A stretch of DNA of 64,000 nt. Source: Paenibacillus lentus (GTDB taxonomy: Bacteria > Bacillota > Bacilli > Paenibacillales > Paenibacillaceae). A program made the position numbers and the translations under genes. Positions within the stretch are counted from its first letter, which is position 1. Every line of letters begins with the position of its first letter. The notes under the pieces were generated by a model. The model was not told the origin of the DNA. It worked only from the letters and a program-made list of their open reading frames with translations, and did not search any database. Below are positions 1 to 64,000 of this stretch, piece by piece. The stretch lies in NCBI RefSeq assembly GCF_003931855.1, contig NZ_CP034248.1:4030001-4094000 (forward strand). The letters run 5' to 3'.

Positions 1-426
1 GATATGGAAATGACACCCCTTATGGTTTTACCCGATGAAGCGAAGGAGAGGCAGCTACATCCCCATCATCACGAAGGACATTTCCGAGGCGGACATATTG
101 TAATAGATACCGCTGAGCTGCTGAATACAGAGCCAAAGATGCTTGTAGAGGAGTTAAAACAAGGTAAGTCACTACTGCAGGTCGTTCAAGCTCGTAAAGG
201 CTGGAGCGAAGCAGAATATGTGCAGAAACTAATCGTTGTCGTCACAAAACATATCGACAAGGCTGCTGCTGAAGGAAAGTTTAGCAAAGAAAAGGCCGAA
301 ACGATGAAAATAGAACTCCCCCTCAAACTCAAAAAAGTCGTCAACCGCACTTGGAAGAGTCCAAGTAAAGGTCATCCAGTTACTGACTATCGCAACAATA
401 CAATTCAACAGCGGATGCCTGAATAA
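1..426 (+). CDS. DUF2680-like secreted-type protein, 5' end probably cut by window edge
   Basis: The first in-frame ATG is at position 4, but no stop precedes it and no ribosome binding site is visible, so the real start probably lies before the window. The visible 140 residues begin with a histidine-rich stretch (HPHHHEGHFRGGH). A repeat-like unit follows (LLNTEPKMLVEELKQGKSLL, then KLIVVVTKHIDKAAAEGKFS), of the type found in small DUF2680/YckD-like secreted Bacillus proteins, which build on 'L-G-x-D-x-x-T-L-x-x-E-L-K-x-G-K-S'. The function is not known. The histidine cluster could bind metal, but that is a guess. A perfect hairpin terminator follows at 475-509. Confidence 0.6.
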   Translation, partial: DMEMTPLMVLPDEAKERQLHPHHHEGHFRGGHIVIDTAELLNTEPKMLVEELKQGKSLLQVVQARKGWSEAEYVQKLIVVVTKHIDKAAAEGKFSKEKAETMKIELPLKLKKVVNRTWKSPSKGHPVTDYRNNTIQQRMPE

Positions 427-474
427 ACTCTATGCTTTACAAACCTGTATATAGATTATGACATCTGAAATAAA

Positions 475-509
475 GAAGAACCTCGCTTGTAGTACAAGCG
501 AGGTTCTTC
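475..509. terminator. Bidirectional rho-independent terminator
   Basis: GAAGAACCTCGCTTGT at 475-490 pairs perfectly with ACAAGCGAGGTTCTTC at 494-509 around a 3-nt loop. It lies between the convergent ends of the first gene and the AI-2E-type permease, so it can serve both. Confidence 0.8.
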
Positions 510-571
510 GAATACAACAGCTGTCCAGCCAATCAGCAGTTCTTAAGCCCAGGTCAGGGGGCTCAATCATC

Positions 572-1642
572 CTACCCTTTAACTGCTGCTTTCTTCTTTT
601 TCTTGGGCTTCACTGTTAGCCCACTGACCGGAACTTCAAGAATATCGAGAAGGAAAATAAAGACCGGCACACCGACGATTAGTCCCCATACCCCGAAAAA
701 ATGCTCCGAGACTAATAGAATCATAAATGTATAGAAAATAGGCAAATGCGTCTTGTTAGACATGAATTTCGGATTAAGGAAGTATGCTTCGAACGCGTGG
801 ACTACCGCGATCATAACCAGAACGTATACGATTTTAATCAATCCGCCTATTTTAAATGCAATCGCACATAACGGAATGAGTGAAATAATAACGCCCATTA
901 CCGGAACCAGTCCGAGCAAAAAGATCATAATTCCAATCGCGATCAGGTTTGGGAATCCGAAGATCCAAAGAAAGATCGTAGACAAGATCGCATTTACGGT
1001 AGCTATTAGAAATTGAACCTCGATTACTTTACCAAAGGAAGTAACGAATTTATTACCGAAATACTCAAGCTCGTTAAACAGAAATGCTGCCCGGCTCTCT
1101 TTGAATTTCGCGGTAAAATTCGTAACCTTCTCCTTTTCCAACAGGAAGAATAAGCTTAGGATGATTGCAATGAATAAATTCAAGCTCCATTTTCCAATAT
1201 CCGAGACGGTTTTAAGCAAGAAATTAAAGCCGTTGCCTACGTACTTCGATAGATCGATTTCCTTCAAAGAGTCGACTAGAAAATTCAACAGCACATTATC
1301 CGGCAAATTCGTCGGAGGATTATCATAGAACGAAATCACCTGATTGACTAAGTCATTGAATTCTTCCAGAAATACAGGCAGATAATAATATACCGTAGTA
1401 ACAAGTAAGGTCAGTATAATAGTATATATGAGCAGTATCGTAATGCTACGGTTAATCTTTACGATCTTATCAACATTGCGTGTAATGAAATTATGTAAGC
1501 GATTGATGAGATAGGTCAGTATAAAGGTGATCAGCAACATGTTCAACATGCTTCGTGAAAAATAGAGGATCAAGATGACGAATAACAAAGCAAGAAACCT
1601 GCGGAAGCCCGCGATTTGAAATAGCTCTTTAAAAAAAGTCAT
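572..1642 (-). CDS. AI-2E family (YtvI/PerM-type) membrane permease
   Basis: A 356-residue polytopic membrane protein. A hydrophobic pair lies at residues 12-45, another hydrophobic segment at 65-90, an amphipathic middle region follows, and a C-terminal block of closely spaced transmembrane helices (about 150-335) contains IGIMIFLLGLVPVMGVIIS and a terminal lysine-rich tail (KPKKKKKAAVKG). This layout is typical of the AI-2E exporter superfamily (TqsA, YhhQ/PerM, YtvI), whose members move autoinducers or ions; the substrate cannot be read from sequence. The ATG follows AAGGAG by about 12 nt. The gene stands alone, with terminator 475-509 downstream. Confidence 0.85.
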   Translation of the reverse strand: MTFFKELFQIAGFRRFLALLFVILILYFSRSMLNMLLITFILTYLINRLHNFITRNVDKIVKINRSITILLIYTIILTLLVTTVYYYLPVFLEEFNDLVNQVISFYDNPPTNLPDNVLLNFLVDSLKEIDLSKYVGNGFNFLLKTVSDIGKWSLNLFIAIILSLFFLLEKEKVTNFTAKFKESRAAFLFNELEYFGNKFVTSFGKVIEVQFLIATVNAILSTIFLWIFGFPNLIAIGIMIFLLGLVPVMGVIISLIPLCAIAFKIGGLIKIVYVLVMIAVVHAFEAYFLNPKFMSNKTHLPIFYTFMILLVSEHFFGVWGLIVGVPVFIFLLDILEVPVSGLTVKPKKKKKAAVKG

Positions 1643-1807
1643 TATAAGCGACCTGCTCCTTTAATTCAAACTAACTAACGGTATATAGGCAATTACAGAT
1701 TTAGGTCTAAATCTAATCTATTTCCTTAGGTTTATCTTAAGGCAGTATATAGGTGAAAGCAAGTCAGCGAAGATTGTTTTTTACTAAAATTACGGTAAAA
1801 CGCAAAG

Positions 1808-1838
1808 AGTCCTGCCAATAAACAAGCTGGGCAGGACT
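1808..1838 (-). terminator. Terminator of the lactonase gene
   Basis: AGTCCTGCC at 1808-1816 pairs with GGCAGGACT at 1830-1838. On the minus strand the hairpin is followed by CTTTGCGTTTT, just past the stop of the lactonase-family gene. Confidence 0.7.
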
Positions 1839-1851
1839 ATAGATATGATTG

Positions 1852-2937
1852 TTATAGTTGAAATAATACAGGCTGTACGCACACGGGCTTCGAGATTTGT
1901 GCGGTATGCCCCGTGAAATTCAATTTACCGGTAGCCGAATCTACGCGGAATACGGCTAAATTGTCCGAGTCGCGGTTAGCCACAATGAGATACTCCCCTG
2001 TTGGTGTCAGTGCGAAATGGCGCGGATGCCCGCCTTCGCTCGAGGTATGCTGAACCAGGCTCAATTTGCCGTTGGTTTGATCGATGGCAAAGACAACGAT
2101 ACTGTCATGGCCCCGGTTGGAGCCGTAAAGATACTTCCCGTCACGGGAAATAGCAACCTCGGCCGTCGTATTCTCTCCCTTAAAATCCTCTGGCAAGGTC
2201 GGCACCGAATCAATCACGGAAAGCGTTCCAGCTTCTGGATCAAATGTGTACAACGTAAGCGAGGAGTTCACTTCATTGATCGAATACAGCCATTTGCCGT
2301 TCGGGTGAAATGCGAGATGACGAGGACCTGCAGCGGCTTCCGTCTGCATTTCACTGTGATAGACCAGCTGGTCGCGCTCTGCATCCAGGCGATAAACAAA
2401 CACTTTATCCAGCCCTAAATCAGCAACGAGAACATAGCGGCTATCCGCCGTGAACAACGCAGAGTGCGGATGCGGTCGATCTTGCCGCACAGGATCTGCG
2501 CCCTGGCCTTCGTGCTGACGCTCATCGACTTGACGGTCTACAAGTCCATCGTCCTGCAAACGAACTAATCCTACGTTGCCGCCGTGATAGCCGGATACGA
2601 CAACATAACGGCTCTGGGGTTCAAGCTCGATATGAGAGGTCGATGGCTGCAGGGTAAATGCCCGATTCAATTCCTCCAGGCTTCCCGCCGCAGGGTCGAT
2701 GGCAAAGCTTACTGTCTCGCCGATACGTCCCCCGTTTTGCGTTGTCGTTTCTGAGATGGCATACAGCTTCCTGCGCTCTTTATCGACCTTAAGGAAAGTC
2801 GGATTTTTAAGCCCAGATGCTTCGCTTAAGCGCGTTAGCTCCCCTGTGGATGGGTTCATCTCTACCACATATACTCCGGAATCAGCGGCTTCGGCATAAG
2901 AGCCTATGTATAACAGCAGTCGTTGTTGTTCTGACAC
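1852..2937 (-). CDS. pgl: Lactonase family protein (6-phosphogluconolactonase-type beta-propeller)
   Basis: The product has about 361 residues, the usual size of the seven-bladed YkgB/Pgl lactonases that hydrolyse 6-phosphogluconolactone in the oxidative pentose phosphate branch. Diagnostic stretches are LLYIGSYAEAADSGVYVVEM at the N-terminus, PHPHSALFTADSRYVLVADL in the middle, PRHLAFHPNGKWLYSINE, and GGHPRHFALTPTGEYLIVAN near the C-terminus. These are repeats in which each blade carries a 'P-R-H-x-A-x-x-P-x-G' signature. A longer frame opens at a GTG at 2946, but the GTG at 2937 is better placed behind GAAGGAG, so 2937 is chosen. No signal peptide is seen, so the protein is cytoplasmic. Confidence 0.88.
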   Translation of the reverse strand: MSEQQRLLLYIGSYAEAADSGVYVVEMNPSTGELTRLSEASGLKNPTFLKVDKERRKLYAISETTTQNGGRIGETVSFAIDPAAGSLEELNRAFTLQPSTSHIELEPQSRYVVVSGYHGGNVGLVRLQDDGLVDRQVDERQHEGQGADPVRQDRPHPHSALFTADSRYVLVADLGLDKVFVYRLDAERDQLVYHSEMQTEAAAGPRHLAFHPNGKWLYSINEVNSSLTLYTFDPEAGTLSVIDSVPTLPEDFKGENTTAEVAISRDGKYLYGSNRGHDSIVVFAIDQTNGKLSLVQHTSSEGGHPRHFALTPTGEYLIVANRDSDNLAVFRVDSATGKLNFTGHTAQISKPVCVQPVLFQL

Positions 2938-3043
2938 TCTGGTCACTCCTTCTCTATAATATCTTGTCTTCTATTCTTCCGTACTTTCTGCCAAATGTCC
3001 AGTCCGGCAAAGGATGGAAATATTTTAAATTTAATCTGAACAC

Positions 3044-3072
3044 TACACAAAACTCGAAAAATATGTTATACT
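3044..3072 (+). promoter_or_regulatory. Predicted sigma-A promoter for the LytTR gene
   Basis: TACACA (3044-3049, four of six matches to TTGACA) and TATACT (3067-3072, five of six matches to TATAAT) are separated by 17 nt and lie about 40 nt upstream of the LytTR gene. This is a motif call only. Confidence 0.5.
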
Positions 3073-3085
3073 GCAAGCGCTTCCA
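3072..3085 (+). promoter_or_regulatory. Candidate cre site (CcpA operator)
   Basis: TGCAAGCGCTTCCA fits the core of the catabolite-response consensus (TGNAANCGNWNNCW) at every defined base. It starts at the end of the predicted -10 box and covers the likely transcription start, a position where CcpA binding normally represses. Confidence 0.65.
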
Positions 3086-3112
3086 CAACATCATCTAAAG
3101 GGGGATTTTGGA

Positions 3113-3466
3113 ATGATGAATGTCGGACTTGAGGAAAAGAACGTCTACGAGGCCCTCGATCCACATGACGCTTATTTCTTCAAAGTAGGAGGTCACGGCT
3201 TAGTTTGTTTTCATGGCAGAAACTACAGTATAAAAAAGAGACTATCTGCTGATCAAACCTCAAAACTAATTTCGGACTCCTCATTTTACCGCGTAAGCAC
3301 CAACTGTTACGTCAACTTGCGTAAGGTTACGGAAATCCAGGACAATGTCCTGCTGTTCAGGGATCAAGTTCATGGCATCAAAACGATTAATGTACCAAGA
3401 AGAAACTTGGAGCAGATCAAGCGCCTCTTGCCTGAACGCAGCAAGAGTGTAGCAGAAGTCGGCTAA
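3113..3466 (+). CDS. Stand-alone LytTR DNA-binding domain protein
   Basis: This 117-residue protein is essentially one LytTR domain. SSFYRVSTNCYVNLRKVTEI (residues about 55-76) and a basic IKTINVPRRNLEQIKRLL tail match the family's 'F-x-R-x-H-r-S-y-l-V-N' core, although the usual histidine is replaced (VSTNCYVN). No receiver domain and no membrane segment are present, so it lacks the sensory half of AgrA/LytR regulators. It begins with ATG-ATG behind AAAGGGGGAT and ends before terminator 3493-3540. The cre site suggests expression responds to carbon status. Its DNA target is unknown. Confidence 0.8.
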   Translation: MMNVGLEEKNVYEALDPHDAYFFKVGGHGLVCFHGRNYSIKKRLSADQTSKLISDSSFYRVSTNCYVNLRKVTEIQDNVLLFRDQVHGIKTINVPRRNLEQIKRLLPERSKSVAEVG

Positions 3467-3492
3467 TCTGCCGCATTCGATCGTACCCAAGC

Positions 3493-3540
3493 AAAAAGCA
3501 GCCTGATGCTCCGCATTGACGGAGATCAGCGCTGCTTTTT
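3493..3540 (+). terminator. Terminator of the LytTR gene
   Basis: AAAAAGCAGC at 3493-3502 pairs with GCTGCTTTTT at 3531-3540, with a GATGCTCCG/CGGAGATC inner stem. The trailing T run suits plus-strand termination. Confidence 0.8.
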
Positions 3541-3599
3541 GTATGTCTGGCTTAAGCTAGCTATTGATCGCTACTAGGCTAACTTTGCATGCTTTCATG

Positions 3600-4601
3600 C
3601 TATTTTGATGGCTTTAAGTAAAATCTAGCAGTCTCCTCCCAAATTTCACCCGGTGCCAAGCTGAACAACCCAATTTCATCCGCAGGCAAATTCACATGCG
3701 GCGCATTCACCAAGTTAATTTGCGGTTCCGGACAGAAAAATCCTTCCGTCCCCCCATTGTTCCAAATCATCCATTGCTTGTAGGATGTTCCTACATCATA
3801 AACTAGCGTTAGACCCAACTTGGAATCGGTCAGTTCCATACGATTACGGCCGTTTTGCGGCAGAGCCGTATAGTGGTTATCCAATGAAGTAAAGTAAGGG
3901 TACACTCCTTCGCTCTTCATCGCTTCTTCCTCTACAGTTAACGGCTGATACTTCCCAGTCGGCAGCATCCGTTCATTCAGCTCCCATCGCTCGCCGATCG
4001 TGAACTTCATTCGATAATCACTGGCCTGGCTGCCACTTGCGAACGGGGCGTTTACAGCGGTATGGAAGGCCAAGAGACAAGGCATCTCTCCTTCACCGTC
4101 GTTGCGAACGAACACATGCTGTGCCAATCCATGCTCACTCAGCGTATATTTCAAGCGCACCGTAAATTTGAACGGCAGGAAACGATAGACCTCATGCGCT
4201 TCATCCACACTAACCTTTACGCTCACATAGCTCTCCTGTTCCGTGTTGCCGAACTCTTCCACCTGCCATGGTATCGTATGTAAGAAGCCATGCAGATGGT
4301 TTCCCGTAGCCTCCTCATTAACCGGAAACTGATATGTCGTCCCTTTCCATGGAAACTTTCCATCTTCATAACGGTTTGGCGGGAAAAGTACAGGAATTCC
4401 ATACACGCCCGGATTGCTGCGGAACTCATCCATCTCGGTCTGGGCTGGCTCTCGCAAGAAGCGGAAACCGCTTACGTTATCCCGAAAAGCAATCAGATTA
4501 CCGCCAACATTCGGCACCAGCGCTGCTTCATATTTACCAGCCTGCAGCCATACGGCCTTCTCGCCTTGATAAGTACCTTCATAAGCTCTAAATTGCGTCA
4601 T
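3600..4601 (-). CDS. Aldose 1-epimerase (galactose mutarotase-like)
   Basis: A 333-residue protein of the aldose epimerase fold, which interconverts alpha and beta anomers of hexoses. Seen are YEAALVPNVGGNLIAFRDN near the N-terminus, NHLHGFLHTIPWQVEEFG (the family's 'N-H-x-H-G' substrate-binding histidine), LLAFHTAVNAPFASGS (the second histidine region), and a C-terminal WNNGGTEGFFCPEPQ that supplies the catalytic glutamate (family knowledge). The ATG follows AAGGGAG by about 9 nt. It lies 63 nt downstream of the MFS transporter gene on the same strand and is probably co-transcribed with it. A sugar-uptake role for the pair is inferred. Confidence 0.88.
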   Translation of the reverse strand: MTQFRAYEGTYQGEKAVWLQAGKYEAALVPNVGGNLIAFRDNVSGFRFLREPAQTEMDEFRSNPGVYGIPVLFPPNRYEDGKFPWKGTTYQFPVNEEATGNHLHGFLHTIPWQVEEFGNTEQESYVSVKVSVDEAHEVYRFLPFKFTVRLKYTLSEHGLAQHVFVRNDGEGEMPCLLAFHTAVNAPFASGSQASDYRMKFTIGERWELNERMLPTGKYQPLTVEEEAMKSEGVYPYFTSLDNHYTALPQNGRNRMELTDSKLGLTLVYDVGTSYKQWMIWNNGGTEGFFCPEPQINLVNAPHVNLPADEIGLFSLAPGEIWEETARFYLKPSK

Positions 4602-4664
4602 TTGAATAATCTCCCTTCACTAGTAACAAGTTTAAGTATAGTATCTATCAAACTTGGCACTGCA

Positions 4665-5927
4665 TCAAACATCTCGCAGTATGCGCCTACCCAACACGAG
4701 CGCTAGTACAATCATCGCCGAGCCAACAACAAGCTGCATCCCGAATACTTGAGCCCATTTCGCCCAATCCGCAATCCATTCATAGACCTTGCCACCAAGA
4801 AGGGGGCCAAAAAATGCGGCAACACCTGTAATCGCCGAATACATCGCCATATACATCGGACGTTCGCTTTTCGGGGTGTCTCCAATCATGAAATTGAATG
4901 CTAGTTGGTTGAAGCCCCCGACACCAATCCCGAACAGCATATGGGCGGAGAACAATACCGGCAGCTGGGGAAATGCGGAGAGCAAGCCCCAGGATAAGAT
5001 TGAAGCCGCGATGATTGGCAACGTCCAAAACAGCAGACGTCTGTTGCTATACCTCGCATTCAAGTTCCCCCATATGTAGAAACTCCCCATCATCGTAAGG
5101 GTTTGGGAAACGCTCAGCAAGGAAATCGTTTGGTAATTAATTTTCAATAGCTCCAGCATAACATATGAATATAAGGGCACAACCAGGTTTTGCAAAAACA
5201 AAAAACTGGCCAAGAACAAAGTGGCTTTAATAAATGAGCTGTCCTGGAGCGGCTTGCGCAACATAGGTAAGAACTTGCTCTCCACAGAGCGCTCGAACGT
5301 AACATCCGGATAGAACATAAAAGTAATAATATTAGCTAACGCACATACCCACACAATAATATACAAATACAGGAAACCTTGGCTTTCTGGAAAACGATCC
5401 AGGAGCATTCCGCCGATGAACATCGTCAGCGTTCCAAGCGCATTCAGGAAAGTATTCCTGATGCCGAAATAACGACCCCTTACACGAGCTGGTACGATGT
5501 CGCTAATGAGTGAGTTCCATAACATAGCCCCAACCGTATTAAACAGGAATGCCGCTACATAAAATGCTATAAATGCACTGACCCAATACTGCTGAGGAAA
5601 TAGAAATGGGACAAGCCCGGTAAACGCCCATAAAATCCGGTGCAATGAAATAAATAACACGAGTGCCCATTTTCGGCTTGTCAGCCGCTGAATGAGAAAA
5701 GCCACAGCGATTTGAGCAATATTCACAAAGGTCGTAATCGCCAGTACAAACCCCAATTGGCCAGATGTAGCTCCCAAATACAGCAAATACCCGGTTAAGA
5801 ACTGCCCGCCCAGCAAAGTATGGAAGATGACGGACGGTACACCTTCCCAGGTCGCAATAGCCAGATTTCTACGCTGCAGAGACGTTTTTCGCCGTGTGTA
5901 CAATTTCAGTTTAATGATGTCCCTCAT
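4665..5927 (-). CDS. MFS transporter, about 12 membrane helices
   Basis: A 420-residue major facilitator protein with roughly twelve hydrophobic segments. The loop VPARVRGRYFGIRNTFLNAL (about residues 150-170) corresponds to the conserved MFS loop motif, and TPKSERPMYMAMYSAITGVA occupies the equivalent place in the second half. The start is preceded by GAAGGAG at 7 nt. The substrate cannot be read. Because the mutarotase-like gene follows closely, a sugar or sugar-derivative is plausible. Confidence 0.85.
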   Translation of the reverse strand: MRDIIKLKLYTRRKTSLQRRNLAIATWEGVPSVIFHTLLGGQFLTGYLLYLGATSGQLGFVLAITTFVNIAQIAVAFLIQRLTSRKWALVLFISLHRILWAFTGLVPFLFPQQYWVSAFIAFYVAAFLFNTVGAMLWNSLISDIVPARVRGRYFGIRNTFLNALGTLTMFIGGMLLDRFPESQGFLYLYIIVWVCALANIITFMFYPDVTFERSVESKFLPMLRKPLQDSSFIKATLFLASFLFLQNLVVPLYSYVMLELLKINYQTISLLSVSQTLTMMGSFYIWGNLNARYSNRRLLFWTLPIIAASILSWGLLSAFPQLPVLFSAHMLFGIGVGGFNQLAFNFMIGDTPKSERPMYMAMYSAITGVAAFFGPLLGGKVYEWIADWAKWAQVFGMQLVVGSAMIVLALVLGRRILRDV

Positions 5928-6148
5928 GATGACACTCCTTCTAGTTCCTAATCCTCACTCGTGGAACCACTTCATGTCTATTCTGTTAAGTCCGGATTCG
6001 CGCCAAATCAATTATTCGGCAAATCACTCCTTTATGTCGTGGTAACAGCAAAATTTCCATTCGTTCTAAATTAACAGTATAATAAATACGTGGGTTTCTT
6101 TCCATACACTTTCTATACATAATGAGAAGAAACAGAGGAGATTTTGGC

Positions 6149-7027
6149 ATGGACGAATTGAAAAAAGCATATGAACAGCTGGGCCTTCCCGAGAACGCTT
6201 CCAGAGAAGAAGTTGAACAAGCTTTTGATTTGGTGCTGCGCAAGTCCCGTTCTCGCAAAGGAGTAGACGAAGCAGACGATTATGAACGCTCGCTGCAATC
6301 TTATAAGCTCATCACTGAACATGAGGATCAACGTAAAATTGAACAAATGAGTCAGGAAAGATACGCCAAATGGGGAAAATTCGCAGGCACTGCGGAGAAA
6401 ATCGACGACTTCTTCCGAATTTACAGAACCCGAGTCATTATCGGCATCATCGCGATCATCGTACTTATATTTGGAATCAACGCCTTTGTGGATTATCGTG
6501 CAGAGCAAAAACGTATCGCCGCACTGCCCCCTCTTGATCTATCCGTCTTAATAATTGGCAACTTCGCAGTCGATGAGATGAATAATGGTGAAGAAGCACT
6601 CAAGCAAGCGATATTGGCACAATTTCCGGAATGGAATCGGGTAGATTTGCAAATCGTCTACGTACCTGAGCAGGGTGAGATGGTATACCGACAAAAGGCG
6701 ATGGCTGTCATTGCAACAGAGAAGCCTGATTTATATATTATCGACAGATCAACTTTCGACTGGATCTCTGGAGGCGGCGGCTTTAAAAATCTCCAGGAAG
6801 AGAGCAATAGTGTGCTAAGCTCTGTCCTTCCTGACCATGCTGCACTGCGTGCTCAGGCAGAGGAAGATCCTGAACCCCAGGTATATGCTGTCGATCTGAC
6901 AGCCAGTGAACTTGCAGATCAGCTTCCGCTTGCAAAGAAGGAAATGATCGCTGCATTAGGCTGGAACGAAGAAAGATACGACAACACCCTTCTGTTTATT
7001 AAGCGTTACTTGGAAAATATGAATTAA
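6149..7027 (+). CDS. J-domain-like single-pass membrane protein
   Basis: The chosen ATG (6149) sits 8 nt behind GAGGAG; a longer frame from 6122 has no such site. The 292-residue protein opens with a DnaJ-like segment (DELKKAYEQLGLPENASREE and a second helix up to about residue 65) but lacks the HPD triplet needed to stimulate Hsp70. A single transmembrane helix follows (about residues 102-122, VIIGIIAIIVLIFGINAFVD), then an extracytoplasmic domain of about 165 residues (LPPLDLSVLIIGNFAVDEMN onward). The function is unknown; a scaffold or sensor is more likely than a classical co-chaperone. A strong terminator follows. Confidence 0.75.
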   Translation: MDELKKAYEQLGLPENASREEVEQAFDLVLRKSRSRKGVDEADDYERSLQSYKLITEHEDQRKIEQMSQERYAKWGKFAGTAEKIDDFFRIYRTRVIIGIIAIIVLIFGINAFVDYRAEQKRIAALPPLDLSVLIIGNFAVDEMNNGEEALKQAILAQFPEWNRVDLQIVYVPEQGEMVYRQKAMAVIATEKPDLYIIDRSTFDWISGGGGFKNLQEESNSVLSSVLPDHAALRAQAEEDPEPQVYAVDLTASELADQLPLAKKEMIAALGWNEERYDNTLLFIKRYLENMN

Positions 7028-7040
7028 ATGAATGATACGA

Positions 7041-7073
7041 GCACGAAGCGATTTCACCGCTTCGTGCTTTTTT
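7041..7073 (+). terminator. Strong rho-independent terminator
   Basis: GCACGAAGCG (7041-7050) and CGCTTCGTGC (7058-7067) form a 10-bp perfect stem followed by six T residues. Confidence 0.88.
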
Positions 7074-7125
7074 AGCGCACTTTTTGCGATTGATTTATCT
7101 CTGGGCTTCAATTATGATATGGTTA

Positions 7126-7139
7126 TAAACGCGCGTTTA
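7126..7139. promoter_or_regulatory. LacI-type operator, autoregulatory site
   Basis: TAAACGCGCGTTTA is a perfect 14-bp palindrome with a central CG step, as LacI/GalR proteins prefer. It lies 17 nt before the start of the LacI-type gene. The same word with one change recurs at 8272-8285 before the phosphorylase gene. Confidence 0.8.
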
Positions 7140-7156
7140 CAGAAAGAGTGATTAGC

Positions 7157-8215
7157 ATGCGCAGCGAAGATATCGCTAAGTTGGCCGGGGTGTCACGCAG
7201 TACCGTATCCCGCGTCATCAACAATTATCCTAACGTCCCGGAGGCTACCCGGGCCAAAGTTCTTCAAGTCATTGAGCAGCACCATTACGAGCCGAACAGC
7301 TTTGCCCGTGCACTAGCCGGCAAGCGGACGGACACGATCGGACTGTTCGCGATCAGCATGAGTGAAAAGCAGGATGCTCGGCGCATATACCAGAACAGCT
7401 ACTTTGCGCCGATCGTCGATCTCGTGGTCGACACAGCCAACGCCAAGGGATTTTACGTGCTGATCCACACGGTATACTCACGCAGTGATTTTCAGAAGGT
7501 CAAACAGGCATTCCAGCAGAAGCGAATAGACGGCGGGATTCTCGTGGGTACCCAAAAAGATATCGAACTCGTACGTGAAATGGTCGGACAAGGCGCACCT
7601 CTCGTTCTAATCGATTATGACATTGCGGAAATTACTGCTGAACGCCTCGACAAAAACCATTTAGCTATCATTAACTCGATGGATTATGAGGGTACGGTTG
7701 AAGCTATGGAATATCTGATTGGACTAGGCCATAAGCATATCGGCATCATCCAAGGACGACTGAATACTTATTCCGGTCGTGAGCGCTATATGGCATATGA
7801 AAATACGCTGAGGAGGCATCATCTGCCGATTCCAGAAAGCAGCATCCTTCAAGGTGACTTCCTGAAGGATCAAGCCTACACCGCGGTAATGAACCTGCTC
7901 GATTCCGGCAAAGAACTGCCCTCGGCCCTATTCTGTTCCAATGATGATATGGCAATCTCAGCCATGGAAGCCTTTACAGAACGCGGCATATCTGTTCCCA
8001 ACGATCTGTCCATCGTCGGCTTTGACGATGCGCAGCTTGCCTCTCGCGTCAATCCCAAGCTGACCTCGGTCAGCCTGCCGATCGAAGAGATGTCCAAAGC
8101 CGCTGTGGACACTATCATTCGTCTTTGCAACGGGGAACAGACGGGTTTCAGCACGCTAAGCTTTCCTACAAGACTGGTGATTAGAGATTCTTGCAAACCG
8201 AGGCCAGCGCAGTAG
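7157..8215 (+). CDS. LacI family transcriptional regulator
   Basis: The protein has about 352 residues. RSEDIAKLAGVSRSTVSRVI at residues 2-21 is the canonical LacI helix-turn-helix and hinge start, followed by a periplasmic-binding-protein-like effector domain (TIGLFAISMSEKQDA through LVIRDSCKPRP). ATG 7157 gives the normal LacI N-terminus; a GTG at 7148 adds three residues. The gene is flanked by matching operators at 7126-7139 and 8272-8285, so it probably represses itself and the downstream cellobiose phosphorylase gene and releases on a cello-oligosaccharide or its phosphate. The ligand is inferred from the target gene only. Confidence 0.9.
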   Translation: MRSEDIAKLAGVSRSTVSRVINNYPNVPEATRAKVLQVIEQHHYEPNSFARALAGKRTDTIGLFAISMSEKQDARRIYQNSYFAPIVDLVVDTANAKGFYVLIHTVYSRSDFQKVKQAFQQKRIDGGILVGTQKDIELVREMVGQGAPLVLIDYDIAEITAERLDKNHLAIINSMDYEGTVEAMEYLIGLGHKHIGIIQGRLNTYSGRERYMAYENTLRRHHLPIPESSILQGDFLKDQAYTAVMNLLDSGKELPSALFCSNDDMAISAMEAFTERGISVPNDLSIVGFDDAQLASRVNPKLTSVSLPIEEMSKAAVDTIIRLCNGEQTGFSTLSFPTRLVIRDSCKPRPAQ

Positions 8216-8233
8216 CCAAATTAAAGGATCACA

Positions 8234-8259
8234 GGGTTCTCTCCCATGGAGAGATTCCC
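8234..8259 (+). terminator. Hairpin between regulator and phosphorylase genes
   Basis: GGG-TT-CTCTCC, CAT loop, then GGAGAG-ATT-CCC form a stem just after the regulator stop. Only a weak T run follows (CTTTG), so it may be a partial terminator or an mRNA processing structure. Confidence 0.4.
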
Positions 8260-8271
8260 TTTGCACCAAAA

Positions 8272-8285
8272 TAAACGCGCGTTCA
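8272..8285. promoter_or_regulatory. LacI-type operator upstream of cellobiose phosphorylase
   Basis: TAAACGCGCGTTCA matches the operator at 7126-7139 in 13 of 14 positions and lies 22 nt before the phosphorylase start codon. Confidence 0.78.
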
Positions 8286-8307
8286 CAAGCGAAAGGAGCT
8301 AATAAAT

Positions 8308-10743
8308 ATGAAATTCGGAAAGTTTGACGATCAACGCAAGGAATATGTCATTAACACCCCAAAGACTCCTTATCCCTGGATCAACTACCTTGGCAACGAG
8401 GAATTTTTCGGTCTGATCTCCAATACGGCTGGGGGATATACATTTTACCGTGATGCCCGGCTACGCCGGATTACCCGCTATCGCTACAATAACATTCCGA
8501 TAGATACAGGTGGACGATATTACTATCTGTACGATAATGGAGATTTCTGGACGCCGGGTTGGATGCCGGTCAAACGAGAGCTCGATTTCTATGAATGCCG
8601 CCATGGCCTTGGTTATACCTCCATTACCGGGGAGCGAAACGGCATCTCGGTTACACAGCTAGCGTTCATTCCGCTCGGATATCAAGGCGAGGTACATCGT
8701 TTAACCGTTAAAAATACCGGCAGCGAGACTAAAACCGTCTCCCTGTTCTCCTTTGCCGAGTTCTGCCTCTGGAATGCACAGGATGATATGACGAACTTCC
8801 AACGCAATCTTAGCACAGGTGAAGTCGAAGTGCAGGATTCCGTCATTTATCATAAGACCGAATACCGTGAGCGCAGAAATCATTACGCCTTCTATTCCGT
8901 CAACCGCCGCATCGACGGCTTTGATACAGATCGTGAATCTTTTGTAGGCCTATATAACGGCCTTCATGAACCACAGGCCGTCGTCTCCGGCAAGGCAACG
9001 AATTCAGTGGCCAGCGGCTGGTCCCCGATCGGTTCCCATGAAGTGAAACTGACTTTGGCTCCGGGTGAGGAGCAGAGCCTTATCTTCATTCTTGGTTATG
9101 TCGAGAACGAAGAGGATGATAAATGGGAAGCGCCTGGCATCATCAACAAAAAGCGTGCTCTTGCGATGATCGAACAGTTTGCCACCGATGAGGATGTAGA
9201 GCGTGCCATGCAGGAGCTTGCTTCCTACTGGGATGGCCTGCTGTCCAAGTATCAAATCCAAAGCGATGACGACAAACTAAACCGGATGGTCAATATTTGG
9301 AACCCGTATCAATGTATGGTTACGTTCAACATGTCACGCTCCGCATCGTATTTCGAATCTGGCATCGGACGTGGCATGGGCTTCCGCGATTCGAACCAGG
9401 ATTTGCTCGGCTTCGTTCATCAAATTCCGGAGAGAGCTCGAGAGCGAATTCTCGATATCGCAGCTACCCAATTTGAAGACGGTAGCGCCTATCACCAGTA
9501 TCAGCCGCTTACAAAGAAAGGTAATAATGAAATCGGCAGCGGCTTCAACGATGATCCGCTATGGCTGATCCTGGGAACGTCCGCTTACATCAAAGAAACC
9601 GGGGACATGAGTATCCTCGATGAGCAGGTTCCGTTCGATAGCAACCCCGACAATACAGCAACTCTGTTTGAGCATTTGAAACGTTCCTACTATCATGTTA
9701 TTAACAATCTCGGCCCTCACGGTTTGCCATTGATCGGCCGTGCCGACTGGAACGACTGCCTCAATCTGAACTGCTTCTCCAAGGAACCGGGCGAGTCGTT
9801 CCAGACGACGGCCAATATTGAAGGACGCGTGGCGGAATCCGTCTTTATCGCCGGACTGTTCGTCTTTGTCGCTCCAGATTATGTGAAGCTATGCCGTCTG
9901 CGCGGCTTGGAGGAGGAAGCTGCTGAGGCTGAAGCCCATATGGAAGCCATGCGCAAAACAACGATAGAGCATGGGTTTGACGGCGACTGGTTCCTGCGTG
10001 CCTATGATCATTACGGCGAGAAGATCGGCAGCAAGGAGAACGAAGAAGGTCAAATTTTCATTGAGCCGCAAGGGATTTGCGTCATGGCGGGCATCGGAGT
10101 TGAGGAAGGGCTTGCCCAAAAGGCGATGACCTCCGTAGAAGAGCGACTCGATACAAAATACGGCATCGTTCTGCAGCAACCGCCGTATTCCAAGTACTAC
10201 CTAAACCTGGGCGAGATTTCGTCTTATCCTCCGGGCTATAAAGAAAACGCCGGTATTTTCTGCCATAACAACCCTTGGATTATGATTGCCGAAACAGTGC
10301 TTGGCAACGGGGATCGTGCCTTCGAGGTATACTCCAAGATTGCTCCAGCTTACTTGGAGGATATTAGTGATATTCACCGGACGGAGCCTTACGTATACTC
10401 GCAAATGATCGCGGGTAAAGACGCGGTTAACCACGGGGAAGCCAAAAACTCCTGGCTGACAGGAACAGCAGCTTGGAACTATGTGGCGATTACACAAGCT
10501 ATTTTGGGCATTCAGCCTGAGTTTGACGGCTTGAAAATTGATCCGTGCATTCCAACCTCCTGGAACGGATTAAGTGTGACCCGCGTATTCCGCGGCGATA
10601 CGTTTGAAATTTCCATCAAGAATCCAAGCCATGTCTCCAAAGGCGTCAAGAGCATCACGGTAGACGGCAGGGCTATTGAAGGCAACATTATCGCTCCAAT
10701 CGGCGACGGCCGCACGCATCAGGTCGAGGTTGTGCTTGGCTAA
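8308..10743 (+). CDS. cbpA: Cellobiose phosphorylase, GH94
   Basis: An 811-residue cytoplasmic enzyme that splits cellobiose with phosphate into glucose 1-phosphate and glucose, saving one ATP. Length and sequence match Clostridium thermocellum-type cellobiose phosphorylase closely, for example the N-terminus [60 protein letters not shown] and [18 protein letters not shown]. In the last, Asp480 corresponds to the catalytic acid of the family. The C-terminus has [17 protein letters not shown]. The start follows AAAGGAG. The LacI-type operator upstream ties it to the adjacent regulator. No cellobiose transporter is encoded nearby, so uptake must come from elsewhere. Confidence 0.96.
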
Positions 10744-10777
10744 GCTTGCAGTTCTTATTAAATATTAACAATAATAT

Positions 10778-10822
10778 GCCGCCCCCTATCCTTGGACAGG
10801 AAATGGAGGGCGGCTGCTTTCT
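10778..10822 (+). terminator. Terminator of the cellobiose phosphorylase gene
   Basis: GCCGCCC (10778-10784) and GGGCGGC (10808-10814), with an inner TATCC/GGA pairing, are followed by TGCTTTCTT. Confidence 0.75.
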
Positions 10823-11013
10823 TATGGCTAATAAAGATTAAGAACCGAGCTGCCCTATTCAGCAACAACAAATCACACGATGTTAAACTGTAAACATTTA
10901 GTTCGAATTATCTAAGTAATCTCTATGATCTCACAAAATCGTTGTACCCGCTTGGCCTTTCGAATGATATAATGGGATAAACATCCTATTTATTTAAGGA
11001 GGGTATCATTCTT

Positions 11014-12264
11014 ATGTCATGGTTCAACAGACTTCCCCTCGGAGGAAAAATATCAGCAGCATGTTATTCCATCGCCGCCCTATTCGGATTTCCAACACTG
11101 ATTACTTTCATTCTACAGGGCCACTTATTGACGGGGATCGTCTTGGTTGTCGTTCTGGGCGCACTTACTATCCCTCTTACTCGCCTCGTACAGAAAGCGC
11201 TTACGGAGTCGTTTGATGACATTTCAAATGCCTCGGCTAAAATTGCCAAGGGAGACTTCACAAGCCGTCTCCATGAATCAGGGAGCATGGATAGCTTAAG
11301 CCGTTCTTTCAACAGCATGGTCGAGAGGTTGCGGAAAATTTTGCAAGAGACTTCTGACATTACTCGTAAAGTCATGGATTCCAGCCGGGCGATTTCGGAC
11401 AGAAACGAAGAACTAATCCATGTCATGGGCCAGGTAGCCCAGTCTTCCAATGAACTAGCGATTGGAGCCAATGAAATTTCCGAGGATGTAAGCGAAATGA
11501 CTGATTCCATCCGGCAGATTGAAGAAAAAGTTAGCAACTACACCGACTCTACCAAAGCAATGAATGAGCGTTCCATCGAAACGCTGGAACTCGTCGAGCA
11601 AGGCCGGGATTCCGTATCCAGACAAGCGGATGGGATGCTCCGCAACATTGAAGCTACGCAGAAGGTAGCGGAGTCGATCAATGCGCTTGCTATTAATGCA
11701 CAAGGCATCACCCGTATTACGGCGACAATCTCGGAGATCGCCGAGCAAACTAATCTGCTGTCACTGAACGCTTCGATCGAAGCAGCCAGAGCCGGGGAGC
11801 ATGGAGCTGGCTTTGCCGTGGTTGCCCATGAGGTGCGCAAGCTGGCGGAAGAATCTACCGCTTCCACCAAAGAGGTATTCAACCTCGTACGCGGCATCGA
11901 GAACGACGTAAAGCTGGCCGGACAGAATATTAGAATTAACGAAGAAGTTGTTCAGCAACAAAATCTAATGATTCGGGAAGCCGAACAAATATTTCAACAA
12001 ATCGTTCAGAGTGTTCATTACATTTCCGAGCAAATCGCCGCCTTCTCCAAAGAAAGCGAGAATATGCTGGAAAGCGCTCACCACATTTCCCAATCGATCC
12101 AGAACATATCAGCAATTACGCAGCAGTCCGCTGCAGGTACGGAACAGGTATCGGCTTCCATGAATGAGCAAATTCAGTCCATTCAGAAAATGGCGGAGGA
12201 GACGGAAGCGATGAAAAATGCCGTTTTCCAACTCCAAAAAACGATACATATTTTTAAATTCTAA
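11014..12264 (+). CDS. Methyl-accepting chemotaxis protein without an extracellular sensor
   Basis: A 416-residue receptor. Two hydrophobic helices (about residues 14-34 and 37-56) are separated by only a few residues, so there is no periplasmic ligand domain. A HAMP domain follows (about 55-107, [20 protein letters not shown]), then the cytoplasmic signalling domain with the conserved hairpin tip [20 protein letters not shown] and [20 protein letters not shown] (about residues 243-285). It probably senses through the membrane or cytoplasm, or works in receptor arrays. The start follows AAGGAGGG. A single-gene unit with a terminator at 12355-12383. Confidence 0.93.
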
Positions 12265-12354
12265 TTGCTGTTTTTACTTATTAACCAAATTTGAAGAAAT
12301 GAATTTAAGAGAAATTGTTTGCTAAATTGCCCTAGTCTGGGCAGTGAAAACGAT

Positions 12355-12383
12355 GAAGCCATGGTCAAAATGACCATGGCTTC
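12355..12383. terminator. Bidirectional terminator, perfect hairpin
   Basis: GAAGCCATGGTCA (12355-12367) pairs with TGACCATGGCTTC (12371-12383) over 13 bp, between the convergent chemotaxis receptor and alpha-galactosidase genes. Confidence 0.85.
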
Positions 12384-12401
12384 TCTTGATTTCGATTAAT
12401 T

Positions 12402-14597
12402 CTACTGAGAAACGGCTTTGAGGTGCACGACTCTACTCTCGAAATCGCCTCGAATAGAAGTGATCGGCAATCCAGCCGACATGAGCCTGTCACCGCCATA
12501 AACGGTACCCGTATCCCCCAGCTCGTAATCCAGCATCGGATCAAGACCTTCCAGCTTTACCCGTTTCAATGGTCCATTTGGCTCATTAAGCACATGGAAA
12601 TAGAACAGCAGCGCTTCCCTACGATCCTCGCTGACAAACATCCAGGATGTCTCATTGCCTTCAAAAGGACTTAACAAGCGATACAAATCCCCCTGCTGGA
12701 CTAATCCGCGAAACTTCTTATAGCTTGCAATCTGAGCCTTCGCTATCTCTACTTCCTCTGGGGTAAACGTCGTTAGATCAAGCTCATAGCCAAAGTTCCC
12801 AGACATCGCCACATCCCCGCGGAATTGCAATGAAGTTATGCGACCGACCTGGTGGTTCGGTACAGCGGAAATATGTGCCCCCATGGTGGATATCGGGTAA
12901 ACAATACTCGTGCCGTATTGGATTTTCAAGCGCTCCACCCCATCAGTGTCGTCGCTCGTCCAGGTTTGCGGCATATAATAAAGCATTCCTGGATCGAAAC
13001 GCCCCCCGCCTCCAGAGCAGCTCTCGAACAAGATATGTGGGAACTCGCTCGTCAAGCGTTCCATCAACTCATATAAACCCAGCATATAACGGTGAGCCGT
13101 TTCCGCTTGCCGATCAGCAGAGCTAAGGGCAGTTCCGATCTCCGTCATGTTGCGGTTCATGTCCCATTTAATATATGAAATCGGCACATTCGCAAAAATA
13201 TCGCTTAACCGCTCATATAAGTATTCTCTAACATCCGCTCTGGACATGTCGAGAATAAGCTGATCGCGCGCCTCGGTTCGGCGATGATTCGGAACATGCA
13301 AGCACCAGTCCGGGTGGCTGCGATATAAATCACTATCCGGCGAGATCATCTCAGGCTCAAACCATAACCCAAATTGCAAGCCGGTTTGCTTAACCCGCTC
13401 CGCGAGATCCTTCAAGCCATCCGGTAGCTTACGCCGATCCTCAACCCAGTCGCCAAGGGAGCAGTTGTCAGAATCCCGCTTGCCGAACCAGCCGTCATCC
13501 AGCACGAACAGTTCAATACCAAGCTCTCCGCCCTTCTTGGCAATCGCCTCGATCTTGTCAGCGTTGAAATCAAAATATGTTGCCTCCCAGTTATTGACGA
13601 GAATCGGACGTTCCTTATCGCGATGCACACCACGGCACAATCTTGTACGGTATAGCTTATGGAACGTACGGGACATGCCTCCAAGACCTTCGGCCGAATA
13701 GACCATAACCGCCTCCGGTGTCTGGAAAGACTCTCCTGGTTCGAGCTTCCAAGAGAAATCAAACGGATTAATCCCCATTGAAACGCGGGTCGTGCCGAAT
13801 TGGTCCACTTCAGCTTCCGCCACGAAATTACCGCTATAAATCAAGCTGAAGCCGTATACCTCGCCCTGCCGTTCGTTGGCATCGGGACGAAGCAGCGCTA
13901 GAAATGGATTGAATTGGTGCGAGCTGGCTCCTCTGCGGCTGTTAATTCCCGTAATCCCCGGAGCAAGTGCTCTTCGTTGAATATGACGTTCCCGTGCCCA
14001 AGCTCCAGATAAATACAGAGCATCATAACGGTCATCAGGAAGGTCGATTGAAGTGCTTAATGCCCTTTCCAACTTCATAGGCGCTGCCGCCTCGTTCGAG
14101 AGCTTGGCCGATCTTGCAATGGCGCTGAACTGCTCAAATACTGTATAATACAGCGTCACGCTTAGACCTGCATTGGCATCATGGAGCACCAGCTCCAGCG
14201 TCTCCGCTTCGCTCTCCTGCTCAGTATAAGTCGCTGGCAGCCCTTCCAGAGCCGGTTTACCAGCTACGATGCGATGGGAGTGATAGACCAGCTCGGTAAC
14301 ACGAGTTCCATCAGACAACTCAACCTGGTAAGCCGGGTTTCTAAAATCGCTTGTACCATACTGCGGGTATTCCTGCGGCAAAGTATCCAGCGAGATCGTC
14401 TTGTCGTCCGGAAAAGGGTTAGGGCAGAACGAGGAGCGCTCCACCCTGTACAGCAGATCGTCCAAATTACTTCCCTGACGAAGCTTAGGGCCAAAATATA
14501 CATGTGCCGGCAAGCCCCGCACGAGTTGAATGACATAACTGGTTTGATGCGATTGTAAATGAAAAATACCTGATCCTTCATCATAATAAATAGGCAT
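12402..14597 (-). CDS. Alpha-galactosidase, GH36
   Basis: From the ATG at 14597 (7 nt behind AGGAGG) the enzyme has 731 residues, typical of GH36 galactosidases that remove terminal alpha-1,6-galactose from raffinose-family sugars and galactomannan. An N-terminal beta-sandwich precedes a TIM barrel containing PILVNNWEATYFDFN, FVLDDGWFGKRDSDN, GLWFEPEMISPDSDLY, the nucleophile in YIKWDMNRNMTE (Asp479) and the acid/base in WTSDDTDGVERL (Asp549). No signal peptide is present, so it acts on imported oligosaccharides. A longer frame begins at 14615 but lacks a binding site. No sugar transporter adjoins it. Confidence 0.94.
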   Translation of the reverse strand: MPIYYDEGSGIFHLQSHQTSYVIQLVRGLPAHVYFGPKLRQGSNLDDLLYRVERSSFCPNPFPDDKTISLDTLPQEYPQYGTSDFRNPAYQVELSDGTRVTELVYHSHRIVAGKPALEGLPATYTEQESEAETLELVLHDANAGLSVTLYYTVFEQFSAIARSAKLSNEAAAPMKLERALSTSIDLPDDRYDALYLSGAWARERHIQRRALAPGITGINSRRGASSHQFNPFLALLRPDANERQGEVYGFSLIYSGNFVAEAEVDQFGTTRVSMGINPFDFSWKLEPGESFQTPEAVMVYSAEGLGGMSRTFHKLYRTRLCRGVHRDKERPILVNNWEATYFDFNADKIEAIAKKGGELGIELFVLDDGWFGKRDSDNCSLGDWVEDRRKLPDGLKDLAERVKQTGLQFGLWFEPEMISPDSDLYRSHPDWCLHVPNHRRTEARDQLILDMSRADVREYLYERLSDIFANVPISYIKWDMNRNMTEIGTALSSADRQAETAHRYMLGLYELMERLTSEFPHILFESCSGGGGRFDPGMLYYMPQTWTSDDTDGVERLKIQYGTSIVYPISTMGAHISAVPNHQVGRITSLQFRGDVAMSGNFGYELDLTTFTPEEVEIAKAQIASYKKFRGLVQQGDLYRLLSPFEGNETSWMFVSEDRREALLFYFHVLNEPNGPLKRVKLEGLDPMLDYELGDTGTVYGGDRLMSAGLPITSIRGDFESRVVHLKAVSQ

Positions 14598-14649
14598 TCC
14601 ATATCCTCCTATCAATAGCTGATACCATGTATTCTACTATGTTCGGCTT

Positions 14650-14659
14650 GTTACGTAAC
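14650..14659. promoter_or_regulatory. Short palindrome upstream of the alpha-galactosidase gene
   Basis: GTTACGTAAC is a perfect 10-bp palindrome about 50 nt before the GH36 start. It could be an operator; no regulator is assigned. Confidence 0.3.
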
Positions 14660-14701
14660 GTCAGTAAAGTGATATTCTATATGGAATTTTGTGTCCTAAT
14701 T

Positions 14702-15808
14702 TTAGTTTGACGATGAGTCTGTGTCTTCTTTATGATCGTCATCAGACTTATTGGTCCGCTCCTTAGCCTGTTCTGGAGCGATGGTTTCGGCATGCGGATT
14801 GACTGTATTTTTGCGCTGAAGGCGATATTCTTTTACTTTAAGTATCCGCTTACGGTTCATGATCCAGATCGGTACGGCGATGATACCTAGGAGCAATAGA
14901 ATCGGCAGGGCTCCGGACAAAATGACGACTAACCATTGAAAGACAGCTGCTATCGCTTGGAGGCTGTCGTTCAATGCATTCCATGCTCGCTTTCCGAGCG
15001 GCTCCGTTCCTTTTGCCGACGGGTTCACCTGGTTTACCTCCGGCTGATACAAGCGAATCTCGATCGTAGAATAGGCGACATTCTGATCAATATACCGCAT
15101 CCGTCCCCTGATACGCTCAATTTCAGTCTGGATGCGCTCCAGCTCATTAGCGAACTCGACCATCTGACTGCTCTTCGTCGCTTCCTTCAGAAATTGCAGA
15201 TATCTGGACTCCATAGCCTGTTTTACTTTAAGCCTTGACTCCAAATCGACATACTCCTCCGATACGTCCTGCCCCTGCATACCGCGCTGCATAGACTCAT
15301 GCTCCAGCTTCTCCAGCCGATCCAAAAAGGATGAAAAACCGGAGGAGGGTACCTTGAGTATGATCGTCCCGCCTTGCTCGTGCTTCGACTGATTTTCCGT
15401 GAACTCTACAATGTAACCGCCTGACATAGCCACGAGATTTCTGATCTCCGACTGGGCATAGCCGTAGTCCTTAACCTCCATTACGACGTTCGCCCGATAG
15501 ATCAATTTCTTATTCAGCCCGGCCGAAGTATCGAGCGTTTGAATACCCTGGCCTCCCCCAGCGGCTTCTATCACTTTGTTGTGCGAACTAGAAAGCTGCT
15601 CACTGCTGTCAGAAATCTTGTCCTGCTCGGTAGGTGCTGTCTCACTTAGATCCGTGGACACAGTCGAGGACTCCGCATTCATCGCAAAGCTGGTGTCTGA
15701 CATGGTGTCGGCTGCTCCGCTGCTGTCACTCGCACTTCCGCACCCCCCAAGCACTAAAGATAACGCTATACCGGCAATACATAAAATAGATATCCATTTT
15801 TTCTTCAT
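14702..15808 (-). CDS. DUF4349 lipoprotein
   Basis: A 368-residue membrane-attached protein. It has a lipoprotein signal with lipobox ending at Cys23 (VLGGC), a Ser/Thr-rich spacer (residues 24-90), and the DUF4349 domain (about 100-260: KLIYRANVVMEVKDYGYAQS, SGGYIVEFTENQSKHE, YVDLESRLKVKQAMESRYLQ, then a coiled-coil ELERIQTEIERIRGRMRYID). Next come a transmembrane helix (about 285-318, WLVVILSGALPILLLLGIIA) and a charged cytoplasmic tail. The family function is unknown; an envelope-stress or surface role is often assumed. The ATG follows AAGGGGG by 8 nt. Confidence 0.85.
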   Translation of the reverse strand: MKKKWISILCIAGIALSLVLGGCGSASDSSGAADTMSDTSFAMNAESSTVSTDLSETAPTEQDKISDSSEQLSSSHNKVIEAAGGGQGIQTLDTSAGLNKKLIYRANVVMEVKDYGYAQSEIRNLVAMSGGYIVEFTENQSKHEQGGTIILKVPSSGFSSFLDRLEKLEHESMQRGMQGQDVSEEYVDLESRLKVKQAMESRYLQFLKEATKSSQMVEFANELERIQTEIERIRGRMRYIDQNVAYSTIEIRLYQPEVNQVNPSAKGTEPLGKRAWNALNDSLQAIAAVFQWLVVILSGALPILLLLGIIAVPIWIMNRKRILKVKEYRLQRKNTVNPHAETIAPEQAKERTNKSDDDHKEDTDSSSN

Positions 15809-15892
15809 TATTATTACCCCCTTTGCCCTCTGGACGCTTCCATTGTCTGGATGGTTGCAGCAGCAGATAAAAATAATGAAAAATTAGAAGAT

Positions 15893-15921
15893 AAAAAAGG
15901 CTCGAGCCTCAATGCCGAGCC
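15893..15921 (-). terminator. Terminator of the small membrane protein gene
   Basis: On the minus strand GGCTCG and CGAGCC (plus positions 15916-15921 and 15899-15904) form a stem followed by TTTTTTATCTT. Confidence 0.75.
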
Positions 15922-15953
15922 GTTTCTTCCCCTTAGATGTATCTCATCTTAGC

Positions 15954-16271
15954 TTACTTATTCTTACCTTTACCACTAGTTCCCCCCGTTTCATATAAAT
16001 CAAATTCATTCCAACTGCTCTTTATTTGTTCGATCTGCTTACGCATGCTCGTGCCTTCTAACTCAGCTACAAGTAAATATGTAATCCCCAATAATAATGC
16101 AATTGTGCTAAAAATGATAGGGCCGTTACCAATATAATTCAGCATGTCATTAAAATGATCCGTACTCCAGACAGGGGAGCTTGATCCATAAATCGCCGCA
16201 GCCAAATAACGCGTGCCGTACAGCAATGCAGCGATCATAATCAGAAGCATTCCTGTAGTCCTTCTATGCAT
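15954..16271 (-). CDS. Small two-helix membrane protein, hypothetical
   Basis: A 105-residue protein with an N-terminal membrane helix (about residues 6-26, GMLLIMIAALLYGTRYLAAA), a short polar loop (SSPVWSTDHFNDMLNYIGNG) and a second helix (about 52-72, IIFSTIALLLGITYLLVAEL). A charged cytoplasmic tail follows. Codon use and a GGGGTG binding site 8 nt before the ATG support a real gene, and a terminator follows. It was not recognised as a named family; similar small proteins are common in Paenibacillus. Confidence 0.65.
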   Translation of the reverse strand: MHRRTTGMLLIMIAALLYGTRYLAAAIYGSSSPVWSTDHFNDMLNYIGNGPIIFSTIALLLGITYLLVAELEGTSMRKQIEQIKSSWNEFDLYETGGTSGKGKNK

Positions 16272-16560
16272 GATTATTCACCCCAAGTATATGTATATAA
16301 TGTCGGACATATGCATCATCTGTTGTCTATTGTCGAATTTTCTAGGTGTGCAGCTCCTTAAAAATCAGCGTGAATCGTCGCACCAAAACCTCCTTCGGGA
16401 CTAAGCGATGCATGCCTATATCCTCATGTCACAATTTTACAAGCAGTCACTTACTTTATACAAGGGACTTAATTCACACTATGAGTTATGCTTTTTACAC
16501 AAAATATAAGAAGGCAACGAGAAATATCCCGCTAACCTCCTATTTTAGCTGCAATTTTAA
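16272..16560. other. Non-genic stretch
   Basis: No convincing frame, hairpin or operator is seen. It separates the small membrane protein from the decayed ATPase end. Confidence 0.5.
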
Positions 16561-16745
16561 CTAATTAAACCGCCAAATCTTCATCCGCTGCAGCCTCAGC
16601 GCGTTCAAGACAACGGAAACTGGGCTTAGCGCCATCGCAGCACGGCTACCCATGGTGCTAATAACCCAGACGCAGCAACTAAAAAGCTCAGCAAACTGTT
16701 GCTAAGCACTAAAAAAATGTCGAATATTGTTCAGCGTCTTGCCCC
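16561..16745 (-). pseudogene. Decayed C-terminal end of a metal-transporting P-type ATPase
   Basis: Reading the minus strand from about 16745, one frame gives GKTLNNIRHFF, another LSFLVAASGLLAPWVA, and the first resumes as RAAMALSPVSVVLNALRLQR before a stop at 16561-16563. Together these are the standard ending of CopA-like copper/heavy-metal P1B ATPases ('R-K-T-x-x-N-I-x-Q-N ... G-L-L-x-P-x-x-A-G-A-A-M-A-x-S-S-V-S-V-V-x-N-x-L-R-L'). At least two frameshifts are visible: the expected GGTGCTGCG after GCC has lost one base. The rest of the gene is not in the window. Confidence 0.75.
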
Positions 16746-16751
16746 GTGCAA

Positions 16752-16767
16752 CATAGTATGTACTATG
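16752..16767. promoter_or_regulatory. Inverted repeat of unknown role
   Basis: CATAGTA and TACTATG are perfect 7-bp arms separated by TG, within the decayed region. It resembles a dimeric repressor operator but no target gene is evident. Confidence 0.3.
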
Positions 16768-16793
16768 ACAACATCCCTCCCACATGGTATATA

Positions 16794-16907
16794 TCAATCA
16801 TTCATGTCTGCGAGATTTAGGGAACGATTAGCGGATAACAGTAAAGCCAAGATGAATATCGTTACACCTGTAAGCTTGACCTGCTTCTTAGCCCGTCTCC
16901 TCCTCAT
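16794..16907 (-). CDS. Possible 37-residue single-helix peptide
   Basis: The frame starts MRRRRAKKQVKLTGVTIFIL, with a strongly basic N-terminus and one hydrophobic segment (about residues 14-26), and ends NLADMND. An excellent AAGGAGGA lies 6 nt before the ATG, which is the main support. It sits in an otherwise decayed stretch, so it may be the signal sequence left from a lost secreted protein rather than a functional peptide. Confidence 0.35.
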   Translation of the reverse strand: MRRRRAKKQVKLTGVTIFILALLLSANRSLNLADMND

Positions 16908-17152
16908 ATTTTCTCCTCCTTCCCAAAACTCATCTCCTCTTCTAAACTCAGACGAAATCATGAAGCTATCATGAGAAATCCAAAAATGTTTCCTTAGGTA
17001 AAAAAATATAGCTATAATTAAAATAGTTTCAAAAAATCCATTTGTCAAGAAATAAATTCCAATTAATATAATTATTTCTTTTTAATCTTGACAAATAAAA
17101 AATCTTTTATTTATAAAAAGACTGTATATAACTCATGCATTTATGAAAAATC

Positions 17153-17174
17153 AGAGATTTACGATCTCTTTTTT
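17153..17174 (+). terminator. Short hairpin with T run upstream of the FecCD operon
   Basis: AGAGAT (17153-17158) and ATCTCT (17164-17169) around a 5-nt loop lead into six T residues. With no intact plus-strand gene before it, it could be a leader attenuator or a remnant terminator. Confidence 0.4.
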
Positions 17175-17258
17175 GCCTAGGGAAACAATTTTGGTCTATA
17201 CAAATAATTTTTCAAATATTATAATTATCTCTAATTTATTTATCGGGAGGCGAATAGA

Positions 17259-18320
17259 ATTCTGGGTCATCTCACTGCTTACAGAAGAAAAATAAAATGG
17301 CAAACCATAACGCTACTCCTGTTGCTCATTACGCTTGGGTTAACTGCGATTGCAGCATGTGCGATTGGACCGATTAGCATTCCATTTCGAAAGACGATGG
17401 GAATTCTGCTGTCAGCCATGGGTTTCCCTTCATTTACTTCTTTTACAGATCGAGAACTGCTGGTCGTTACTGAAATGCGTTTGCCGCGAGTGCTTGCCGG
17501 AGGCTTAGTGGGGGCAGCTCTTGGGGTTTCCGGGGGCGCAATGCAAGGACTATTCCGTAATCCGCTCGTTGAGCCTGGTTATGTGGGGGTATCTAGCGGC
17601 GCTGCTTTAGGGGCGGTGTGTGCTTTATATTTTGGCTGGAATCAGTTCGGTTCATGGACACTTCCTCTGTCCGCTTTTCTAGGTGCAGCCCTCGCTGTCA
17701 TGATCATTTTGGCCGTATGGCAGAAACATCGCCATAAATCCATCGCATTATTGCTGCTGCTTGGCATTGGAGTCAATGCTCTGCTATCTGCCGTGATCAA
17801 TATGCTTGTGGCAAGTTCGAACAGCGAGCAGGAGCTGAGAAGCATTGTATTCTGGCTGCAGGGGGGGCTGGAAGCCCGAACATGGCATCATGTCCAACTG
17901 ATTGCTCTACCCATTTTAGCGGGATGTGTGATTCTCTTTACATTCGGACGCGACCTTAACACCATGCTGCTCGGTGATGAGCAGTCAACTCACGCTGGCA
18001 TTAATGTCGATAGAATGCGTCCGTTACTGCTTATCCTAATCTCCCTCATGACCGGATCGGCCGTAGCGATCAGCGGCATCATCGGCTTCGTAGGGCTTGT
18101 GGTTCCTCACGCCGTTCGTCTGGTTACCGGTCCGGACCACCGCTTTCTGCTTCCTGCGAGTGCCCTTGGAGGGGCGATTTTCTTAATCTGGGCCGATCTG
18201 GCCTCACGCATGATGCTTCAGCCTATCACTTTACAGGTCGGAGTAGTGTGCGCGCTTATCGGTGCTCCTTTATTCATTGCTCTAATTATGTCTTCTCGAC
18301 GTGGAGGTGCTCTCAGGTGA
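17259..18320 (+). CDS. FecCD-type ABC transporter permease, non-canonical start
   Basis: This is a BtuC/FecCD-family permease for iron siderophores, heme or corrinoids. It has about ten membrane helices, with the family landmarks LPRVLAGGLVGAALGVSGGA, MQGLFRNPLVEPGYVGVSSG and ISGIIGFVGLVVPHAVRLV. No ATG, GTG or TTG lies in frame at the proper N-terminus: the first is TTG 17322, inside the first helix. The frame stays open upstream and encodes a plausible cytoplasmic start (LGHLTAYRRKIKWQTITL). GGGAGG at 17245-17250 points to ATT 17259 (8 nt) or CTG 17262 (11 nt). This start gives 353 residues. Its stop overlaps the ATPase start. Confidence 0.82.
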   Translation: MLGHLTAYRRKIKWQTITLLLLLITLGLTAIAACAIGPISIPFRKTMGILLSAMGFPSFTSFTDRELLVVTEMRLPRVLAGGLVGAALGVSGGAMQGLFRNPLVEPGYVGVSSGAALGAVCALYFGWNQFGSWTLPLSAFLGAALAVMIILAVWQKHRHKSIALLLLLGIGVNALLSAVINMLVASSNSEQELRSIVFWLQGGLEARTWHHVQLIALPILAGCVILFTFGRDLNTMLLGDEQSTHAGINVDRMRPLLLILISLMTGSAVAISGIIGFVGLVVPHAVRLVTGPDHRFLLPASALGGAIFLIWADLASRMMLQPITLQVGVVCALIGAPLFIALIMSSRRGGALR

Positions 18321-19114
18321 ACGTACTTGATTTTCGCGATGTTAGCATCTTGATTCAGAGGAAATCGATTCTACGAAACCTTTCCTTTGAAATCCCTAAA
18401 GGACAATTTGTCGGATTAATCGGCCCAAATGGCAGCGGAAAATCGACCCTGCTGCGTACGATGTCAGGATGGCTTCCGCGAGCTAAAGGGAGAATCAGCC
18501 TTTTCGGACAACCTTTGGAGAGCTATAAACGAAGAGATATTGCTCGTCTGGTTAGTTTTGTGCCCCAAGATACCGTGGTGGATTTCGACTTTTCTGTAAG
18601 GGATATTGTCATGATGGGTAGACACCCTTACATGTCCCGCTTTAAAGAGGCGACTCGCGAGGATTTGCTCGCTGCCAAGCGGGCTATGTCCACAACGGAA
18701 ATTTCCCATCTGGCTAATCGCGCTGTAACAAGCCTGTCCGGCGGTCAGCGGCAAATGACGTTCATCGCCAAAGCATTGGCCCAAACCCCAAAGCTGCTGC
18801 TGCTTGACGAGCCGATCTCGGCGCTGGATATCCGGCATCAATTACACACGCTGGAGCTTGTCCGGCAGCTGACTTCTGACGGACTCACCGCCGTCGCCGC
18901 TCTTCATGATCTTAATTTGGCGGCGCGATACTGTGATCTACTGATTCTGCTCCATCAAGGGCAGATTCACGGCGTCGGCCTGCCCAAGGATGTACTTACT
19001 CCGTCGTCAATATTGGAGGTGTACGAAGTGCATGTTGAGCTCCAGCAAGATCCGTGGTTAGGCAGCTTATCGATAACTACGATCAACACAGAGGAACATT
19101 TTCACAATAGTTAG
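18317..19114 (+). CDS. FecE/BtuD-type ABC transporter ATP-binding protein
   Basis: The chosen start is GTG 18317, which overlaps the permease stop (GTGA) behind a GGAGGTG site, so the two are translationally coupled. The product has 265 residues. Walker A is GPNGSGKST (about residues 36-44), the Q-loop lies in RLVSFVPQDTVVDFDFSVRD, the signature is LSGGQRQ, Walker B is LLLLDEP, and the switch histidine is in AALHDLNLAARYCD. It energises import by the permease. The substrate class (siderophore, heme or corrinoid) is inferred from the permease and binding protein. Confidence 0.93.
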   Translation: MNVLDFRDVSILIQRKSILRNLSFEIPKGQFVGLIGPNGSGKSTLLRTMSGWLPRAKGRISLFGQPLESYKRRDIARLVSFVPQDTVVDFDFSVRDIVMMGRHPYMSRFKEATREDLLAAKRAMSTTEISHLANRAVTSLSGGQRQMTFIAKALAQTPKLLLLDEPISALDIRHQLHTLELVRQLTSDGLTAVAALHDLNLAARYCDLLILLHQGQIHGVGLPKDVLTPSSILEVYEVHVELQQDPWLGSLSITTINTEEHFHNS

Positions 19115-19158
19115 CTTCGATCCAAACAACTATATTTTTAATTGGAGGAGTATAAATT

Positions 19159-20109
19159 ATGAATCTTATCAGGCTTACAAAGGTCTGGAATGTTATGATC
19201 ATTATACTCGCAGCTGCTATCATTTGCGGATGCAGTAAACAGGCTGAGTCCAGCGGATTAACCAAGCAAGCAGCAAATTCCGCCATGAATCCCGACAAAC
19301 CTATGCGGATTGCTGCTCTATCGCTCGATGCAGCAGAGGCAGTTCTGGAGCTCACCGATCCCTTGCGAGTCGCTGTATTGACACGCAGCGCCGCCGATCC
19401 TGATCTAGCTTTCAATGCCGACAAGGTATCCGAGGAGATCATTCAAATTGCCGGTGCCACCTCCCTTGATCCGGAAAAGATCATGTCCTATAATGCAGAT
19501 TTACTCATAATGACCAAAGGGCATGAACAGGAAAAAGAGGCTGCGCAAATACTAGAGCAAGCTGGTGTTCCATTAATAAGCCTCGATATATGGGATACGT
19601 TCGAGAAGATGGAAGCGAACTACCATGTCCTAGGTCAAGCCCTTGGTGAAGAGGAAACCGCTGAGCAGATTACCTTTGAAATAAATAATAAATTAGAAGC
19701 AGCTCATCAGGCCGTTGCCGGAAAGGAACAGCCCTCGGTACTCGTAATTTCCCCCGTCGGCCCGGGGACTGGTCCCTTTCTGATCGGTTCATCCAACATT
19801 TCGTACGACATCGTAAGCCATGCCGGAGGGAATCATTTAGCCGATGAGCTATCACTCACCCGGTCAGCCAAAGCTTCTATGGAAGCTCTCCTCAAAACAG
19901 ATCCCGATTATATTATCCTGCTACAATGGAGGCTGGGTGACGATTCAGATTTAGAAGAACTGACAGAGGCTGCTGGCTGGTCAACGCTCACAGCGGTGCA
20001 AAGCAACCGGGTACATACGATGTCCGTGAAGCAATTGCTGTATCCAAACCGTTATAACGCTGATACCGTCATTGAGCTCGCTCGCCTATTCCATCCAGAT
20101 GCCTTCTAA
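19159..20109 (+). CDS. FecB/BtuF-type substrate-binding lipoprotein
   Basis: A 316-residue lipoprotein, with lipidation expected at Cys25 (IICGC). The mature part has the helical-backbone class III binding-protein layout: RIAALSLDAAEAVLELTDPL, EKIMSYNADLLIMTKGHEQE, and ISLDIWDTFEKMEANYHVLG before the long helix, then VLVISPVGPGTGPFLIGSSN and DPDYIILLQWRLG. It captures the ligand for the upstream permease/ATPase pair (45 nt upstream) and is preceded by TTGGAGGAG. No ligand-defining motif is evident, and no cobalamin riboswitch lies before the operon. Confidence 0.88.
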   Translation: MNLIRLTKVWNVMIIILAAAIICGCSKQAESSGLTKQAANSAMNPDKPMRIAALSLDAAEAVLELTDPLRVAVLTRSAADPDLAFNADKVSEEIIQIAGATSLDPEKIMSYNADLLIMTKGHEQEKEAAQILEQAGVPLISLDIWDTFEKMEANYHVLGQALGEEETAEQITFEINNKLEAAHQAVAGKEQPSVLVISPVGPGTGPFLIGSSNISYDIVSHAGGNHLADELSLTRSAKASMEALLKTDPDYIILLQWRLGDDSDLEELTEAAGWSTLTAVQSNRVHTMSVKQLLYPNRYNADTVIELARLFHPDAF

Positions 20110-20141
20110 ATATCTTAGTGCAGGTATAAGGAGTGATTTTC

Positions 20142-21068
20142 ATGAAAGCCGTACTGTTAATGTCTTACTGCCATTTGCCATCGATCGATGACATTCCCTT
20201 GTTCTATCATCATTTATATCATGGAAGGCTCCCTTCTCCCGACATCATGGAAAGAGCAGTCGACCGTTACCGTAATCTGGCGAAGCCAGATCCGCTCGGT
20301 TCCACTACCCTCCGTCAGGCCAGGGCTCTAGAGAGAAGACTGATGCAACATCTTGGAGAGCCAATTCCTGTTTATACGGCTCACAAGCATACACGGCCTT
20401 TCGTCCATGAAGCAATGGAGCAAATCATTGCGAGTGACGTGAAGCATCTGTATACTTTGCCGCTGTCACCCCTCTATTCTAAGACGGGAACCGGCAGCTA
20501 TCAGCGAGCTGCCGAGCAGGCCCGCGATCAGCAGGATGCGGATGTATCCATTACGCATATTCCCGCTTGGCATCTTCACGATCGCTTTGTTGAAGCGCTA
20601 AGTACCCGATTAATCGAAGCGCTGCGCTGGATTTCCGCTAGAAACCGCAGTCGTACGGTCGTCATTTTTACCGCGCACAGCAAACCAGGCCTTCCCGCGC
20701 CACACCGGGATTACATCGCTGCCTTTACCGAGCTGGCTGAAGCGGTTGCTACACAAGCGAATTGCCATAATTGGAAATTAGCCTACCGAAGCGGCGGCCC
20801 CGCTCCGCAAAAATGGCTTGGGCCAGATGTACTTGAGGTCATGGAGAACACGGCCCAGGAAGGCGCATCCGCCGTCATCATTTGTGACCTGCTCTCAATG
20901 ACCGAGAACATTGAGACTTTACAGAACTGCAGGCTCGATGGCTTAGTCAAAGCACGAGAGTTGGGACTGGAATTTGCGACTACGGAATTTCTAAATGATG
21001 CGGATGATTTTATGACAGCTCTTGAGGAAATCGTACTCGCCCAAATCCTACATGAAGCACCTCAATAA
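20142..21068 (+). CDS. Ferrochelatase-family protein linked to an ABC importer
   Basis: A 308-residue protein with the HemH/CpfC fold: KAVLLMSYCHLPSIDDIPLF at the start, TAHKHTRPFVHEAMEQI, and TLPLSPLYSKTGTGSYQRA. The metal-site histidine falls in FTAHSKPG (His179) and the acidic partner in TENIETLQ (Glu258), mirroring His183 and Glu264 of the B. subtilis enzyme. Surrounding blocks differ from housekeeping enzymes, for instance TENIETL replaces the usual SDHIEVL-like text, so this is a divergent paralog. It may insert or remove iron (or another metal) from imported porphyrin. ATG 20142 sits 8 nt behind AAGGAG; the gene is the last of the transporter operon. Confidence 0.8.
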   Translation: MKAVLLMSYCHLPSIDDIPLFYHHLYHGRLPSPDIMERAVDRYRNLAKPDPLGSTTLRQARALERRLMQHLGEPIPVYTAHKHTRPFVHEAMEQIIASDVKHLYTLPLSPLYSKTGTGSYQRAAEQARDQQDADVSITHIPAWHLHDRFVEALSTRLIEALRWISARNRSRTVVIFTAHSKPGLPAPHRDYIAAFTELAEAVATQANCHNWKLAYRSGGPAPQKWLGPDVLEVMENTAQEGASAVIICDLLSMTENIETLQNCRLDGLVKARELGLEFATTEFLNDADDFMTALEEIVLAQILHEAPQ

Positions 21069-21098
21069 GCCCCACGCGATTCTACGCTAAATGAGGAA

Positions 21099-21137
21099 AG
21101 GCTTTGCACCTTTTCAAGGGTACAAAGCCTCTCCTTT
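21099..21137 (+). terminator. Terminator of the FecCD operon
   Basis: AGGCTTTG (21099-21106) pairs with CAAAGCCT (21123-21130), followed by CTCCTTTCTTCT, between convergent genes. Confidence 0.7.
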
Positions 21138-21156
21138 CTTCTGATATTTCGCCCGT

Positions 21157-21876
21157 TTATTGCGGATTCGTCGTCCAAATGCCAGCGGTTTTCACAAATA
21201 CGCGCTGCGGCAGCTTCAATGTCGCAAGAGCCAATTCCGCGACGTCCTCTGGCTGCATCATCCGATCCTCATCTCCAATATTCAAGCCTGCATTAACGGC
21301 TAGCTCTGTATTCACCGTACTTGGTGTCAAAGCCACTACGCGGATGTTATTTTTCCGCACCTCCTGCATAACGGCCTCAGTAAGACCCATTATCGCAAAT
21401 TTAGATGCATTATATGCCGAGCCCGTCGCAAAGCCTCTCTCTCCGGCTGTAGAAGCTATATTGATGATATTCCCTTGATTTTGAACAATCATCCTAGGTA
21501 ATACGGCGCGTGTCATATAGTAGGTTCCCATCAGATTCACTTGAATGATGCGCTCCCAATCCTTAGGATCCATCTCCACCAGCTTACCAAATTTGGCAAT
21601 GCCGGCGTTGTTAATTAGAATGTCCACTCCGCCAAGCTCAGCCACAAGCGTATTCACGGCTTGCTCAGCTGCTGCCTGATCGGAAATATCCGCAGAAGCG
21701 ATTGCCACCTTAATGCCATACGACTTTTTGAGTTCCGATTGCAGCGTCTCAAGATCCGAAGTCGTACGGGCGATTAATCCTAGATGAACGCCCTCTTTAG
21801 CAAGTGCTTCAGCGATCGCCTTACCAATCCCTTTCCCTGCTCCAGTAATGATGGCCACTTGATTGTTTAAGCTCAT
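21157..21876 (-). CDS. Short-chain dehydrogenase/reductase (FabG-like)
   Basis: A 239-residue classical SDR. The NAD(P)-binding TGAGKGIG motif is at residues 11-18, NNAG at about 88-91, the catalytic serine lies in INIASTAGERG, and the active-site YNASK is at about 152-156. It is close to the 3-ketoacyl-ACP reductase-like SDRs of Bacillus, but it stands outside any fatty-acid cluster, so the substrate is unknown. AGGAGA precedes the ATG by about 10 nt. Transcribed toward the FecCD operon and separated from it by terminator 21099-21137. Confidence 0.88.
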   Translation of the reverse strand: MSLNNQVAIITGAGKGIGKAIAEALAKEGVHLGLIARTTSDLETLQSELKKSYGIKVAIASADISDQAAAEQAVNTLVAELGGVDILINNAGIAKFGKLVEMDPKDWERIIQVNLMGTYYMTRAVLPRMIVQNQGNIINIASTAGERGFATGSAYNASKFAIMGLTEAVMQEVRKNNIRVVALTPSTVNTELAVNAGLNIGDEDRMMQPEDVAELALATLKLPQRVFVKTAGIWTTNPQ

Positions 21877-21982
21877 TCAACCCATCTCTCCTTTTTCTCA
21901 TCCTATCATAATCATGGTTATGTGACTCCATGTTCTATTATAGGCGATAGGGTTGACCCATAACAAATTATGGAATGAAATA

Positions 21983-22981
21983 TCAAATAGCGCATGACTC
22001 AATTTCAAAGCCCAGATCTTGGATCATTTGGTGATCTGTATTGATTTCTTGCCCTCCGGTAGTCAAATAATCGCCAATAAACCATGAATTTGCTGCATAG
22101 AGAGATAGCGGCTGCAAATGCCTTAAACTCGATTCCCGGCCCCCCGATACACGAATTTCCTTCGTTGGGCAAATAAAGCGAAATAGTGCCAGTACCTTCA
22201 AGGCATGCATAGGCGTAATTCGGGTATACGATTCCAGCGGCGTGCCCGGAATTGGAACGAGAAAATTAACAGGAATCGAATCGGCATCAAGCTCCCGTAA
22301 GGCATAAGCCGTTTCCACGATTTCGGCGGCGCTCTCCCCCATCCCGATAATAACTCCGGAGCAAGGCGACATGCCGGAGGCCTTCACCTTCTCCACCGTT
22401 TCTACACGCTGTTCATAGGAATGTGTGGTTGTAATGGAAGCATAATTCGTTTGGCTTGTATTCAAGTTATGATTATAGCGATGGACGCCTGCCGCCGCGA
22501 GCCGATCCGCTTGATCGTCCCGCAACAAACCGAGGCAGGCGCATATTTTAAGCGGCATTGTACTGCGAATTTCTGTTACTGCATCAATGACCTGATCAAG
22601 CTCTCGCGGAGTCGGCCCTCTTCCGGACGCCACGATACAATATGTCCCGGCTTGGCGAGCCATCGCTTCACGTGCACCCGCCAACAGCGACTCCTTGTCT
22701 AGTAGAGAGTATTTGGCAACCGGAGCGTTAGAAACGATCGATTGCGAGCAGTAGCCACAGTCCTCGGGGCATAGGCCGCTTTTTGCGTTCATAATCATGT
22801 TAAGCTTCACTTTATTACCAAAATAATAACTGCGCACTTTATAGGCGGCCTGCATTAGAGGCAGTAATTGCTTATCGTCTCCATCAAGCACCGCCAGCCC
22901 TTCTTCCATGGTCAGCCTTTCCCTAAGTAGCGCTTTATCTGCAAGTTTATCCCAATACAACACTTCAGTTACAAGACTCAT
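21983..22981 (-). CDS. bioB: Biotin synthase (radical SAM)
   Basis: A 332-residue enzyme that inserts sulfur into dethiobiotin. The radical-SAM cysteines are Cys71, Cys75 and Cys78 in GLCPEDCGYCSQS. Further landmarks are YCIVASGRGPTPRELDQVI, RYNHNLNTSQTNYASITTTH (the conserved 'Y-N-H-N-L-x-T' motif), CSGVIIGMGE, and VNFLVPIPGTPLE. It is a single-gene unit; other bio genes are not in the window. A BirA-type operator lies about 70-105 nt upstream, so expression should fall when biotin is plentiful. Confidence 0.96.
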   Translation of the reverse strand: MSLVTEVLYWDKLADKALLRERLTMEEGLAVLDGDDKQLLPLMQAAYKVRSYYFGNKVKLNMIMNAKSGLCPEDCGYCSQSIVSNAPVAKYSLLDKESLLAGAREAMARQAGTYCIVASGRGPTPRELDQVIDAVTEIRSTMPLKICACLGLLRDDQADRLAAAGVHRYNHNLNTSQTNYASITTTHSYEQRVETVEKVKASGMSPCSGVIIGMGESAAEIVETAYALRELDADSIPVNFLVPIPGTPLESYTRITPMHALKVLALFRFICPTKEIRVSGGRESSLRHLQPLSLYAANSWFIGDYLTTGGQEINTDHQMIQDLGFEIESCAI

Positions 22982-23051
22982 GCTTCTATCATCCTCTCCT
23001 GCTTTCTAACAGCTATAATCTAAAAAAGTAGGCATGCTTCAATCGAATAAA

Positions 23052-23086
23052 ATTGTTAACCATAATTAATCTATTCGGTTGACAAT
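23052..23086. promoter_or_regulatory. BirA operator of bioB
   Basis: ATTGTTAACC (23052-23061) and GGTTGACAAT (23077-23086) are inverted arms separated by exactly 15 nt. This matches the arrangement of Firmicute biotin-repressor sites (TTGTTAACC-N15-GGTTAACAA). The arms pair at nine of ten positions. Confidence 0.88.
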
Positions 23087-23229
23087 ACGATTAAACGAGA
23101 ACATCTTACCAGACTTGTTTCGATATTGTAAATAGTGAGGGAGCTCCCCTGGCAATATGTTCCGCCATAAAAATTTATAAATATGCATGACCAGCTTGAA
23201 TTTCTCAGCTAAGCGTAATGATCGAACTC

Positions 23230-23560
23230 TCCTTGATCTGTTACCACCTTTGAGGATGTCATCGAGCTTGGTTTGCATCTATACCAATAAGTATATAATT
23301 GTTGATAGTGCTGCCGCATAAATACCCTCGCAATAACTAATAGATCGTTCGATGTCTCCTTCGTGTTGCGTGTAAATGACACTTATTGAATTCGATCTCT
23401 TCGTATAACCATTGGCAAAACGCAATAGCCAGCCCTCGTGAACAATCGTTCTTAAAGCCGGCCATGCATTTAATGAAAGTTCTTCAATCAATAATGACAT
23501 TTGTACCGCCACTTTAATATTCATAGAATTGTATAAACATACATCGTTTCGGTTATACAT
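23230..23560 (-). pseudogene. Broken GNAT-family acetyltransferase gene
   Basis: The frame that starts near 23524 encodes the N-terminal region of a GNAT protein (LIEELSLNAWPALRTIVHEG, WLLRFANGYTKRSN, YCEGIYAAALSTIIYLLV) and then meets a TAG at 23279-23281. The same frame continues directly with MQTKLDDILKGGN, which resembles the next segment of these proteins ('T-x-L-D-x-L-L-x-x-R-G-Y'). Beyond that the similarity is lost. No acetyl-CoA-binding C-terminal domain remains, so the gene is judged non-functional. Confidence 0.6.
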
Positions 23561-23593
23561 TCAACTATGATCTCATTGACTCAAGCTAATCAT

Positions 23594-24157
23594 TCAGTTA
23601 TTTCTCCAAACACGTGTTACTCTATGAAACGATTGTTCTACAAAATCAAGTCGGTATACATCCGGGTTAGACAAGCTACTCCACTGGTCAAATCCAAATG
23701 TTGGGTCAAAATATCCGATAATTAATGACATAAGTGCGCCATGTGTTACAACTACCATATTTGATTCATCTCTTCTTAGCAGCTCGTTGATTACCTCGGC
23801 CCCCCGATTCATCGCCTCTCTCGTTGATTCACCGCCAGGAAATTTGAGATCCACATCGTCATAGGTGGCCCGAAGCTTATCCATCCAATTATCGAGATGC
23901 ATTGAACTAAGTTCTCTTTCCTTCAAATTCTCTTCAATAATAAGCTCCAACTGTCTGACCTCGCATAATGGAGTAATCGTATCGACAGCTCTGACATAGG
24001 GGCTTGATATGCACCGTTCAACTTTAATATCCGTGAAGAAGTCCACTAGCTCCTTAGCCTGTTCTTTGCCTTCGAGCGTTAATTGGGCTTCCGGCTCCTG
24101 CCCTTCGGCCCTGCAATGTCTGATTAAGTAAATATGCTTCACTGTGCTCTCAGCCAT
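23594..24157 (-). CDS. Histidine phosphatase family protein
   Basis: A 187-residue phosphoglycerate-mutase-like phosphatase. The catalytic motif appears as LIRHCRAEGQ (residues 10-19, usual RHG replaced by RHC), the second arginine in ISSPYVRAVDTITP, the acidic residue in ERELSSMHLDN, and the second histidine in VVVTHGALMSLIIGYF. Substrates range from sugar phosphates to nucleotides in this family and cannot be told here. It stands alone, 33 nt after the broken GNAT gene in plus coordinates. Confidence 0.85.
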   Translation of the reverse strand: MAESTVKHIYLIRHCRAEGQEPEAQLTLEGKEQAKELVDFFTDIKVERCISSPYVRAVDTITPLCEVRQLELIIEENLKERELSSMHLDNWMDKLRATYDDVDLKFPGGESTREAMNRGAEVINELLRRDESNMVVVTHGALMSLIIGYFDPTFGFDQWSSLSNPDVYRLDFVEQSFHRVTRVWRNN

Positions 24158-24255
24158 AGCTCTGCCTCCTTATCATTTGAAGTACGACCATCTATAATCT
24201 CATTTCTAGTCATTGGCGTTAAGGTTAATCCGTGCTGCAATCATACTTCACTATT

Positions 24256-24600
24256 TTACCAATGTTTCATACCCTTCAGTTTGTCTCTTTTCATATGTAT
24301 GGTTGGAGACACATTCACAATGCGTTGAAATGTCCGGCTACAATAAAACTCGCTGCTGAAGCCAACCGTAGTGGAAACCTCTTTGACTCTACTGCCTTCC
24401 TTCGCATAAAGCAGCAGATTTTCTTTCCAAGTAACTCTAAAATTTCTACAAACAAGTTGGCGCGATTTGACTCGGTTGATCATGTATGTCTTTTATTTCC
24501 AATAATCAGATCCGGCTTCAAGCAGTCGATCTTCTCTAAGTTAGTTTCGTTAACTGAACCGATGTTCTCGATTCCACAAGCACTGTAGGCACTTTCTTTC
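24256..24600 (-). pseudogene. Fused remnants of an iron-type binding protein and an AraC regulator
   Basis: Reading the minus strand from 24600, IENIGSVNETNLEKIDCLKP DLIIGNKR is typical of siderophore-binding domains. After a stop, another frame (24483 to 24256) gives LLLYAKEGSRVKEVSTTVGF and SSEFYCSRTFQRIVNVSPT, the second helix-turn-helix of an AraC regulator. Both pieces are short, in different frames and in the reverse order to Btr-type proteins, so this looks like a deletion scar of an iron-regulatory locus. Confidence 0.6.
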
Positions 24601-24684
24601 ACGCAGTCAGCGAGAAGTAAAGTTTAATAACATTATATGAAGTACCCTTAGTACTACTCATCGATAGAATCAACATTGATACTG

Positions 24685-25767
24685 CTAATCCAAGTCATCC
24701 TCTATTTGAAGATCAAAGTAGGTGAATTGCCTCAACCAAATCTCCATGCTGCTGAGCTCGACCAACTGTTCCAAATGGTATACGCCAGGTATAAATTCGG
24801 AACGACACACCGTATCCGCTGTGAAGGCAGCTGCAAGTGCCGTCATTTCGGATTGGTTCCTTCCTTGCAGCATACATTGGATAGTAGCATCTTTCCCCCT
24901 TCTTCTCCCCCATGCATCGATTTTGATTGCAAATTTATCTTCTCCAAACCTCAGCTTATGGAACGCTCTAACGGCAGCTCTGCGCACCCAGTGGTTACGA
25001 AACACATGTGTAATTCCCCACGCTCTCAATTTTGCAACTATGGTTGTTACCGCGGCGGAATCAAAGCATAATCGGGTAGCTACATTCGGCACGTTTAAAG
25101 TCCTGGCAAGTGTCAGTTGATCTGAAAAAGGAAAGCGATAAACCTGTCTTGCACCGATTTCTAACCCGAAATTAATCGTTCTAGCATCGGTAAAACTAGC
25201 TACAATCTGTTTCTGCCCTTCTTTCACCACTTCAAAGCTTGCGTTTATCTGATCAATCGTCCACTCAATTGCAGCTGCCCCGTGGCGATCTCCAAGTCCA
25301 AGCATGATCGATATTTCGATCGCTTCCGTCTGTTCTAGACATTGAACTGCTCTCGAGGCTAGAAGGTTCGTTATACCAGGGGCCAACCCTACACTCAGAA
25401 CAGCTATTGCGCCATGTCCCCTTGCTATATTCCCCAATTGCTCCACTTGATTTATAAAAGTGTATTTCGCTGAAATGTCGATATAATGGGTTCCCGACTG
25501 CAAACAGGTATGAACGAAAGCAGGATTCACTTGATCAAGGCACATAATGACGAGCTTAAATCGGCTTAGCAAATCCGGATCGACGGCCTTTTGAATATCA
25601 AGCCGCAGCGCTTTGACTTTACCGGCTGTTTCCTGTGATAGTTGCTTTGCACGCTGCTGGCTCCTGCCTGCTGCAACAACTTTACCTGGGAAAATATCAC
25701 CTAGTTTTAAGCAGATGACCTTGCCGACATGACCGTATCCGCCCACTACCAGTATTTCGGTTTTCAT
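24685..25767 (-). CDS. Saccharopine dehydrogenase-family NAD(P)-binding protein
   Basis: A 360-residue protein with an N-terminal Rossmann domain (ILVVGGYGHVGKVICLKLGD; residues 5-24). CLDQVNPAFVHTCLQSGTHY IDISAKY, VLSVGLAPGITNLLASRAV and a C-terminal substrate domain follow. Family members reduce or oxidise imines or opine-type conjugates, and others are trans-acting enoyl reductases; the reaction here is unknown. Its start overlaps the methyltransferase stop by 4 nt (ATGA), so the two are co-translated and probably modify the same small molecule. Confidence 0.82.
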   Translation of the reverse strand: MKTEILVVGGYGHVGKVICLKLGDIFPGKVVAAGRSQQRAKQLSQETAGKVKALRLDIQKAVDPDLLSRFKLVIMCLDQVNPAFVHTCLQSGTHYIDISAKYTFINQVEQLGNIARGHGAIAVLSVGLAPGITNLLASRAVQCLEQTEAIEISIMLGLGDRHGAAAIEWTIDQINASFEVVKEGQKQIVASFTDARTINFGLEIGARQVYRFPFSDQLTLARTLNVPNVATRLCFDSAAVTTIVAKLRAWGITHVFRNHWVRRAAVRAFHKLRFGEDKFAIKIDAWGRRRGKDATIQCMLQGRNQSEMTALAAAFTADTVCRSEFIPGVYHLEQLVELSSMEIWLRQFTYFDLQIEDDLD

Positions 25768-26525
25768 AGACGCTCGTCGTCCTCTCCAGCCGATTTGACC
25801 ACATACCAGGCATCGATCAGATAGGAGCCGAAATAATGGGTTACTTGTGTGAATCCGGCCTTCTCCAGAAGTTCTAGTACTTCATAATCCGGTATAGGAT
25901 CGGATTCTCTGCCGATCGAAGCGGCAAATCGCTCCCATTCTTGTAGGGAGATGCCATTATCGAGCATATGGCCTTTCCATGCTTTCATTTGGATCGAGAA
26001 CGGCGCGCTGCTCGGATTTCCATTGATTGAGGCGAGAAACAACGGCGCCCCCGGTTCTAGACGATCAGCTATGTCTTGAAGTAATTTGCGCTTGTTCGAT
26101 TCTCCATGAATAAAATGAAGGACAAGCAGGCAAGTGGCCGCATCAAAAGCGGGCTGCGTTGAAAGCTGTTCAATCGTTCCCTCTTGAAGGGAGACTCTAT
26201 GCGCTACTCCTGCCTCAGCAGCCCGCCGCCGTGCAATCTCAAGCATAGAACGGGAGGGGTCTATTCCTGTAAACGTCCAGTCTTTATGACGATTGCCTAA
26301 CGTTACAAGTTCTTGACCTCCCCCAGCTCCAACAATAAGCAGCTTAGATGAATCTTGACTAAGGTGAAGATGTGCTCTTAACAGTCGTTCTGTCATCTCG
26401 TATAGAAGCATGTATCCGGGAATCTTCAAAGGGATCGTCTCTTCGTACCTCTGGACACGGGGATGCTCCCAGCTCATGGATTCATCCGGATTAGTTGTAG
26501 AGCTCTCTATCAATGGTTTGTTCAT
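25764..26525 (-). CDS. SAM-dependent class I methyltransferase
   Basis: The product has 253 residues from ATG 26525, which follows GGGAGA; an ATG at 26540 adds five residues. Motif I is LLIVGAGGGQELVTLG (about residues 65-80), the acidic SAM-ribose residue lies in FTGIDPSRSMLEIARRRA, and ATCLLVLHFI forms the next strand. The small N-terminal cap (YEETIPLKIPGYMLLYEMTE) suggests a small-molecule acceptor. It is coupled to the saccharopine dehydrogenase-family gene and divergent from a LuxR-type regulator. Confidence 0.85.
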   Translation of the reverse strand: MNKPLIESSTTNPDESMSWEHPRVQRYEETIPLKIPGYMLLYEMTERLLRAHLHLSQDSSKLLIVGAGGGQELVTLGNRHKDWTFTGIDPSRSMLEIARRRAAEAGVAHRVSLQEGTIEQLSTQPAFDAATCLLVLHFIHGESNKRKLLQDIADRLEPGAPLFLASINGNPSSAPFSIQMKAWKGHMLDNGISLQEWERFAASIGRESDPIPDYEVLELLEKAGFTQVTHYFGSYLIDAWYVVKSAGEDDERL

Positions 26526-26598
26526 ATCGCAATCTCCCATTTCATTTGCACCTCATTCTATACTTGTTGAAAAGATCAACTTTCCTATACACTTGTAT

Positions 26599-26613
26599 TA
26601 ATAATCGTTCTCA
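26599..26613. promoter_or_regulatory. Candidate Fur-like box in the divergent promoter region
   Basis: The minus strand reads TGAGAACGATTATTA, 11 of 14 defined positions of the Bacillus 7-1-7 Fur consensus (TGATAATNATTATCA). It lies between the methyltransferase operon and the LuxR gene. Confidence 0.4.
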
Positions 26614-26690
26614 TTATATAGGCCATACAATGATACATACCATCCCATGAATGTGGGATTTGTTACTATGACAAATTAGGGAGAGTCGAT

Positions 26691-27752
26691 ATGAAGGCAC
26701 AAAACAATAAGATGAAACAAAGCATTTACCGATTATTTGACGCAGCTACCACTTCTCGCGACTTTAGAAAGGCGTTAATAGAACAGCTCCGCGAGCTGCT
26801 GCCTTTTGATGCTGCCTGTTGCACTACGGTTGACCCAGAGACGCTTCTGTCCACTGGGGCGGTTACGGAAATGGGGATCGAGGCTATTCATGACCATCTG
26901 TTCGAATATGAATATTTACGTGAGGATTTTAATAAATACGAGTTGTTGGTTCAAGAGGATATCCCCGTTGCCATCTTAAGCATGGCAACAACCGGAGAAC
27001 TTGAACGAAGCAGTCGGTATCGTGAGGTACTACAGCCTGCTGGTTTTGCAGATGAAATGCGAGCTGCTCTGATATACGAAGGAAAATGCTGGGGTTACTT
27101 AACCTTATTTCGCCGACATTTATTTACGGAGATAGAGCGGAAGCTGCTTAATGATCTCATTCCCGCCATCGCCTCCTGCTTACGCACGACCAGCCTCTTC
27201 TTGCCCGAAGATGCTGTAACTAGAATCGGACAAGGGCCTGGCATAATGGTACTGTCAGACCAACTGAAATCATTCTCTGCGAATCAAGCTGCCAAGCAAT
27301 GGCTAACCCTTATCCAGCAATGGGAAAATATCGACAGCAGAACACTGCCAAGGCCAATTCGGGCAGTCTGCTCCCGCTTGTTGTCTCAATCCATAGGGAA
27401 TGCCATGAGCTCAGACGAGGCTAAAGTGTCTCTTTGCCTCCCTGACCTGCCATGTGTAACGATTCGTGCAAGCCGTCTGCACGGATCGGTCGATTCTATT
27501 GCGGTCTGGATGGAACAGGCAACCCCCTCGGAAATGCTGCCGATGATTGCAGATGCATACGGATTAACGAAGCGCGAAAAGGAAATTATCAGCGAGCTTG
27601 TAACAGGAGCATCTACGAAGGAAGTAGCCCACACACTCCATATTTCAACCTATACCGTACAGGATCATTTAAAATCGATTTTCGCCAAAACTGGGGTAGC
27701 TAGCCGCAGGGAGTTAATATGGCAGTTGTTCTCTAGATTTAGCTGCGTCTAA
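26691..27752 (+). CDS. LuxR-type regulator with a GAF-like N-terminal domain
   Basis: A 353-residue regulator. The N-terminal part (about residues 10-170, KALIEQLRELLPFDAACCTT and AALIYEGKCWGYLTLFRRHL) has a GAF-like pattern, and the C-terminus carries the LuxR helix-turn-helix (about 288-345, GLTKREKEIISELVTGASTK, EVAHTLHISTYTVQDHLKSI). GGGAGAG precedes the start. It is divergent from the methyltransferase/dehydrogenase pair across 150 nt and is the obvious candidate to control it. No receiver domain is present, so a bound small ligand is the likely signal. Confidence 0.85.
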   Translation: MKAQNNKMKQSIYRLFDAATTSRDFRKALIEQLRELLPFDAACCTTVDPETLLSTGAVTEMGIEAIHDHLFEYEYLREDFNKYELLVQEDIPVAILSMATTGELERSSRYREVLQPAGFADEMRAALIYEGKCWGYLTLFRRHLFTEIERKLLNDLIPAIASCLRTTSLFLPEDAVTRIGQGPGIMVLSDQLKSFSANQAAKQWLTLIQQWENIDSRTLPRPIRAVCSRLLSQSIGNAMSSDEAKVSLCLPDLPCVTIRASRLHGSVDSIAVWMEQATPSEMLPMIADAYGLTKREKEIISELVTGASTKEVAHTLHISTYTVQDHLKSIFAKTGVASRRELIWQLFSRFSCV

Positions 27753-28213
27753 ATCTTTTTCTCATAAATAACAATCTCTTTATTGTCTTTCATCGTGAAC
27801 TTTACCGGCTTCATTCCTTGTCTTCTCCAAAAACGATGACCTGGTTTATTCTCGGAAATCACCCCAAGTCTGAACCTCTCGACTTGACGCACCCTCATCA
27901 TGTCATAAAATAAATTCAATGCTTTATAGCCATATCCTTTGCCTTGGTGCTCCTTTTTGATCTCGAGCAAACCGAGCCAGGTATAACCGTCGTTAGGATT
28001 TCTCATTAGTATTTCCAATATGCCGACGTACTCGCCCTCCTCTTTAAGCAAATACCGTTCTACGCCTAGCTCCAGCGACTCATGGATCTCAGCCTTGATC
28101 TCTTTCATCGTGAGAATTTCTTTATCTTTGGCAATACGATTGTAATAAGGATCAGAATTAAGTATACTCGCTTCGACCTCTATCATGCTCATATTAGATT
28201 TTTCTAATTTCAT
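27749..28213 (-). CDS. GNAT family N-acetyltransferase
   Basis: The product has 154 residues from ATG 28213. The acetyl-CoA-binding motif A is visible in WLGLLEIKKEHQGKGYGYKA (the 'Q-x-x-G-x-G/A' loop), followed by RLGVISENKPGHRFWRRQGM and a C-terminal strand. The acceptor is unknown. Its stop overlaps the stop of the convergent LuxR gene by 4 nt, so the two transcripts meet tail to tail. Confidence 0.85.
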   Translation of the reverse strand: MKLEKSNMSMIEVEASILNSDPYYNRIAKDKEILTMKEIKAEIHESLELGVERYLLKEEGEYVGILEILMRNPNDGYTWLGLLEIKKEHQGKGYGYKALNLFYDMMRVRQVERFRLGVISENKPGHRFWRRQGMKPVKFTMKDNKEIVIYEKKI

Positions 28214-28313
28214 CTTCGAACAGCCTCTCATGTAATGTTTGGGTTTACATTCTGCAGCTCCATTCTACTATTCAAGAGGTTCGAATTCTCTTTACAAGTT
28301 CATTTTATTTCCC

Positions 28314-28664
28314 TTAATTCCCCTCATCCAAATTAACCCTATCCCTGCTAGTATTCGGGTTTGAAATGACGAGAAACTCTACATCCCGTTCCGACTTATT
28401 AAATACTTGATGCGGTATTGGAGGCAGCACTTGGATTCCTTCATGTTCGCTGAGTTGATGCTCTGTTCCATTGATTTCAATTGTCATAACTCCAGATAAA
28501 ACAAAGAAAAACTGCGTCGATTTCCGATGGTAGTGCCTGAGCTCTCTTGTCCCCGGGGGCATGCGTTCATGGATAATGCTTCTCTCTTCGTCATGAACCA
28601 GTCGCCAACCATCGCACTCATCACCCCAAGTGTAATGCTCGGCATTCTGCTTATTTTTCTTCAT
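28314..28664 (-). CDS. Cupin-domain protein
   Basis: A 116-residue single-cupin protein. The first cupin motif is in PPGTRELRHYHRKSTQFFFV, with LRHYHRKSTQ supplying the metal-binding histidines, and the second in EGIQVLPPIPHQVFNKSERD. No second domain is present, so it is likely a small metal-dependent enzyme or sugar-binding protein. The ATG follows GAAGGGAGCG. It is 22 nt downstream of the intact binding-lipoprotein gene and could be at the end of that transcript. Confidence 0.85.
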   Translation of the reverse strand: MKKNKQNAEHYTWGDECDGWRLVHDEERSIIHERMPPGTRELRHYHRKSTQFFFVLSGVMTIEINGTEHQLSEHEGIQVLPPIPHQVFNKSERDVEFLVISNPNTSRDRVNLDEGN

Positions 28665-28686
28665 AAACTTCGCTCCCTTCCAAAGT

Positions 28687-29991
28687 TTATTTTGAATTGA
28701 TCCTAATGACTAAATTCATTTCGTCAATTACTCTCTGCCCCTCTATTTCAATTTTATAAATGGCTTCGTCCACGGGGATTGAATTTTGTATAGCCTCCTC
28801 AACAATGCTTTGTCCGACAACTTTAAATGCATTTAAAATTTCATAGTCTATATAATCATAAGGATTATTGCTGTTAGCTACAGGATTTAATGTGTACAGC
28901 GGGCTTAAGTCATGGTCATCCACTGCTCTAATGAGTTCAGTTCTGGCAGGTAGTCCATAGATTAGTTGATTATCCATATTAGTTTTCATCTTTTGAATAT
29001 CCCCTGTCATGAATTCAATTAATTTCCAAGCTTCTTCAGGATGATCTGCCGTTGAGGATATGCCGTAAATCTCCTGAATATCGTAGTAATCGCTTTGATC
29101 AGACATCCTAGTTGCAACAGGTACGGTTACCATATCCCACTTAATCGTCGGTGTTCCAACAAACTGACTATGAGCATCAAAGTTATATGCTGTCGAATAA
29201 GATTGAATTTCCATAGCAGCTTGGCCAGTTAACATTGGTGAAGGCACAATCTCGCCAGTCATAGTATCCTTTTGATCATAAACAACATCATATTGAAATA
29301 ATTGAATAACGTCTGAGAAAATTGCCTTCCACTCATCCGATTGAAAATTAACTTTCAATGATTCAGGGTTAATAAATTGAAGTCCTTCCGTCTGACCCAC
29401 CCGTAAAATCATAGAAAAAGCAATCGCCGTATAATAATTCGATTTAAACCCATATATACGCTCTCCGTCAGATCCTTGATTTGGAAACCTTCTTGCTAGT
29501 TCGAAAACTTCTTTCCATGTCATTTGGTTTTTAGGAAGTGGAATCCCGTATTTCTCAAAAAGATCTCGATTATAATAAAGAGCGTGACTGATAAATGACG
29601 GACTTAGTCCATATATACCTTCATCTATTTCTGAACGCAATGAATTAACAACTATAGGAGATAGCTCTGATATTGGATACGCAGTTTTATGTATATTGCT
29701 CTCCAAATTGATTAATTTTCCTTCTTCAATCAAACGGTTATAGACTTGTAGTTGATCGATAAATATAACATCGGTAGAAGGTTCAACGGACTGTTCATTC
29801 ATATCTTGATGAACAACTTTAATTGTTATAAATGGATATTTTTTCTCAAAATCATGAGCATACATTTGGTAAAATTGTTGTTCAGAAGGGTAATTGATTG
29901 TGAGAGTAACAGGTTCATCCTGCTTCCCAAATGAACATCCACTCAGTGCCAACAATAAAATAATTAAGATCATTCGTCCCCTGCCTATCAT
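28687..29991 (-). CDS. Family 1 extracellular solute-binding lipoprotein
   Basis: A 434-residue ABC-type binding protein, with lipidation expected at Cys19 (LALSGC). It has the two-lobed family 1 fold: VTLTINYPSEQQFYQMYAHD, DVIFIDQLQVYNRLIEEGKL, GIYGLSPSFISHALYYNRDL, FEKYGIPLPKNQMTWKEVFE and a C-terminal HPEEAWKLIEFMTG. AGGAGG precedes the ATG. No permease or ATPase gene is adjacent. It resembles the neighbouring disrupted gene in layout and wording (NQMTWKE against NQMSWEE), so the two arose by duplication. Its DNA is more AT-rich than the flanks. Confidence 0.88.
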   Translation of the reverse strand: MIGRGRMILIILLLALSGCSFGKQDEPVTLTINYPSEQQFYQMYAHDFEKKYPFITIKVVHQDMNEQSVEPSTDVIFIDQLQVYNRLIEEGKLINLESNIHKTAYPISELSPIVVNSLRSEIDEGIYGLSPSFISHALYYNRDLFEKYGIPLPKNQMTWKEVFELARRFPNQGSDGERIYGFKSNYYTAIAFSMILRVGQTEGLQFINPESLKVNFQSDEWKAIFSDVIQLFQYDVVYDQKDTMTGEIVPSPMLTGQAAMEIQSYSTAYNFDAHSQFVGTPTIKWDMVTVPVATRMSDQSDYYDIQEIYGISSTADHPEEAWKLIEFMTGDIQKMKTNMDNQLIYGLPARTELIRAVDDHDLSPLYTLNPVANSNNPYDYIDYEILNAFKVVGQSIVEEAIQNSIPVDEAIYKIEIEGQRVIDEMNLVIRINSK

Positions 29992-30006
29992 TACTTTCCT
30001 CCTACA

Positions 30007-30849
30007 TCATTTCCTTTCTCTCACTCCCCCTAGTTGTTGCTCAGCCTCGTGCTGTAATGCATCCAATCCTTCTTGTAAAGATATTGAACGATTTAATATC
30101 TTATCTATGATTTGACTGAATAGTTCGGAATCTTCTAGAATCAGTTCCTTGCTGTTATCGCTTATTGCAGGAGATAATTGATAAAATGGCAGAAGCTGAT
30201 CCCGATTCACTATGTTTAATTGTTCCAAACGTGTGGAAAATCCATCATTTGATTGATAGTCCCAGCGTGCTGCTTCGTTGGAAACAAAAAACTTCAGTAA
30301 CTCCCAAGCCGCTTCCTTATTACCTGTTGAGTTAACTATCGCATATATTCCTGGAATCCTTATCTCATCTGATCGTTCCGGCTGCTCTGGATCGACAGGC
30401 ATAGTTACAATAGACCAATTGAAAGAAAGCTTTTCTTGCTCAATTCTCTTATACTCCTCATATGAAATGACGGCCATCGCTCGGTTACCGGAAAGAAAGG
30501 GAGATAAATAACTATTAAGATCAGCATTTAAATCAAGAGAACCAGTTTCGTAGGCTCGAAGCACATTCTCCCACACTGTGGCCCAAGAACTGCTATTCAA
30601 GGTTACCTGATTGGGATTACTAAAGAACTGAAGCCCTTCCACCCTTCCGATATGCTGTATTAACTCAAACGGGTCTGAATATCTAATAGAAATCCCCTTT
30701 AAATCGGGATTAATCGTTGAAAACTTGGCTGAAAGCGTCAGAATCTCCTCCCAGCTCATTTGGTTGTTAGGATATTCGACATTGAATTGATCAAAAAGTT
30801 CTTTATTAAATATAATGGCTCTACTATAAAAGGTAGGGGGTAAACCATA
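30007..30849 (-). pseudogene. Solute-binding lipoprotein gene, 3' part (split by IS21-family element)
   Basis: This part encodes LPPTFYSRAIIFNKELFDQF onward to the C-terminus (EQQLGGVRERK), including NEAAWELLKFFVSNEAARWD. It lacks a signal peptide and start. Joined to 33278-33691 with one copy of the 5-bp target duplication it restores a 419-codon frame, and the joint reads GKLYGLPPTFYS, equivalent to GIYGLSPSFIS in the intact sibling 15 nt downstream. The gene is therefore interrupted, not decayed. Confidence 0.85.
30845..30849. repeat. Left target-site duplication of the IS element
   Basis: CCATA directly precedes the left end of the element and is repeated at 33273-33277. Because flanking bases also match, a duplication of up to 7 bp is possible if the ends are drawn slightly differently. 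Confidence 0.7.
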
Positions 30850-30988
30850 TGTTTCTTGCATAATAAAAGTGCCTAATATTGCAGCGTAAAAATGCCGAAC
30901 TTTGATGCAAAAAAGAGACACTTGTCAGCATCCCATTATCATCCTATCGTTATGTTTGCGACAACGTAGCGAGAGGAGAAATGAAAGG

Positions 30989-32476
30989 ATGTTGAAAATG
31001 CCTCAACAAGACTATATCAGATTTCTACGCGAAGTAGAAGGCTGTTCTGTAAATGAAATAGCTGAACGTGTGGGGGTTCATTGGCGAACAGCAAAAAAAT
31101 ATGCCGATCAAACTAACTGGAATGTATCTGTGGCCAAACGAAAAAGTAGAAGTCCAGTCATGGGGGCATTTATGGAGATTGTCGATACGTGGTTGGAAGA
31201 GGACCGCTTGCTCCCCCGAAAGCAACGTCATACAGGTGTACGCATTTTTCAAAGGTTACGTGACGAACATCAATTTACAGGCGGACAACGTACAGTGCTA
31301 GCCTATGTGCAGAAACGAAAGAGTGAAATGGAACTGGAACGTGCCAAAACGTATGAACGACTAGAACATCCGCCTGGAGAGGCTCAAGTCGACTTTACGA
31401 CCCTTGAGGTAAGCCAAGGGCACCAAATGCTTACATATAAACTTCTGGTGATGTCTTTCCCGCATAGCAACGCTGCATTCGTTTATCCGACACCGGCGGA
31501 AAATCAGGAATGCTTCTTAGAAGCGATGAAGCAATGCTTCGAACAGATGGGCGGTGTTCCTCAGCGGATATGGTTCGACAACCTGTCTGCCGCCGTCGTG
31601 CATATCGAGAAAGGAGGCGAGCGGCAATTAACCGAAGGCTTTCTGCGATTCTGTGCCCATTACCGGTTTGAAGCTGTCTTCTGCAATCCGTATAGCGGTC
31701 ATGAAAAGGGGCATGTGGAAAATAAATGCGGCTACTCTAAGAGGAACTGGGCCGTCCCCATTCCCATCTATGAAAACCATGAACAACTTGTCGCGTATTT
31801 CGCTGAGCAGGCAACTCAAGATCACCAGCGTAAGCATTATGCTCAAAACCGCCGAATCGCTGATCTGTGGGAGGATGACCGACGTAAGCTCCTTACATTG
31901 CCGGAGCATGGATTTGATGCTTTTCGCTTGGCTGCTGCGGTAGTCAATAAGTACGGGGAAATTCGGATTGAAGATACGACGATTCCGTTACTAGGAATGG
32001 TTGCGCCAGGTAGCGAGGTGCTGATCCAAACGTTCTGGGATCGTCTGGTTATCCTGAACGGTCACCACCAGAAGATTCGGGAGGTGCCTAGACCTTACAC
32101 GGGACGAACGGCGGACGTTCCGTGGTCGAAAGTATTTAGCGGATGGTTGAGAAAACCGCGCAGTGTTACACATTCGCAGTTCCTTCGCATGCTGCCGGAG
32201 ACACTGCACGTGTATGTGACGGTGAAGGATCTGGCTGAGCGAAAAGAGCGCCTTCAGGCGCTGTTGCACTGGAGCGATGTGTACACCATAGAACAGATCC
32301 AAGAGGCAATCGCTTTGCTAGGCCAGGATGCGGCAGTTTCCCGCGTCACGGGTATCCTTGGTATGAAATATGGAAGCCGAGACTTGCCCATTACGTGGGA
32401 GGAGAAGCTGTCGCCCCCGGGAACTCGTTTGGAGGGCTCTCTTGAGCGCTACGACCAGCTTGTGGGGGTGAGCTAA
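30989..32476 (+). CDS. istA: IS21-family transposase IstA
   Basis: The product has 495 residues from ATG 30989; an ATG at 30998 is an alternative. The N-terminal helix-turn-helix is in SVNEIAERVGVHWRTAKKYA, and the DDE integrase core includes GEAQVDFTTLEVSQGHQML, VWFD-type text PQRIWFDNLSAAVVHIEKGG and NPYSGHEKGHVENKCGYSKR, whose last part carries the catalytic glutamate. Its stop is one nucleotide before the istB start. Confidence 0.93.
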   Translation: MLKMPQQDYIRFLREVEGCSVNEIAERVGVHWRTAKKYADQTNWNVSVAKRKSRSPVMGAFMEIVDTWLEEDRLLPRKQRHTGVRIFQRLRDEHQFTGGQRTVLAYVQKRKSEMELERAKTYERLEHPPGEAQVDFTTLEVSQGHQMLTYKLLVMSFPHSNAAFVYPTPAENQECFLEAMKQCFEQMGGVPQRIWFDNLSAAVVHIEKGGERQLTEGFLRFCAHYRFEAVFCNPYSGHEKGHVENKCGYSKRNWAVPIPIYENHEQLVAYFAEQATQDHQRKHYAQNRRIADLWEDDRRKLLTLPEHGFDAFRLAAAVVNKYGEIRIEDTTIPLLGMVAPGSEVLIQTFWDRLVILNGHHQKIREVPRPYTGRTADVPWSKVFSGWLRKPRSVTHSQFLRMLPETLHVYVTVKDLAERKERLQALLHWSDVYTIEQIQEAIALLGQDAAVSRVTGILGMKYGSRDLPITWEEKLSPPGTRLEGSLERYDQLVGVS

Positions 32477-32477
32477 C

Positions 32478-33203
32478 ATGCCAACAGAATTAGCCAATTT
32501 ATGTCGGCAGCTACGATTGGCCCATGTCATGGACTATGTATCGCTTCAACAAAATGAAGAGATTCGAAGCATTGTGGAACAGATTCTAAGTGCGGAACTG
32601 GACGGACGCCGCCGTGCCAAGCTGGGAAAGCTCGTCCAGCAGGCAGGATTTCCGCATATTAAGACCTTTGAGGGGTATGCCTATGACCATATCACTTTTC
32701 CGAACGGCAGCAGTCCAGAGAAAATTCAGGGATTGGAATGGTTAGAGCGCAAGGAGAATTTACTCTTAATGGGTGCCGTAGGCACAGGCAAGACGCATAT
32801 GGCAACGGCATTGGGTGTGGAGGCTTGTCGCCGTGGCAATGCGGTGCAGTTCTACCGAGCCTCCGATTTAGTTGCCATGCTTCAGGAGAAATTTACGACG
32901 GGAACACTTAACCGATTTCGAGATAAGTTGAGAAAAGTTGACTTGCTCATTCTTGATGAGGTTGGTTACGTCCCATTCAACCAAACCGGTTCTGAACTAT
33001 TATTTAACGTGATAGCGGATTGCTATGAACAAAAGAGTGTGATCGTTACATCTAACTTAGAGTTTGGTCAATGGACATCGATATTCGGCGATACCAAACT
33101 CACGTCAGCACTCGTCGATCGTCTGGTGCACCATGCTCATATTCTTTCCTTCACAGGTGAGAGCTTCCGCTTCAAGCAAGCAATGGAACGAATTCCTATG
33201 TAA
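32478..33203 (+). CDS. istB: IS21-family helper ATPase IstB
   Basis: A 241-residue AAA+ ATPase related to DnaC that helps IstA in target selection. Walker A is GAVGTGKT (residues 99-106), Walker B is LLILDEVGYVPF, and sensor regions SVIVTSNLEFGQW and LVDRLVHHAHILSFTGESFR follow. It begins one nucleotide after istA. Confidence 0.94.
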   Translation: MPTELANLCRQLRLAHVMDYVSLQQNEEIRSIVEQILSAELDGRRRAKLGKLVQQAGFPHIKTFEGYAYDHITFPNGSSPEKIQGLEWLERKENLLLMGAVGTGKTHMATALGVEACRRGNAVQFYRASDLVAMLQEKFTTGTLNRFRDKLRKVDLLILDEVGYVPFNQTGSELLFNVIADCYEQKSVIVTSNLEFGQWTSIFGDTKLTSALVDRLVHHAHILSFTGESFRFKQAMERIPM

Positions 33204-33272
33204 CTTTGATGCTGGCAAGTGGGTTTAGCACTTTTGGCTGCAAAACTAAGCATTTTCTACTTGCAAAACACA

Positions 33273-33277
33273 CCATA
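33273..33277. repeat. Right target-site duplication of the IS element
   Basis: The second CCATA copy, adjoining the right inverted repeat; see the left copy at 30845-30849. Confidence 0.7.
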
Positions 33278-33691
33278 TAACTTTCCGTTCCCATATTCTT
33301 TTGTTAGTTCAATAACACTAGGTACAAATTGTTCTAAATTCAATTGATCTCTCTTGATAAGAGGCTCAATATCGATAAGCATTCCAGATTCTATGAAATT
33401 CTTTATTCGAAATGATGGGATAAAGATGATGTCAACGGGATTTTGTTTTACCCATGATAAAGAGTCATCTGACTGGATTAGTCCTTTCGTGGATACGATA
33501 TTCAACCGCATATTAGGATACTCTACTTCAAGCAAATTCGAATATCTTTGCTTAAAATGTTGTTCGCTCGTATATGCAATATCAATTTCAAGCTTCGCAT
33601 CCTTTGGAAATGGTTCCGTTGCTCTCATAGAGCAACTGGTTATAATCACGGCTATTAATACAACAATTGCCATTAGTGGAGCTGATTTCAT
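33273..33691 (-). pseudogene. Solute-binding lipoprotein gene, 5' part (split by IS21-family element)
   Basis: ATG 33691 follows GGAGG by 9 nt. The product begins MKSAPLMAIVVLIAVIITSC, with the lipid-anchor cysteine at residue 20, and contains DIAYTSEQHFKQRYSNLLEV and NPVDIIFIPSFRIKNFIESG. These match the corresponding parts of the intact sibling (TINYPSEQQFYQMYAHD; STDVIFIDQLQVYN). After GKLYG the frame runs into the IS end and stops at 33257. A truncated lipoprotein of about 144 residues could still be made. Confidence 0.85.
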
Positions 33692-33722
33692 CAAATAAAA
33701 CCTCCGTGAATTTTTCCCACAT

Positions 33723-33875
33723 TCATTTTATTTCGTTATTACCATTTACTTCCGTAAGTTGATCCAGCTTCTCAATGAGTAGCTTATCTCTCTCCTCCAT
33801 TTTCCTTAGTCTGCCGTCAATACTGAGTATTCCAAAAAAAATCAACAATAGCATAATAACAGTTAAAATATCCAT
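33723..33875 (-). CDS. 50-residue membrane peptide with a coiled-coil tail
   Basis: This frame is short but convincing. The ATG follows GGAGGAG, one transmembrane helix spans residues 3-19 (ILTVIMLLLIFFGILSI), and an amphipathic charged helix follows (GRLRKMEERDKLLIEKLDQL), then a polar end. It ends 32 nt before the disrupted lipoprotein gene and is probably the first gene of that operon. Similar Bacillales peptides ('M-x-I-L ... D-x-R-L-K-x-M-E-E-R') exist, with unknown function. Confidence 0.7.
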   Translation of the reverse strand: MDILTVIMLLLIFFGILSIDGRLRKMEERDKLLIEKLDQLTEVNGNNEIK

Positions 33876-33946
33876 AAAAACTGCTCCTCCCCAATAATAA
33901 CTCTCAAATTTCTTAAACCTGATTATTGCTGCGCGTCCTGATACTA

Positions 33947-33990
33947 TAAAAACAACCCAGCTCTAAGATCACTCTTATCTTAGGCTGGGT
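33947..33990 (-). terminator. Terminator of the relP-type gene
   Basis: On the minus strand GACCCAGCCTAAGAT pairs with ATCTTAGAGCTGGGTT, followed by GTTTTTA. It lies just past the alarmone synthetase stop. Confidence 0.8.
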
Positions 33991-34029
33991 CGTCGTTGGT
34001 TTATTAAATTTATCCTTACTTGCTCTTGC

Positions 34030-34770
34030 TTACTCCTGCTTGCCTAATACATCAATCAAGGCCCGCGGCAAGTTAAACTTCTGATTATTAATTATAATGC
34101 TAGTAAGATCTTCTGCCGAATTTTCGTCATGCAGATCCTTGATCGTCTGAACCTCATTCATTAAGCGCTCCATTTGATGATCCAATTCATCCGCGGTATC
34201 TGCCGCATCCTTAAGCTCCTGCAGCAATCGCTCGGGCACGGACTGATTGTATTTATAAAAGATTTTATGCTCCAAACTGGCCCAAAAATCCATAGCGATC
34301 GTGCGAATCTGCACTTCAACACACACATGCTCCACTCGATCAGACATAAATACAGGAACCTCAATGAGTAAATGCAGACTTTTGTAACCATTGGGCTTAG
34401 GATTCTTGATGTAATCCTTAACTTCAAGCACCTTTAAATCACTTTGCTGCTTCAGCATATCACTTACTCGATATATATCGGAGATAAAGGAGCAGGTAAT
34501 GCGCATTCCTGCGATGTCCTTCACCGTTTCCCGGATGGATTCAAAGGAGAAATCTGCACCCTTACGATACAGCTTACCCATAATGCTCTCCGGCGATTTC
34601 AACCTCGTTTTCGTATGCTCGATCGGACTATAATCATGGAGGGATTCAAACTCTTCTTTTAAAATCTCAATTTTCGTTTCCATCTCATCTAAAGCAAATT
34701 TGTAGCTTAATAAAAATCGTGTAATTTCATTACGCATGATTTTTAGTTGTTCCAGTTGTCGTTCGCTCAT
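34030..34770 (-). CDS. relP: Small alarmone synthetase, RelP/YwaC type
   Basis: A 246-residue single-domain (p)ppGpp synthetase without the hydrolase and regulatory domains of Rel. It closely follows B. subtilis YwaC: LLSYKFALDEMETKIEILKE, YSPIEHTKTRLKSPESIMGK, DIAGMRITCSFISDIYRVSD, NPKPNGYKSLHLLIEVPVFM and VEVQIRTIAMDFWASLEHKI, containing the synthetase pyrophosphate-transfer residues. It makes alarmone under envelope or other stress (family knowledge). The C-terminal 35 residues (NSAEDLTSIIINNQKFNLPR) extend past YwaC. The ATG follows GGGAAAG. Confidence 0.93.
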   Translation of the reverse strand: MSERQLEQLKIMRNEITRFLLSYKFALDEMETKIEILKEEFESLHDYSPIEHTKTRLKSPESIMGKLYRKGADFSFESIRETVKDIAGMRITCSFISDIYRVSDMLKQQSDLKVLEVKDYIKNPKPNGYKSLHLLIEVPVFMSDRVEHVCVEVQIRTIAMDFWASLEHKIFYKYNQSVPERLLQELKDAADTADELDHQMERLMNEVQTIKDLHDENSAEDLTSIIINNQKFNLPRALIDVLGKQE

Positions 34771-34872
34771 TTAGCTTTCCCTTCCTGCTCATTCACTTTT
34801 CCTATTATTATAACGAATTCGGATTGACGATGCACGAAAGCTCAGGCAGCCTTGTCAGCTATTACAGAAACG

Positions 34873-35532
34873 CTATCTCGACACCGCAATAGAGCGCCCT
34901 TTATACCATTGGAAAATCCCAACCATCACGTTTAACCAAAGGCCGCTAGCCAATAAAGCTCCCACAATGTCGCTTGGATAATGAACACCGAGATAAATTC
35001 GGCTTATACAAATCATAAAAACCATTAAGCTGCTGAGAATGATAAGTAGAATGCGTCCCCATCTTGGTTTAATATGACGCCATAAGAGAAAAGCCAACGC
35101 CCCGTATAAAGCGAAGGCTGCCATGGCATGTCCGCTAGGGAAGCTGAAGCCTGTCTCCTCTACCAAACGATGAACAATTGGCCGCTGCCGCTGAAAACTA
35201 AGCTTCAATAGCAAATTCAGTAAAACAGCCCCGCCTAAAGAAACGAAGAAAAATAACAGTTCCATCCGATGCTGCAGGACAAAGAACAAGGTGCCCATGG
35301 CCAATAATGCGATGAGAATCGTAAATTTCGTTGAACCGAGCATAGAGAAGAACAGCATAACACTGGTCAAAGGCTCTGTCTCAAGGCTCTGCACCCAAGC
35401 AGCGGCATTGAGATCATAGGAATTTAACGGATACTTTACGGCTATAACAGCCACAGTACTAAAACCTATTAAGGCTAATATGCCAAAAATAAAGTTTGGA
35501 ATCAAAGGTCCTTGTTTCTGCGATTGTCTCAT
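34873..35532 (-). CDS. PAP2-family membrane phosphatase
   Basis: A 219-residue protein with about five or six membrane helices and the PAP2 signature: KLSFQRQRPIVHRLVE (first motif, K-x6-R-P), SFPSGHAMAAFALYGALAF (PSGH), and SRIYLGVHYPSDIVGALLAS (S-R-x5-H-x3-D). It removes phosphate from a lipid such as phosphatidylglycerol phosphate or undecaprenyl pyrophosphate; which one is not visible. AGGAG precedes the ATG by 5 nt. Confidence 0.92.
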   Translation of the reverse strand: MRQSQKQGPLIPNFIFGILALIGFSTVAVIAVKYPLNSYDLNAAAWVQSLETEPLTSVMLFFSMLGSTKFTILIALLAMGTLFFVLQHRMELLFFFVSLGGAVLLNLLLKLSFQRQRPIVHRLVEETGFSFPSGHAMAAFALYGALAFLLWRHIKPRWGRILLIILSSLMVFMICISRIYLGVHYPSDIVGALLASGLWLNVMVGIFQWYKGRSIAVSR

Positions 35533-35609
35533 TCCATCTCCTCGCTTCCTTTTACAAATAAATTTCCCAAACAGTCCACCAGAACCGAATGGGTTATTAG
35601 CTTTCCCAC

Positions 35610-35726
35610 CTATTCTTTCACTTCAAAAATGGAGTCATCGATGGTCGGCAAACTCTCTCTCACCGATACAGCCCCAAATACCGAGCTCATTGCGGTTTGT
35701 CTAGCGAATTCGATCAAGTCAAGCAT
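35610..35726 (-). CDS. Possible 38-residue peptide upstream of the PAP2 gene
   Basis: The frame reads MLDLIEFARQTAMSSVFGAV then SVRESLPTIDDSIFEVKE. After a TAG the same frame stays open for a further 25 codons and ends with a TGA that overlaps the PAP2 ATG. It has only a weak binding site (ACAGGG). It may be a leader peptide, a broken upstream gene or chance. Confidence 0.25.
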   Translation of the reverse strand: MLDLIEFARQTAMSSVFGAVSVRESLPTIDDSIFEVKE

Positions 35727-35819
35727 CCCTGTTGTATTCTAGATCTTATCACTTGGACGAGATATACCGATATAATTAGTTATATATGTAAATATGATAA
35801 CTCATAAGGAGACTGTACG

Positions 35820-36461
35820 ATGAAAAAGATTCTAGTTCTTCTTGTCAGTCTGACTTTACTGCTCTCCGCCCAGACGGCGGCTCTGGCTCATCCGGGTAGA
35901 ACCGATGCCAGGGGCGGACATAACTGCTCCGAGAAATCGAAGCAAAAAGGGCTCTGCAGCGGCTATCACTACCATAACTCCGGCACGACCCAGTCAAGTT
36001 CAAAATCAAAATCCACGACAACAAAATCAAGTACTTCCACCAAGAGTAGCTCATCGACCAAAACCAATACAAACCATAAGAAAACCGCACCTAAAAAAGC
36101 TTATATCACGGTGGACATTACATTGATTATCAATGGCCATGTCGTACCTTTGGATCAAAAAGCAGTTGTCGTCAACGGCACGATACTCATTCCATTAAAA
36201 AACATGTTCGATGCCCTTGGTGCAACGATCGAGTGGGATCAGGCCACAAAGAAAATCACCGCCTCCAAGGACGACACAACCGTTGAACTGACCGTAGACA
36301 GCACAGCAGCGCGGAAGCAAGGCAAGCAGCTTACATTACAGGCCAGACCCATTGTAATCAATGGCTATACGATGGTGCCTGCCCGCTTTGCTGCTGAATC
36401 GTTCGATGCCGCCGTCGATTGGGATTCGCAATCGAGTACCATTACGACTACAACTCCGTAA
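35820..36461 (+). CDS. Secreted YHYH and copper-amine-oxidase-type stalk domain protein
   Basis: A 213-residue exported protein. The signal peptide spans about residues 1-23 (VLLVSLTLLLSAQTAALA). A YHYH-type motif follows (HPGRTDARGGHNCSEKSKQK then GLCSGYHYHN, residues 24-57), then a Ser/Thr/Lys linker of about 40 residues. A C-terminal copper amine oxidase N-terminal-like stalk domain comes last (NGTILIPLKNMFDALGATIE, INGYTMVPARFAAESFDAAV). Such stalk domains are widespread on Paenibacillus surface proteins and mediate dimerisation or wall attachment. The His/Cys head may bind metal (inference). AAGGAG precedes the ATG; a terminator follows. Confidence 0.88.
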   Translation: MKKILVLLVSLTLLLSAQTAALAHPGRTDARGGHNCSEKSKQKGLCSGYHYHNSGTTQSSSKSKSTTTKSSTSTKSSSSTKTNTNHKKTAPKKAYITVDITLIINGHVVPLDQKAVVVNGTILIPLKNMFDALGATIEWDQATKKITASKDDTTVELTVDSTAARKQGKQLTLQARPIVINGYTMVPARFAAESFDAAVDWDSQSSTITTTTP

Positions 36462-36511
36462 TGCATTCGAACCGGTTGCCGAACGGAGCTCTGAACAATC
36501 GAATTTTCATA

Positions 36512-36540
36512 CCCTGGAATCGGAGGATTCCGGGGTTTTT
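36512..36540 (+). terminator. Terminator of the YHYH/stalk gene
   Basis: CCCTGGAATC and GATTCCGGGG form a stem around GGAG, followed by five T residues. Confidence 0.8.
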
Positions 36541-37061
36541 CACACCGTTCTTAATAAACGATCAATACATGCCACAAGCAGTGGATTTAACTCTTCTTCG
36601 TACAATGTGATTTTTCTAATGTAAAGTTCGCTCAGCGATTTACTGGTTATTTCAGCGCATAACTTGTGCTGAGTTTTGTTCATAATGCGGGTTCTCTTGT
36701 CCAGCAAATCTTTGGCAACCTCGAACGATTGGCCGTTAAAAGTAAAAACAAAACGGGGATTCGTTCTTACGACACTCTTATCCTCTAGCATAAATTGCTG
36801 TTCTTCCCCGGCAACGGTACACGTCACCAGCCACTTGTTCCTTCCAAACCATACCCACATATCAGACAACTGAATAGTACATCGCTCGGCTTCTGCCCAA
36901 AAACTTATTTCCCAGCTATCTATAATCCAACTCATAGTTTTGCTAAGGCGACTTTTAAATGTTCTTGTCATATAGCCGCTATCATCGCCATTCTCGCTTG
37001 TCAATTTTACGGGAGCACCCGACATTTTCATTACCGGAAGCTTATAATAATATAATTTCAT
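36540..37061 (-). CDS. Tubby/LURP-one-like domain protein, hypothetical
   Basis: From ATG 37061 (behind GGAG) the product has 173 residues. Alternating beta-strand text (LYYYKLPVMKMSGAPVKLTS, WLVTCTVAGEEQQFMLEDKS, RFVFTFNGQSFEVAKDLLDK) ends with one hydrophobic helix (YEEELNPLLVACIDRLLRTV). This resembles the tubby C-terminal-like fold of YxjI-type Bacillus proteins, which end in a buried helix. The assignment rests on pattern only. A longer frame from 37133 runs into terminator DNA of the next gene and is rejected. Confidence 0.6.
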   Translation of the reverse strand: MKLYYYKLPVMKMSGAPVKLTSENGDDSGYMTRTFKSRLSKTMSWIIDSWEISFWAEAERCTIQLSDMWVWFGRNKWLVTCTVAGEEQQFMLEDKSVVRTNPRFVFTFNGQSFEVAKDLLDKRTRIMNKTQHKLCAEITSKSLSELYIRKITLYEEELNPLLVACIDRLLRTV

Positions 37062-37082
37062 TTCACGTCTCCATATAAAAAT

Positions 37083-37119
37083 AACCCAGCCCAAGATCAT
37101 CATTCTCTTTGGCCAGGTC
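37083..37119 (-). terminator. Terminator of the HhH peptide gene
   Basis: On the minus strand ACCTGGCC and GGGCTGGGT form an imperfect stem followed by TATTTTTAT. Confidence 0.5.
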
Positions 37120-37199
37120 TCTGTGCTGTACAACTTCTTTCATGATTATACATCAAGACTACTTCATGCCGAAAGGGTTATACCGTGCGCTGTCTACTT

Positions 37200-37406
37200 C
37201 TAGCTTTCGCTAAACGCCAACCCCTTCTCTTCCAATACATTTTGAAGTTTCTTTATCGCATTCGGGCCTATCCCGTGCAGCTGCAGCAATTCCTTCTTAC
37301 TATAGGCTGCAATCTGATCCAAGTTAGTAATACCTGCATTAGCGAGTGCTCGAAGAGCTGGCTTGGCCAGACCTGCTGGAAATCCATTTTCTAATTCTGA
37401 ATTCAT
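37200..37406 (-). CDS. Helix-hairpin-helix small DNA-binding protein
   Basis: A 68-residue protein composed mainly of one helix-hairpin-helix module pair: GLAKPALRALANAGITNLDQ then YSKKELLQLHGIGPNAIKKL. The LHGIGP turn is the classical HhH loop that grips the DNA backbone, and the module resembles the RNA polymerase alpha C-terminal domain. Two ATGs are adjacent (37409, 37406) behind AGAGG. The partner is not known. Confidence 0.82.
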   Translation of the reverse strand: MNSELENGFPAGLAKPALRALANAGITNLDQIAAYSKKELLQLHGIGPNAIKKLQNVLEEKGLAFSES

Positions 37407-37482
37407 CATCTATCTGCCTCTTTTCGGATGAACTACGGACTTTGGATTGCTCGGATGGCCGTCCTACAATAATAGAACAAAG

Positions 37483-37503
37483 ACCCGGCCTAACAAGCCG
37501 GAT
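37483..37503 (-). terminator. Terminator of purC
   Basis: On the minus strand ATCCGGC and GCCGGGT pair around TTGTTAG, followed by CTTTGTTCT. Confidence 0.65.
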
Positions 37504-37535
37504 CCTTGCGTTATCATATTCTTTATTTTGGCTAA

Positions 37536-38222
37536 TTAACCTTCGACGATTAATTTTTCCAACTGCAGCGGCTCTACATATTGCCCATTCTTATAGGCTC
37601 GCATATTTCCGCCGGAAATTTCATCGATCAGGACGATTTGTGCGCCGTCATCGACTCGGCCAAATTCAAACTTGATGTCATACAGCTCAATATCTTTCTT
37701 CGCGAGCTCAGATTTAACCACGTCACCAATCGTTTGAGTCAGCTCTTTTAACACCTTATACTCCGCGGAGGATAGTAATCCCAGCATATCAAGCGCATCC
37801 TCAGAAATCGGCGGATCTTGGCGCTCATCGTCTTTAATCGTAACCTCTACGAAAGCGTCCAACGCTTGCCCTTCCTCGGCATACATGCCATAACGGCGCA
37901 AGAAGCTTCCTACCGCTCGGTAGCGACAGATGACCTCAAGTCCTTTACCGAATACGGTAGCAGGCTTTACAGTCATCGTGGCATTGTCAATATCAGCATC
38001 TATATAGTGTGTAGGAATTCCTTTTTCCTTCAGTATTTCAAAGAAATATTTCGTCAATCGGAGTCCTGCTTTTCCCGCGCCTTCCAACGTGAGTCCAACT
38101 GTATTTGCACCCGGGTCGAATACCCCGTTCTCGCCTGTCACATCATCCTTAAATTTCAGCAAATAGTTCCCGTCTTCTAAAGCATATACATCTTTTGTTT
38201 TACCTGTGTAGACCAATTTCAT
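37536..38222 (-). CDS. purC: SAICAR synthetase, stand-alone copy
   Basis: A 228-residue phosphoribosylaminoimidazole-succinocarboxamide synthase (step 8 of IMP synthesis). Seen are MKLVYTGKTKDVYALEDGNY, KFKDDVTGENGVFDPGANTV, the conserved YRAVGSFLRRYGM, and KFEFGRVDDGAQIVLIDEIS near the ATP/Mg site. The sequence departs from the usual purC text (for example CRYRAVGSFLRRYG in place of 'E-V-V-V-R-N'), which marks the clade of purC copies found outside pur operons. No other purine gene is nearby and no purine riboswitch is visible. Confidence 0.9.
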   Translation of the reverse strand: MKLVYTGKTKDVYALEDGNYLLKFKDDVTGENGVFDPGANTVGLTLEGAGKAGLRLTKYFFEILKEKGIPTHYIDADIDNATMTVKPATVFGKGLEVICRYRAVGSFLRRYGMYAEEGQALDAFVEVTIKDDERQDPPISEDALDMLGLLSSAEYKVLKELTQTIGDVVKSELAKKDIELYDIKFEFGRVDDGAQIVLIDEISGGNMRAYKNGQYVEPLQLEKLIVEG

Positions 38223-38295
38223 TCCTGTTGATCCTTTCTCGATAAAATATTTTATTTACAATATAGCATGCCTGTGAGTGGCAGTACCAACTTTT

Positions 38296-39036
38296 TTAGT
38301 CCAAGAACGATTCAACGATTCTATGGAATAACTCTGGCTGAGCCAGTGACACGCCATGACCAACATGAGGTATGATTAGGCTGCGGCAATTGGAGTTGCT
38401 GTTCTCAATATCTGCTGCAGATTTCCTCATCATACTGCGTTCATTCTCTCCCACGGTAACGAGGATCTTCGTCTCTACTTTATGAAAGTTCCCCGGAATT
38501 TGAAAGGTCATATTCTCCTGCAAAATATCGACGAGGGTATCAGCCTTCATTTGGCAAGTCTCCTCATAATACGTCTCAAATATGTCCGCTCCAATGTATA
38601 ACTGCCTGGCCTGGAGCTTTGAAAAGCTGCGAAGCTTGGTCAGCCCATGCGTCAGCCTGATCAAAGGCCGAATTACATGGCTTGCTAACGGTACAGGTCT
38701 TACCAGAGCACTATTAATCATTGCATATTCTATACGATAGGGTGCCATACCCAAAATTTGGAGAGCGATTTGGGCTCCAAGCGAAAAACCGATCAAAATC
38801 ACCGGCTTGTTCTTTGCCTTAAATTCAATCAAATTGATCAGAAGTCCAGCACTGCCAGCGATAGAAAAAGCCATGCCAGAGCTCCGTCCATGCCCCGGTA
38901 AATCAGGCACCAAGCAATGGTAGTGCTGAAAATACTCCGTTTGCTTATCCCACATCCAGCCGCTCACCCCGCCGCCATGCAAAAAAACGAGAAGGGGCGC
39001 GCTCATATCTCCCGACTCTCTGAAATATAGTTCCAT
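38296..39036 (-). CDS. Alpha/beta hydrolase
   Basis: The product has 246 residues from ATG 39036 (behind AGAGGTG). The oxyanion region is LLVFLHGGGVSGWMWDKQTE, the strand motif LVPDLPGHGRSSG, and the nucleophile elbow GFSLG. The catalytic histidine is in IIPHVGHGVSLAQPE near the C-terminus, and a cap domain of about 70 residues follows the elbow. The acid residue is not certain. Substrate unknown; no operon partner. Confidence 0.88.
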   Translation of the reverse strand: MELYFRESGDMSAPLLVFLHGGGVSGWMWDKQTEYFQHYHCLVPDLPGHGRSSGMAFSIAGSAGLLINLIEFKAKNKPVILIGFSLGAQIALQILGMAPYRIEYAMINSALVRPVPLASHVIRPLIRLTHGLTKLRSFSKLQARQLYIGADIFETYYEETCQMKADTLVDILQENMTFQIPGNFHKVETKILVTVGENERSMMRKSAADIENSNSNCRSLIIPHVGHGVSLAQPELFHRIVESFLD

Positions 39037-39316
39037 TCCCCGGCACCTCTTAACTACGATGGTTAACACTTTATTTAACTAAAGATAACATTGATATTTC
39101 TATATGTCTATGAATCTGCAATTTACGATAAATGACTACACTTATTTATGAATTAATTTAAGGTTTTTCATAAATGCTATTCATTCTGCATTATTTTTTA
39201 TTAATTTAGTCTAAAACTATTGTAAAAAATGTAATTTATGTTTAATATTTCTTTATGTAAGCCCTTTCTTTTCTGAGCAATAAAAAACATTTTAATCATA
39301 TTAAGGAGGTTGGCAC

Positions 39317-41203
39317 ATGAACTATTCTACGAGAGTGAACGGAAGAAAATCAATGGTTTGCTTTTTGACCCTACTATTAGTACTGCCTTTGTTCGTCTTC
39401 GGAGGAAGCTCTGCCTCTCATGCAGCATCTGCCAGGCAAATGGAGTCGCTGAAACGCGGCGTGGTCGCAGTAAAAGTAAGTAATGGGGTTTTCGTAAGCT
39501 GGCGATTGTTCGGTACTGAGCCGGATAACATCGCCTTCAATCTCTATCGGGGAAGCACTAAGGTCAATGCTAGTCCCATCACAAACAGCACCAATTATGT
39601 TGATCCGCAAGGGACAAGCAGTTCCACCTACACCGTAAGAGCAGTTTTGAACGGGCAAGAGCAAGCAGCTTCGGAGAAGGCAAACGTCTGGGGACAAAAT
39701 TATTTAACTGTCCCGATTCAACAGCCTCCTGGCGGAACCACACCGGATGGGGTTGCCTATACGTATAGCGCAAATGATGCAAGTGTAGGCGATCTGGACG
39801 GGGACGGAACTTATGAAATCGTGCTCAAATGGGATCCTTCCAATTCCAAGGACAACTCCCAAGCCGGATACACGGGCCCAGTCATTATGGATGCCTATCG
39901 CCTCGACGGTACTCGCCTATGGCGGATCAACCTTGGCAAGAACATTCGCGCTGGCGCGCACTATACACAATTTCTCGTCTATGACTTCGACGGAGACGGA
40001 AAAGCGGAAGTCGTGTTCAAGACGGCTGACGGAACGGTGGACGGTGTTGGCAAAACGATCGGCAATGCAAGTGCGGATTACCGCAACTCCAGCGGGTACG
40101 TATTGTCTGGACCCGAATATTTGACGGTTTTTAAAGGAAGCAACGGCGAAGCTTTAACGACTGTCAACTATGAGCCGCCTAGAGGTAAAGTTGCCGACTG
40201 GGGAGATAGCTACGGCAACCGGGTAGATCGTTTTCTCGCCGGAGTCGCTTATCTAGACGGCCACCGTCCAAGCATCGTGATGGCTCGCGGATACTACACA
40301 CGAACCGTGCTCGTTGCTTACAATTGGCGGGACGGAAAGCTCACCAAGCTCTGGACTTTTGATTCCAACACGTCTGGGAACAGTGCTTATGCTGGCCAAG
40401 GCAATCACAGCCTTAGCGTCGCCGATGTCGATAATGATGGCAAAGACGAGATCATTTATGGCTCTGCGGTCATCAATGATAACGGCAAGGGGATCTATAC
40501 GACAGGGCTTGGACATGGTGACGCGCTTCATGTGAGCGACCTGGATCCCGACCGTGCCGGGCTTGAAGTATTCGGAGTTCACGAATCGACCAGCGCGGCA
40601 TACGGGGCAGAAATCCATAATGCGGCTACAGGTCAAATCTACTGGGGCATTCGTACCGGAGCGGATACCGGACGTGGTCTCGCGGCTGACATTGATCCGC
40701 GGACGAAGGGGGCGGAGCTGTGGGCTTCTGGCATCGGCCTCTACTCCGTAAAAGGTGTAAAAATCAGCGATGCGACGCCGAACTCCACCAACTTCGCCAT
40801 TTGGTGGGATGGTGATTTATTACGAGAACTGCTGGATCATACCGGCGGAACGGGTAAAATCGATAAATGGAACTACAGTCAAAGCACCACACAGCGATTG
40901 CTGACCGCCACCGGAACGGCGTCTAATAATTCCACTAAAGGCAACCCGAGCCTTCAGGCCGACATCTTCGGCGACTGGCGGGAGGAAGCCATCTGGAGAA
41001 CCGCCGATAATACTGCGCTGCGTATCTACACGACAACTGATGTGACTTCCCACCGCATTTACACTTTAATGCATGATCCCGTTTACCGCCTGAGTGTGGC
41101 CTGGCAGAACGTTGCCTACAACCAGCCTCCGCATACGGGATTCTACCTCGGAGATGGAATGAACACACCGCCAAAGCCAAATATTTATCTGACAGGTAAT
41201 TAA
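39317..41203 (+). CDS. Secreted rhamnogalacturonan lyase, PL11
   Basis: A 628-residue exported enzyme (signal peptide about 1-37, ending SASHAASA) that cleaves the rhamnogalacturonan I backbone by beta-elimination, like YesW/YesX. Landmarks are RQMESLKRGVVAVKVSNGVF, an Fn3-like N-terminal sandwich, and an eight-bladed propeller carrying Ca-binding loops DLDGDGTYEIVLKWDPSNSK, DFDGDGKAEVVFKTADGT and DVDNDGKDEIIYG. DIFGDWREEAIWRTADNTAL and VYRLSVAWQNVAYNQPPHTG come near the end. AAGGAGG precedes the ATG. It is a single gene; intracellular processing genes for pectin are absent from the window. Confidence 0.94.
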   Translation: MNYSTRVNGRKSMVCFLTLLLVLPLFVFGGSSASHAASARQMESLKRGVVAVKVSNGVFVSWRLFGTEPDNIAFNLYRGSTKVNASPITNSTNYVDPQGTSSSTYTVRAVLNGQEQAASEKANVWGQNYLTVPIQQPPGGTTPDGVAYTYSANDASVGDLDGDGTYEIVLKWDPSNSKDNSQAGYTGPVIMDAYRLDGTRLWRINLGKNIRAGAHYTQFLVYDFDGDGKAEVVFKTADGTVDGVGKTIGNASADYRNSSGYVLSGPEYLTVFKGSNGEALTTVNYEPPRGKVADWGDSYGNRVDRFLAGVAYLDGHRPSIVMARGYYTRTVLVAYNWRDGKLTKLWTFDSNTSGNSAYAGQGNHSLSVADVDNDGKDEIIYGSAVINDNGKGIYTTGLGHGDALHVSDLDPDRAGLEVFGVHESTSAAYGAEIHNAATGQIYWGIRTGADTGRGLAADIDPRTKGAELWASGIGLYSVKGVKISDATPNSTNFAIWWDGDLLRELLDHTGGTGKIDKWNYSQSTTQRLLTATGTASNNSTKGNPSLQADIFGDWREEAIWRTADNTALRIYTTTDVTSHRIYTLMHDPVYRLSVAWQNVAYNQPPHTGFYLGDGMNTPPKPNIYLTGN

Positions 41204-41311
41204 TATCCAGAAGTAATGCCGTCATTGTTTAAGAGAGAACTGAACTGAATCCTCTCTTTTGCATAGTCATATGTTGATTACCAATACTAAACCATAGAAA
41301 GGAGAATCGTT

Positions 41312-42709
41312 ATGAAACAATTACGCCAAGTCCCACCCTCGCCGGAGGTCACTGCTTATTTGGTTAACGAGTATCATAGAAACTGGAAATCTGCCGGTTT
41401 TACCTATAATCAGTTTCTGATCGCCAGAGGTTACCAGAACCCTGCCCATAACCATCCGGGAATGGATGACCACGTAACAGGTATGGCTCCTGCAGGGGCC
41501 GAGCTGATTCATACGCCGCGTAAACCGGTTACCGGCGAGCTGAACGTCAAGGTGCTTCTCATCGATTTTTCCGATATGCAGGGCACGCTGTCCAAAGAGC
41601 ATTATGAAGACTTGCTCTTCTCCCGCAATACCCACACAACCGGCAGTATGGCAGATTATTATGACGAAGTTAGCCGTGGGCTGGTGCAAATCCATGGTGA
41701 AGTGCATGGCTGGCTCAGAATGCCACAGACATACAGCTATTATACGAACGGCAACTCAGGTCTTACCGATAAGTTCAATCGGGAATCCTATCCGCGGGAT
41801 GCCAGAAAACTCGCTGAGGATGCCGTCGATGCTGCACTGGCCCACGGTGTTTCTTTCTCATCCAATCTGGATGCCCTAGACAATGGTACGATTACAGCGT
41901 TATTCATCGTCCATGCCGGACGCGGAGCTGAAAAAATCCTCCCTCCGCTGAGTGGAAATCACATTTGGTCCCATAAATGGCAAATGGTCAAGCCTAAAGT
42001 AGTTGCCCCGGGGCTTACCGCCGTTACTTACTTAATGGTGCCTCAAGAAGCCCTGCTCGGGGTGTGCGCGCATGAGCTTGGGCATCTAGCTTTCCAATGG
42101 GATGATTTCTATGATCCGAACTATGATTCAGACGGTGATCATTGGGACGGTAACGGGATGTGGGATGTGATGGCCAGCGGGTCCTACGCCGGCAGGGAGA
42201 TGCGTCCGGTTCATCCCGCAGGGCTCCATAAACTGCAGCATGGATGGATTGAAGGCGAGAAGATTCATCAGAGCCGGAGCGGGCTGACACTGCTCCCGGT
42301 AACATCGGCCGAAGGGAAAGTGGTCAAAATTAAAGGGCCGGGCTATGCCAGCAGCCAATATCTTCTACTGGAGAACAGAGTCCGGGAGAAATTCGACGGT
42401 GAATTGCCAGGTGAAGGTCTGTTAGTATGGCGAATCGATGAGGATCGTGATCAAACGAGAAGCGCTGCAGCCGGCATGTATTTGATCCAGGCGGACGGGA
42501 ATGAGGACTTGAATGATCCGAGCGACCGCAATAGCGGCGATCGGGGAGATCCTTTCCCGGGAAGCAGCAACAACACCGAGCTTCTGGATCATGGAAGACT
42601 GTCGACATCATTTCCAGGGCAGCCATCGGGTATTTCGCTGAAGAACATTGCCTTTGACCCGATAACGAAGGAAATAAAGCTTGATATTGAAATTGAAGAG
42701 AGAACATGA
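41312..42709 (+). CDS. M6-family metallopeptidase (immune inhibitor A-like), no signal peptide
   Basis: A 465-residue zinc peptidase with the HExxH motif at residues 254-258 (CAHELGHLAFQWDDFYDPNY) and the M6 'VMASGSYAGREMRPVHP' Met-turn-like region. VKVLLIDFSDMQGTLSKEHY opens the catalytic domain, and a beta-rich C-terminal part (YLLLENRVREKFDGELPGEG, LLVWRIDEDRDQTR) follows as in InhA-like proteins. The N-terminus (MKQLRQVPPSPEVTAYLVNE) is hydrophilic, so there is no signal peptide or recognisable propeptide. GAAAGGAG precedes the ATG. It lies 108 nt after the PL11 gene. How it is exported, if at all, is unclear. Confidence 0.85.
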   Translation: MKQLRQVPPSPEVTAYLVNEYHRNWKSAGFTYNQFLIARGYQNPAHNHPGMDDHVTGMAPAGAELIHTPRKPVTGELNVKVLLIDFSDMQGTLSKEHYEDLLFSRNTHTTGSMADYYDEVSRGLVQIHGEVHGWLRMPQTYSYYTNGNSGLTDKFNRESYPRDARKLAEDAVDAALAHGVSFSSNLDALDNGTITALFIVHAGRGAEKILPPLSGNHIWSHKWQMVKPKVVAPGLTAVTYLMVPQEALLGVCAHELGHLAFQWDDFYDPNYDSDGDHWDGNGMWDVMASGSYAGREMRPVHPAGLHKLQHGWIEGEKIHQSRSGLTLLPVTSAEGKVVKIKGPGYASSQYLLLENRVREKFDGELPGEGLLVWRIDEDRDQTRSAAAGMYLIQADGNEDLNDPSDRNSGDRGDPFPGSSNNTELLDHGRLSTSFPGQPSGISLKNIAFDPITKEIKLDIEIEERT

Positions 42710-42721
42710 CGACGGAAAAAC

Positions 42722-42765
42722 AAGATCCGGCTCTTAGCGGTTTATTGCTAAGGCCGGATCTCTTA
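42722..42765. terminator. Bidirectional terminator after the M6 peptidase gene
   Basis: AAGATCCGGCTCTTAGC pairs with GCTAAGGCCGGATCTC, followed by TTATTTTA; it sits between convergent genes. Confidence 0.82.
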
Positions 42766-42767
42766 TT

Positions 42768-43517
42768 TTATGTCATATCCGCATAAGACTCGGCCGCTGC
42801 CGCAAGATAATACGCCAGCCCTGTCTGCTGCCCCTCCAGCATCTGTAGATGGAACGAGTCGCTGAGGAAAAAACGCGTCTGCCCCACAAAATCCTGAGCC
42901 GAAACTGCGTGGCCGTGACGGTTCATAAATTCCAAATGGTTGCAGATCAACTGACCTGTTTCCAGACTGTTATGCATCACGCCCATTTGTAAGTTTCGGG
43001 CCATTTCATCCATAAAAGCCTTAGCTTCCCGAGCCTGCTCATTCATGTCCTGAACCTCGATCTGTGCCAACTCCAGTTGATCAAATTCATATCTCTCCTG
43101 CAAATGTGCATTATGCTCTTTCAAGGCTTCCCGCCATTCTTCCTCCCGAGCAAAGCCCATAAACAATTCTGAATTATCCATAGATTCTCCTTTCTCCATA
43201 CAATGGATGGAATGCCTCAATGTTGCGATGACTGTCTGCAGCCTGTTCTGCCTAGTCAGAAGCAGTTCCTCCTGCTGCTTAAGAACGGATAAACGCTCGG
43301 GCTCTCGTTCGAGTAGCTGCTTGATCTGTGCCAATGGAAACTCCAGTTCGCGGTAAAACAAAATTTGCTGCAAACGTTCCAGCTCTTCTTGACCATACAA
43401 GCGGTATCCTGCTCCACTTATTTTACGGGGCAAGAGCAGGCCAATTTTGTGATAATGATGCAGCGTCTTGACCGTTACGCCGGATAGCGAAGACACCTCT
43501 TTTACCGTGTAGAGCAT
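42768..43517 (-). CDS. MerR-family regulator with TipAS-type effector domain
   Basis: The product has 249 residues from ATG 43517 (AAAGGAGG at 7 nt). The MerR helix-turn-helix is at the N-terminus (MLYTVKEVSSLSGVTVKTLH, HYHKIGLLLPRKISGAGYRL). A coiled dimer helix follows (QEELLLTRQNRLQTVIATLR), then a TipAS-like C-terminal domain (LFMGFAREEEWREALKEHNA; AQDFVGQTRFFLSDSFHLQM). TipAS regulators such as Mta respond to antibiotics or hydrophobic drugs and activate efflux genes; here no efflux gene is adjacent. Confidence 0.88.
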   Translation of the reverse strand: MLYTVKEVSSLSGVTVKTLHHYHKIGLLLPRKISGAGYRLYGQEELERLQQILFYRELEFPLAQIKQLLEREPERLSVLKQQEELLLTRQNRLQTVIATLRHSIHCMEKGESMDNSELFMGFAREEEWREALKEHNAHLQERYEFDQLELAQIEVQDMNEQAREAKAFMDEMARNLQMGVMHNSLETGQLICNHLEFMNRHGHAVSAQDFVGQTRFFLSDSFHLQMLEGQQTGLAYYLAAAAESYADMT

Positions 43518-43662
43518 TTGGTATCCTCCTTTCAATTCCACTTTACTGCCTCCCCTAGCAGGAGGGTCAAGGCCTTAAATTGTCATCGAAAGATGAATTG
43601 GTGTTCAGGGCTAGCGGGATATGTTTTATGGTGGGGGTTGGTAAAAACAGCAAAATAGCAGC

Positions 43663-44538
43663 CTACTGAGTCCTTTTCCCTTCCTCATGGGCTTTTAATG
43701 CCTTCGCCCATAGCTCGTCTTTCTCAAGCTGGCTAAAGTGGTTCAGCGGTTCTTTAAATACCTCGCTTAGCAGATCAAACCATTCAGAGCGATTGGTAAT
43801 TTCATTTTTGACCAGACCATGCTCATCGCGTCTGCTGTACACGCATCCTCTGAGTTCATTGCTCCCTGATTCATGCCTATTGCGTACCAACAGCATATTG
43901 ATCCAAGTCGATTCCGGAGACATACTTAAATGCGCATGCTTAGGGATGAATTCATCCATATTCCGCACTGGTATAGAGTCGATATCCACTCCAATAAAAG
44001 CTCCTTGGGGGTCATGCTCCAATCGCCACCCTGAGGGATTGACAGAGGACTGAGCGAGCTTATAGGTATGAAAACCCTGTTTATGCACGCCAAACCTAAG
44101 CGGTATAGGCTCATACAGCATATCGCCTAATCCAACGTCAACCAACCATATTTGCATTTCCTCGTGCCCATATTCACTTTGCTCTCTAGCCCGAATGCAT
44201 ACGGAGAGAGACAAGTGATAGGAGTCAATTCTCGGGTCTTGGCCACGAGACTGCACTCCAGCCCGATGCCAAGACACCTCATATCCCAGTGCACGCAGCA
44301 GGAGACTGAATGCCCCATTCAGATGGAAGCAGTATCCTCCTCCGTCATAGACAATATGATGAATCAACTCTTCAGAGTCAATCGGAACTGGCTTCCCTGC
44401 AAATATATCAATCGTGTGCCAGGCGACTCTCTCTACATGTGCTCGGTGCAAAGCAAATAAAAACTCTTGCGTTGGCGGCTGCCGCTCAAGGCTTAATCGC
44501 CGCAAATAATCCTCGGTTTGTTTTAAAGTTAACCTCAT
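43663..44538 (-). CDS. Arylamine N-acetyltransferase
   Basis: A 291-residue NAT-family enzyme that transfers acetyl groups to arylamines through a cysteine protease-like triad. Cys70 lies in VYDGGGYCFHLNGAFSLLLR, His108 in DSYHLSLSVCIR and Asp134 in WLVDVGLGDM. The spacing between the last two is about 11 residues longer than in Salmonella NAT because of a loop (AREQSEYGHEEMQ). The physiological acceptor is unknown. GTGGAG precedes the ATG. Confidence 0.9.
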   Translation of the reverse strand: MRLTLKQTEDYLRRLSLERQPPTQEFLFALHRAHVERVAWHTIDIFAGKPVPIDSEELIHHIVYDGGGYCFHLNGAFSLLLRALGYEVSWHRAGVQSRGQDPRIDSYHLSLSVCIRAREQSEYGHEEMQIWLVDVGLGDMLYEPIPLRFGVHKQGFHTYKLAQSSVNPSGWRLEHDPQGAFIGVDIDSIPVRNMDEFIPKHAHLSMSPESTWINMLLVRNRHESGSNELRGCVYSRRDEHGLVKNEITNRSEWFDLLSEVFKEPLNHFSQLEKDELWAKALKAHEEGKRTQ

Positions 44539-44565
44539 CTCACTCCACAGCTCCTTTTGGCAGGC

Positions 44566-45093
44566 CTATTCTTCGGCTCTGATCTTAATCTCTTTATCCA
44601 GTTCAAGATTGATGGTTTCTGTGTGTTGCCGCCCTTCGTTATCTTGCCATATGATCTCTAGCAAAGAACTCTCATAGTTCGCCCTGCCCTTCTCTAATTC
44701 ACCATGGGAATATTCCCCTGTTAATGATCCAGTGTCCTTGATATTATTTAATATTGACAATGGCCCGTTGTAGGAACGAAATTCATTAGCGTAAACGACT
44801 TCCTTCTCTCCTCGGTCATTATTTTCATAAAACTTATATTCGAAAAAAGTACTCTGACTAAGCTCCGCAGGGTCTCCTTTATAACTTAAAGAGGCATGGC
44901 CCCTTAAAATTTTATCCGGCGTAATTATGATTTTATAATCGTGTACATCCCAATTTTCGCCTGTTCCATGAAGGGAATAAAAACTTACATCTGAATTGAG
45001 GGCAACTTCGACATCCTTATCCCAATACAAATAGAGCCAAAGAACATTAGTAATAACAATAATACTAGATAAGAGTAAAACAGTTTTCTTCAT
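44566..45093 (-). CDS. Membrane-anchored hypothetical protein
   Basis: The product has 175 residues from ATG 45093, where AAGGA is only 2 nt away, so the start is not secure; a TTG at 45126 adds 11 residues. One N-terminal anchor helix (TVLLLSSIIVITNVLWLYLY) is followed by an extracellular beta-rich domain (NWDVHDYKIIITPDKILRGH, YESSLLEIIWQDNEGRQHTE). No family was recognised. It follows the NAT gene upstream on the same strand at 27 nt spacing, so the two could share a transcript. Confidence 0.65.
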   Translation of the reverse strand: MKKTVLLLSSIIVITNVLWLYLYWDKDVEVALNSDVSFYSLHGTGENWDVHDYKIIITPDKILRGHASLSYKGDPAELSQSTFFEYKFYENNDRGEKEVVYANEFRSYNGPLSILNNIKDTGSLTGEYSHGELEKGRANYESSLLEIIWQDNEGRQHTETINLELDKEIKIRAEE

Positions 45094-45164
45094 GATCCTT
45101 TTATTCAAAATGATTCTACTTCTCAAAAAGTACCTTCACACGTATAGTCAGTACTGAATCGAGG

Positions 45165-45332
45165 TCAACGCCTTCCAGCAAGCAATTCAGCATTCCAATC
45201 CTTCGAACATTCGAGCATGCTTTCGAGGTCGAATGAACTGAAGTCATACCCGGTTTTTGGGTAGATACAATAATTAACGACAAGCTCAAAGTGAGGTAAT
45301 CCCTGAAATACATATGAGGTAATGGAATTCAT
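45165..45332 (-). pseudogene. Possible remnant of a protein C-terminus
   Basis: A 55-codon frame (MNSITSYVFQGLPHFELVVN, then YCIYPKTGYDFSSFDLESML, then a stop after ELLAGRR) has a natural amino-acid pattern but no ribosome binding site and overlaps another short frame. It looks like the 3' end of a degraded gene of unknown family. Confidence 0.3.
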
Positions 45333-45819
45333 GTATCTAAATACGCTTTAAACGAGTGGTCGGGGGATTAGATGGATTTTATGCACATAAAATTAAGAAC
45401 TCAGGCCATGATAGGTATTTCCCCTTCTTTTTACGACATGAAATCCATTTAAATCTACTTTCCCTTCTTTTATGCGAAACTAACTACTATAAATCCATTA
45501 ATATAAGTTGAGGCATTGATATCGATGTGAGCAATATTACTTAAAATATCCCCCCGATCGTTATTGTTCCAAATTCCTTCAAAGATGTAGGCGCTTAATA
45601 GGAGAAATCTGGTCATAACGGCGACCACAAACGCAATTCCAAACTCAATTTACCAGCTCAAGCTCAGGCTCAGGCTCCCGAGGCAGCTCTCTTTTCATAA
45701 AGCTATCCGTTTCTGCGGAAGTATTTTTCTCTTGTTCATCCCATTCTTTAGTTCATCTTATATAGCGCTGGCTCCTCATCCAAATATAACACCGATCCCC
45801 GAGCCATTTCCAGAAATTC
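45333..45819. other. Non-genic stretch with weak coding-like fragments
   Basis: No intact gene was found. On the minus strand two fragments have protein-like composition: a charged EWDEQEKNTSAETDSFMKRE run ending in ELELVN, and a hydrophobic IAFVVAVMTRFLLLSAYIFE run ending in FIVVSFA. They are in different frames, adjacent, and lack starts, so they may be remains of one membrane protein. Confidence 0.3.
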
Positions 45820-45826
45820 CAATAAT

Positions 45827-45866
45827 AAAGCCTCCAAGCATCACATGAGGTGATCCTGGAGGCTTT
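45827..45866 (-). terminator. Terminator of the dhb operon
   Basis: AAAGCCTCCA (45827-45836) pairs with TGGAGGCTTT (45857-45866), and an inner ATCAC/GTGAT stem extends the hairpin. The minus-strand side runs into TTTATTATT. It lies about 90 nt past the mbtH-like gene. Confidence 0.88.
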
Positions 45867-45957
45867 ATGTGAATGATGCGCCGTCCTGCAGTTGCTTCGC
45901 GCTTTGAAAGGCGGCTGTTTCGTCCTGCTCTATGCTAGACGTGCAGTATCGTTGGCG

Positions 45958-46176
45958 TTAAATCGCATCTACTGGTGCTGCATATTGTAAAGAAAGGGGG
46001 CGCATATCTTTCCAATTCGATTCAATATATTCAAGACATGCCTCTCTCGTGTTCTCGTTCAGAGCAACCTTCCAGCCTGCAGGCACCTGAATGAATGCGG
46101 GCCAAATGGAATACTGCCCTTCCCTGTTCACAAGTACAAGATAAACGCCATCTGCTTGTTCAAATGGATTTGCCAT
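45958..46176 (-). CDS. MbtH-like protein of the bacillibactin cluster
   Basis: A 72-residue MbtH-family chaperone that binds and activates NRPS adenylation domains. It has [34 protein letters not shown] and [11 protein letters not shown], including the family's 'N-x-E-x-Q-Y-S-x-W-P' and 'W-x-D-M-R-P' patterns. It starts 3 nt after the DhbF stop; its AGGAGG is formed by the last glutamate codons of dhbF, so the two are translationally coupled. It is the last gene before the operon terminator. Confidence 0.95.
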
Positions 46177-46179
46177 GGC

Positions 46180-49100
46180 TTATTCCTCCTCGTTTCTGTA
46201 TACTTCCAATCTTTGCGCAGCTTGCAATTTGGCCAACAAAACTTCGCCGATCTCCGCTAGAGGCCCCGGTTGACAAAGATCCTTGTGCCGGCAAGCTATA
46301 TCATGCCTCTCTATCTCTCCACCGATATAAGGAGCCCACATCTCCGGTTCGATCGGATCGAACCATTCCGGAATAATCGTCGAATGGAAGAAGAGAAGAT
46401 CTCCCTCGAATTTTTCCGGGACAAAGGCACTCAACAGACGCACCGAATTTTCATACGTATTTTTCAAATTTAAAATGATTTCCTCATCCAAACTGGCAAG
46501 AGCACTGCCGTCACTGCGTAAAATCTCAATCGCCCGGGCGATATCCAACGGGCCGTCTTTTATCGAGTCGGGATCATAACCACCTAGGGCTAGCAGGGCA
46601 ATTAAGGCTTCATCCTCGCTGGCTTCACCGCGTAGCGGTAAATAATGGCTTGGAAAAGCATCCAGCATCGCTAAAAATGCCACTTCCTCTCCCTCGCGCT
46701 GCAGTTGCACCGCCATGGCCTGGGCAACGTTTCCTCCAAACGACCAGCCCAGCAGCCTGTACGGTCCCTTCGGTTGAACGGTGCGAATCTGCGCAATATA
46801 ATCATCCGTCATTTCCTGCAATGTTCTAGGATACTGCTCGGCTTCGGCAATGCCTCGAGCCTGAAGGCCGTAAATTGGGTAATCCATACCCAAATGCTTC
46901 ATGAGGCCTGCATAACACCAGCTCAGCCCTCCTGCGGGATGCACACAAAATAGCGGGATTTCCTGGCCTTCCGTACGGAGCGGGAGCAATACCTGGAGTG
47001 CACTTTGGCTTTGTTCCGAGTACAGCTTCTCTGCAAGCCCAGCTACGGTCGGTGCCTCGAAGAGCAGGCCGATGCCTAGCTCCCTGCCCATCGTTTCGCG
47101 AATTCGGCTCATTAGACGCACCGCTAGTAGTGAATGACCGCCAAGCTCAAAAAATCCGTCATCGATGCTGACTCGCGGCAAGCCAAGCACTTCAGCAAAC
47201 AAATCGCATAGCACTTCCTCCTGCGGGGTTCGCGGACCTCTGCCATTCGGCATTAGGTTGAATTCAGGCGCAGGCAAAGCCTTGCGATCCAGCTTCCCAT
47301 TCGGGGTAAGCGGCAGCGCATTCAGTTGAATCATCGCCGCTGGCACCATATACTCCGGCAGGAGGGAAGCCGCATGACGGCGCAGCTCAGCTGGTATAAT
47401 CTCCGCTTCCGTGCCAGGCACGATATAGGCGGCCAGACGTTTGTCCCCCGGCTGATCCTCCCGGGCGATGACCGCCACCTGCTCTACGCCAGGATAGCTG
47501 GCCAGCACCGCTTCAATCTCTCCCAATTCGATACGGAAGCCCCGAATTTTAACTTGTTGATCGCTACGGCCCAAATAGTCAAGCGTGCCAATTGCCGACC
47601 GCTTGGCCAGATCCCCGGTCCGATACATTCGCGTGCCCGGCGGTCCATAAGGATCGGCGACGAAGCGCTCGGAGGTTAAATCTGGCCGGCCCCAATAACC
47701 TTGCGCCAATCCCTCGCCCGCTACGTACATCTCTCCGATAACGCCCGGAGGGACGGGCTGCAAAGATGAATCCAGCACGTAGACCCGAAGATCAGGTATC
47801 GGGCGGCCGATCAGGCTGCTTCCTGCTTGTAGGGCACTGCTCTTGTCCAGCTCAAGATAGCTAACATGCACGGTAGTCTCGGTAATTCCGTACATATTGA
47901 TGAGCTTTGGCGCATCATCAGGATGACGCTCATACCAATCCTTCAGGCGGCCAAGCTCCAGGGCTTCGCCACCGAAAATCACATAACGTAGGGCGAGTGA
48001 TCGCCCTAACTCAGCATTGTCCCGATCCGCCTGCATAAAGGCGTAAAATGCCGACGGCGTCTGATTGAGCACGGTAACCTGCTCCTCTACCAGCAGCTGC
48101 AGAAATTGTGCTGGCGATCTGCTGATGTCATGCGGCACGACCACGAGACAGCCACCATGCAGCAACGCGCCCCAGACTTCCCATACAGAGAAATCAAAGG
48201 CATAAGAATGGAACAGCGTCCAGACGTCATCAGCCCCGAAGCGGAACCACGAGTCCGTGGCCGTGAACAGACGAATGACATTGCTATGCGGAATGACCAC
48301 TCCCTTTGGTTTGCCTGTCGAACCCGAGGTATAGATCATATAGGCCGGACTGAGCGGACTGACGACGCCTTTGCGTTCATGGTCGCTCGGATTCAGCGTA
48401 GAGAAATGGCTTAACCGCTCCTTTGTTTCTGATTCATCGAGAACAATCTTCTGAATTCGAAGCATGCCGGACATCTGAGCAGCTGCCTGCATATTCGTAA
48501 TCATATATACCGGCTTCGCATCCTCAACCATCCATTCCAATCTTTCCACAGGATAATCAGGATCGAGTGGAAGATAGGCCGCACCGGTCTTCAACACGGC
48601 CAGCAAACCGACGACCAGCTCCAAGGAGCGCGGCAGTGCCAGTGCTACCATTTGGCCGGCGCCGACACCTCCCGCAATCAGTAAATGCGCAAGCCGATTA
48701 GCCTCAATGTTCAACTGTTCATAGCTTAATGCACGACCTTCGCAGACAACGGCTACTGCCTCAGCATGCCTGGATGCTTGCGATTCAAACAACGTAAACA
48801 AGCTGGTCGAGGGCTGGGGCTCTTTGCGTATTAGCTCCTGCGTTAGTTCGTGTGTTTGTTCATGTGTTTGTTCATGTGTTTGTTCATGTGTTTGTCCATG
48901 TGTTTGTTCATGTGTTTGTTCGTAAGTTTGTTCGTGAGTTATTTCGCAAGTTGTTCCGTGAGTCGATTTACGGGTTGCTCCATACGACCATGCCGCTTCC
49001 ATCAAGAAGGCTTGGCGCTCCGCCGGGGTAAGAATATCTACTCGGCCAATTGGCTGCTCAGGCTCATGAACCAATGCTTCGAGCACCTGTATAAACCGGT

Positions 49101-52100
49101 AGACAAACGCTTCTGCCGTTTGCTGTTCATATAAATCCTTGCTGTATTCCAACAACCCGCTTAGCCCGTCAGGAGTTCCATCCGTGCTGCGCCGTTCGTT
49201 GAGCTCTACGGTAAGATCGAATTTTGCCGTGCTGGAGTTCACCAAGTGCAAAGAGGTGGTCGCATCCGGAAGCTCCAGCGGTGCTTCCGGCGTATTTTGC
49301 AGGACGAGCATAATTTGGAACAATGGATGCCTTGCTCTTGAGCGTACCGGATTCAACACCTCGACCAGCCGTTCAAACGGAAGATCCTGATGCTCGTAAG
49401 CGGCAAGGTCCGCTTCCCGGACTCTGGCAATCAGTTCGTAAAAGGTCGGGTTGCCCGACGTATCGGCTCGCAACACGAGCGTATTGATGAACATACCCAC
49501 AAGCCCACCGAGCGCGTCATCATTGCGCCCAGCAATCGGGCTTCCGATCGGGATATCGTCGCCTGCGCCGAGGCGGGAAAGCAATGCAGCCAGTGCGGCG
49601 TGCAGCACCATAAACAGGCTCGCCTTATTGTCTCTCGCCGCCTTCAACAGCCGGGCATGCAATTCCTTGTCGATCTCAAATGGAATTACGCCACCGCTGT
49701 AGCTAGAGTATGCCGGTCTGACATGGTCGGCAGGCAGTTCCAATTGATCCGGCAACCGATGTAGCGCTTCCTTCCAGTACTTTAGCTGACGCGCATAGAG
49801 ACTGTCCGGATCGCTTTCCACCCCGAGCAAATGCTCCTGCCACAGCACATAATCGGCATACTGCACAGGCAGCGGCGACCAGGCCGGACGCTCCCCACGG
49901 CACCGCGCGGCATAAGCAGCGGACAAATCGCGGCCCAAGGGAACCAGCGACCATCCATCGCCTGCGATATGATGAAGCAGCAGAAGCAGTACATACTTCT
50001 CCGGGCCGAGAATGAACAGATGCGCGCGGAAGGATGGCTCCGAGGATAATTCGAAGCTGTAGCTAACGCTTTCTGCCAGCCTATCCTGCAGCTCAGCCTC
50101 GGTGATCCTTGATACAACTAATCGAGGCCTAGCTTGTGCAGCCTCCAAAATCCGTTGCTGCGGCACCCCCATCACATCAGGAAAAATAGTCCGCAAAGAC
50201 TCGTGCCGCTCCACCACATCGCCAAGCGCTTGTTCCAAGGCTTCTACCTGCAACAGGCCGTTAATTCGAGCCGTCCATGGAATATTATAGGTCGGATTCG
50301 GCCCTTCCATCCGATACAAAAACCATAAGCGCTGTTGGGCAAATGATAGTGGAATCCGCTTCGGGCGCGCAACTGAGCGAATCGGAGGCCTAGCATGCTG
50401 CGCATGATCCAAATGCTTGATTAAATTGGCCACCGTCGGATTTCCGAATAATTCGCGAATGCCTATTTCCGCACCGAAGACATCCCGAATCCGGGCGGTC
50501 AGCCTGCCCGCAAGCAGCGAGTGGCCCCCCATTTCAAAAAAGTCATCATCGATGCCGACGCGAGCCTGCCCCAGCACCTCCGCGAACAATTGGCACAGCA
50601 GCTCCTCCTGCGGCGTCCGTGGATCGCGCCCAGCAGTATGAAGCAGATCGGCTGGAGCTGGCAGCGCCTTGTGATCAATTTTTCGATTCGGCGTCAGCGG
50701 CATTTCGGAGAGCTCTACGAAAGCCGAAGGAATCATATATTCGGGCAAATGCTCAACGGCATATCGGCGCAGCTCCGACGAGTCAACAGCGCCTGGTGAT
50801 GCAAGTACCATATAAGCGGTCAAGCGCTTCTCACCAGGCTGATCCTCCCGAGCCATCACCGTGACTTGCTCGATGGCAGGATGCCGGGATAACACGGACG
50901 TGATTTCGCCGAGCTCAATGCGGACGCCACGAATCTTAATCTGTTGGTCGGCACGCCCGATATAATCCAGGGAGCCATCGGCGAGCCAGCGCACAAGATC
51001 GCCCGTTCGGTACATTCGCGAGCCAGCTTCTCCGTATGGATTAGCGACGAAGCGTTCGGCCGTCATGGCCGGCCGCCCTAAGTACCCGCGGGCCAAACCC
51101 GCCCCAGCAATATAGAGCTCACCTGCCACGCCAGGCGGAACGGGCTGCAGCACCTCATCCAGCACATACAGCTGCGTGTTTTGCACCGGCCCACCGATCG
51201 TTGGCTTCGCTATTCCTTTATCCAGCCGGCCGGCTGTCGAATAGATCGTCGTTTCCGTCGGTCCGTACTGGTTGTTCACCTGACAGCCAAGCCCCTGCAG
51301 TCCTAACTTCAACCCTACTGAAAGCGGCTCGCCTCCCGAAATAATGGATAAACCTTCAAATGGTTCCGGCTGACTGGCTACGAGCTCCTGGAACAAGGTC
51401 GGCGTGGCCTGCAGTAGGGTAATCTGCTGCTCCCTGATCCGTTTGACGAGTGCAGAAGAATTCAGGACCGTCTCCTTCAAGGCGATGTCCATGCAAGCGC
51501 CCGTGGTCAGCGGCAAATAGACCTCCAGAACGGAAATATCAAAAGCGATCGTCGTTACGGACAGCATCCGATCCTGTTCGCTTAACGGGAATCTTCCATG
51601 CATATCCACGATCAAGTTAACAAGGCTGCCGTAGGTGACCATAACCCCCTTCGGCCGGCCCGTCGAACCAGAGGTATAAAGGACATAGGCGGGATGCAGT
51701 GGCGATAACTGTCCTCTACGCACCTTAGGATCTTTGCATTCAGCTTTACTCAGATTGTGGGTAGGGTACTTCTCCAGCTTAGCTCGAGTTGCAGGTGCAT
51801 CGAGAACTAGTCCTAGCAGCTCGCAGGAGTCTGGTAAACATTCGACGCTCGCTTGATCGGTCAGGACATAGGTCGGTCGGGCATCGCCAAGCATATACGC
51901 GATTCGTTCCGCAGGATAATCCGGGTCCAGCGGCAAGTAAGCGGCTCCTGCCTTATGCACCGCTAGAATGGCTGAGACCATCCAGACCGAGCGGGAAAGG
52001 GTCAGAGCCACGATATCCTCAGGGCCCACTCCCTGTTCAATCAAAAAACGAGCGAGCTGATTCGCATGAGCGTTTAGTTCAGCATAATTGAGGGAGTCTT

Positions 52101-53547
52101 CCTCACATACGACCGCCACAGCCTTAGGAACTGCTGCAGCTTGCTGCTCAAACAGCTCTGCCGGACTTGTATAGACTACTTCTTTTGCCGTTTGGTTCCA
52201 GCCCTCCAGCACCTGCTGGCGTTCTTCGGCTGGCAGCCAATCCATTCCCATAATGGGTCGCTCCAGGTCAGCAGGCGAAAATTGCTCCAAAACCTGAAGA
52301 AAACGCCGTTGATGTCCTTCCAGTGCGTCAGAAGTATATATACCGGGGTTCCCATCCATATCGATTCGCAAGCCTCCGCCGGCAGTTTGATGGCGGACGT
52401 GAATGAGCATATCATCCACCGGTCCTGCCGACAGATTGTGAACCGTGCCGCGAGCCCCGTTAAAACTTAAATCATCGTCAAAAGGCATAATATTCAAAAT
52501 CGGGCCGAACAGCCGATGCTGCTCGCCCAGCAGTTTGAGCTCGCGCCGCAAATCCTGGTGCCGATACTTTTGATGCCGCCTAGCGGATCTCAGTTCCTTC
52601 GACACCTGTGACACAACTTCCAATGGACTCATATTTTTATGCACCGACAAGCGGAGCGGCACCAAATTCATGACCATCCCCGGCACACGCAGGGAAGCAG
52701 AACCTAGACGGCACATCATTGGCAGACCGAGTATGACATCCCTAGCGCCGGTAACCCGGTGCATATATACGGCCGTCGCCGCAACCACCATCTCTGCCCA
52801 GCTCGCCCCGGCGGACTGCGCCGCCGCATGCAGTTGAGTCATGCTGTTTGGGGTAAACCACGAGGATTGGCGCAGAAAAGTGCTAGCCGTACGTTGTACC
52901 TTATCGCTCAAACCTACAACATCAGGATGATCGTCAAAACGCCCCAGCCAGAACTTTCGGTCCTGCTCCTCCTGCCGGGAGCCGCTATACTCCGCGGCTT
53001 CCTGCAGTACGGCTTGCCATGAGTCAAAACTCCGCCCCAACGGCTCATCCCGAGCAATTGCTGTATAAATTTGGGCGACTCTTTTGGCAATAAGCGAGAA
53101 TCCAAACCCATCAATCGCAATATGGTGGATCTTTTGATACCAGATGAAACGGTTCGGCTCGATCTGCAACAACGCCTGCTGGAACAGAGGCCCTTGCCGC
53201 AAATCAATCGGAACGGTCATATCCTGCTTCATCCATGCTTGCGCGGAAGCGAGGGGATCTTCCTCCTCGCTGATATCCACGAAGTGAAGACTCCAACCAA
53301 TCTCAGCTGCGTCTACCAAACTCTGCCATGGGCCGTCCTGATCTTCACCGAAGCGCAGATGCAAAGCCTCCGCCTCCATTACGGCCAGTCTCAAGGCCTG
53401 CTCGAAAATCTCGCGCTGTACCGGGCCGTCGATTTCAATATACTCACCCGTATTATAAATAGGATTATCCGGGTCAAGCTGCTGGGCGAACCATATTCCT
53501 GATTGCGCCCCTGTCAAAGGAAATCGAACCTCCGTATGAACAGGCAT
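46180..53547 (-). CDS. dhbF: Bacillibactin NRPS DhbF (C-A-PCP-C-A-PCP-TE)
   Basis: A 2455-residue synthetase that joins 2,3-dihydroxybenzoate, glycine and threonine and trimerises the units. C1 has HHIAIDGFG (near residue 142); A1 has [11 protein letters not shown] (near 627) and pocket residues D-I-L-Q-I-G-Q-I, close to glycine codes; PCP1 is at GGHSLL (near 1008). C2 has HHIAGDG (near 1194); A2 has [11 protein letters not shown] (near 1745) and pocket D-F-W-N-I-G-M-V, the threonine code; PCP2 is near 2140; the thioesterase has GWSFGG (near 2269). A THEQ-repeat linker lies between C2 and A2 (about 1526-1569). The start follows AAGGGG located in the end of dhbB. Confidence 0.97.
48851..48946. 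repeat. 12-bp tandem repeat inside dhbF
   Basis: Eight head-to-tail units of TGTGTTTGTTCA (plus strand), the later ones increasingly diverged (TGTGTTTGTCCA, TAAGTTTGTTCG, TGAGTTATTTCG). They encode repeats of T-H-E-Q in the C2-A2 linker. The unit length is a multiple of three, so copy-number changes keep the frame. Confidence 0.9.
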
Positions 53548-53549
53548 GC

Positions 53550-54614
53550 TTACACCCCTTTTCTAACCATAAAGTAGTCTACGTTCGGAATGGATGGGGA
53601 CATGCGGGCAGACAGGAGAGCCCACCATCCCTCCAGCGTCGGCCGTTCTGCCAATTCCGCAAAGCTGATCTCCAGTCCCTCACGGCTGAACCGTTCAGCC
53701 AAGCTCATAATACGGATCGAATCAAGCCCCCAGTAGGCGACCAAATCATCCTGCTCACCGATCGATTCTGCAGCCTCCTGCAATAGGTTGGCCACCTCCT
53801 CGCGCAATTGCTCATAGGACAATGTCCATGAAGCCTGGGCCGCTAAAATAGCGGTTTCTTCATTAGCCCCATTAGAATCCAAGGAGCTGGTAGACGACGC
53901 GTTTAACTGCTTAGAGGAGGACAATGTCGATTTTTCAGCAGAAGAATCGTCCGACTGTTCCGCTGGCGCCCCCTCCCCAAGCCCGAGTGCATCTAACAAC
54001 CGCTGCGTCGTCAACGTAACTGCACAGCGTTCAGCAGCGTAGGTGAGAGCCTGCTTATGTTTTTCTAGCGAGAAATCGGCAACCGCATCGGCAACGAAGA
54101 ACGACTGAATATCCTGCATGAAGGCTTCACAGGAAGTTAGAAGACAGCCAATGTGTGCATAGATACCGCAAACGATCAACTGGTCGCGTCCATGCTCTTT
54201 GATGACTTGCAGTAGATTCGTTTTTTGAAACGCGCTGTAACGCCATTTGGTCATAACAAGATCCTGTTCGCTCGGGGCTACCTCATCCGCGATTTGTGAC
54301 TGGAACGGATCTACCCCCATCCCCGGCCCCCAAAAATCCAGTAAAAGCCCGCGCTCTTCCTGGCTCTGTCCCCCAATTTGGGCCGAATAAACAACGGGAA
54401 TGCCCAGCTTAGCGCATTGTTTACGCAGCTCCGAAATATTAGAAAAGAGCTCGGTGACAGGCGACTCCTTCGTGTTATAAGCCTGCAAAAAGTAATTTTG
54501 CATATCATGAATAAGCAGCACTGCCCGCTGCGGCTCCGGCCGCCAAGCGACCTTATTTGCGGGAAGCTCGGCTTCGACAGGCATAGAGTATGGAAGGATA
54601 GCAGGAATACCCAT
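53550..54614 (-). CDS. dhbB: Isochorismatase with aryl carrier domain
   Basis: The product has 354 residues from ATG 54614, 8 nt behind AAAGGA; upstream in-frame codons lack a binding site. The isochorismatase domain (residues about 1-205: [77 protein letters not shown]) hydrolyses isochorismate to 2,3-dihydro-2,3-dihydroxybenzoate. The C-terminal aryl carrier domain has its phosphopantetheine serine in [12 protein letters not shown]. The two are joined by an unusually long Ser/Ala-rich linker ([20 protein letters not shown]), making this protein longer than B. subtilis DhbB (about 312 residues). Confidence 0.95.
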
Positions 54615-54703
54615 GTTGATCATCCTTTCGACGGTTAATTTTGGACACCCGAAACTATGCTGACCCACAAAACTTTAATAATGATAGAATCAATCCGTTT
54701 CAT

Positions 54704-56437
54704 TCAACAACGCTGCTTCTCGGCAAGAAGCTCACGCAGCGCTTTTTTACTTACCTTGCCTACCTTTGTTTTAGGAAATGAATCCAAAAATTCGATGCGA
54801 TCAGGGATTTTATAAGCCGCAAGACCCCGATCCGTCAAAAAAGCCCTAATTTGCGCACTCGATGGCAGCGAGTCAACTGTTGGCTTTGGAATGATAAACG
54901 CGCAGGTTCGTTCACCCAAATACTCGTCCAGCATGGCTACGACAGCCGCATCATGGACTCCCGGATGAGCGAGCAGATGATTCTCTACCTCCTCGGCAGC
55001 GATTTTCTCTCCCCCACGGTTAATCTGATCCTTGTCACGTCCCTCAACAACGATATAGCCGGCTGCATCGATACGTACAAGATCCCCGGTGCGGTAAAAG
55101 CCATCGCTCGTAAAGGCTCTGGCATTATGCTCCTCCGCTTTGTAATAGCCGCGAATCGTATACGGGCCCCGGGTAAGCAAATGGCCGACCTCGCCCGGTT
55201 TCACCTCGACATCCTCGTCATCAACGACGCGAATTTCATCCCAAGTCGACATCGGCCGCCCCTGAGTATTTATAATGGTCTCGTCCGGGTCATCCAGCCT
55301 CGTATAATTGACCAGTCCCTCAGCCATCCCGAATACCTGCTGCAACTGGCAGCCTAATAACGACTTCACGCGCGACGCCGCTTCCGCGCTGAATTTCGCG
55401 CCGCCGACCTGTAGAACCTGAAGATGAGGAAAACTAGGCTTGATACGTGCTGCCGCGTCGAGCCAGACTAAAGCTAGTGGTGGTACCAGCGCGGTAATAG
55501 TAACCCGTTCTCGAATCATTAAGGGAAACGCCTCTTCCGGACTGGCTCCCCGTGCAAGCACAACGCGGCCTCCAGCGTATAATGTCCCAAGCACGCCCGG
55601 CGAGCTAAGGGGATAATTATGTGCCGCAGGGAGTACGGCCAGATAGACGCTGTTTTCGTCAAGTCCGCAAATTTCCGCACTGAGGCGCAGGGAGTAAATA
55701 TAATCATCATGCGTACGCGGTATTAGCTTCGGCAAGCCGGTTGTTCCTCCCGACAACTGCAAAAAAGCGACATCCTCCGGCCTTGGCTCAGCCATGCTGC
55801 TGCCCACTTCCTCGAATTCCTCCCGGCTTCTAAGCTTAGACTTCGTAAGCTGACTAGGGTCGTCTGCGCGTTCAGCCTTCTCATTTTCTTTGCATGAGTC
55901 AGCTTCATGGCCCGTTTCAGGCTCCATATACAGCTTCTCCAGAGCAACGAATTCCTCCGGTTCACCGACCACCAGAACATGGTCCAGCGTAGGAACCTCT
56001 CGAATGACTTCTCTGGCCAGCTCACGATAGTCGAAACCCGCTTCGCGATCCGTTATAATGTAAGCTTTCGCTTCGGAAAACTCGGATATATAGGAAATCT
56101 CATGCCTTCGATGCAGGGGTAAGGCGAATACGGGTAATGCACCGATCCGGAATAACGCGAATATCACTTCAAAAAATGCTGCAACATTGGGCAGTTGAAC
56201 AACCACCCGATCCTTAGGGCGAATTCCAATTCTCTTCATTCCTTCTGCCAGACGATCTGTCCGTGCGTCCAGCTCGGCATAACTGATCCGCCGTTCACCA
56301 CTAACAATCGCAATCCGATCGCCGTACACCTTTGCACGCTCCCGAAGCATTGACCCAAAGGTCTCGCCGCGCCAGCAGCCCTCCCGGCGGTACAGCTTCG
56401 CAAACTCTTCCGGCCAAGCAGAGCATCCAGCCAACAT
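54704..56437 (-). CDS. dhbE: 2,3-dihydroxybenzoate-AMP ligase
   Basis: A 577-residue stand-alone adenylation enzyme that activates DHB and loads it onto the DhbB carrier. AMP-binding motifs are [16 protein letters not shown], the [17 protein letters not shown] substrate region, [20 protein letters not shown] and, at the C-terminus, [18 protein letters not shown] with the catalytic lysine. An insertion of about 40 charged residues ([20 protein letters not shown] onward, near residues 172-215) precedes the ATP loop and makes the protein longer than B. subtilis DhbE (539). Its ATG overlaps the dhbC TGA by one nucleotide. Confidence 0.96.
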
Positions 56438-57711
56438 CAAATTCCCTCCTTCTTTCTAACAGCCAGCTGTCGGTCATTTAGCCCCATAGCCAGTAGCAAG
56501 GTACGAAACTTTGCGGCCGTCTCAGCAAGCTCGGCCTCGGCACTAGAATCCGCCACAATTCCTGCGCCCGCATAGAGGCGAAGTTTTCTTCCCTCCACCT
56601 CTGCACAACGTATCGTGACGATCCATTCACCATCCCCTTGGCTATCGCACCAACCTACCATACCCGTGAAGAAGCCCCGTTCAAAAGGCTCTATTTCACG
56701 AATAGCTTCACGCGCCAGCTCCGTAGGAGTTCCACAAATCGCCGGCGTAGGATGCAGAGAGAGCGCAAGGTCAAGCACATTAGTCGCGGAATCGGCAAGC
56801 TCACCGTAAATATCCGTAGACAGATGCCACATTGTTTGAGTTTGCACAAGTGACGGTTTTGCGGGTACATCTAAGCTCTTGCAATACGGTCGAAGCGCAG
56901 CCTCAACGGCCTCCACGACCAGCCTATGCTCGAACTGATCCTTGGCCGAAGCGAGCAATGCAGCGGCCCTGCGTTCATCTTCAACGGGATCATTGCTGCG
57001 CGGTGCAGAACCTGCCAGCGGGTTCGCCCGAATTTGCAGCCCGGTTTTAGTGATAAGCAGCTCTGGACTGGCTCCAAGCAAAGTCCGAACTTCCGCTGCT
57101 GCCGGCTCGGCTCCCTCCTTCAAGGACGAAGCGCCTTTCTCTCCGCCCAAATTAACCGCGAACGTATAGCCGTGCTCATTATGGCGGGCTAAATTTCGCA
57201 GCAGACGGCGAGTATCCACGGGTTCAGCTGAGTTCAGCTCCAGCGTTCGAGACAGTACGACTTTTTGCAGCATATCCTGCTTGAGTCGTTCCAACATCGT
57301 GTTCACAATCGCTTTATAAAACTCAGGATCGGGATGCATGTTCATTTCGTAGTCCAGCTCAGATGCAAACTGTCCACTTCCCTCACTTCGTTCCTCTTCG
57401 CTAAAACTCAAAGAAGCGGCCCATTCCGTGGACAAAGGTACTATCAGCTCAGCAGGCTTGGCAAGGTCGAACGGAATTGCACCAACGACAATCTGTTCAC
57501 TGTGGGAACGGGTGGCAGCGGCCAGCAGTTCTTTGACTCGATTTGACAGAGCTCCTGGAGTTCCGTCTTGCGAATCAGCCCACAATCTAGCCCACTCCCC
57601 CTTTGCAAGTAACGTACGTTTTGGTGAGGATAAAAAGAAACACAATCCCGATTCGTATTCCTCGAGAAGTTGTGCCGCCGTTTTTTCATATACAGCTCCA
57701 TGGTTTACCAT
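56437..57711 (-). CDS. dhbC: Isochorismate synthase
   Basis: A 424-residue chorismate-binding enzyme that converts chorismate to isochorismate, committing it to DHB synthesis. The catalytic core is in the C-terminal half: [80 protein letters not shown] and [20 protein letters not shown], the last carrying Mg/chorismate residues. It begins 27 nt after dhbA and is longer than the B. subtilis enzyme (398). A loop of about 15 residues ([20 protein letters not shown]) appears to account for part of this. Confidence 0.95.
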
Positions 57712-57738
57712 TTTCCTTAAACATCCCCTTTCAAGTGG

Positions 57739-58524
57739 TTAGACTCCCAATGTCGCCCCTCCATCAATGCATAAATCCAACATTGTGATTTGCCGCGCTC
57801 GATCGGAAGCGAGAAACATGACCGCATCGGCGATATCCGAAGGGGCTGCAATCCTACCAAGCGGTATGCCCAAGCGGAATGCTTCGGGTGATCCAGCAAC
57901 AACCGACTGGCCCCCATTTGAATCGTTCCACAGCATTCGCTGCATCACCGTATCCGTTGATCCTGGCGACACAATATTGCAACGGATGTGGTTGGTAGCC
58001 TGCTCCAGTCCTAGGCATTTGGTGAACATGACTGCCGCAGCCTTGGAAGCGTTATAAGCCGCCATTTGCATGCGCGGTATCCGCGCTGCGTTGGAACCCA
58101 CAGTCACGATTGAACCGGATTTACGCACAGCCATTCGTTTAACAACAGAACGGGATACATAGAATACTCCGTTTGCATTAACGGCAAAAGCGGCAGCCCA
58201 ATCCTCATCACTAAGGGCCTCAACGCTTCCAATTCGCAATAGACCGGCTACGTTAACGAGAATTTCGATCGGGCCGAGCTCCCGCTCAACTTGATCGACA
58301 GCCGCCTCAACAGCATGGCTATCAGCAACATCGGTGACGAATACAGAAACTTGGCAGCCTTGGGCACGAAGTTCTGCCGCAAGACCCTCAAGTGCTTCTC
58401 CATTCAAATCTAAGGCAGCGACGATGGCTCCTGCACTCGCCAAAGCTCTTGCGACAGCTTCGCCAATCCCCTGGGCTGCTCCTGTCACCAAAGCAACCTT
58501 TCCTTGGATCCCCGTATACTCCAC
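57739..58524 (-). CDS. dhbA: 2,3-dihydro-2,3-dihydroxybenzoate dehydrogenase
   Basis: A 261-residue SDR that oxidises the DhbB product to 2,3-dihydroxybenzoate with NAD. The cofactor loop is GAAQGIG, the catalytic serine lies in [20 protein letters not shown] and the active-site pair in [25 protein letters not shown] matches EntA/DhbA proteins. It starts with GTG behind AGGTGG. It is the first of the dhbACEBF set, 87 nt after besA, and that gap holds a weak Fur-like box. Confidence 0.94.
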
Positions 58525-58551
58525 CTCACTATTCCACCTTTCTCCTCTGCG

Positions 58552-58566
58552 AGATAAACATTATTT
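58552..58566. promoter_or_regulatory. Weak Fur-like box before dhbA
   Basis: The minus strand reads AAATAATGTTTATCT, 10 of 14 defined positions of the 7-1-7 Fur consensus. It lies in the only sizeable gap within the siderophore operon and could mark an internal promoter. Confidence 0.35.
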
Positions 58567-58611
58567 TAGCGGCTCCCTCTCCTTTTTTTACTGATTCCTC
58601 CATCGCCATCC

Positions 58612-59439
58612 TCACGGTTGAAAAGCAAACTGCAAGGCCCGACTGATCAAGGCTGGCAGCACTGTCACATGCCCCTCGCCTTCAAACTCCTTAAAGCTGG
58701 ATGTAATTCCAGAGCTCGTGAACATCGATAGACGCTCAGCCAGCCTTCGCGCATTTTTACTATTTTGGGAAATATGATTTTGCTCCAACTCCCCTACACC
58801 AAGCAAGACTTTCACATCTAATGCTTCCTGCTGCAGGCGGTTAACAAACATCTCCTCAGCCTCACTGATCATCGCTTTGTTCCAGTGGAACGAAGGGCTG
58901 CCAGCAATATAGCAGGTGAAGGACCCAGGGCTCGTAAACAGCGTAAACAAGGTAAATAGTCCTCCTAGCGAATGGCCAAACAGCGTCTGCTTGCCTGGAT
59001 CGATGTTGTATTGCCTTTCAATTTCTGGTTTCAGTTCTTTCTCGATAAATTGCAAAAAAGCTGCCGCCCCCCCCTGCTTCGGCAGGGGAGTTCCGTCGGG
59101 CCTGAACCGATAGTCCGGACTTGTCTCCGGTGTATAATCGTAATAACGCTCCGCTGGGAACAGGTCCAATGTATCGTAGCCAATGCCCACAATTACCGCG
59201 GGAAATACCCCCGTGTTATGGGGGCAGCTCCCTTGCAGACGCGCAGTTTCGGCCATTGTGCCGAATACGGAATTCGCATCCAGCACATAAAATACCGGAT
59301 AACCTGAAGGCGGAGGCGGCTCGGAGGGCGTACTTACCATAATTCGAAACTTGCGGCTTTCCACGCGAGAATGCATAAACCATTCTGCTGCACGGGGAAT
59401 GACCATTTGCTTTCCGTCAGCCATTTCCTTCCAATCCAC
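58612..59439 (-). CDS. besA: Ferric-bacillibactin esterase-like hydrolase
   Basis: A 275-residue alpha/beta esterase of the enterochelin/bacillibactin esterase family, which cleaves the trilactone ring so that iron can be released. Evidence includes FRIMVSTPSEPPPPSGYPVF YVLDAN, VIVGIGYDTLDLFPAERYYD, the nucleophile in LFGHSLGGLFTLF, and the acidic/histidine end (FEGEGHVTVLPAL). The frame opens with a GTG 10 nt past the binding-protein stop; an ATG five codons on (59424) is an alternative start. Placement beside dhbA matches B. subtilis, where besA adjoins dhb. Confidence 0.9.
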   Translation of the reverse strand: MDWKEMADGKQMVIPRAAEWFMHSRVESRKFRIMVSTPSEPPPPSGYPVFYVLDANSVFGTMAETARLQGSCPHNTGVFPAVIVGIGYDTLDLFPAERYYDYTPETSPDYRFRPDGTPLPKQGGAAAFLQFIEKELKPEIERQYNIDPGKQTLFGHSLGGLFTLFTLFTSPGSFTCYIAGSPSFHWNKAMISEAEEMFVNRLQQEALDVKVLLGVGELEQNHISQNSKNARRLAERLSMFTSSGITSSFKEFEGEGHVTVLPALISRALQFAFQP

Positions 59440-59449
59440 CTTTATTCGG

Positions 59450-60472
59450 TTATTCAGTCATTAGCTTGACTGTATCGTCGATGATTTTTTCATAAGCGAT
59501 CAGGCCGCTTCCGAGCCAGTATTCATCGCTTACTTCGTATACATTCCCTTGCTGCACGGCAGGGATGCTCTTCCAAATGCTGCTTTCCGTCATTTCTTTC
59601 ATGCGTTCTGTACCTTGTCCATAAGCATTGATGACAAAAATATAATCTGCGTCCATCTCCGGCAATATTTCTAGGGATAAGTTCAAGCTATTCTCGTTTT
59701 CCGTCAGCTTAGTCATTTCAATGCCTAGCTGCTGATTCAAGACATAACCACAAAAGTAATTGCCACCCATCAAGCTCACACCCTTGGCAGCAAAACGAAC
59801 AATCGCTACTTTTTTACCCGGTGCGTTCTTCTCGATCACCGCTTTGGCCTCGTCAACCTTCTGATGGTAGGACTCTATTGCTTGTTTGGCCTCCTCACTC
59901 TTCCCTAGCAGTTCCCCCAACGTCTCGAGCGATTTTTCAACATCACCCGCAGCGTTACTGAACACATAGGTCGGTGCAATTTTAGAATAGTTCTCGTATA
60001 CACCGTTGCCAGCATAATTGGCCGTATGCAGAATAATGAGGTCAGGCTCGTAAGATAGCAGTACCTCTGAAGACGGTGCCCCGCCTGAGAAGTCAAGCTT
60101 CGGTACATCCTGCAATTCCCCTTGCAAATAATCATGACCAAGATTTCCATTCGACCACTGCGCTACTGGCTTAACTCCCAGCTTAAGCAGCGAATCTTCC
60201 AAATATGGTGCGAATACGCGCTGGGGCTGAGCCGGAATTTGAATCTCATGGCCAAGTTCATCCTTGAACGTCTGCTCTCTCTTTGCCGCATCCCGAGTAT
60301 TCTCCCCGGATACGGTAGCCTCCGTCGCACCCTGATTCGCTGCCGGCGACTCGGATGAACTCTTTGCGGAATCCGTACCGCACGCAGTAAGCACACTTCC
60401 CGCAAGCGCAACGCACAGCAATAAATAATGCGGTTTAAATTTTTCTCCTATTTTATAAGTAACTCCCAACAT
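59450..60472 (-). CDS. Siderophore-binding lipoprotein (FeuA/YfiY type)
   Basis: The product has 340 residues from ATG 60472 (GAGGGG at 6 nt). Lipidation is expected at Cys31 (LAGSVLTACG). The siderophore-binding fold shows TFKDELGHEIQIPAQPQRVF, SYEPDLIILHTANYAGNGVY, the long linker helix, then KKVAIVRFAAKGVSLMGGNY and ILPEMDADYIFVINAYGQGT. As the gene next to besA and dhb it most likely binds ferric bacillibactin, although the permease and ATPase genes are not adjacent. A perfect Fur box lies 18 nt upstream. Confidence 0.92.
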   Translation of the reverse strand: MLGVTYKIGEKFKPHYLLLCVALAGSVLTACGTDSAKSSSESPAANQGATEATVSGENTRDAAKREQTFKDELGHEIQIPAQPQRVFAPYLEDSLLKLGVKPVAQWSNGNLGHDYLQGELQDVPKLDFSGGAPSSEVLLSYEPDLIILHTANYAGNGVYENYSKIAPTYVFSNAAGDVEKSLETLGELLGKSEEAKQAIESYHQKVDEAKAVIEKNAPGKKVAIVRFAAKGVSLMGGNYFCGYVLNQQLGIEMTKLTENENSLNLSLEILPEMDADYIFVINAYGQGTERMKEMTESSIWKSIPAVQQGNVYEVSDEYWLGSGLIAYEKIIDDTVKLMTE

Positions 60473-60489
60473 GGTGACCCCTCTTCTCT

Positions 60490-60504
60490 TGATAATGATT
60501 ATCA
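60490..60504. promoter_or_regulatory. Fur box of the siderophore operon
   Basis: TGATAATGATTATCA matches the Bacillus 7-1-7 consensus (TGATAATNATTATCA) at every defined base. It is followed at 60506-60520 by TGAGAATGATTATAG, a second, weaker copy, as in tandem Fur sites. Confidence 0.93.
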
Positions 60505-60505
60505 T

Positions 60506-60520
60506 TGAGAATGATTATAG
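60506..60520. promoter_or_regulatory. Second, weaker Fur box copy
   Basis: TGAGAATGATTATAG matches the Fur consensus at 12 of 14 defined positions and overlaps the expected promoter of the binding-protein gene. Confidence 0.6.
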
Positions 60521-60521
60521 A

Positions 60522-61769
60522 TCATATTCCCTTGGTAGCACCATGGACAGTATCCTGCAAAGCCTTTGGACATTTTCCTGTTAACATGAGTAGTGCTTCA
60601 TCCAGCATCCGGCTTATAGCCACTGCCGAATATTCAAACCAGGGGTCGGATGGAATCGGGTGTACTTGGCCATTCTTTACCGCTTGCAATTGCTTCCACT
60701 CCTTAGAGTGCTGCAGAGATAGCCAGTACGTGCGGGATACCGTTTCTGCACATACGACCACCAGCAGCCGATCTGGATTGATTGCCGCCAATTGTTCGAG
60801 CGTAAGCTCCGTGTTGACTGATGAGCAAAGCGGCCAGGCTGGCTTTAAATTTAAATCTTCGTATAGAACATCTCCAATTCCACGATTCCAGTAAGTATGA
60901 ATATGACCTCCGTAAATCCGCAACACCATAATTTTGTCGTTGCCGAGCGCCTTATTGACCTCTCTTCTCGCTGCCTGGACTTTTTGTTCATAGTCTTCGA
61001 TCCACCGTTCCGCTCTCTCTTCCAGTTCCAAAAAACGGGCAAGCAGGCGAAGCTGATCCCGCCATCCGTAGTGCTCCGTCGGGACGAAGAAAGTCGTCGC
61101 TATACTAGTCAGTTTGTTTTGCTCGATCCTCCCCAACTGCTCCGATCCAATTATTGTATCTGGACGAAGCGCAGACAGCTTCTCCAAATTTGCCTCGAAA
61201 GAACGAGGACTATACGGATCCATCAGTTGCAGATGATCTGTGATTTCCATTCGATAGTCGTTGTAATAATAAGCCGTCCACTTTGGATCGAGCGGAGCAG
61301 CTACCGGAATAATATCCAGAGCAAGCAGTAAACCTGCAATTTCCGGAGAACATGCAGCTACCCGCTGCTTGGCTTGCTTGATATAGTCGGTAGGAGACAG
61401 GCCAACCTCTTTTTTAAATTTGCGGCTAAAATAAAATTCATCGCTATAGCCTACCATTAAGGCAATTTCACGCAGCCGCAGCTGCTCCCCCGATGAAAGC
61501 AGATAGCGCTTAGCCTGATTGATGCGAAGCTCAGATAAATATTTCATGGCGCTTTTCCCGAAATTCTTCTTAAACAGATCGCCAAAATACTTGGGGCTGA
61601 TATTGGCCATTTCAGCTAATTGTGCAATAGAAAGCGGTTCATGAAAGTGCTCCTCCATGTATTGCTTTATCTCCGACAACTCTTTTTTAACATTCCGCTC
61701 ATCCCCGGCGGAGAATGGATGTGATGTATATGAATGATCTGAAAGCAAGATATTTACCCCCCTGAACAT
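60522..61769 (-). CDS. btr: Btr-type AraC activator with siderophore-binding domain
   Basis: A 415-residue regulator. The AraC DNA-binding domain is N-terminal (residues about 25-128: LSIAQLAEMANISPKYFGDL, LRLREIALMVGYSDEFYFSR, LSPTDYIKQ), followed by a siderophore-binding-protein-like domain (about 135-405: LDIIPVAAPLDPKWTAYYYN, FEANLEKLSALRPDTIIGSE, LEQLAAINPDRLLVVVCAET). In B. subtilis Btr senses bacillibactin and activates uptake genes, and the position just upstream of the binding protein fits. Start unsure: ATG 61769 has a distant GAAGG, while TTG 61748 has AGGGGGG at 8 nt. Confidence 0.9.
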   Translation of the reverse strand: MFRGVNILLSDHSYTSHPFSAGDERNVKKELSEIKQYMEEHFHEPLSIAQLAEMANISPKYFGDLFKKNFGKSAMKYLSELRINQAKRYLLSSGEQLRLREIALMVGYSDEFYFSRKFKKEVGLSPTDYIKQAKQRVAACSPEIAGLLLALDIIPVAAPLDPKWTAYYYNDYRMEITDHLQLMDPYSPRSFEANLEKLSALRPDTIIGSEQLGRIEQNKLTSIATTFFVPTEHYGWRDQLRLLARFLELEERAERWIEDYEQKVQAARREVNKALGNDKIMVLRIYGGHIHTYWNRGIGDVLYEDLNLKPAWPLCSSVNTELTLEQLAAINPDRLLVVVCAETVSRTYWLSLQHSKEWKQLQAVKNGQVHPIPSDPWFEYSAVAISRMLDEALLMLTGKCPKALQDTVHGATKGI

Positions 61770-61787
61770 AAAGAAATCGCCTTCGAT

Positions 61788-61802
61788 TGAAAATGATTCT
61801 CA
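61788..61802. promoter_or_regulatory. Fur box before the Btr-type gene
   Basis: TGAAAATGATTCTCA (12 of 14 defined positions of the Fur consensus) lies just upstream of the regulator start. Confidence 0.7.
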
Positions 61803-62084
61803 ATATCAAACTCTATTCTACCCAATCTCTGCCAATAGAAGCAATAGCTGATCATATTCCTTTCGAGACCCTATATAAATAAAAAAAATCCATTCACCTC
61901 AGTTGTGCCAAGGCATGCAAACCAAATTTGCTCTGCAACTCAGCAACTACATTTAAAAATAATCTGGCGCGGTATAACCGACATTTTCTTCACTATTTTA
62001 TAATCTCCCGGCACAGCGGTGAACCCTAGTTAATAATTTTAGTTGAATTTCCATTAATTTGAATCTATAATGAAAGTGCAAGTA

Positions 62085-62100
62085 ATGATAGCGTTATCAT
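62085..62100. promoter_or_regulatory. Candidate cre-like site before the glucanase gene
   Basis: ATGATAGCGTTATCAT is a near-perfect palindrome with central CG and fits the cre consensus with one mismatch (TA for AA). It is about 90 nt before the start codon. Confidence 0.5.
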
Positions 62101-62111
62101 TTCAAAAAACG

Positions 62112-62121
62112 AAACCGGTTT
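62112..62121. promoter_or_regulatory. Candidate LacI-family operator
   Basis: AAACCGGTTT is a perfect 10-bp palindrome with a central CG pair, 70 nt before the glucanase start. It differs from the cellobiose operator, so another regulator is implied. Confidence 0.4.
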
Positions 62122-62190
62122 AGAGTCTCTGCACGCCAGCGCAGCGTGTACAAATTATGCAGGCAACTTTATGAAAAGGAGCGAAAAATC

Positions 62191-63429
62191 ATGTTAAAAC
62201 ACAGTAAATCATTATATCTTTTTCTGCTGTTAGCTCTTCTGATTTCTTTCGTGCCCGCTGGAAGTACTAGCGCTGCAACCTCTTGGAATCTAATATGGAG
62301 CGACGAGTTTGACGGCAGCTCCCTGAATACCACCAACTGGACTGCTGAAATCGGCACAGGGAGCGGTGGCTGGGGGAACAATGAACTGCAGTACTACACG
62401 GACCGCCCACAGAATCTTCAAGTAACGGGGGGCAATCTCGTCATTACTGCTCTGAAAGAGTCCTACGGCGGCATGAATTACACTTCTGCCCGGATCAAGA
62501 CCCAAGGACTAAGGAACTTTACCTACGGAAAGGTCGAAGCCAGAATCAAGCTCCCTTCCGGGCAAGGGTTGTGGCCTGCCTTCTGGATGCTGGGCTCCAA
62601 CATTACGACGGTCGGCTGGCCGGCATGCGGTGAAATCGATATTATGGAGCGGGTCAACAACAACCCTTTCGTGAATGGTACCGTGCATTGGGACGCCAAT
62701 GGCCACGCCGAGTTTGGCCGAACTTCGGGAAGTCTCGATTTCTCCCAATACCATACGTATAGCATTGAATGGGATCCGAACTACATCCGCTGGTTTGTAG
62801 ACGGGGTTCAGTATAATGAATTTTATATCGCCAACGGGACCGGAAACACAGAGGAATTTCAAAAGCCGTTCTTTCTGCTGCTAAATCTTGCTGTTGGTGG
62901 CAACTGGCCAGGGAGTCCTAATGCATCGACGCCATTCCCGGCGCAGATGCTGGTTGATTATGTACGGGTATACCAGGCTGATAGCGCGCCGAACATCGTT
63001 AGCGGTGGCGTTTATACGCTCACCTCCAAAGCAAGCGGCAAGGTACTGGACGTAGTAGATGTCTCCACTGCCGATGGTGCTAAAATGCAGCAATGGACCA
63101 ACTATAGCGCCAGCAATCAGCGCTTCAAAGTGGAGAGCACGGGAGACGGATATTATAAGCTGACAGCCATGCACAGCAGTAAAGTACTAGACGTCCCAAG
63201 CTCAAGTCCAACGAGTGGCGTACAACTGCAGCAGTGGACAGACAACGGAACCAATGCCCAAAGGTGGATGCTTGCCGATGCGGGCGGCGGATATTATAAG
63301 CTAGTATCCAAAGCCAGCGGGCTGGTCATGGACGTTGCCAGTTCGTCGACGGCCGATGGCGCAGCGGTTCAGCAGTGGACGGATAACGGCACGGACGCTC
63401 AGAAATGGCTGTTTACGAAGGTGAATTAA
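62191..63429 (+). CDS. Secreted GH16 beta-glucanase with CBM13 lectin domain
   Basis: The product has 412 residues from ATG 62191 (AAGGAG, 7-8 nt). The signal peptide spans about 1-29 (LYLFLLLALLISFVPAG). The GH16 catalytic domain (about 33-265) carries WSDEFDGSSLNTTNW, GLWPAFWMLGSN and the catalytic block GEIDIMERV (Glu148 nucleophile, Asp150, Glu153 acid/base), in the order typical of beta-1,3-glucanases. A ricin-type lectin (CBM13) follows with three QQWT repeats near residues 300, 347 and 394. It hydrolyses beta-1,3(1,4)-glucans outside the cell. An ATG 15 codons earlier lacks a site. Confidence 0.95.
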   Translation: MLKHSKSLYLFLLLALLISFVPAGSTSAATSWNLIWSDEFDGSSLNTTNWTAEIGTGSGGWGNNELQYYTDRPQNLQVTGGNLVITALKESYGGMNYTSARIKTQGLRNFTYGKVEARIKLPSGQGLWPAFWMLGSNITTVGWPACGEIDIMERVNNNPFVNGTVHWDANGHAEFGRTSGSLDFSQYHTYSIEWDPNYIRWFVDGVQYNEFYIANGTGNTEEFQKPFFLLLNLAVGGNWPGSPNASTPFPAQMLVDYVRVYQADSAPNIVSGGVYTLTSKASGKVLDVVDVSTADGAKMQQWTNYSASNQRFKVESTGDGYYKLTAMHSSKVLDVPSSSPTSGVQLQQWTDNGTNAQRWMLADAGGGYYKLVSKASGLVMDVASSSTADGAAVQQWTDNGTDAQKWLFTKVN

Positions 63430-63476
63430 CGGCTGCTGATTGCTGAGCAGTTGCAGACGCTTTCCAAAAATGAGGA

Positions 63477-63512
63477 GAAACCCACCGTCATTTGGCGAAG
63501 GGTTTCTTTTTA
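63477..63512 (+). terminator. Terminator of the glucanase gene
   Basis: GAAACCC (63477-63483) and GGGTTTC (63500-63506) form a stem followed by TTTTTATT. Confidence 0.8.
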
Positions 63513-63600
63513 TTCTGTTCGCTAAATTGGCAATCGGACATAGACTTGGAGCGGCTTCCCCACCTCATCCCCCTGATATTTCTATGAGATAACAAACAGT

Positions 63601-64000
63601 TCATTGCTTTAAGATATCAAGACTTAACCTGATCATGTCCCTGCATTGAATTCCGTTCTCAAATATCGCTTGATCATAATGTTTGATAAAATAATCGCGA
63701 TCCACCCCGGTAATTCTAAATCCGCATTTCTGATATAGCCCCAACTGGCTCAAACTCGAGTTTCCGGTACCTATTTCTACGGTGGCTGCCTGCTGCTCCT
63801 TAGCTTTTTCGATTGCGCTTAACACTAAATTTCTGCCGATCCCCTTGCCCTGAAAATGCTCTCGGACGGCAATATTCACGATCTCGATCGTCCCTGGACG
63901 TGTTCTGAGTAGTACAAATACCCCGACGGCTTCGAGCCCATTCGCAGCAACATAGCATTGGCCCCTGCGCAAATACTCATTTACGTTCTCCTCGGAAGGA
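63601..64000 (-). CDS. GNAT acetyltransferase, N-terminus beyond the window
   Basis: The frame stays open to the window edge, so the first codons are missing (PSEENVNEYLRRGQCYVAAN is the first visible text). The acetyl-CoA loop is IVNIAVREHFQGKGIGRNLV, followed by VEIGTGNSSLSQLGLYQKCG FRITGVDRDYF, a pattern shared with a conserved group of Bacillus GNAT proteins. The C-terminus is complete (LSLDILKQ). A TTG at 63972 is not the true start. Substrate unknown. Confidence 0.85.
   Translation of the reverse strand, partial: PSEENVNEYLRRGQCYVAANGLEAVGVFVLLRTRPGTIEIVNIAVREHFQGKGIGRNLVLSAIEKAKEQQAATVEIGTGNSSLSQLGLYQKCGFRITGVDRDYFIKHYDQAIFENGIQCRDMIRLSLDILKQ

Follow-up and report, generated by a model that had tools for sequence, protein, structure and literature searches.

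We suggest that the four-gene operon at 17259-21068 on the plus strand of a 64,000-nucleotide stretch of Paenibacillus lentus DNA (the window, by which we mean the whole stretch analysed) is a manganese-repressed import-and-(de)metallation cassette induced by manganese scarcity, and not a plain iron or heme operon; we give this reading an even chance. It is supported, at the level of sequence, by MntR-like dyads at the promoter, by a true MntR encoded in the genome, and by the conservation of the four genes as one unit. The first three genes encode the parts of an importer (FecCD permease, ATPase and binding lipoprotein), and the fourth a divergent ferrochelatase, which we name HemH2 (Table 1).

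The operon and its conservation

The four tightly spaced genes lie where the initial annotation had placed them, including the GTGA overlap of permease and ATPase (18317-18320). Its single shared terminator is no more than plausible, since the hairpin after HemH2 has a T-poor tail and is not among the calls of the terminator scan; the scan did not call the hairpin upstream of the operator either. The permease frame has no ATG, GTG or TTG near the ribosome site, and the start is likely to be the ATT at 17259, with the CTG at 17262 as the alternative. The binding protein carries a lipobox-like ICGC (by eye).

Table 1. Features of the HemH2 operon and the gap upstream of it
Feature	Position	Strand	Basis or remark
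MntR-like box, upstream copy	16988..17002	-	shortly after promoter-like sites on the minus strand (17048-17020 or 17032-17005)
Short hairpin then T run (AGAGAT...ATCTCTTTTTT), upstream of operator	17153..17174	+	by eye
Operator box 1, TTTGCCTAGGGAAAC, MntR-like dyad	17172..17186	+	motif comparison
Operator box 2, TTTGGTCTATACAAA, second dyad, overlaps -35	17190..17204	+	centre 18.5 bases from box 1
Promoter-like TATACA-17-TATAAT	17197..17225	+	promoter scan; same arrangement in L066, L067, L068
Ribosome-binding site GGGAGGCG	17245..17252	+	by eye
FecCD-type ABC permease	17259/17262-18320	+	Pfam FecCD 302.2 bits, above cut-off
ABC ATPase, GTG start	18317-19114	+	ABC_tran 115.1 bits, above cut-off
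Substrate-binding lipoprotein (SBP)	19159-20109	+	PF01497 Peripla_BP_2 93.1 bits, above cut-off
HemH2, ferrochelatase-family protein	20142-21068	+	Ferrochelatase PF00762 163.6 bits vs cut-off 27
Hairpin after HemH2, possible terminator	21099..21130 (about)	+	folding z -2.63

HemH2 is present in 19 of the 392 genomes searched across the order, and the same four genes stand together in 17 of these, with -4 to +91 bases between SBP and HemH2 in every one of the 17 operons. Because it recurs in this way, the linkage of importer and HemH2 is beyond chance, and it upholds the tie to import within the special role that had been proposed for HemH2. The remaining two genomes have HemH2 at a contig end (L083, G195) and as a fragment without a transporter (L082, G072). 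These two loci, L085 (G051, of the housekeeping type) and L084 (G027, without HemH2) were left out of the alignments and counts, and L068 (G102), where a stop codon interrupts the SBP, was omitted from the binding-protein alignment for that reason. Relatives outside the order were also considered; the top matches among 398 genomes of the phylum fall outside the HemH2 clade, and several of them sit beside genes that resemble hemE and hemY (by eye).

An MntR-like operator at the promoter

The initial annotation had reported neither a cobalamin riboswitch nor a clear Fur box and had left the control signal unknown. Its two absences stand: the window contains no Rfam match of any kind at gathering score, and the best 7-1-7 Fur boxes at the promoters match 8-10 of 14 positions, no better than shuffles in any of the 17 operons (p 0.57-1.0). 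Fur control was therefore rejected. What no longer stands is the missing signal, as an MntR-type (manganese) operator sits at the promoter and is probably the element that controls the operon. With it, a shortage of manganese becomes a likelier trigger than a shortage of iron.

The two-dyad operator is exact in 12 of the 17 upstream regions and has 1-5 mismatches in the other five, the weakest matches being L078 and L080 (5 mismatches each). Against 60 shuffles for each of 10 regions, none was as good in nine and one was as good in L080, with the motif derived from the same operons on which it was tested. In the 12 exact operators, 18.5-20.5 bases separate the dyad centres; in excerpts of the literature, Bacillus subtilis MntR is described as having 18-bp sites separated by 1 bp (PMC11275975), and its mntH site as containing AATTTGCCTTAAGGAAACT (PMC9861239). 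The operator resembles those of the MntR regulon (mntABCD, mntH) in its sequence, in its contact with the promoter and in the spacing of its dyads. Any exact consensus is weakened because the one in an excerpt of PMC10448178 disagrees with the recognition sequences reported earlier. In all 17 cases the operator abuts or overlaps a promoter-like site, but the geometry varies: box 2 covers the -35 in 4 operons, box 1 comes right after the -10 in 12, and L070 is ambiguous. Matches in the same gap as the upstream, minus-strand box are found in two further genomes (G004 and G012).

Genome-wide, the 15-base 7-1-7 palindrome is not enriched over a reversed control (19 versus 16), and we therefore adopted the gapped pattern, which gives 8 versus 5 in this genome, and drew on where the matches lie instead of how many there are. 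Five of its eight matches lie within ORFs of at least 100 aa, and the three outside ORFs are at an mntABCD-like promoter, at the HemH2 operon and at the upstream box that shares a gap with it. The genome encodes one DtxR-family protein by PF02742, and its MntR equivalog score is 246.3 (cut-off 138); this MntR lies at L135:1315-1740.

Metal-transport loci were surveyed in 13 of the 17 operon genomes, with a locus for all but 4 of 34 PF01297 matches. Box-like sites (at most 1 mismatch) number 11 in 164 kb around PF01297 or Nramp genes versus 4 in 236 kb of other loci. When the classical MntR pattern is allowed up to 3 mismatches and the Zur pattern up to 4, counts taken without a shuffle control give 8 MntR-like and 12 Zur-like among 30 PF01297 loci, 3 and 0 among 12 Nramp loci, and none that is both. 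With up to 2 mismatches the MntR pattern is found at 6 of the 30 PF01297 loci (L134, L171, L176, L177, L178 and L181); the upstream stretch of L167, near a contig start, is misplaced. No Nramp gene was found in 5 of the 13 genomes (G000, G004, G012, G102 and G092).

HemH2 and the housekeeping ferrochelatase

HemH2 is not the housekeeping ferrochelatase. The initial annotation had proposed looking for a second hemH and placing HemH2 in a phylogeny; the second gene lies in a hemE-hemH-hemY operon of the same genome (27% identity to HemH2), and the tree separates a 17-row HemH2 clade (100/100) from a 26-row housekeeping clade (100/99), with long branches flagged within the former. A quick tree without L078, L079, L080 and L081 still keeps HemH2 (13 rows) and the housekeeping enzymes (26 rows) apart, as judged by SH-aLRT only. 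Because a second hemH exists and HemH2 groups apart from it, HemH2 is neither the sole ferrochelatase of this genome nor a member of the housekeeping group, the outcome that the initial annotation had said would refute its view. It shares PF00762 and the fold with CpfC/HemH of B. subtilis and Listeria monocytogenes, but differs from CpfC in lying outside the housekeeping clade and within an importer operon, and it stays below the NCBIfam hemH equivalog cut-offs (TIGR00109, 118.7 versus 124.6; PRK12435, 144.7 versus 455). A structure model matches CpfC entries at Z 12.4-13.6, although the rmsd is high (6.2-8.8), and, at a mean pLDDT of 60.8, was used for fold alone, with no weight given to structures absent from its list of matches; that of the SBP (42.9) was not used, and each model was built from three sequences.

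The metal site is intact, as Y9, K82, H83, H179 and E258, the equivalents of CpfC Tyr13, Lys87, His88, His183 and Glu264, are invariant in all 17 HemH2 proteins; H179 and E258 were aligned to His183 and Glu264 of the B. subtilis enzyme. They belong to 45 invariant positions in a set whose identity to the HemH2 of the window falls to 40%. This agrees with the initial annotation, which noted the retention of His179 and Glu258 and differences around them. The latter are a loss of known coproporphyrin contacts and an altered second shell, with Thr15, Arg30, Trp220, Gln221, Phe258 and His262 of CpfC replaced; D50, R216, S252 and N256 belong to the resulting HemH2 pocket. We scored the propionate contacts of LmCpfC, namely T14, Y46 and S53 (p4), Y124 (p2), R45 (p6) and R29 (p7). 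The p2 Tyr is kept in 17/17, the p6 Arg in 15/17 and the p4 Tyr in 14/17, whereas the p4 Thr (Thr15) is kept in 0/17 and the p7 Arg (Arg30) in 1/17, each being present in 25/25 housekeeping enzymes. The p4 Ser is found in 0/17 HemH2 and likewise in 0/25 housekeeping enzymes. The lost contacts could also mean a ligand that is not a tetrapyrrole.

Cargo, metal and direction of the reaction

The importer has the complete FecCD/class II make-up (FecCD permease, ABC ATPase, PF01497 binding protein) and shares its domains and permease family with heme (HmuTUV/BhuTUV), B12 (BtuCDF) and siderophore FecCD importers. It differs from these in its chelatase as fourth gene, in its MntR-like control, and in that none of the four proteins reaches the cut-off of the curated heme, B12 or siderophore models. 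H122, W145 and W257 of the lipoprotein, invariant in 16/16 sequences, are candidate heme-binding residues.

For the manganese-repressed cassette, we infer what is imported, which metal is involved and which way the reaction runs as follows. In manganese-rich cells, manganese-loaded MntR would repress the operon. When manganese drops, the lipoprotein would capture a metal-macrocycle complex, probably of a tetrapyrrole that resembles heme or protoporphyrin more likely than coproporphyrin, and the permease and ATPase would together bring it into the cell. There HemH2, as a cytosolic chelatase with its metal site intact and its ring pocket reshaped, may remove or exchange the metal, which would pass to a metal pool or to manganese-sparing (heme/iron) metabolism, separately from the housekeeping ferrochelatase.

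We consider it unlikely that, as the initial annotation had hypothesised, the cargo is heme and HemH2 a reverse ferrochelatase freeing iron, in which case manganese control would reflect the reliance of manganese-short cells on iron. Among solved structures the permease is closest to the hemin permeases 5b57 (196.7 bits), which we take to be BhuU, and HmuU (4g1u, 195.8), which speaks for the manganese-repressed cassette as well, and the unaltered metal site would suit such a reaction; however, the failure of Fur boxes to rise above shuffles and a score of 76 bits with the IsdE model, whose cut-off is 298.65, speak against it. A precedent of like fold is FetB of Porphyromonas gingivalis (9b86, Z 8.7), also a chelatase-fold protein linked to uptake, which we take to be the same protein as IhtB and to be a CbiK-like lipoprotein that is exported. 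HemH2, unlike FetB, is of the HemH branch and has no signal peptide (by eye). In excerpts of PMC13227078, IhtB is termed a putative ferrochelatase/reverse ferrochelatase, and HmuS, a heme dechelatase of Bacteroidota, resembles CobN/ChlH, with similarity to HemH not found there; HemH2 and HmuS would share the idea of metal removal from acquired heme. The opposite direction, in which HemH2 puts iron into an imported metal-free protoporphyrin-like ring and so quickly supplies heme for manganese-sparing enzymes such as heme catalase, we find distinctly improbable. The forward-reaction residues are present, and the loss of Thr15 and the change of Ser54 to Asp would fit protoporphyrin, which has no p4. 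The Ser54 site is weak evidence because the housekeeping enzymes of the order already have Phe there (25/25), and protoporphyrin retains the p7 group whose contact, Arg30, is lost in 16/17.

Manganese acquisition, with the importer taking up a metallophore complex of manganese or another metal, perhaps non-porphyrin, and HemH2, with its metal site retained and its ring pocket remodelled, extracting the metal in the cytosol, seems to us a distant prospect; if true, the ferrochelatase fold would have gained a novel function and manganese a further route into the cell that is likewise new. Very unlikely, in our view, is a BtuFCD-like importer of corrinoids or cobalt rings, with HemH2 acting on cobalt and sparing the manganese-dependent ribonucleotide reductase. 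The top NCBIfam scores are indeed to a BtuC model (permease, 272.9) and a corrinoid model (ATPase, 297.9), but both lie far under their cut-offs (461 and 537), other BtuCDF scores are also below theirs (BtuC, 243.5 versus 334; BtuF, 21.7 versus 234), and the window has no cobalamin riboswitch. We give equally little credence to HemH2 as a degenerate paralogue hitch-hiking with a siderophore-type importer; the fragment in G072 and the broken SBP in G102 would suit this, but not the 45 invariant positions, metal site included, in proteins so divergent.

What is new here is the probable MntR-type control signal of the importer-HemH2 operon. Among literature titles and listings on the MntR regulon, and on MntR with heme or ferrochelatase, we found no MntR-controlled ferrochelatase or FecCD importer, and a query for an additional Paenibacillus ferrochelatase returned no paper under the terms used. 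If a gene of the ferrochelatase family is indeed switched by manganese, the metabolism of manganese and that of tetrapyrroles would be connected in a manner for which we found no listing. The operon bears on how bacteria release metal from rings they have imported when no heme oxygenase takes part, and on why a cell keeps a second ferrochelatase. The placing of a spare, altered ferrochelatase in an import operon with a manganese-type switch hints that some Paenibacillus relatives may have a hitherto unrecognised way to take metal from, or insert it into, an imported ring. Since chelatase, importer and metal switch are genetically tied in 17 genomes, a single small operon is enough for testing the substrate, the metal and the direction of the reaction.

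HemH2 and the housekeeping ferrochelatase

The initial annotation had suggested that HemH2, the divergent ferrochelatase-family protein of the importer operon, is distinct from housekeeping HemH, and both the genome and the phylogeny bear this out: P. lentus carries a second PF00762 gene (two in all), which lies between hemE- and hemY-like genes (neighbours named by eye) and whose product is 27% identical to HemH2, and the HemH2 proteins form a clade separate from the housekeeping type. In a tree of 78 rows, the 17 HemH2 proteins make up a single clade (support 100/100, stem 1.11) and the 26 housekeeping-type rows another (support 100/99); the two remain apart in a quick tree without four long rows, and the inner order of the HemH2 clade is unsure because long branches are flagged within it. 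A second ferrochelatase is seen in 14 of the 17 full-operon genomes, and in the remaining genomes (G392, G349 and G399) the search cut-off may hide one. Judged from sequence, HemH2 is not the housekeeping enzyme. A third type of about 340 aa (L003-L019; 319-347 bits by Pfam), found in 16 genomes of the same genus and one of another family, is distant from both in the tree. Its surroundings differ among the five loci inspected.

We aligned the active sites of the 17 HemH2 proteins with Bacillus subtilis CpfC and 25 housekeeping enzymes. All 17 keep the residues that correspond to Tyr13, Lys87, His88, His183, Ser222, Trp230 and Glu264 (B. subtilis CpfC numbering); adjoining these residues, each of the 17 differs from CpfC by Phe258 to Ser, His262 to Asn, Trp220 to Tyr, Gln221 to Arg and Ser121 to Gly. 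At the position of B. subtilis Ser54, every HemH2 has Asp, whereas the housekeeping enzymes here have Phe. The propionate contacts of Listeria monocytogenes CpfC are T14, Y46, S53 (p4), Y124 (p2), R45 (p6) and R29 (p7) (PMC9794026). Relative to that enzyme, HemH2 lacks the Thr (17/17) and the p7 Arg (16/17) but retains the p2 Tyr (17/17), the p6 Arg (15/17) and the p4 Tyr (14/17). With the metal site kept and the ring contacts partly lost, HemH2 looks unimpaired in handling metal but changed in how it recognises the ring, and coproporphyrin III appears a less likely substrate.

Operon, cargo and distribution

The tightly spaced set of four genes described by the initial annotation is real; of its shared terminator, a hairpin is present 3' of HemH2 but is not a clear terminator.

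Features of the HemH2 operon and its upstream region (window positions)
Feature	Position	Strand	Remark
FecCD permease	17259-18320	+	operon gene 1
ABC ATPase	18317-19114	+	operon gene 2; start within GTGA overlap with permease stop
Binding lipoprotein, PF01497	19159-20109	+	operon gene 3
HemH2, PF00762	20142-21068	+	operon gene 4; 308 aa
Permease ribosome site	17245-17252	+
MntR-like dyad, box 1	17172-17186
MntR-like dyad, box 2	17190-17204
Second MntR-like box	16988-17002	-

In the window no in-frame ATG, GTG or TTG for the permease occurs before 17322, and neither here nor in the related operon locus L067 is such a start available at the ribosome site. Comparison of upstream sequences places an ATT behind that site identically in the window (17259), L066 and L067, with an additional ATG six bases beyond it in L066 and none in L067; this rare codon, shared by the three related genomes, seems to be the permease start.

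Among solved structures the closest relatives of the permease are hemin permeases, about 19 bits ahead of HI1471 and BtuC. The top NCBIfam ranks are BtuC and a corrinoid ATPase, both far under cut-off, and the nearest solved relatives of the binding protein are mixed. These comparisons do not name the ligand. H122, W145 and W257, invariant in 16/16 binding proteins, are candidate binding-cleft residues.

Of 392 genomes of the order, 19 carry a HemH2 match (>160 bits and at least 40% identity); the next-best matches stay at or below 172 bits and 36% identity and look housekeeping-like, and the tree puts those it includes (L053, L055-L064) within the housekeeping clade. In 17 of the 19 the four genes stand in the same order on one strand, with -4 to +91 bases between binding-protein gene and HemH2; of the remaining two, L083 sits at a contig edge and L082 is a HemH2 fragment lacking the transporter. 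The set of 17 spans five genera in two families, and in the genus itself a cut-off of E 1e-50 yields 3 carriers among 40 genomes. G102 has its binding-protein gene split by a stop (L068:8364-9410) and the other three genes open. Immediately behind HemH2, G092 has a PF01297/ABC/ABC-3 metal transporter (L081:9102-11836, L178) with its own MntR-like box-like site, and in L071 the operon is followed by a CobW/COG0523 GTPase (nearest model ZigA, 531.5 bits against a cut-off of 600).

Probable operator and regulator

Two dyads, approximating TTTGCMTTAGGNAAA and TTTG-N5-8-ACAAA, form the conserved upstream element, which is exact in 12 of the 17 upstream regions, with one mismatch in L075, three in L069 and L070 and five in L078 and L080. 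Against 60 shuffles per region, no shuffle equalled it in nine of the ten regions tested and one did in L080; since the same regions supplied the pattern, this shows their likeness and is not an independent discovery. In the 12 exact regions the centres of the two dyads are separated by 18.5-20.5 bases. MntR dimers of B. subtilis occupy 18-bp sites 1 bp apart (PMC11275975), and the mntH site there contains AATTTGCCTTAAGGAAACT (PMC9861239). A promoter-like site contacts the operator in 17/17; box 2 covers the -35 in four (window, L066-L068), and box 1 begins 4-15 bases past the -10 in 12, L070 being ambiguous. This variable placement would fit a DNA site for a repressor more readily than an RNA element.

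The second box, with promoter-like sites (16988-17048, minus strand), points away from the operon. The gene it faces in L066 and L067 encodes an amidase (PF01425); tblastn finds no trace of this gene in the window except a chance match. At about 16560-16700, also on the minus strand, lies a remnant with stops resembling the terminal part of a heavy-metal P-type ATPase (read by eye).

The gapped box pattern has eight matches in the P. lentus genome against five for a reversed control; five of the eight lie within ORFs of at least 100 aa, and of the other three, one is at the promoter of an mntABCD-like cluster, one at this operon and one at the second site of the same gap. In G004, four of eight lie outside ORFs (an mnt-like promoter, both sites of the operon gap and L192), in G012 three of five (an mnt-like promoter, the upstream site of the operon gap and L193), and in G392, among the nine of 17 matches with loci, three (an mnt-like gene, L212; L187; L208). 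The operon boxes of G012 and G392 do not fit the gapped pattern, the ungapped pattern has no genome-wide enrichment, and no box with two or fewer mismatches stands at the housekeeping hemH locus. P. lentus encodes one DtxR-family protein (PF02742), which scores 246.3 with the MntR equivalog model, over its cut-off of 138. In 13 operon genomes, counted without a shuffle control, an MntR-like site stands at 8 of 30 PF01297 loci, a Zur-like site at 12 and both at none.

A proposed role

The initial annotation had reported no clear Fur box, and indeed none of the 17 upstream regions has one that scores better than shuffles. Its suggestion that HemH2 takes iron from imported heme lacks regulatory support, and we consider it less likely. 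The firmest new step in the account we prefer is control of the operon by MntR, which we judge probable. A chelatase activity of HemH2 comes next and is somewhat favoured; the direction of the reaction and the cargo are the weakest steps. Most likely, low manganese would release MntR, the importer would take up a metal-ring complex, and HemH2 would strip or swap its metal.
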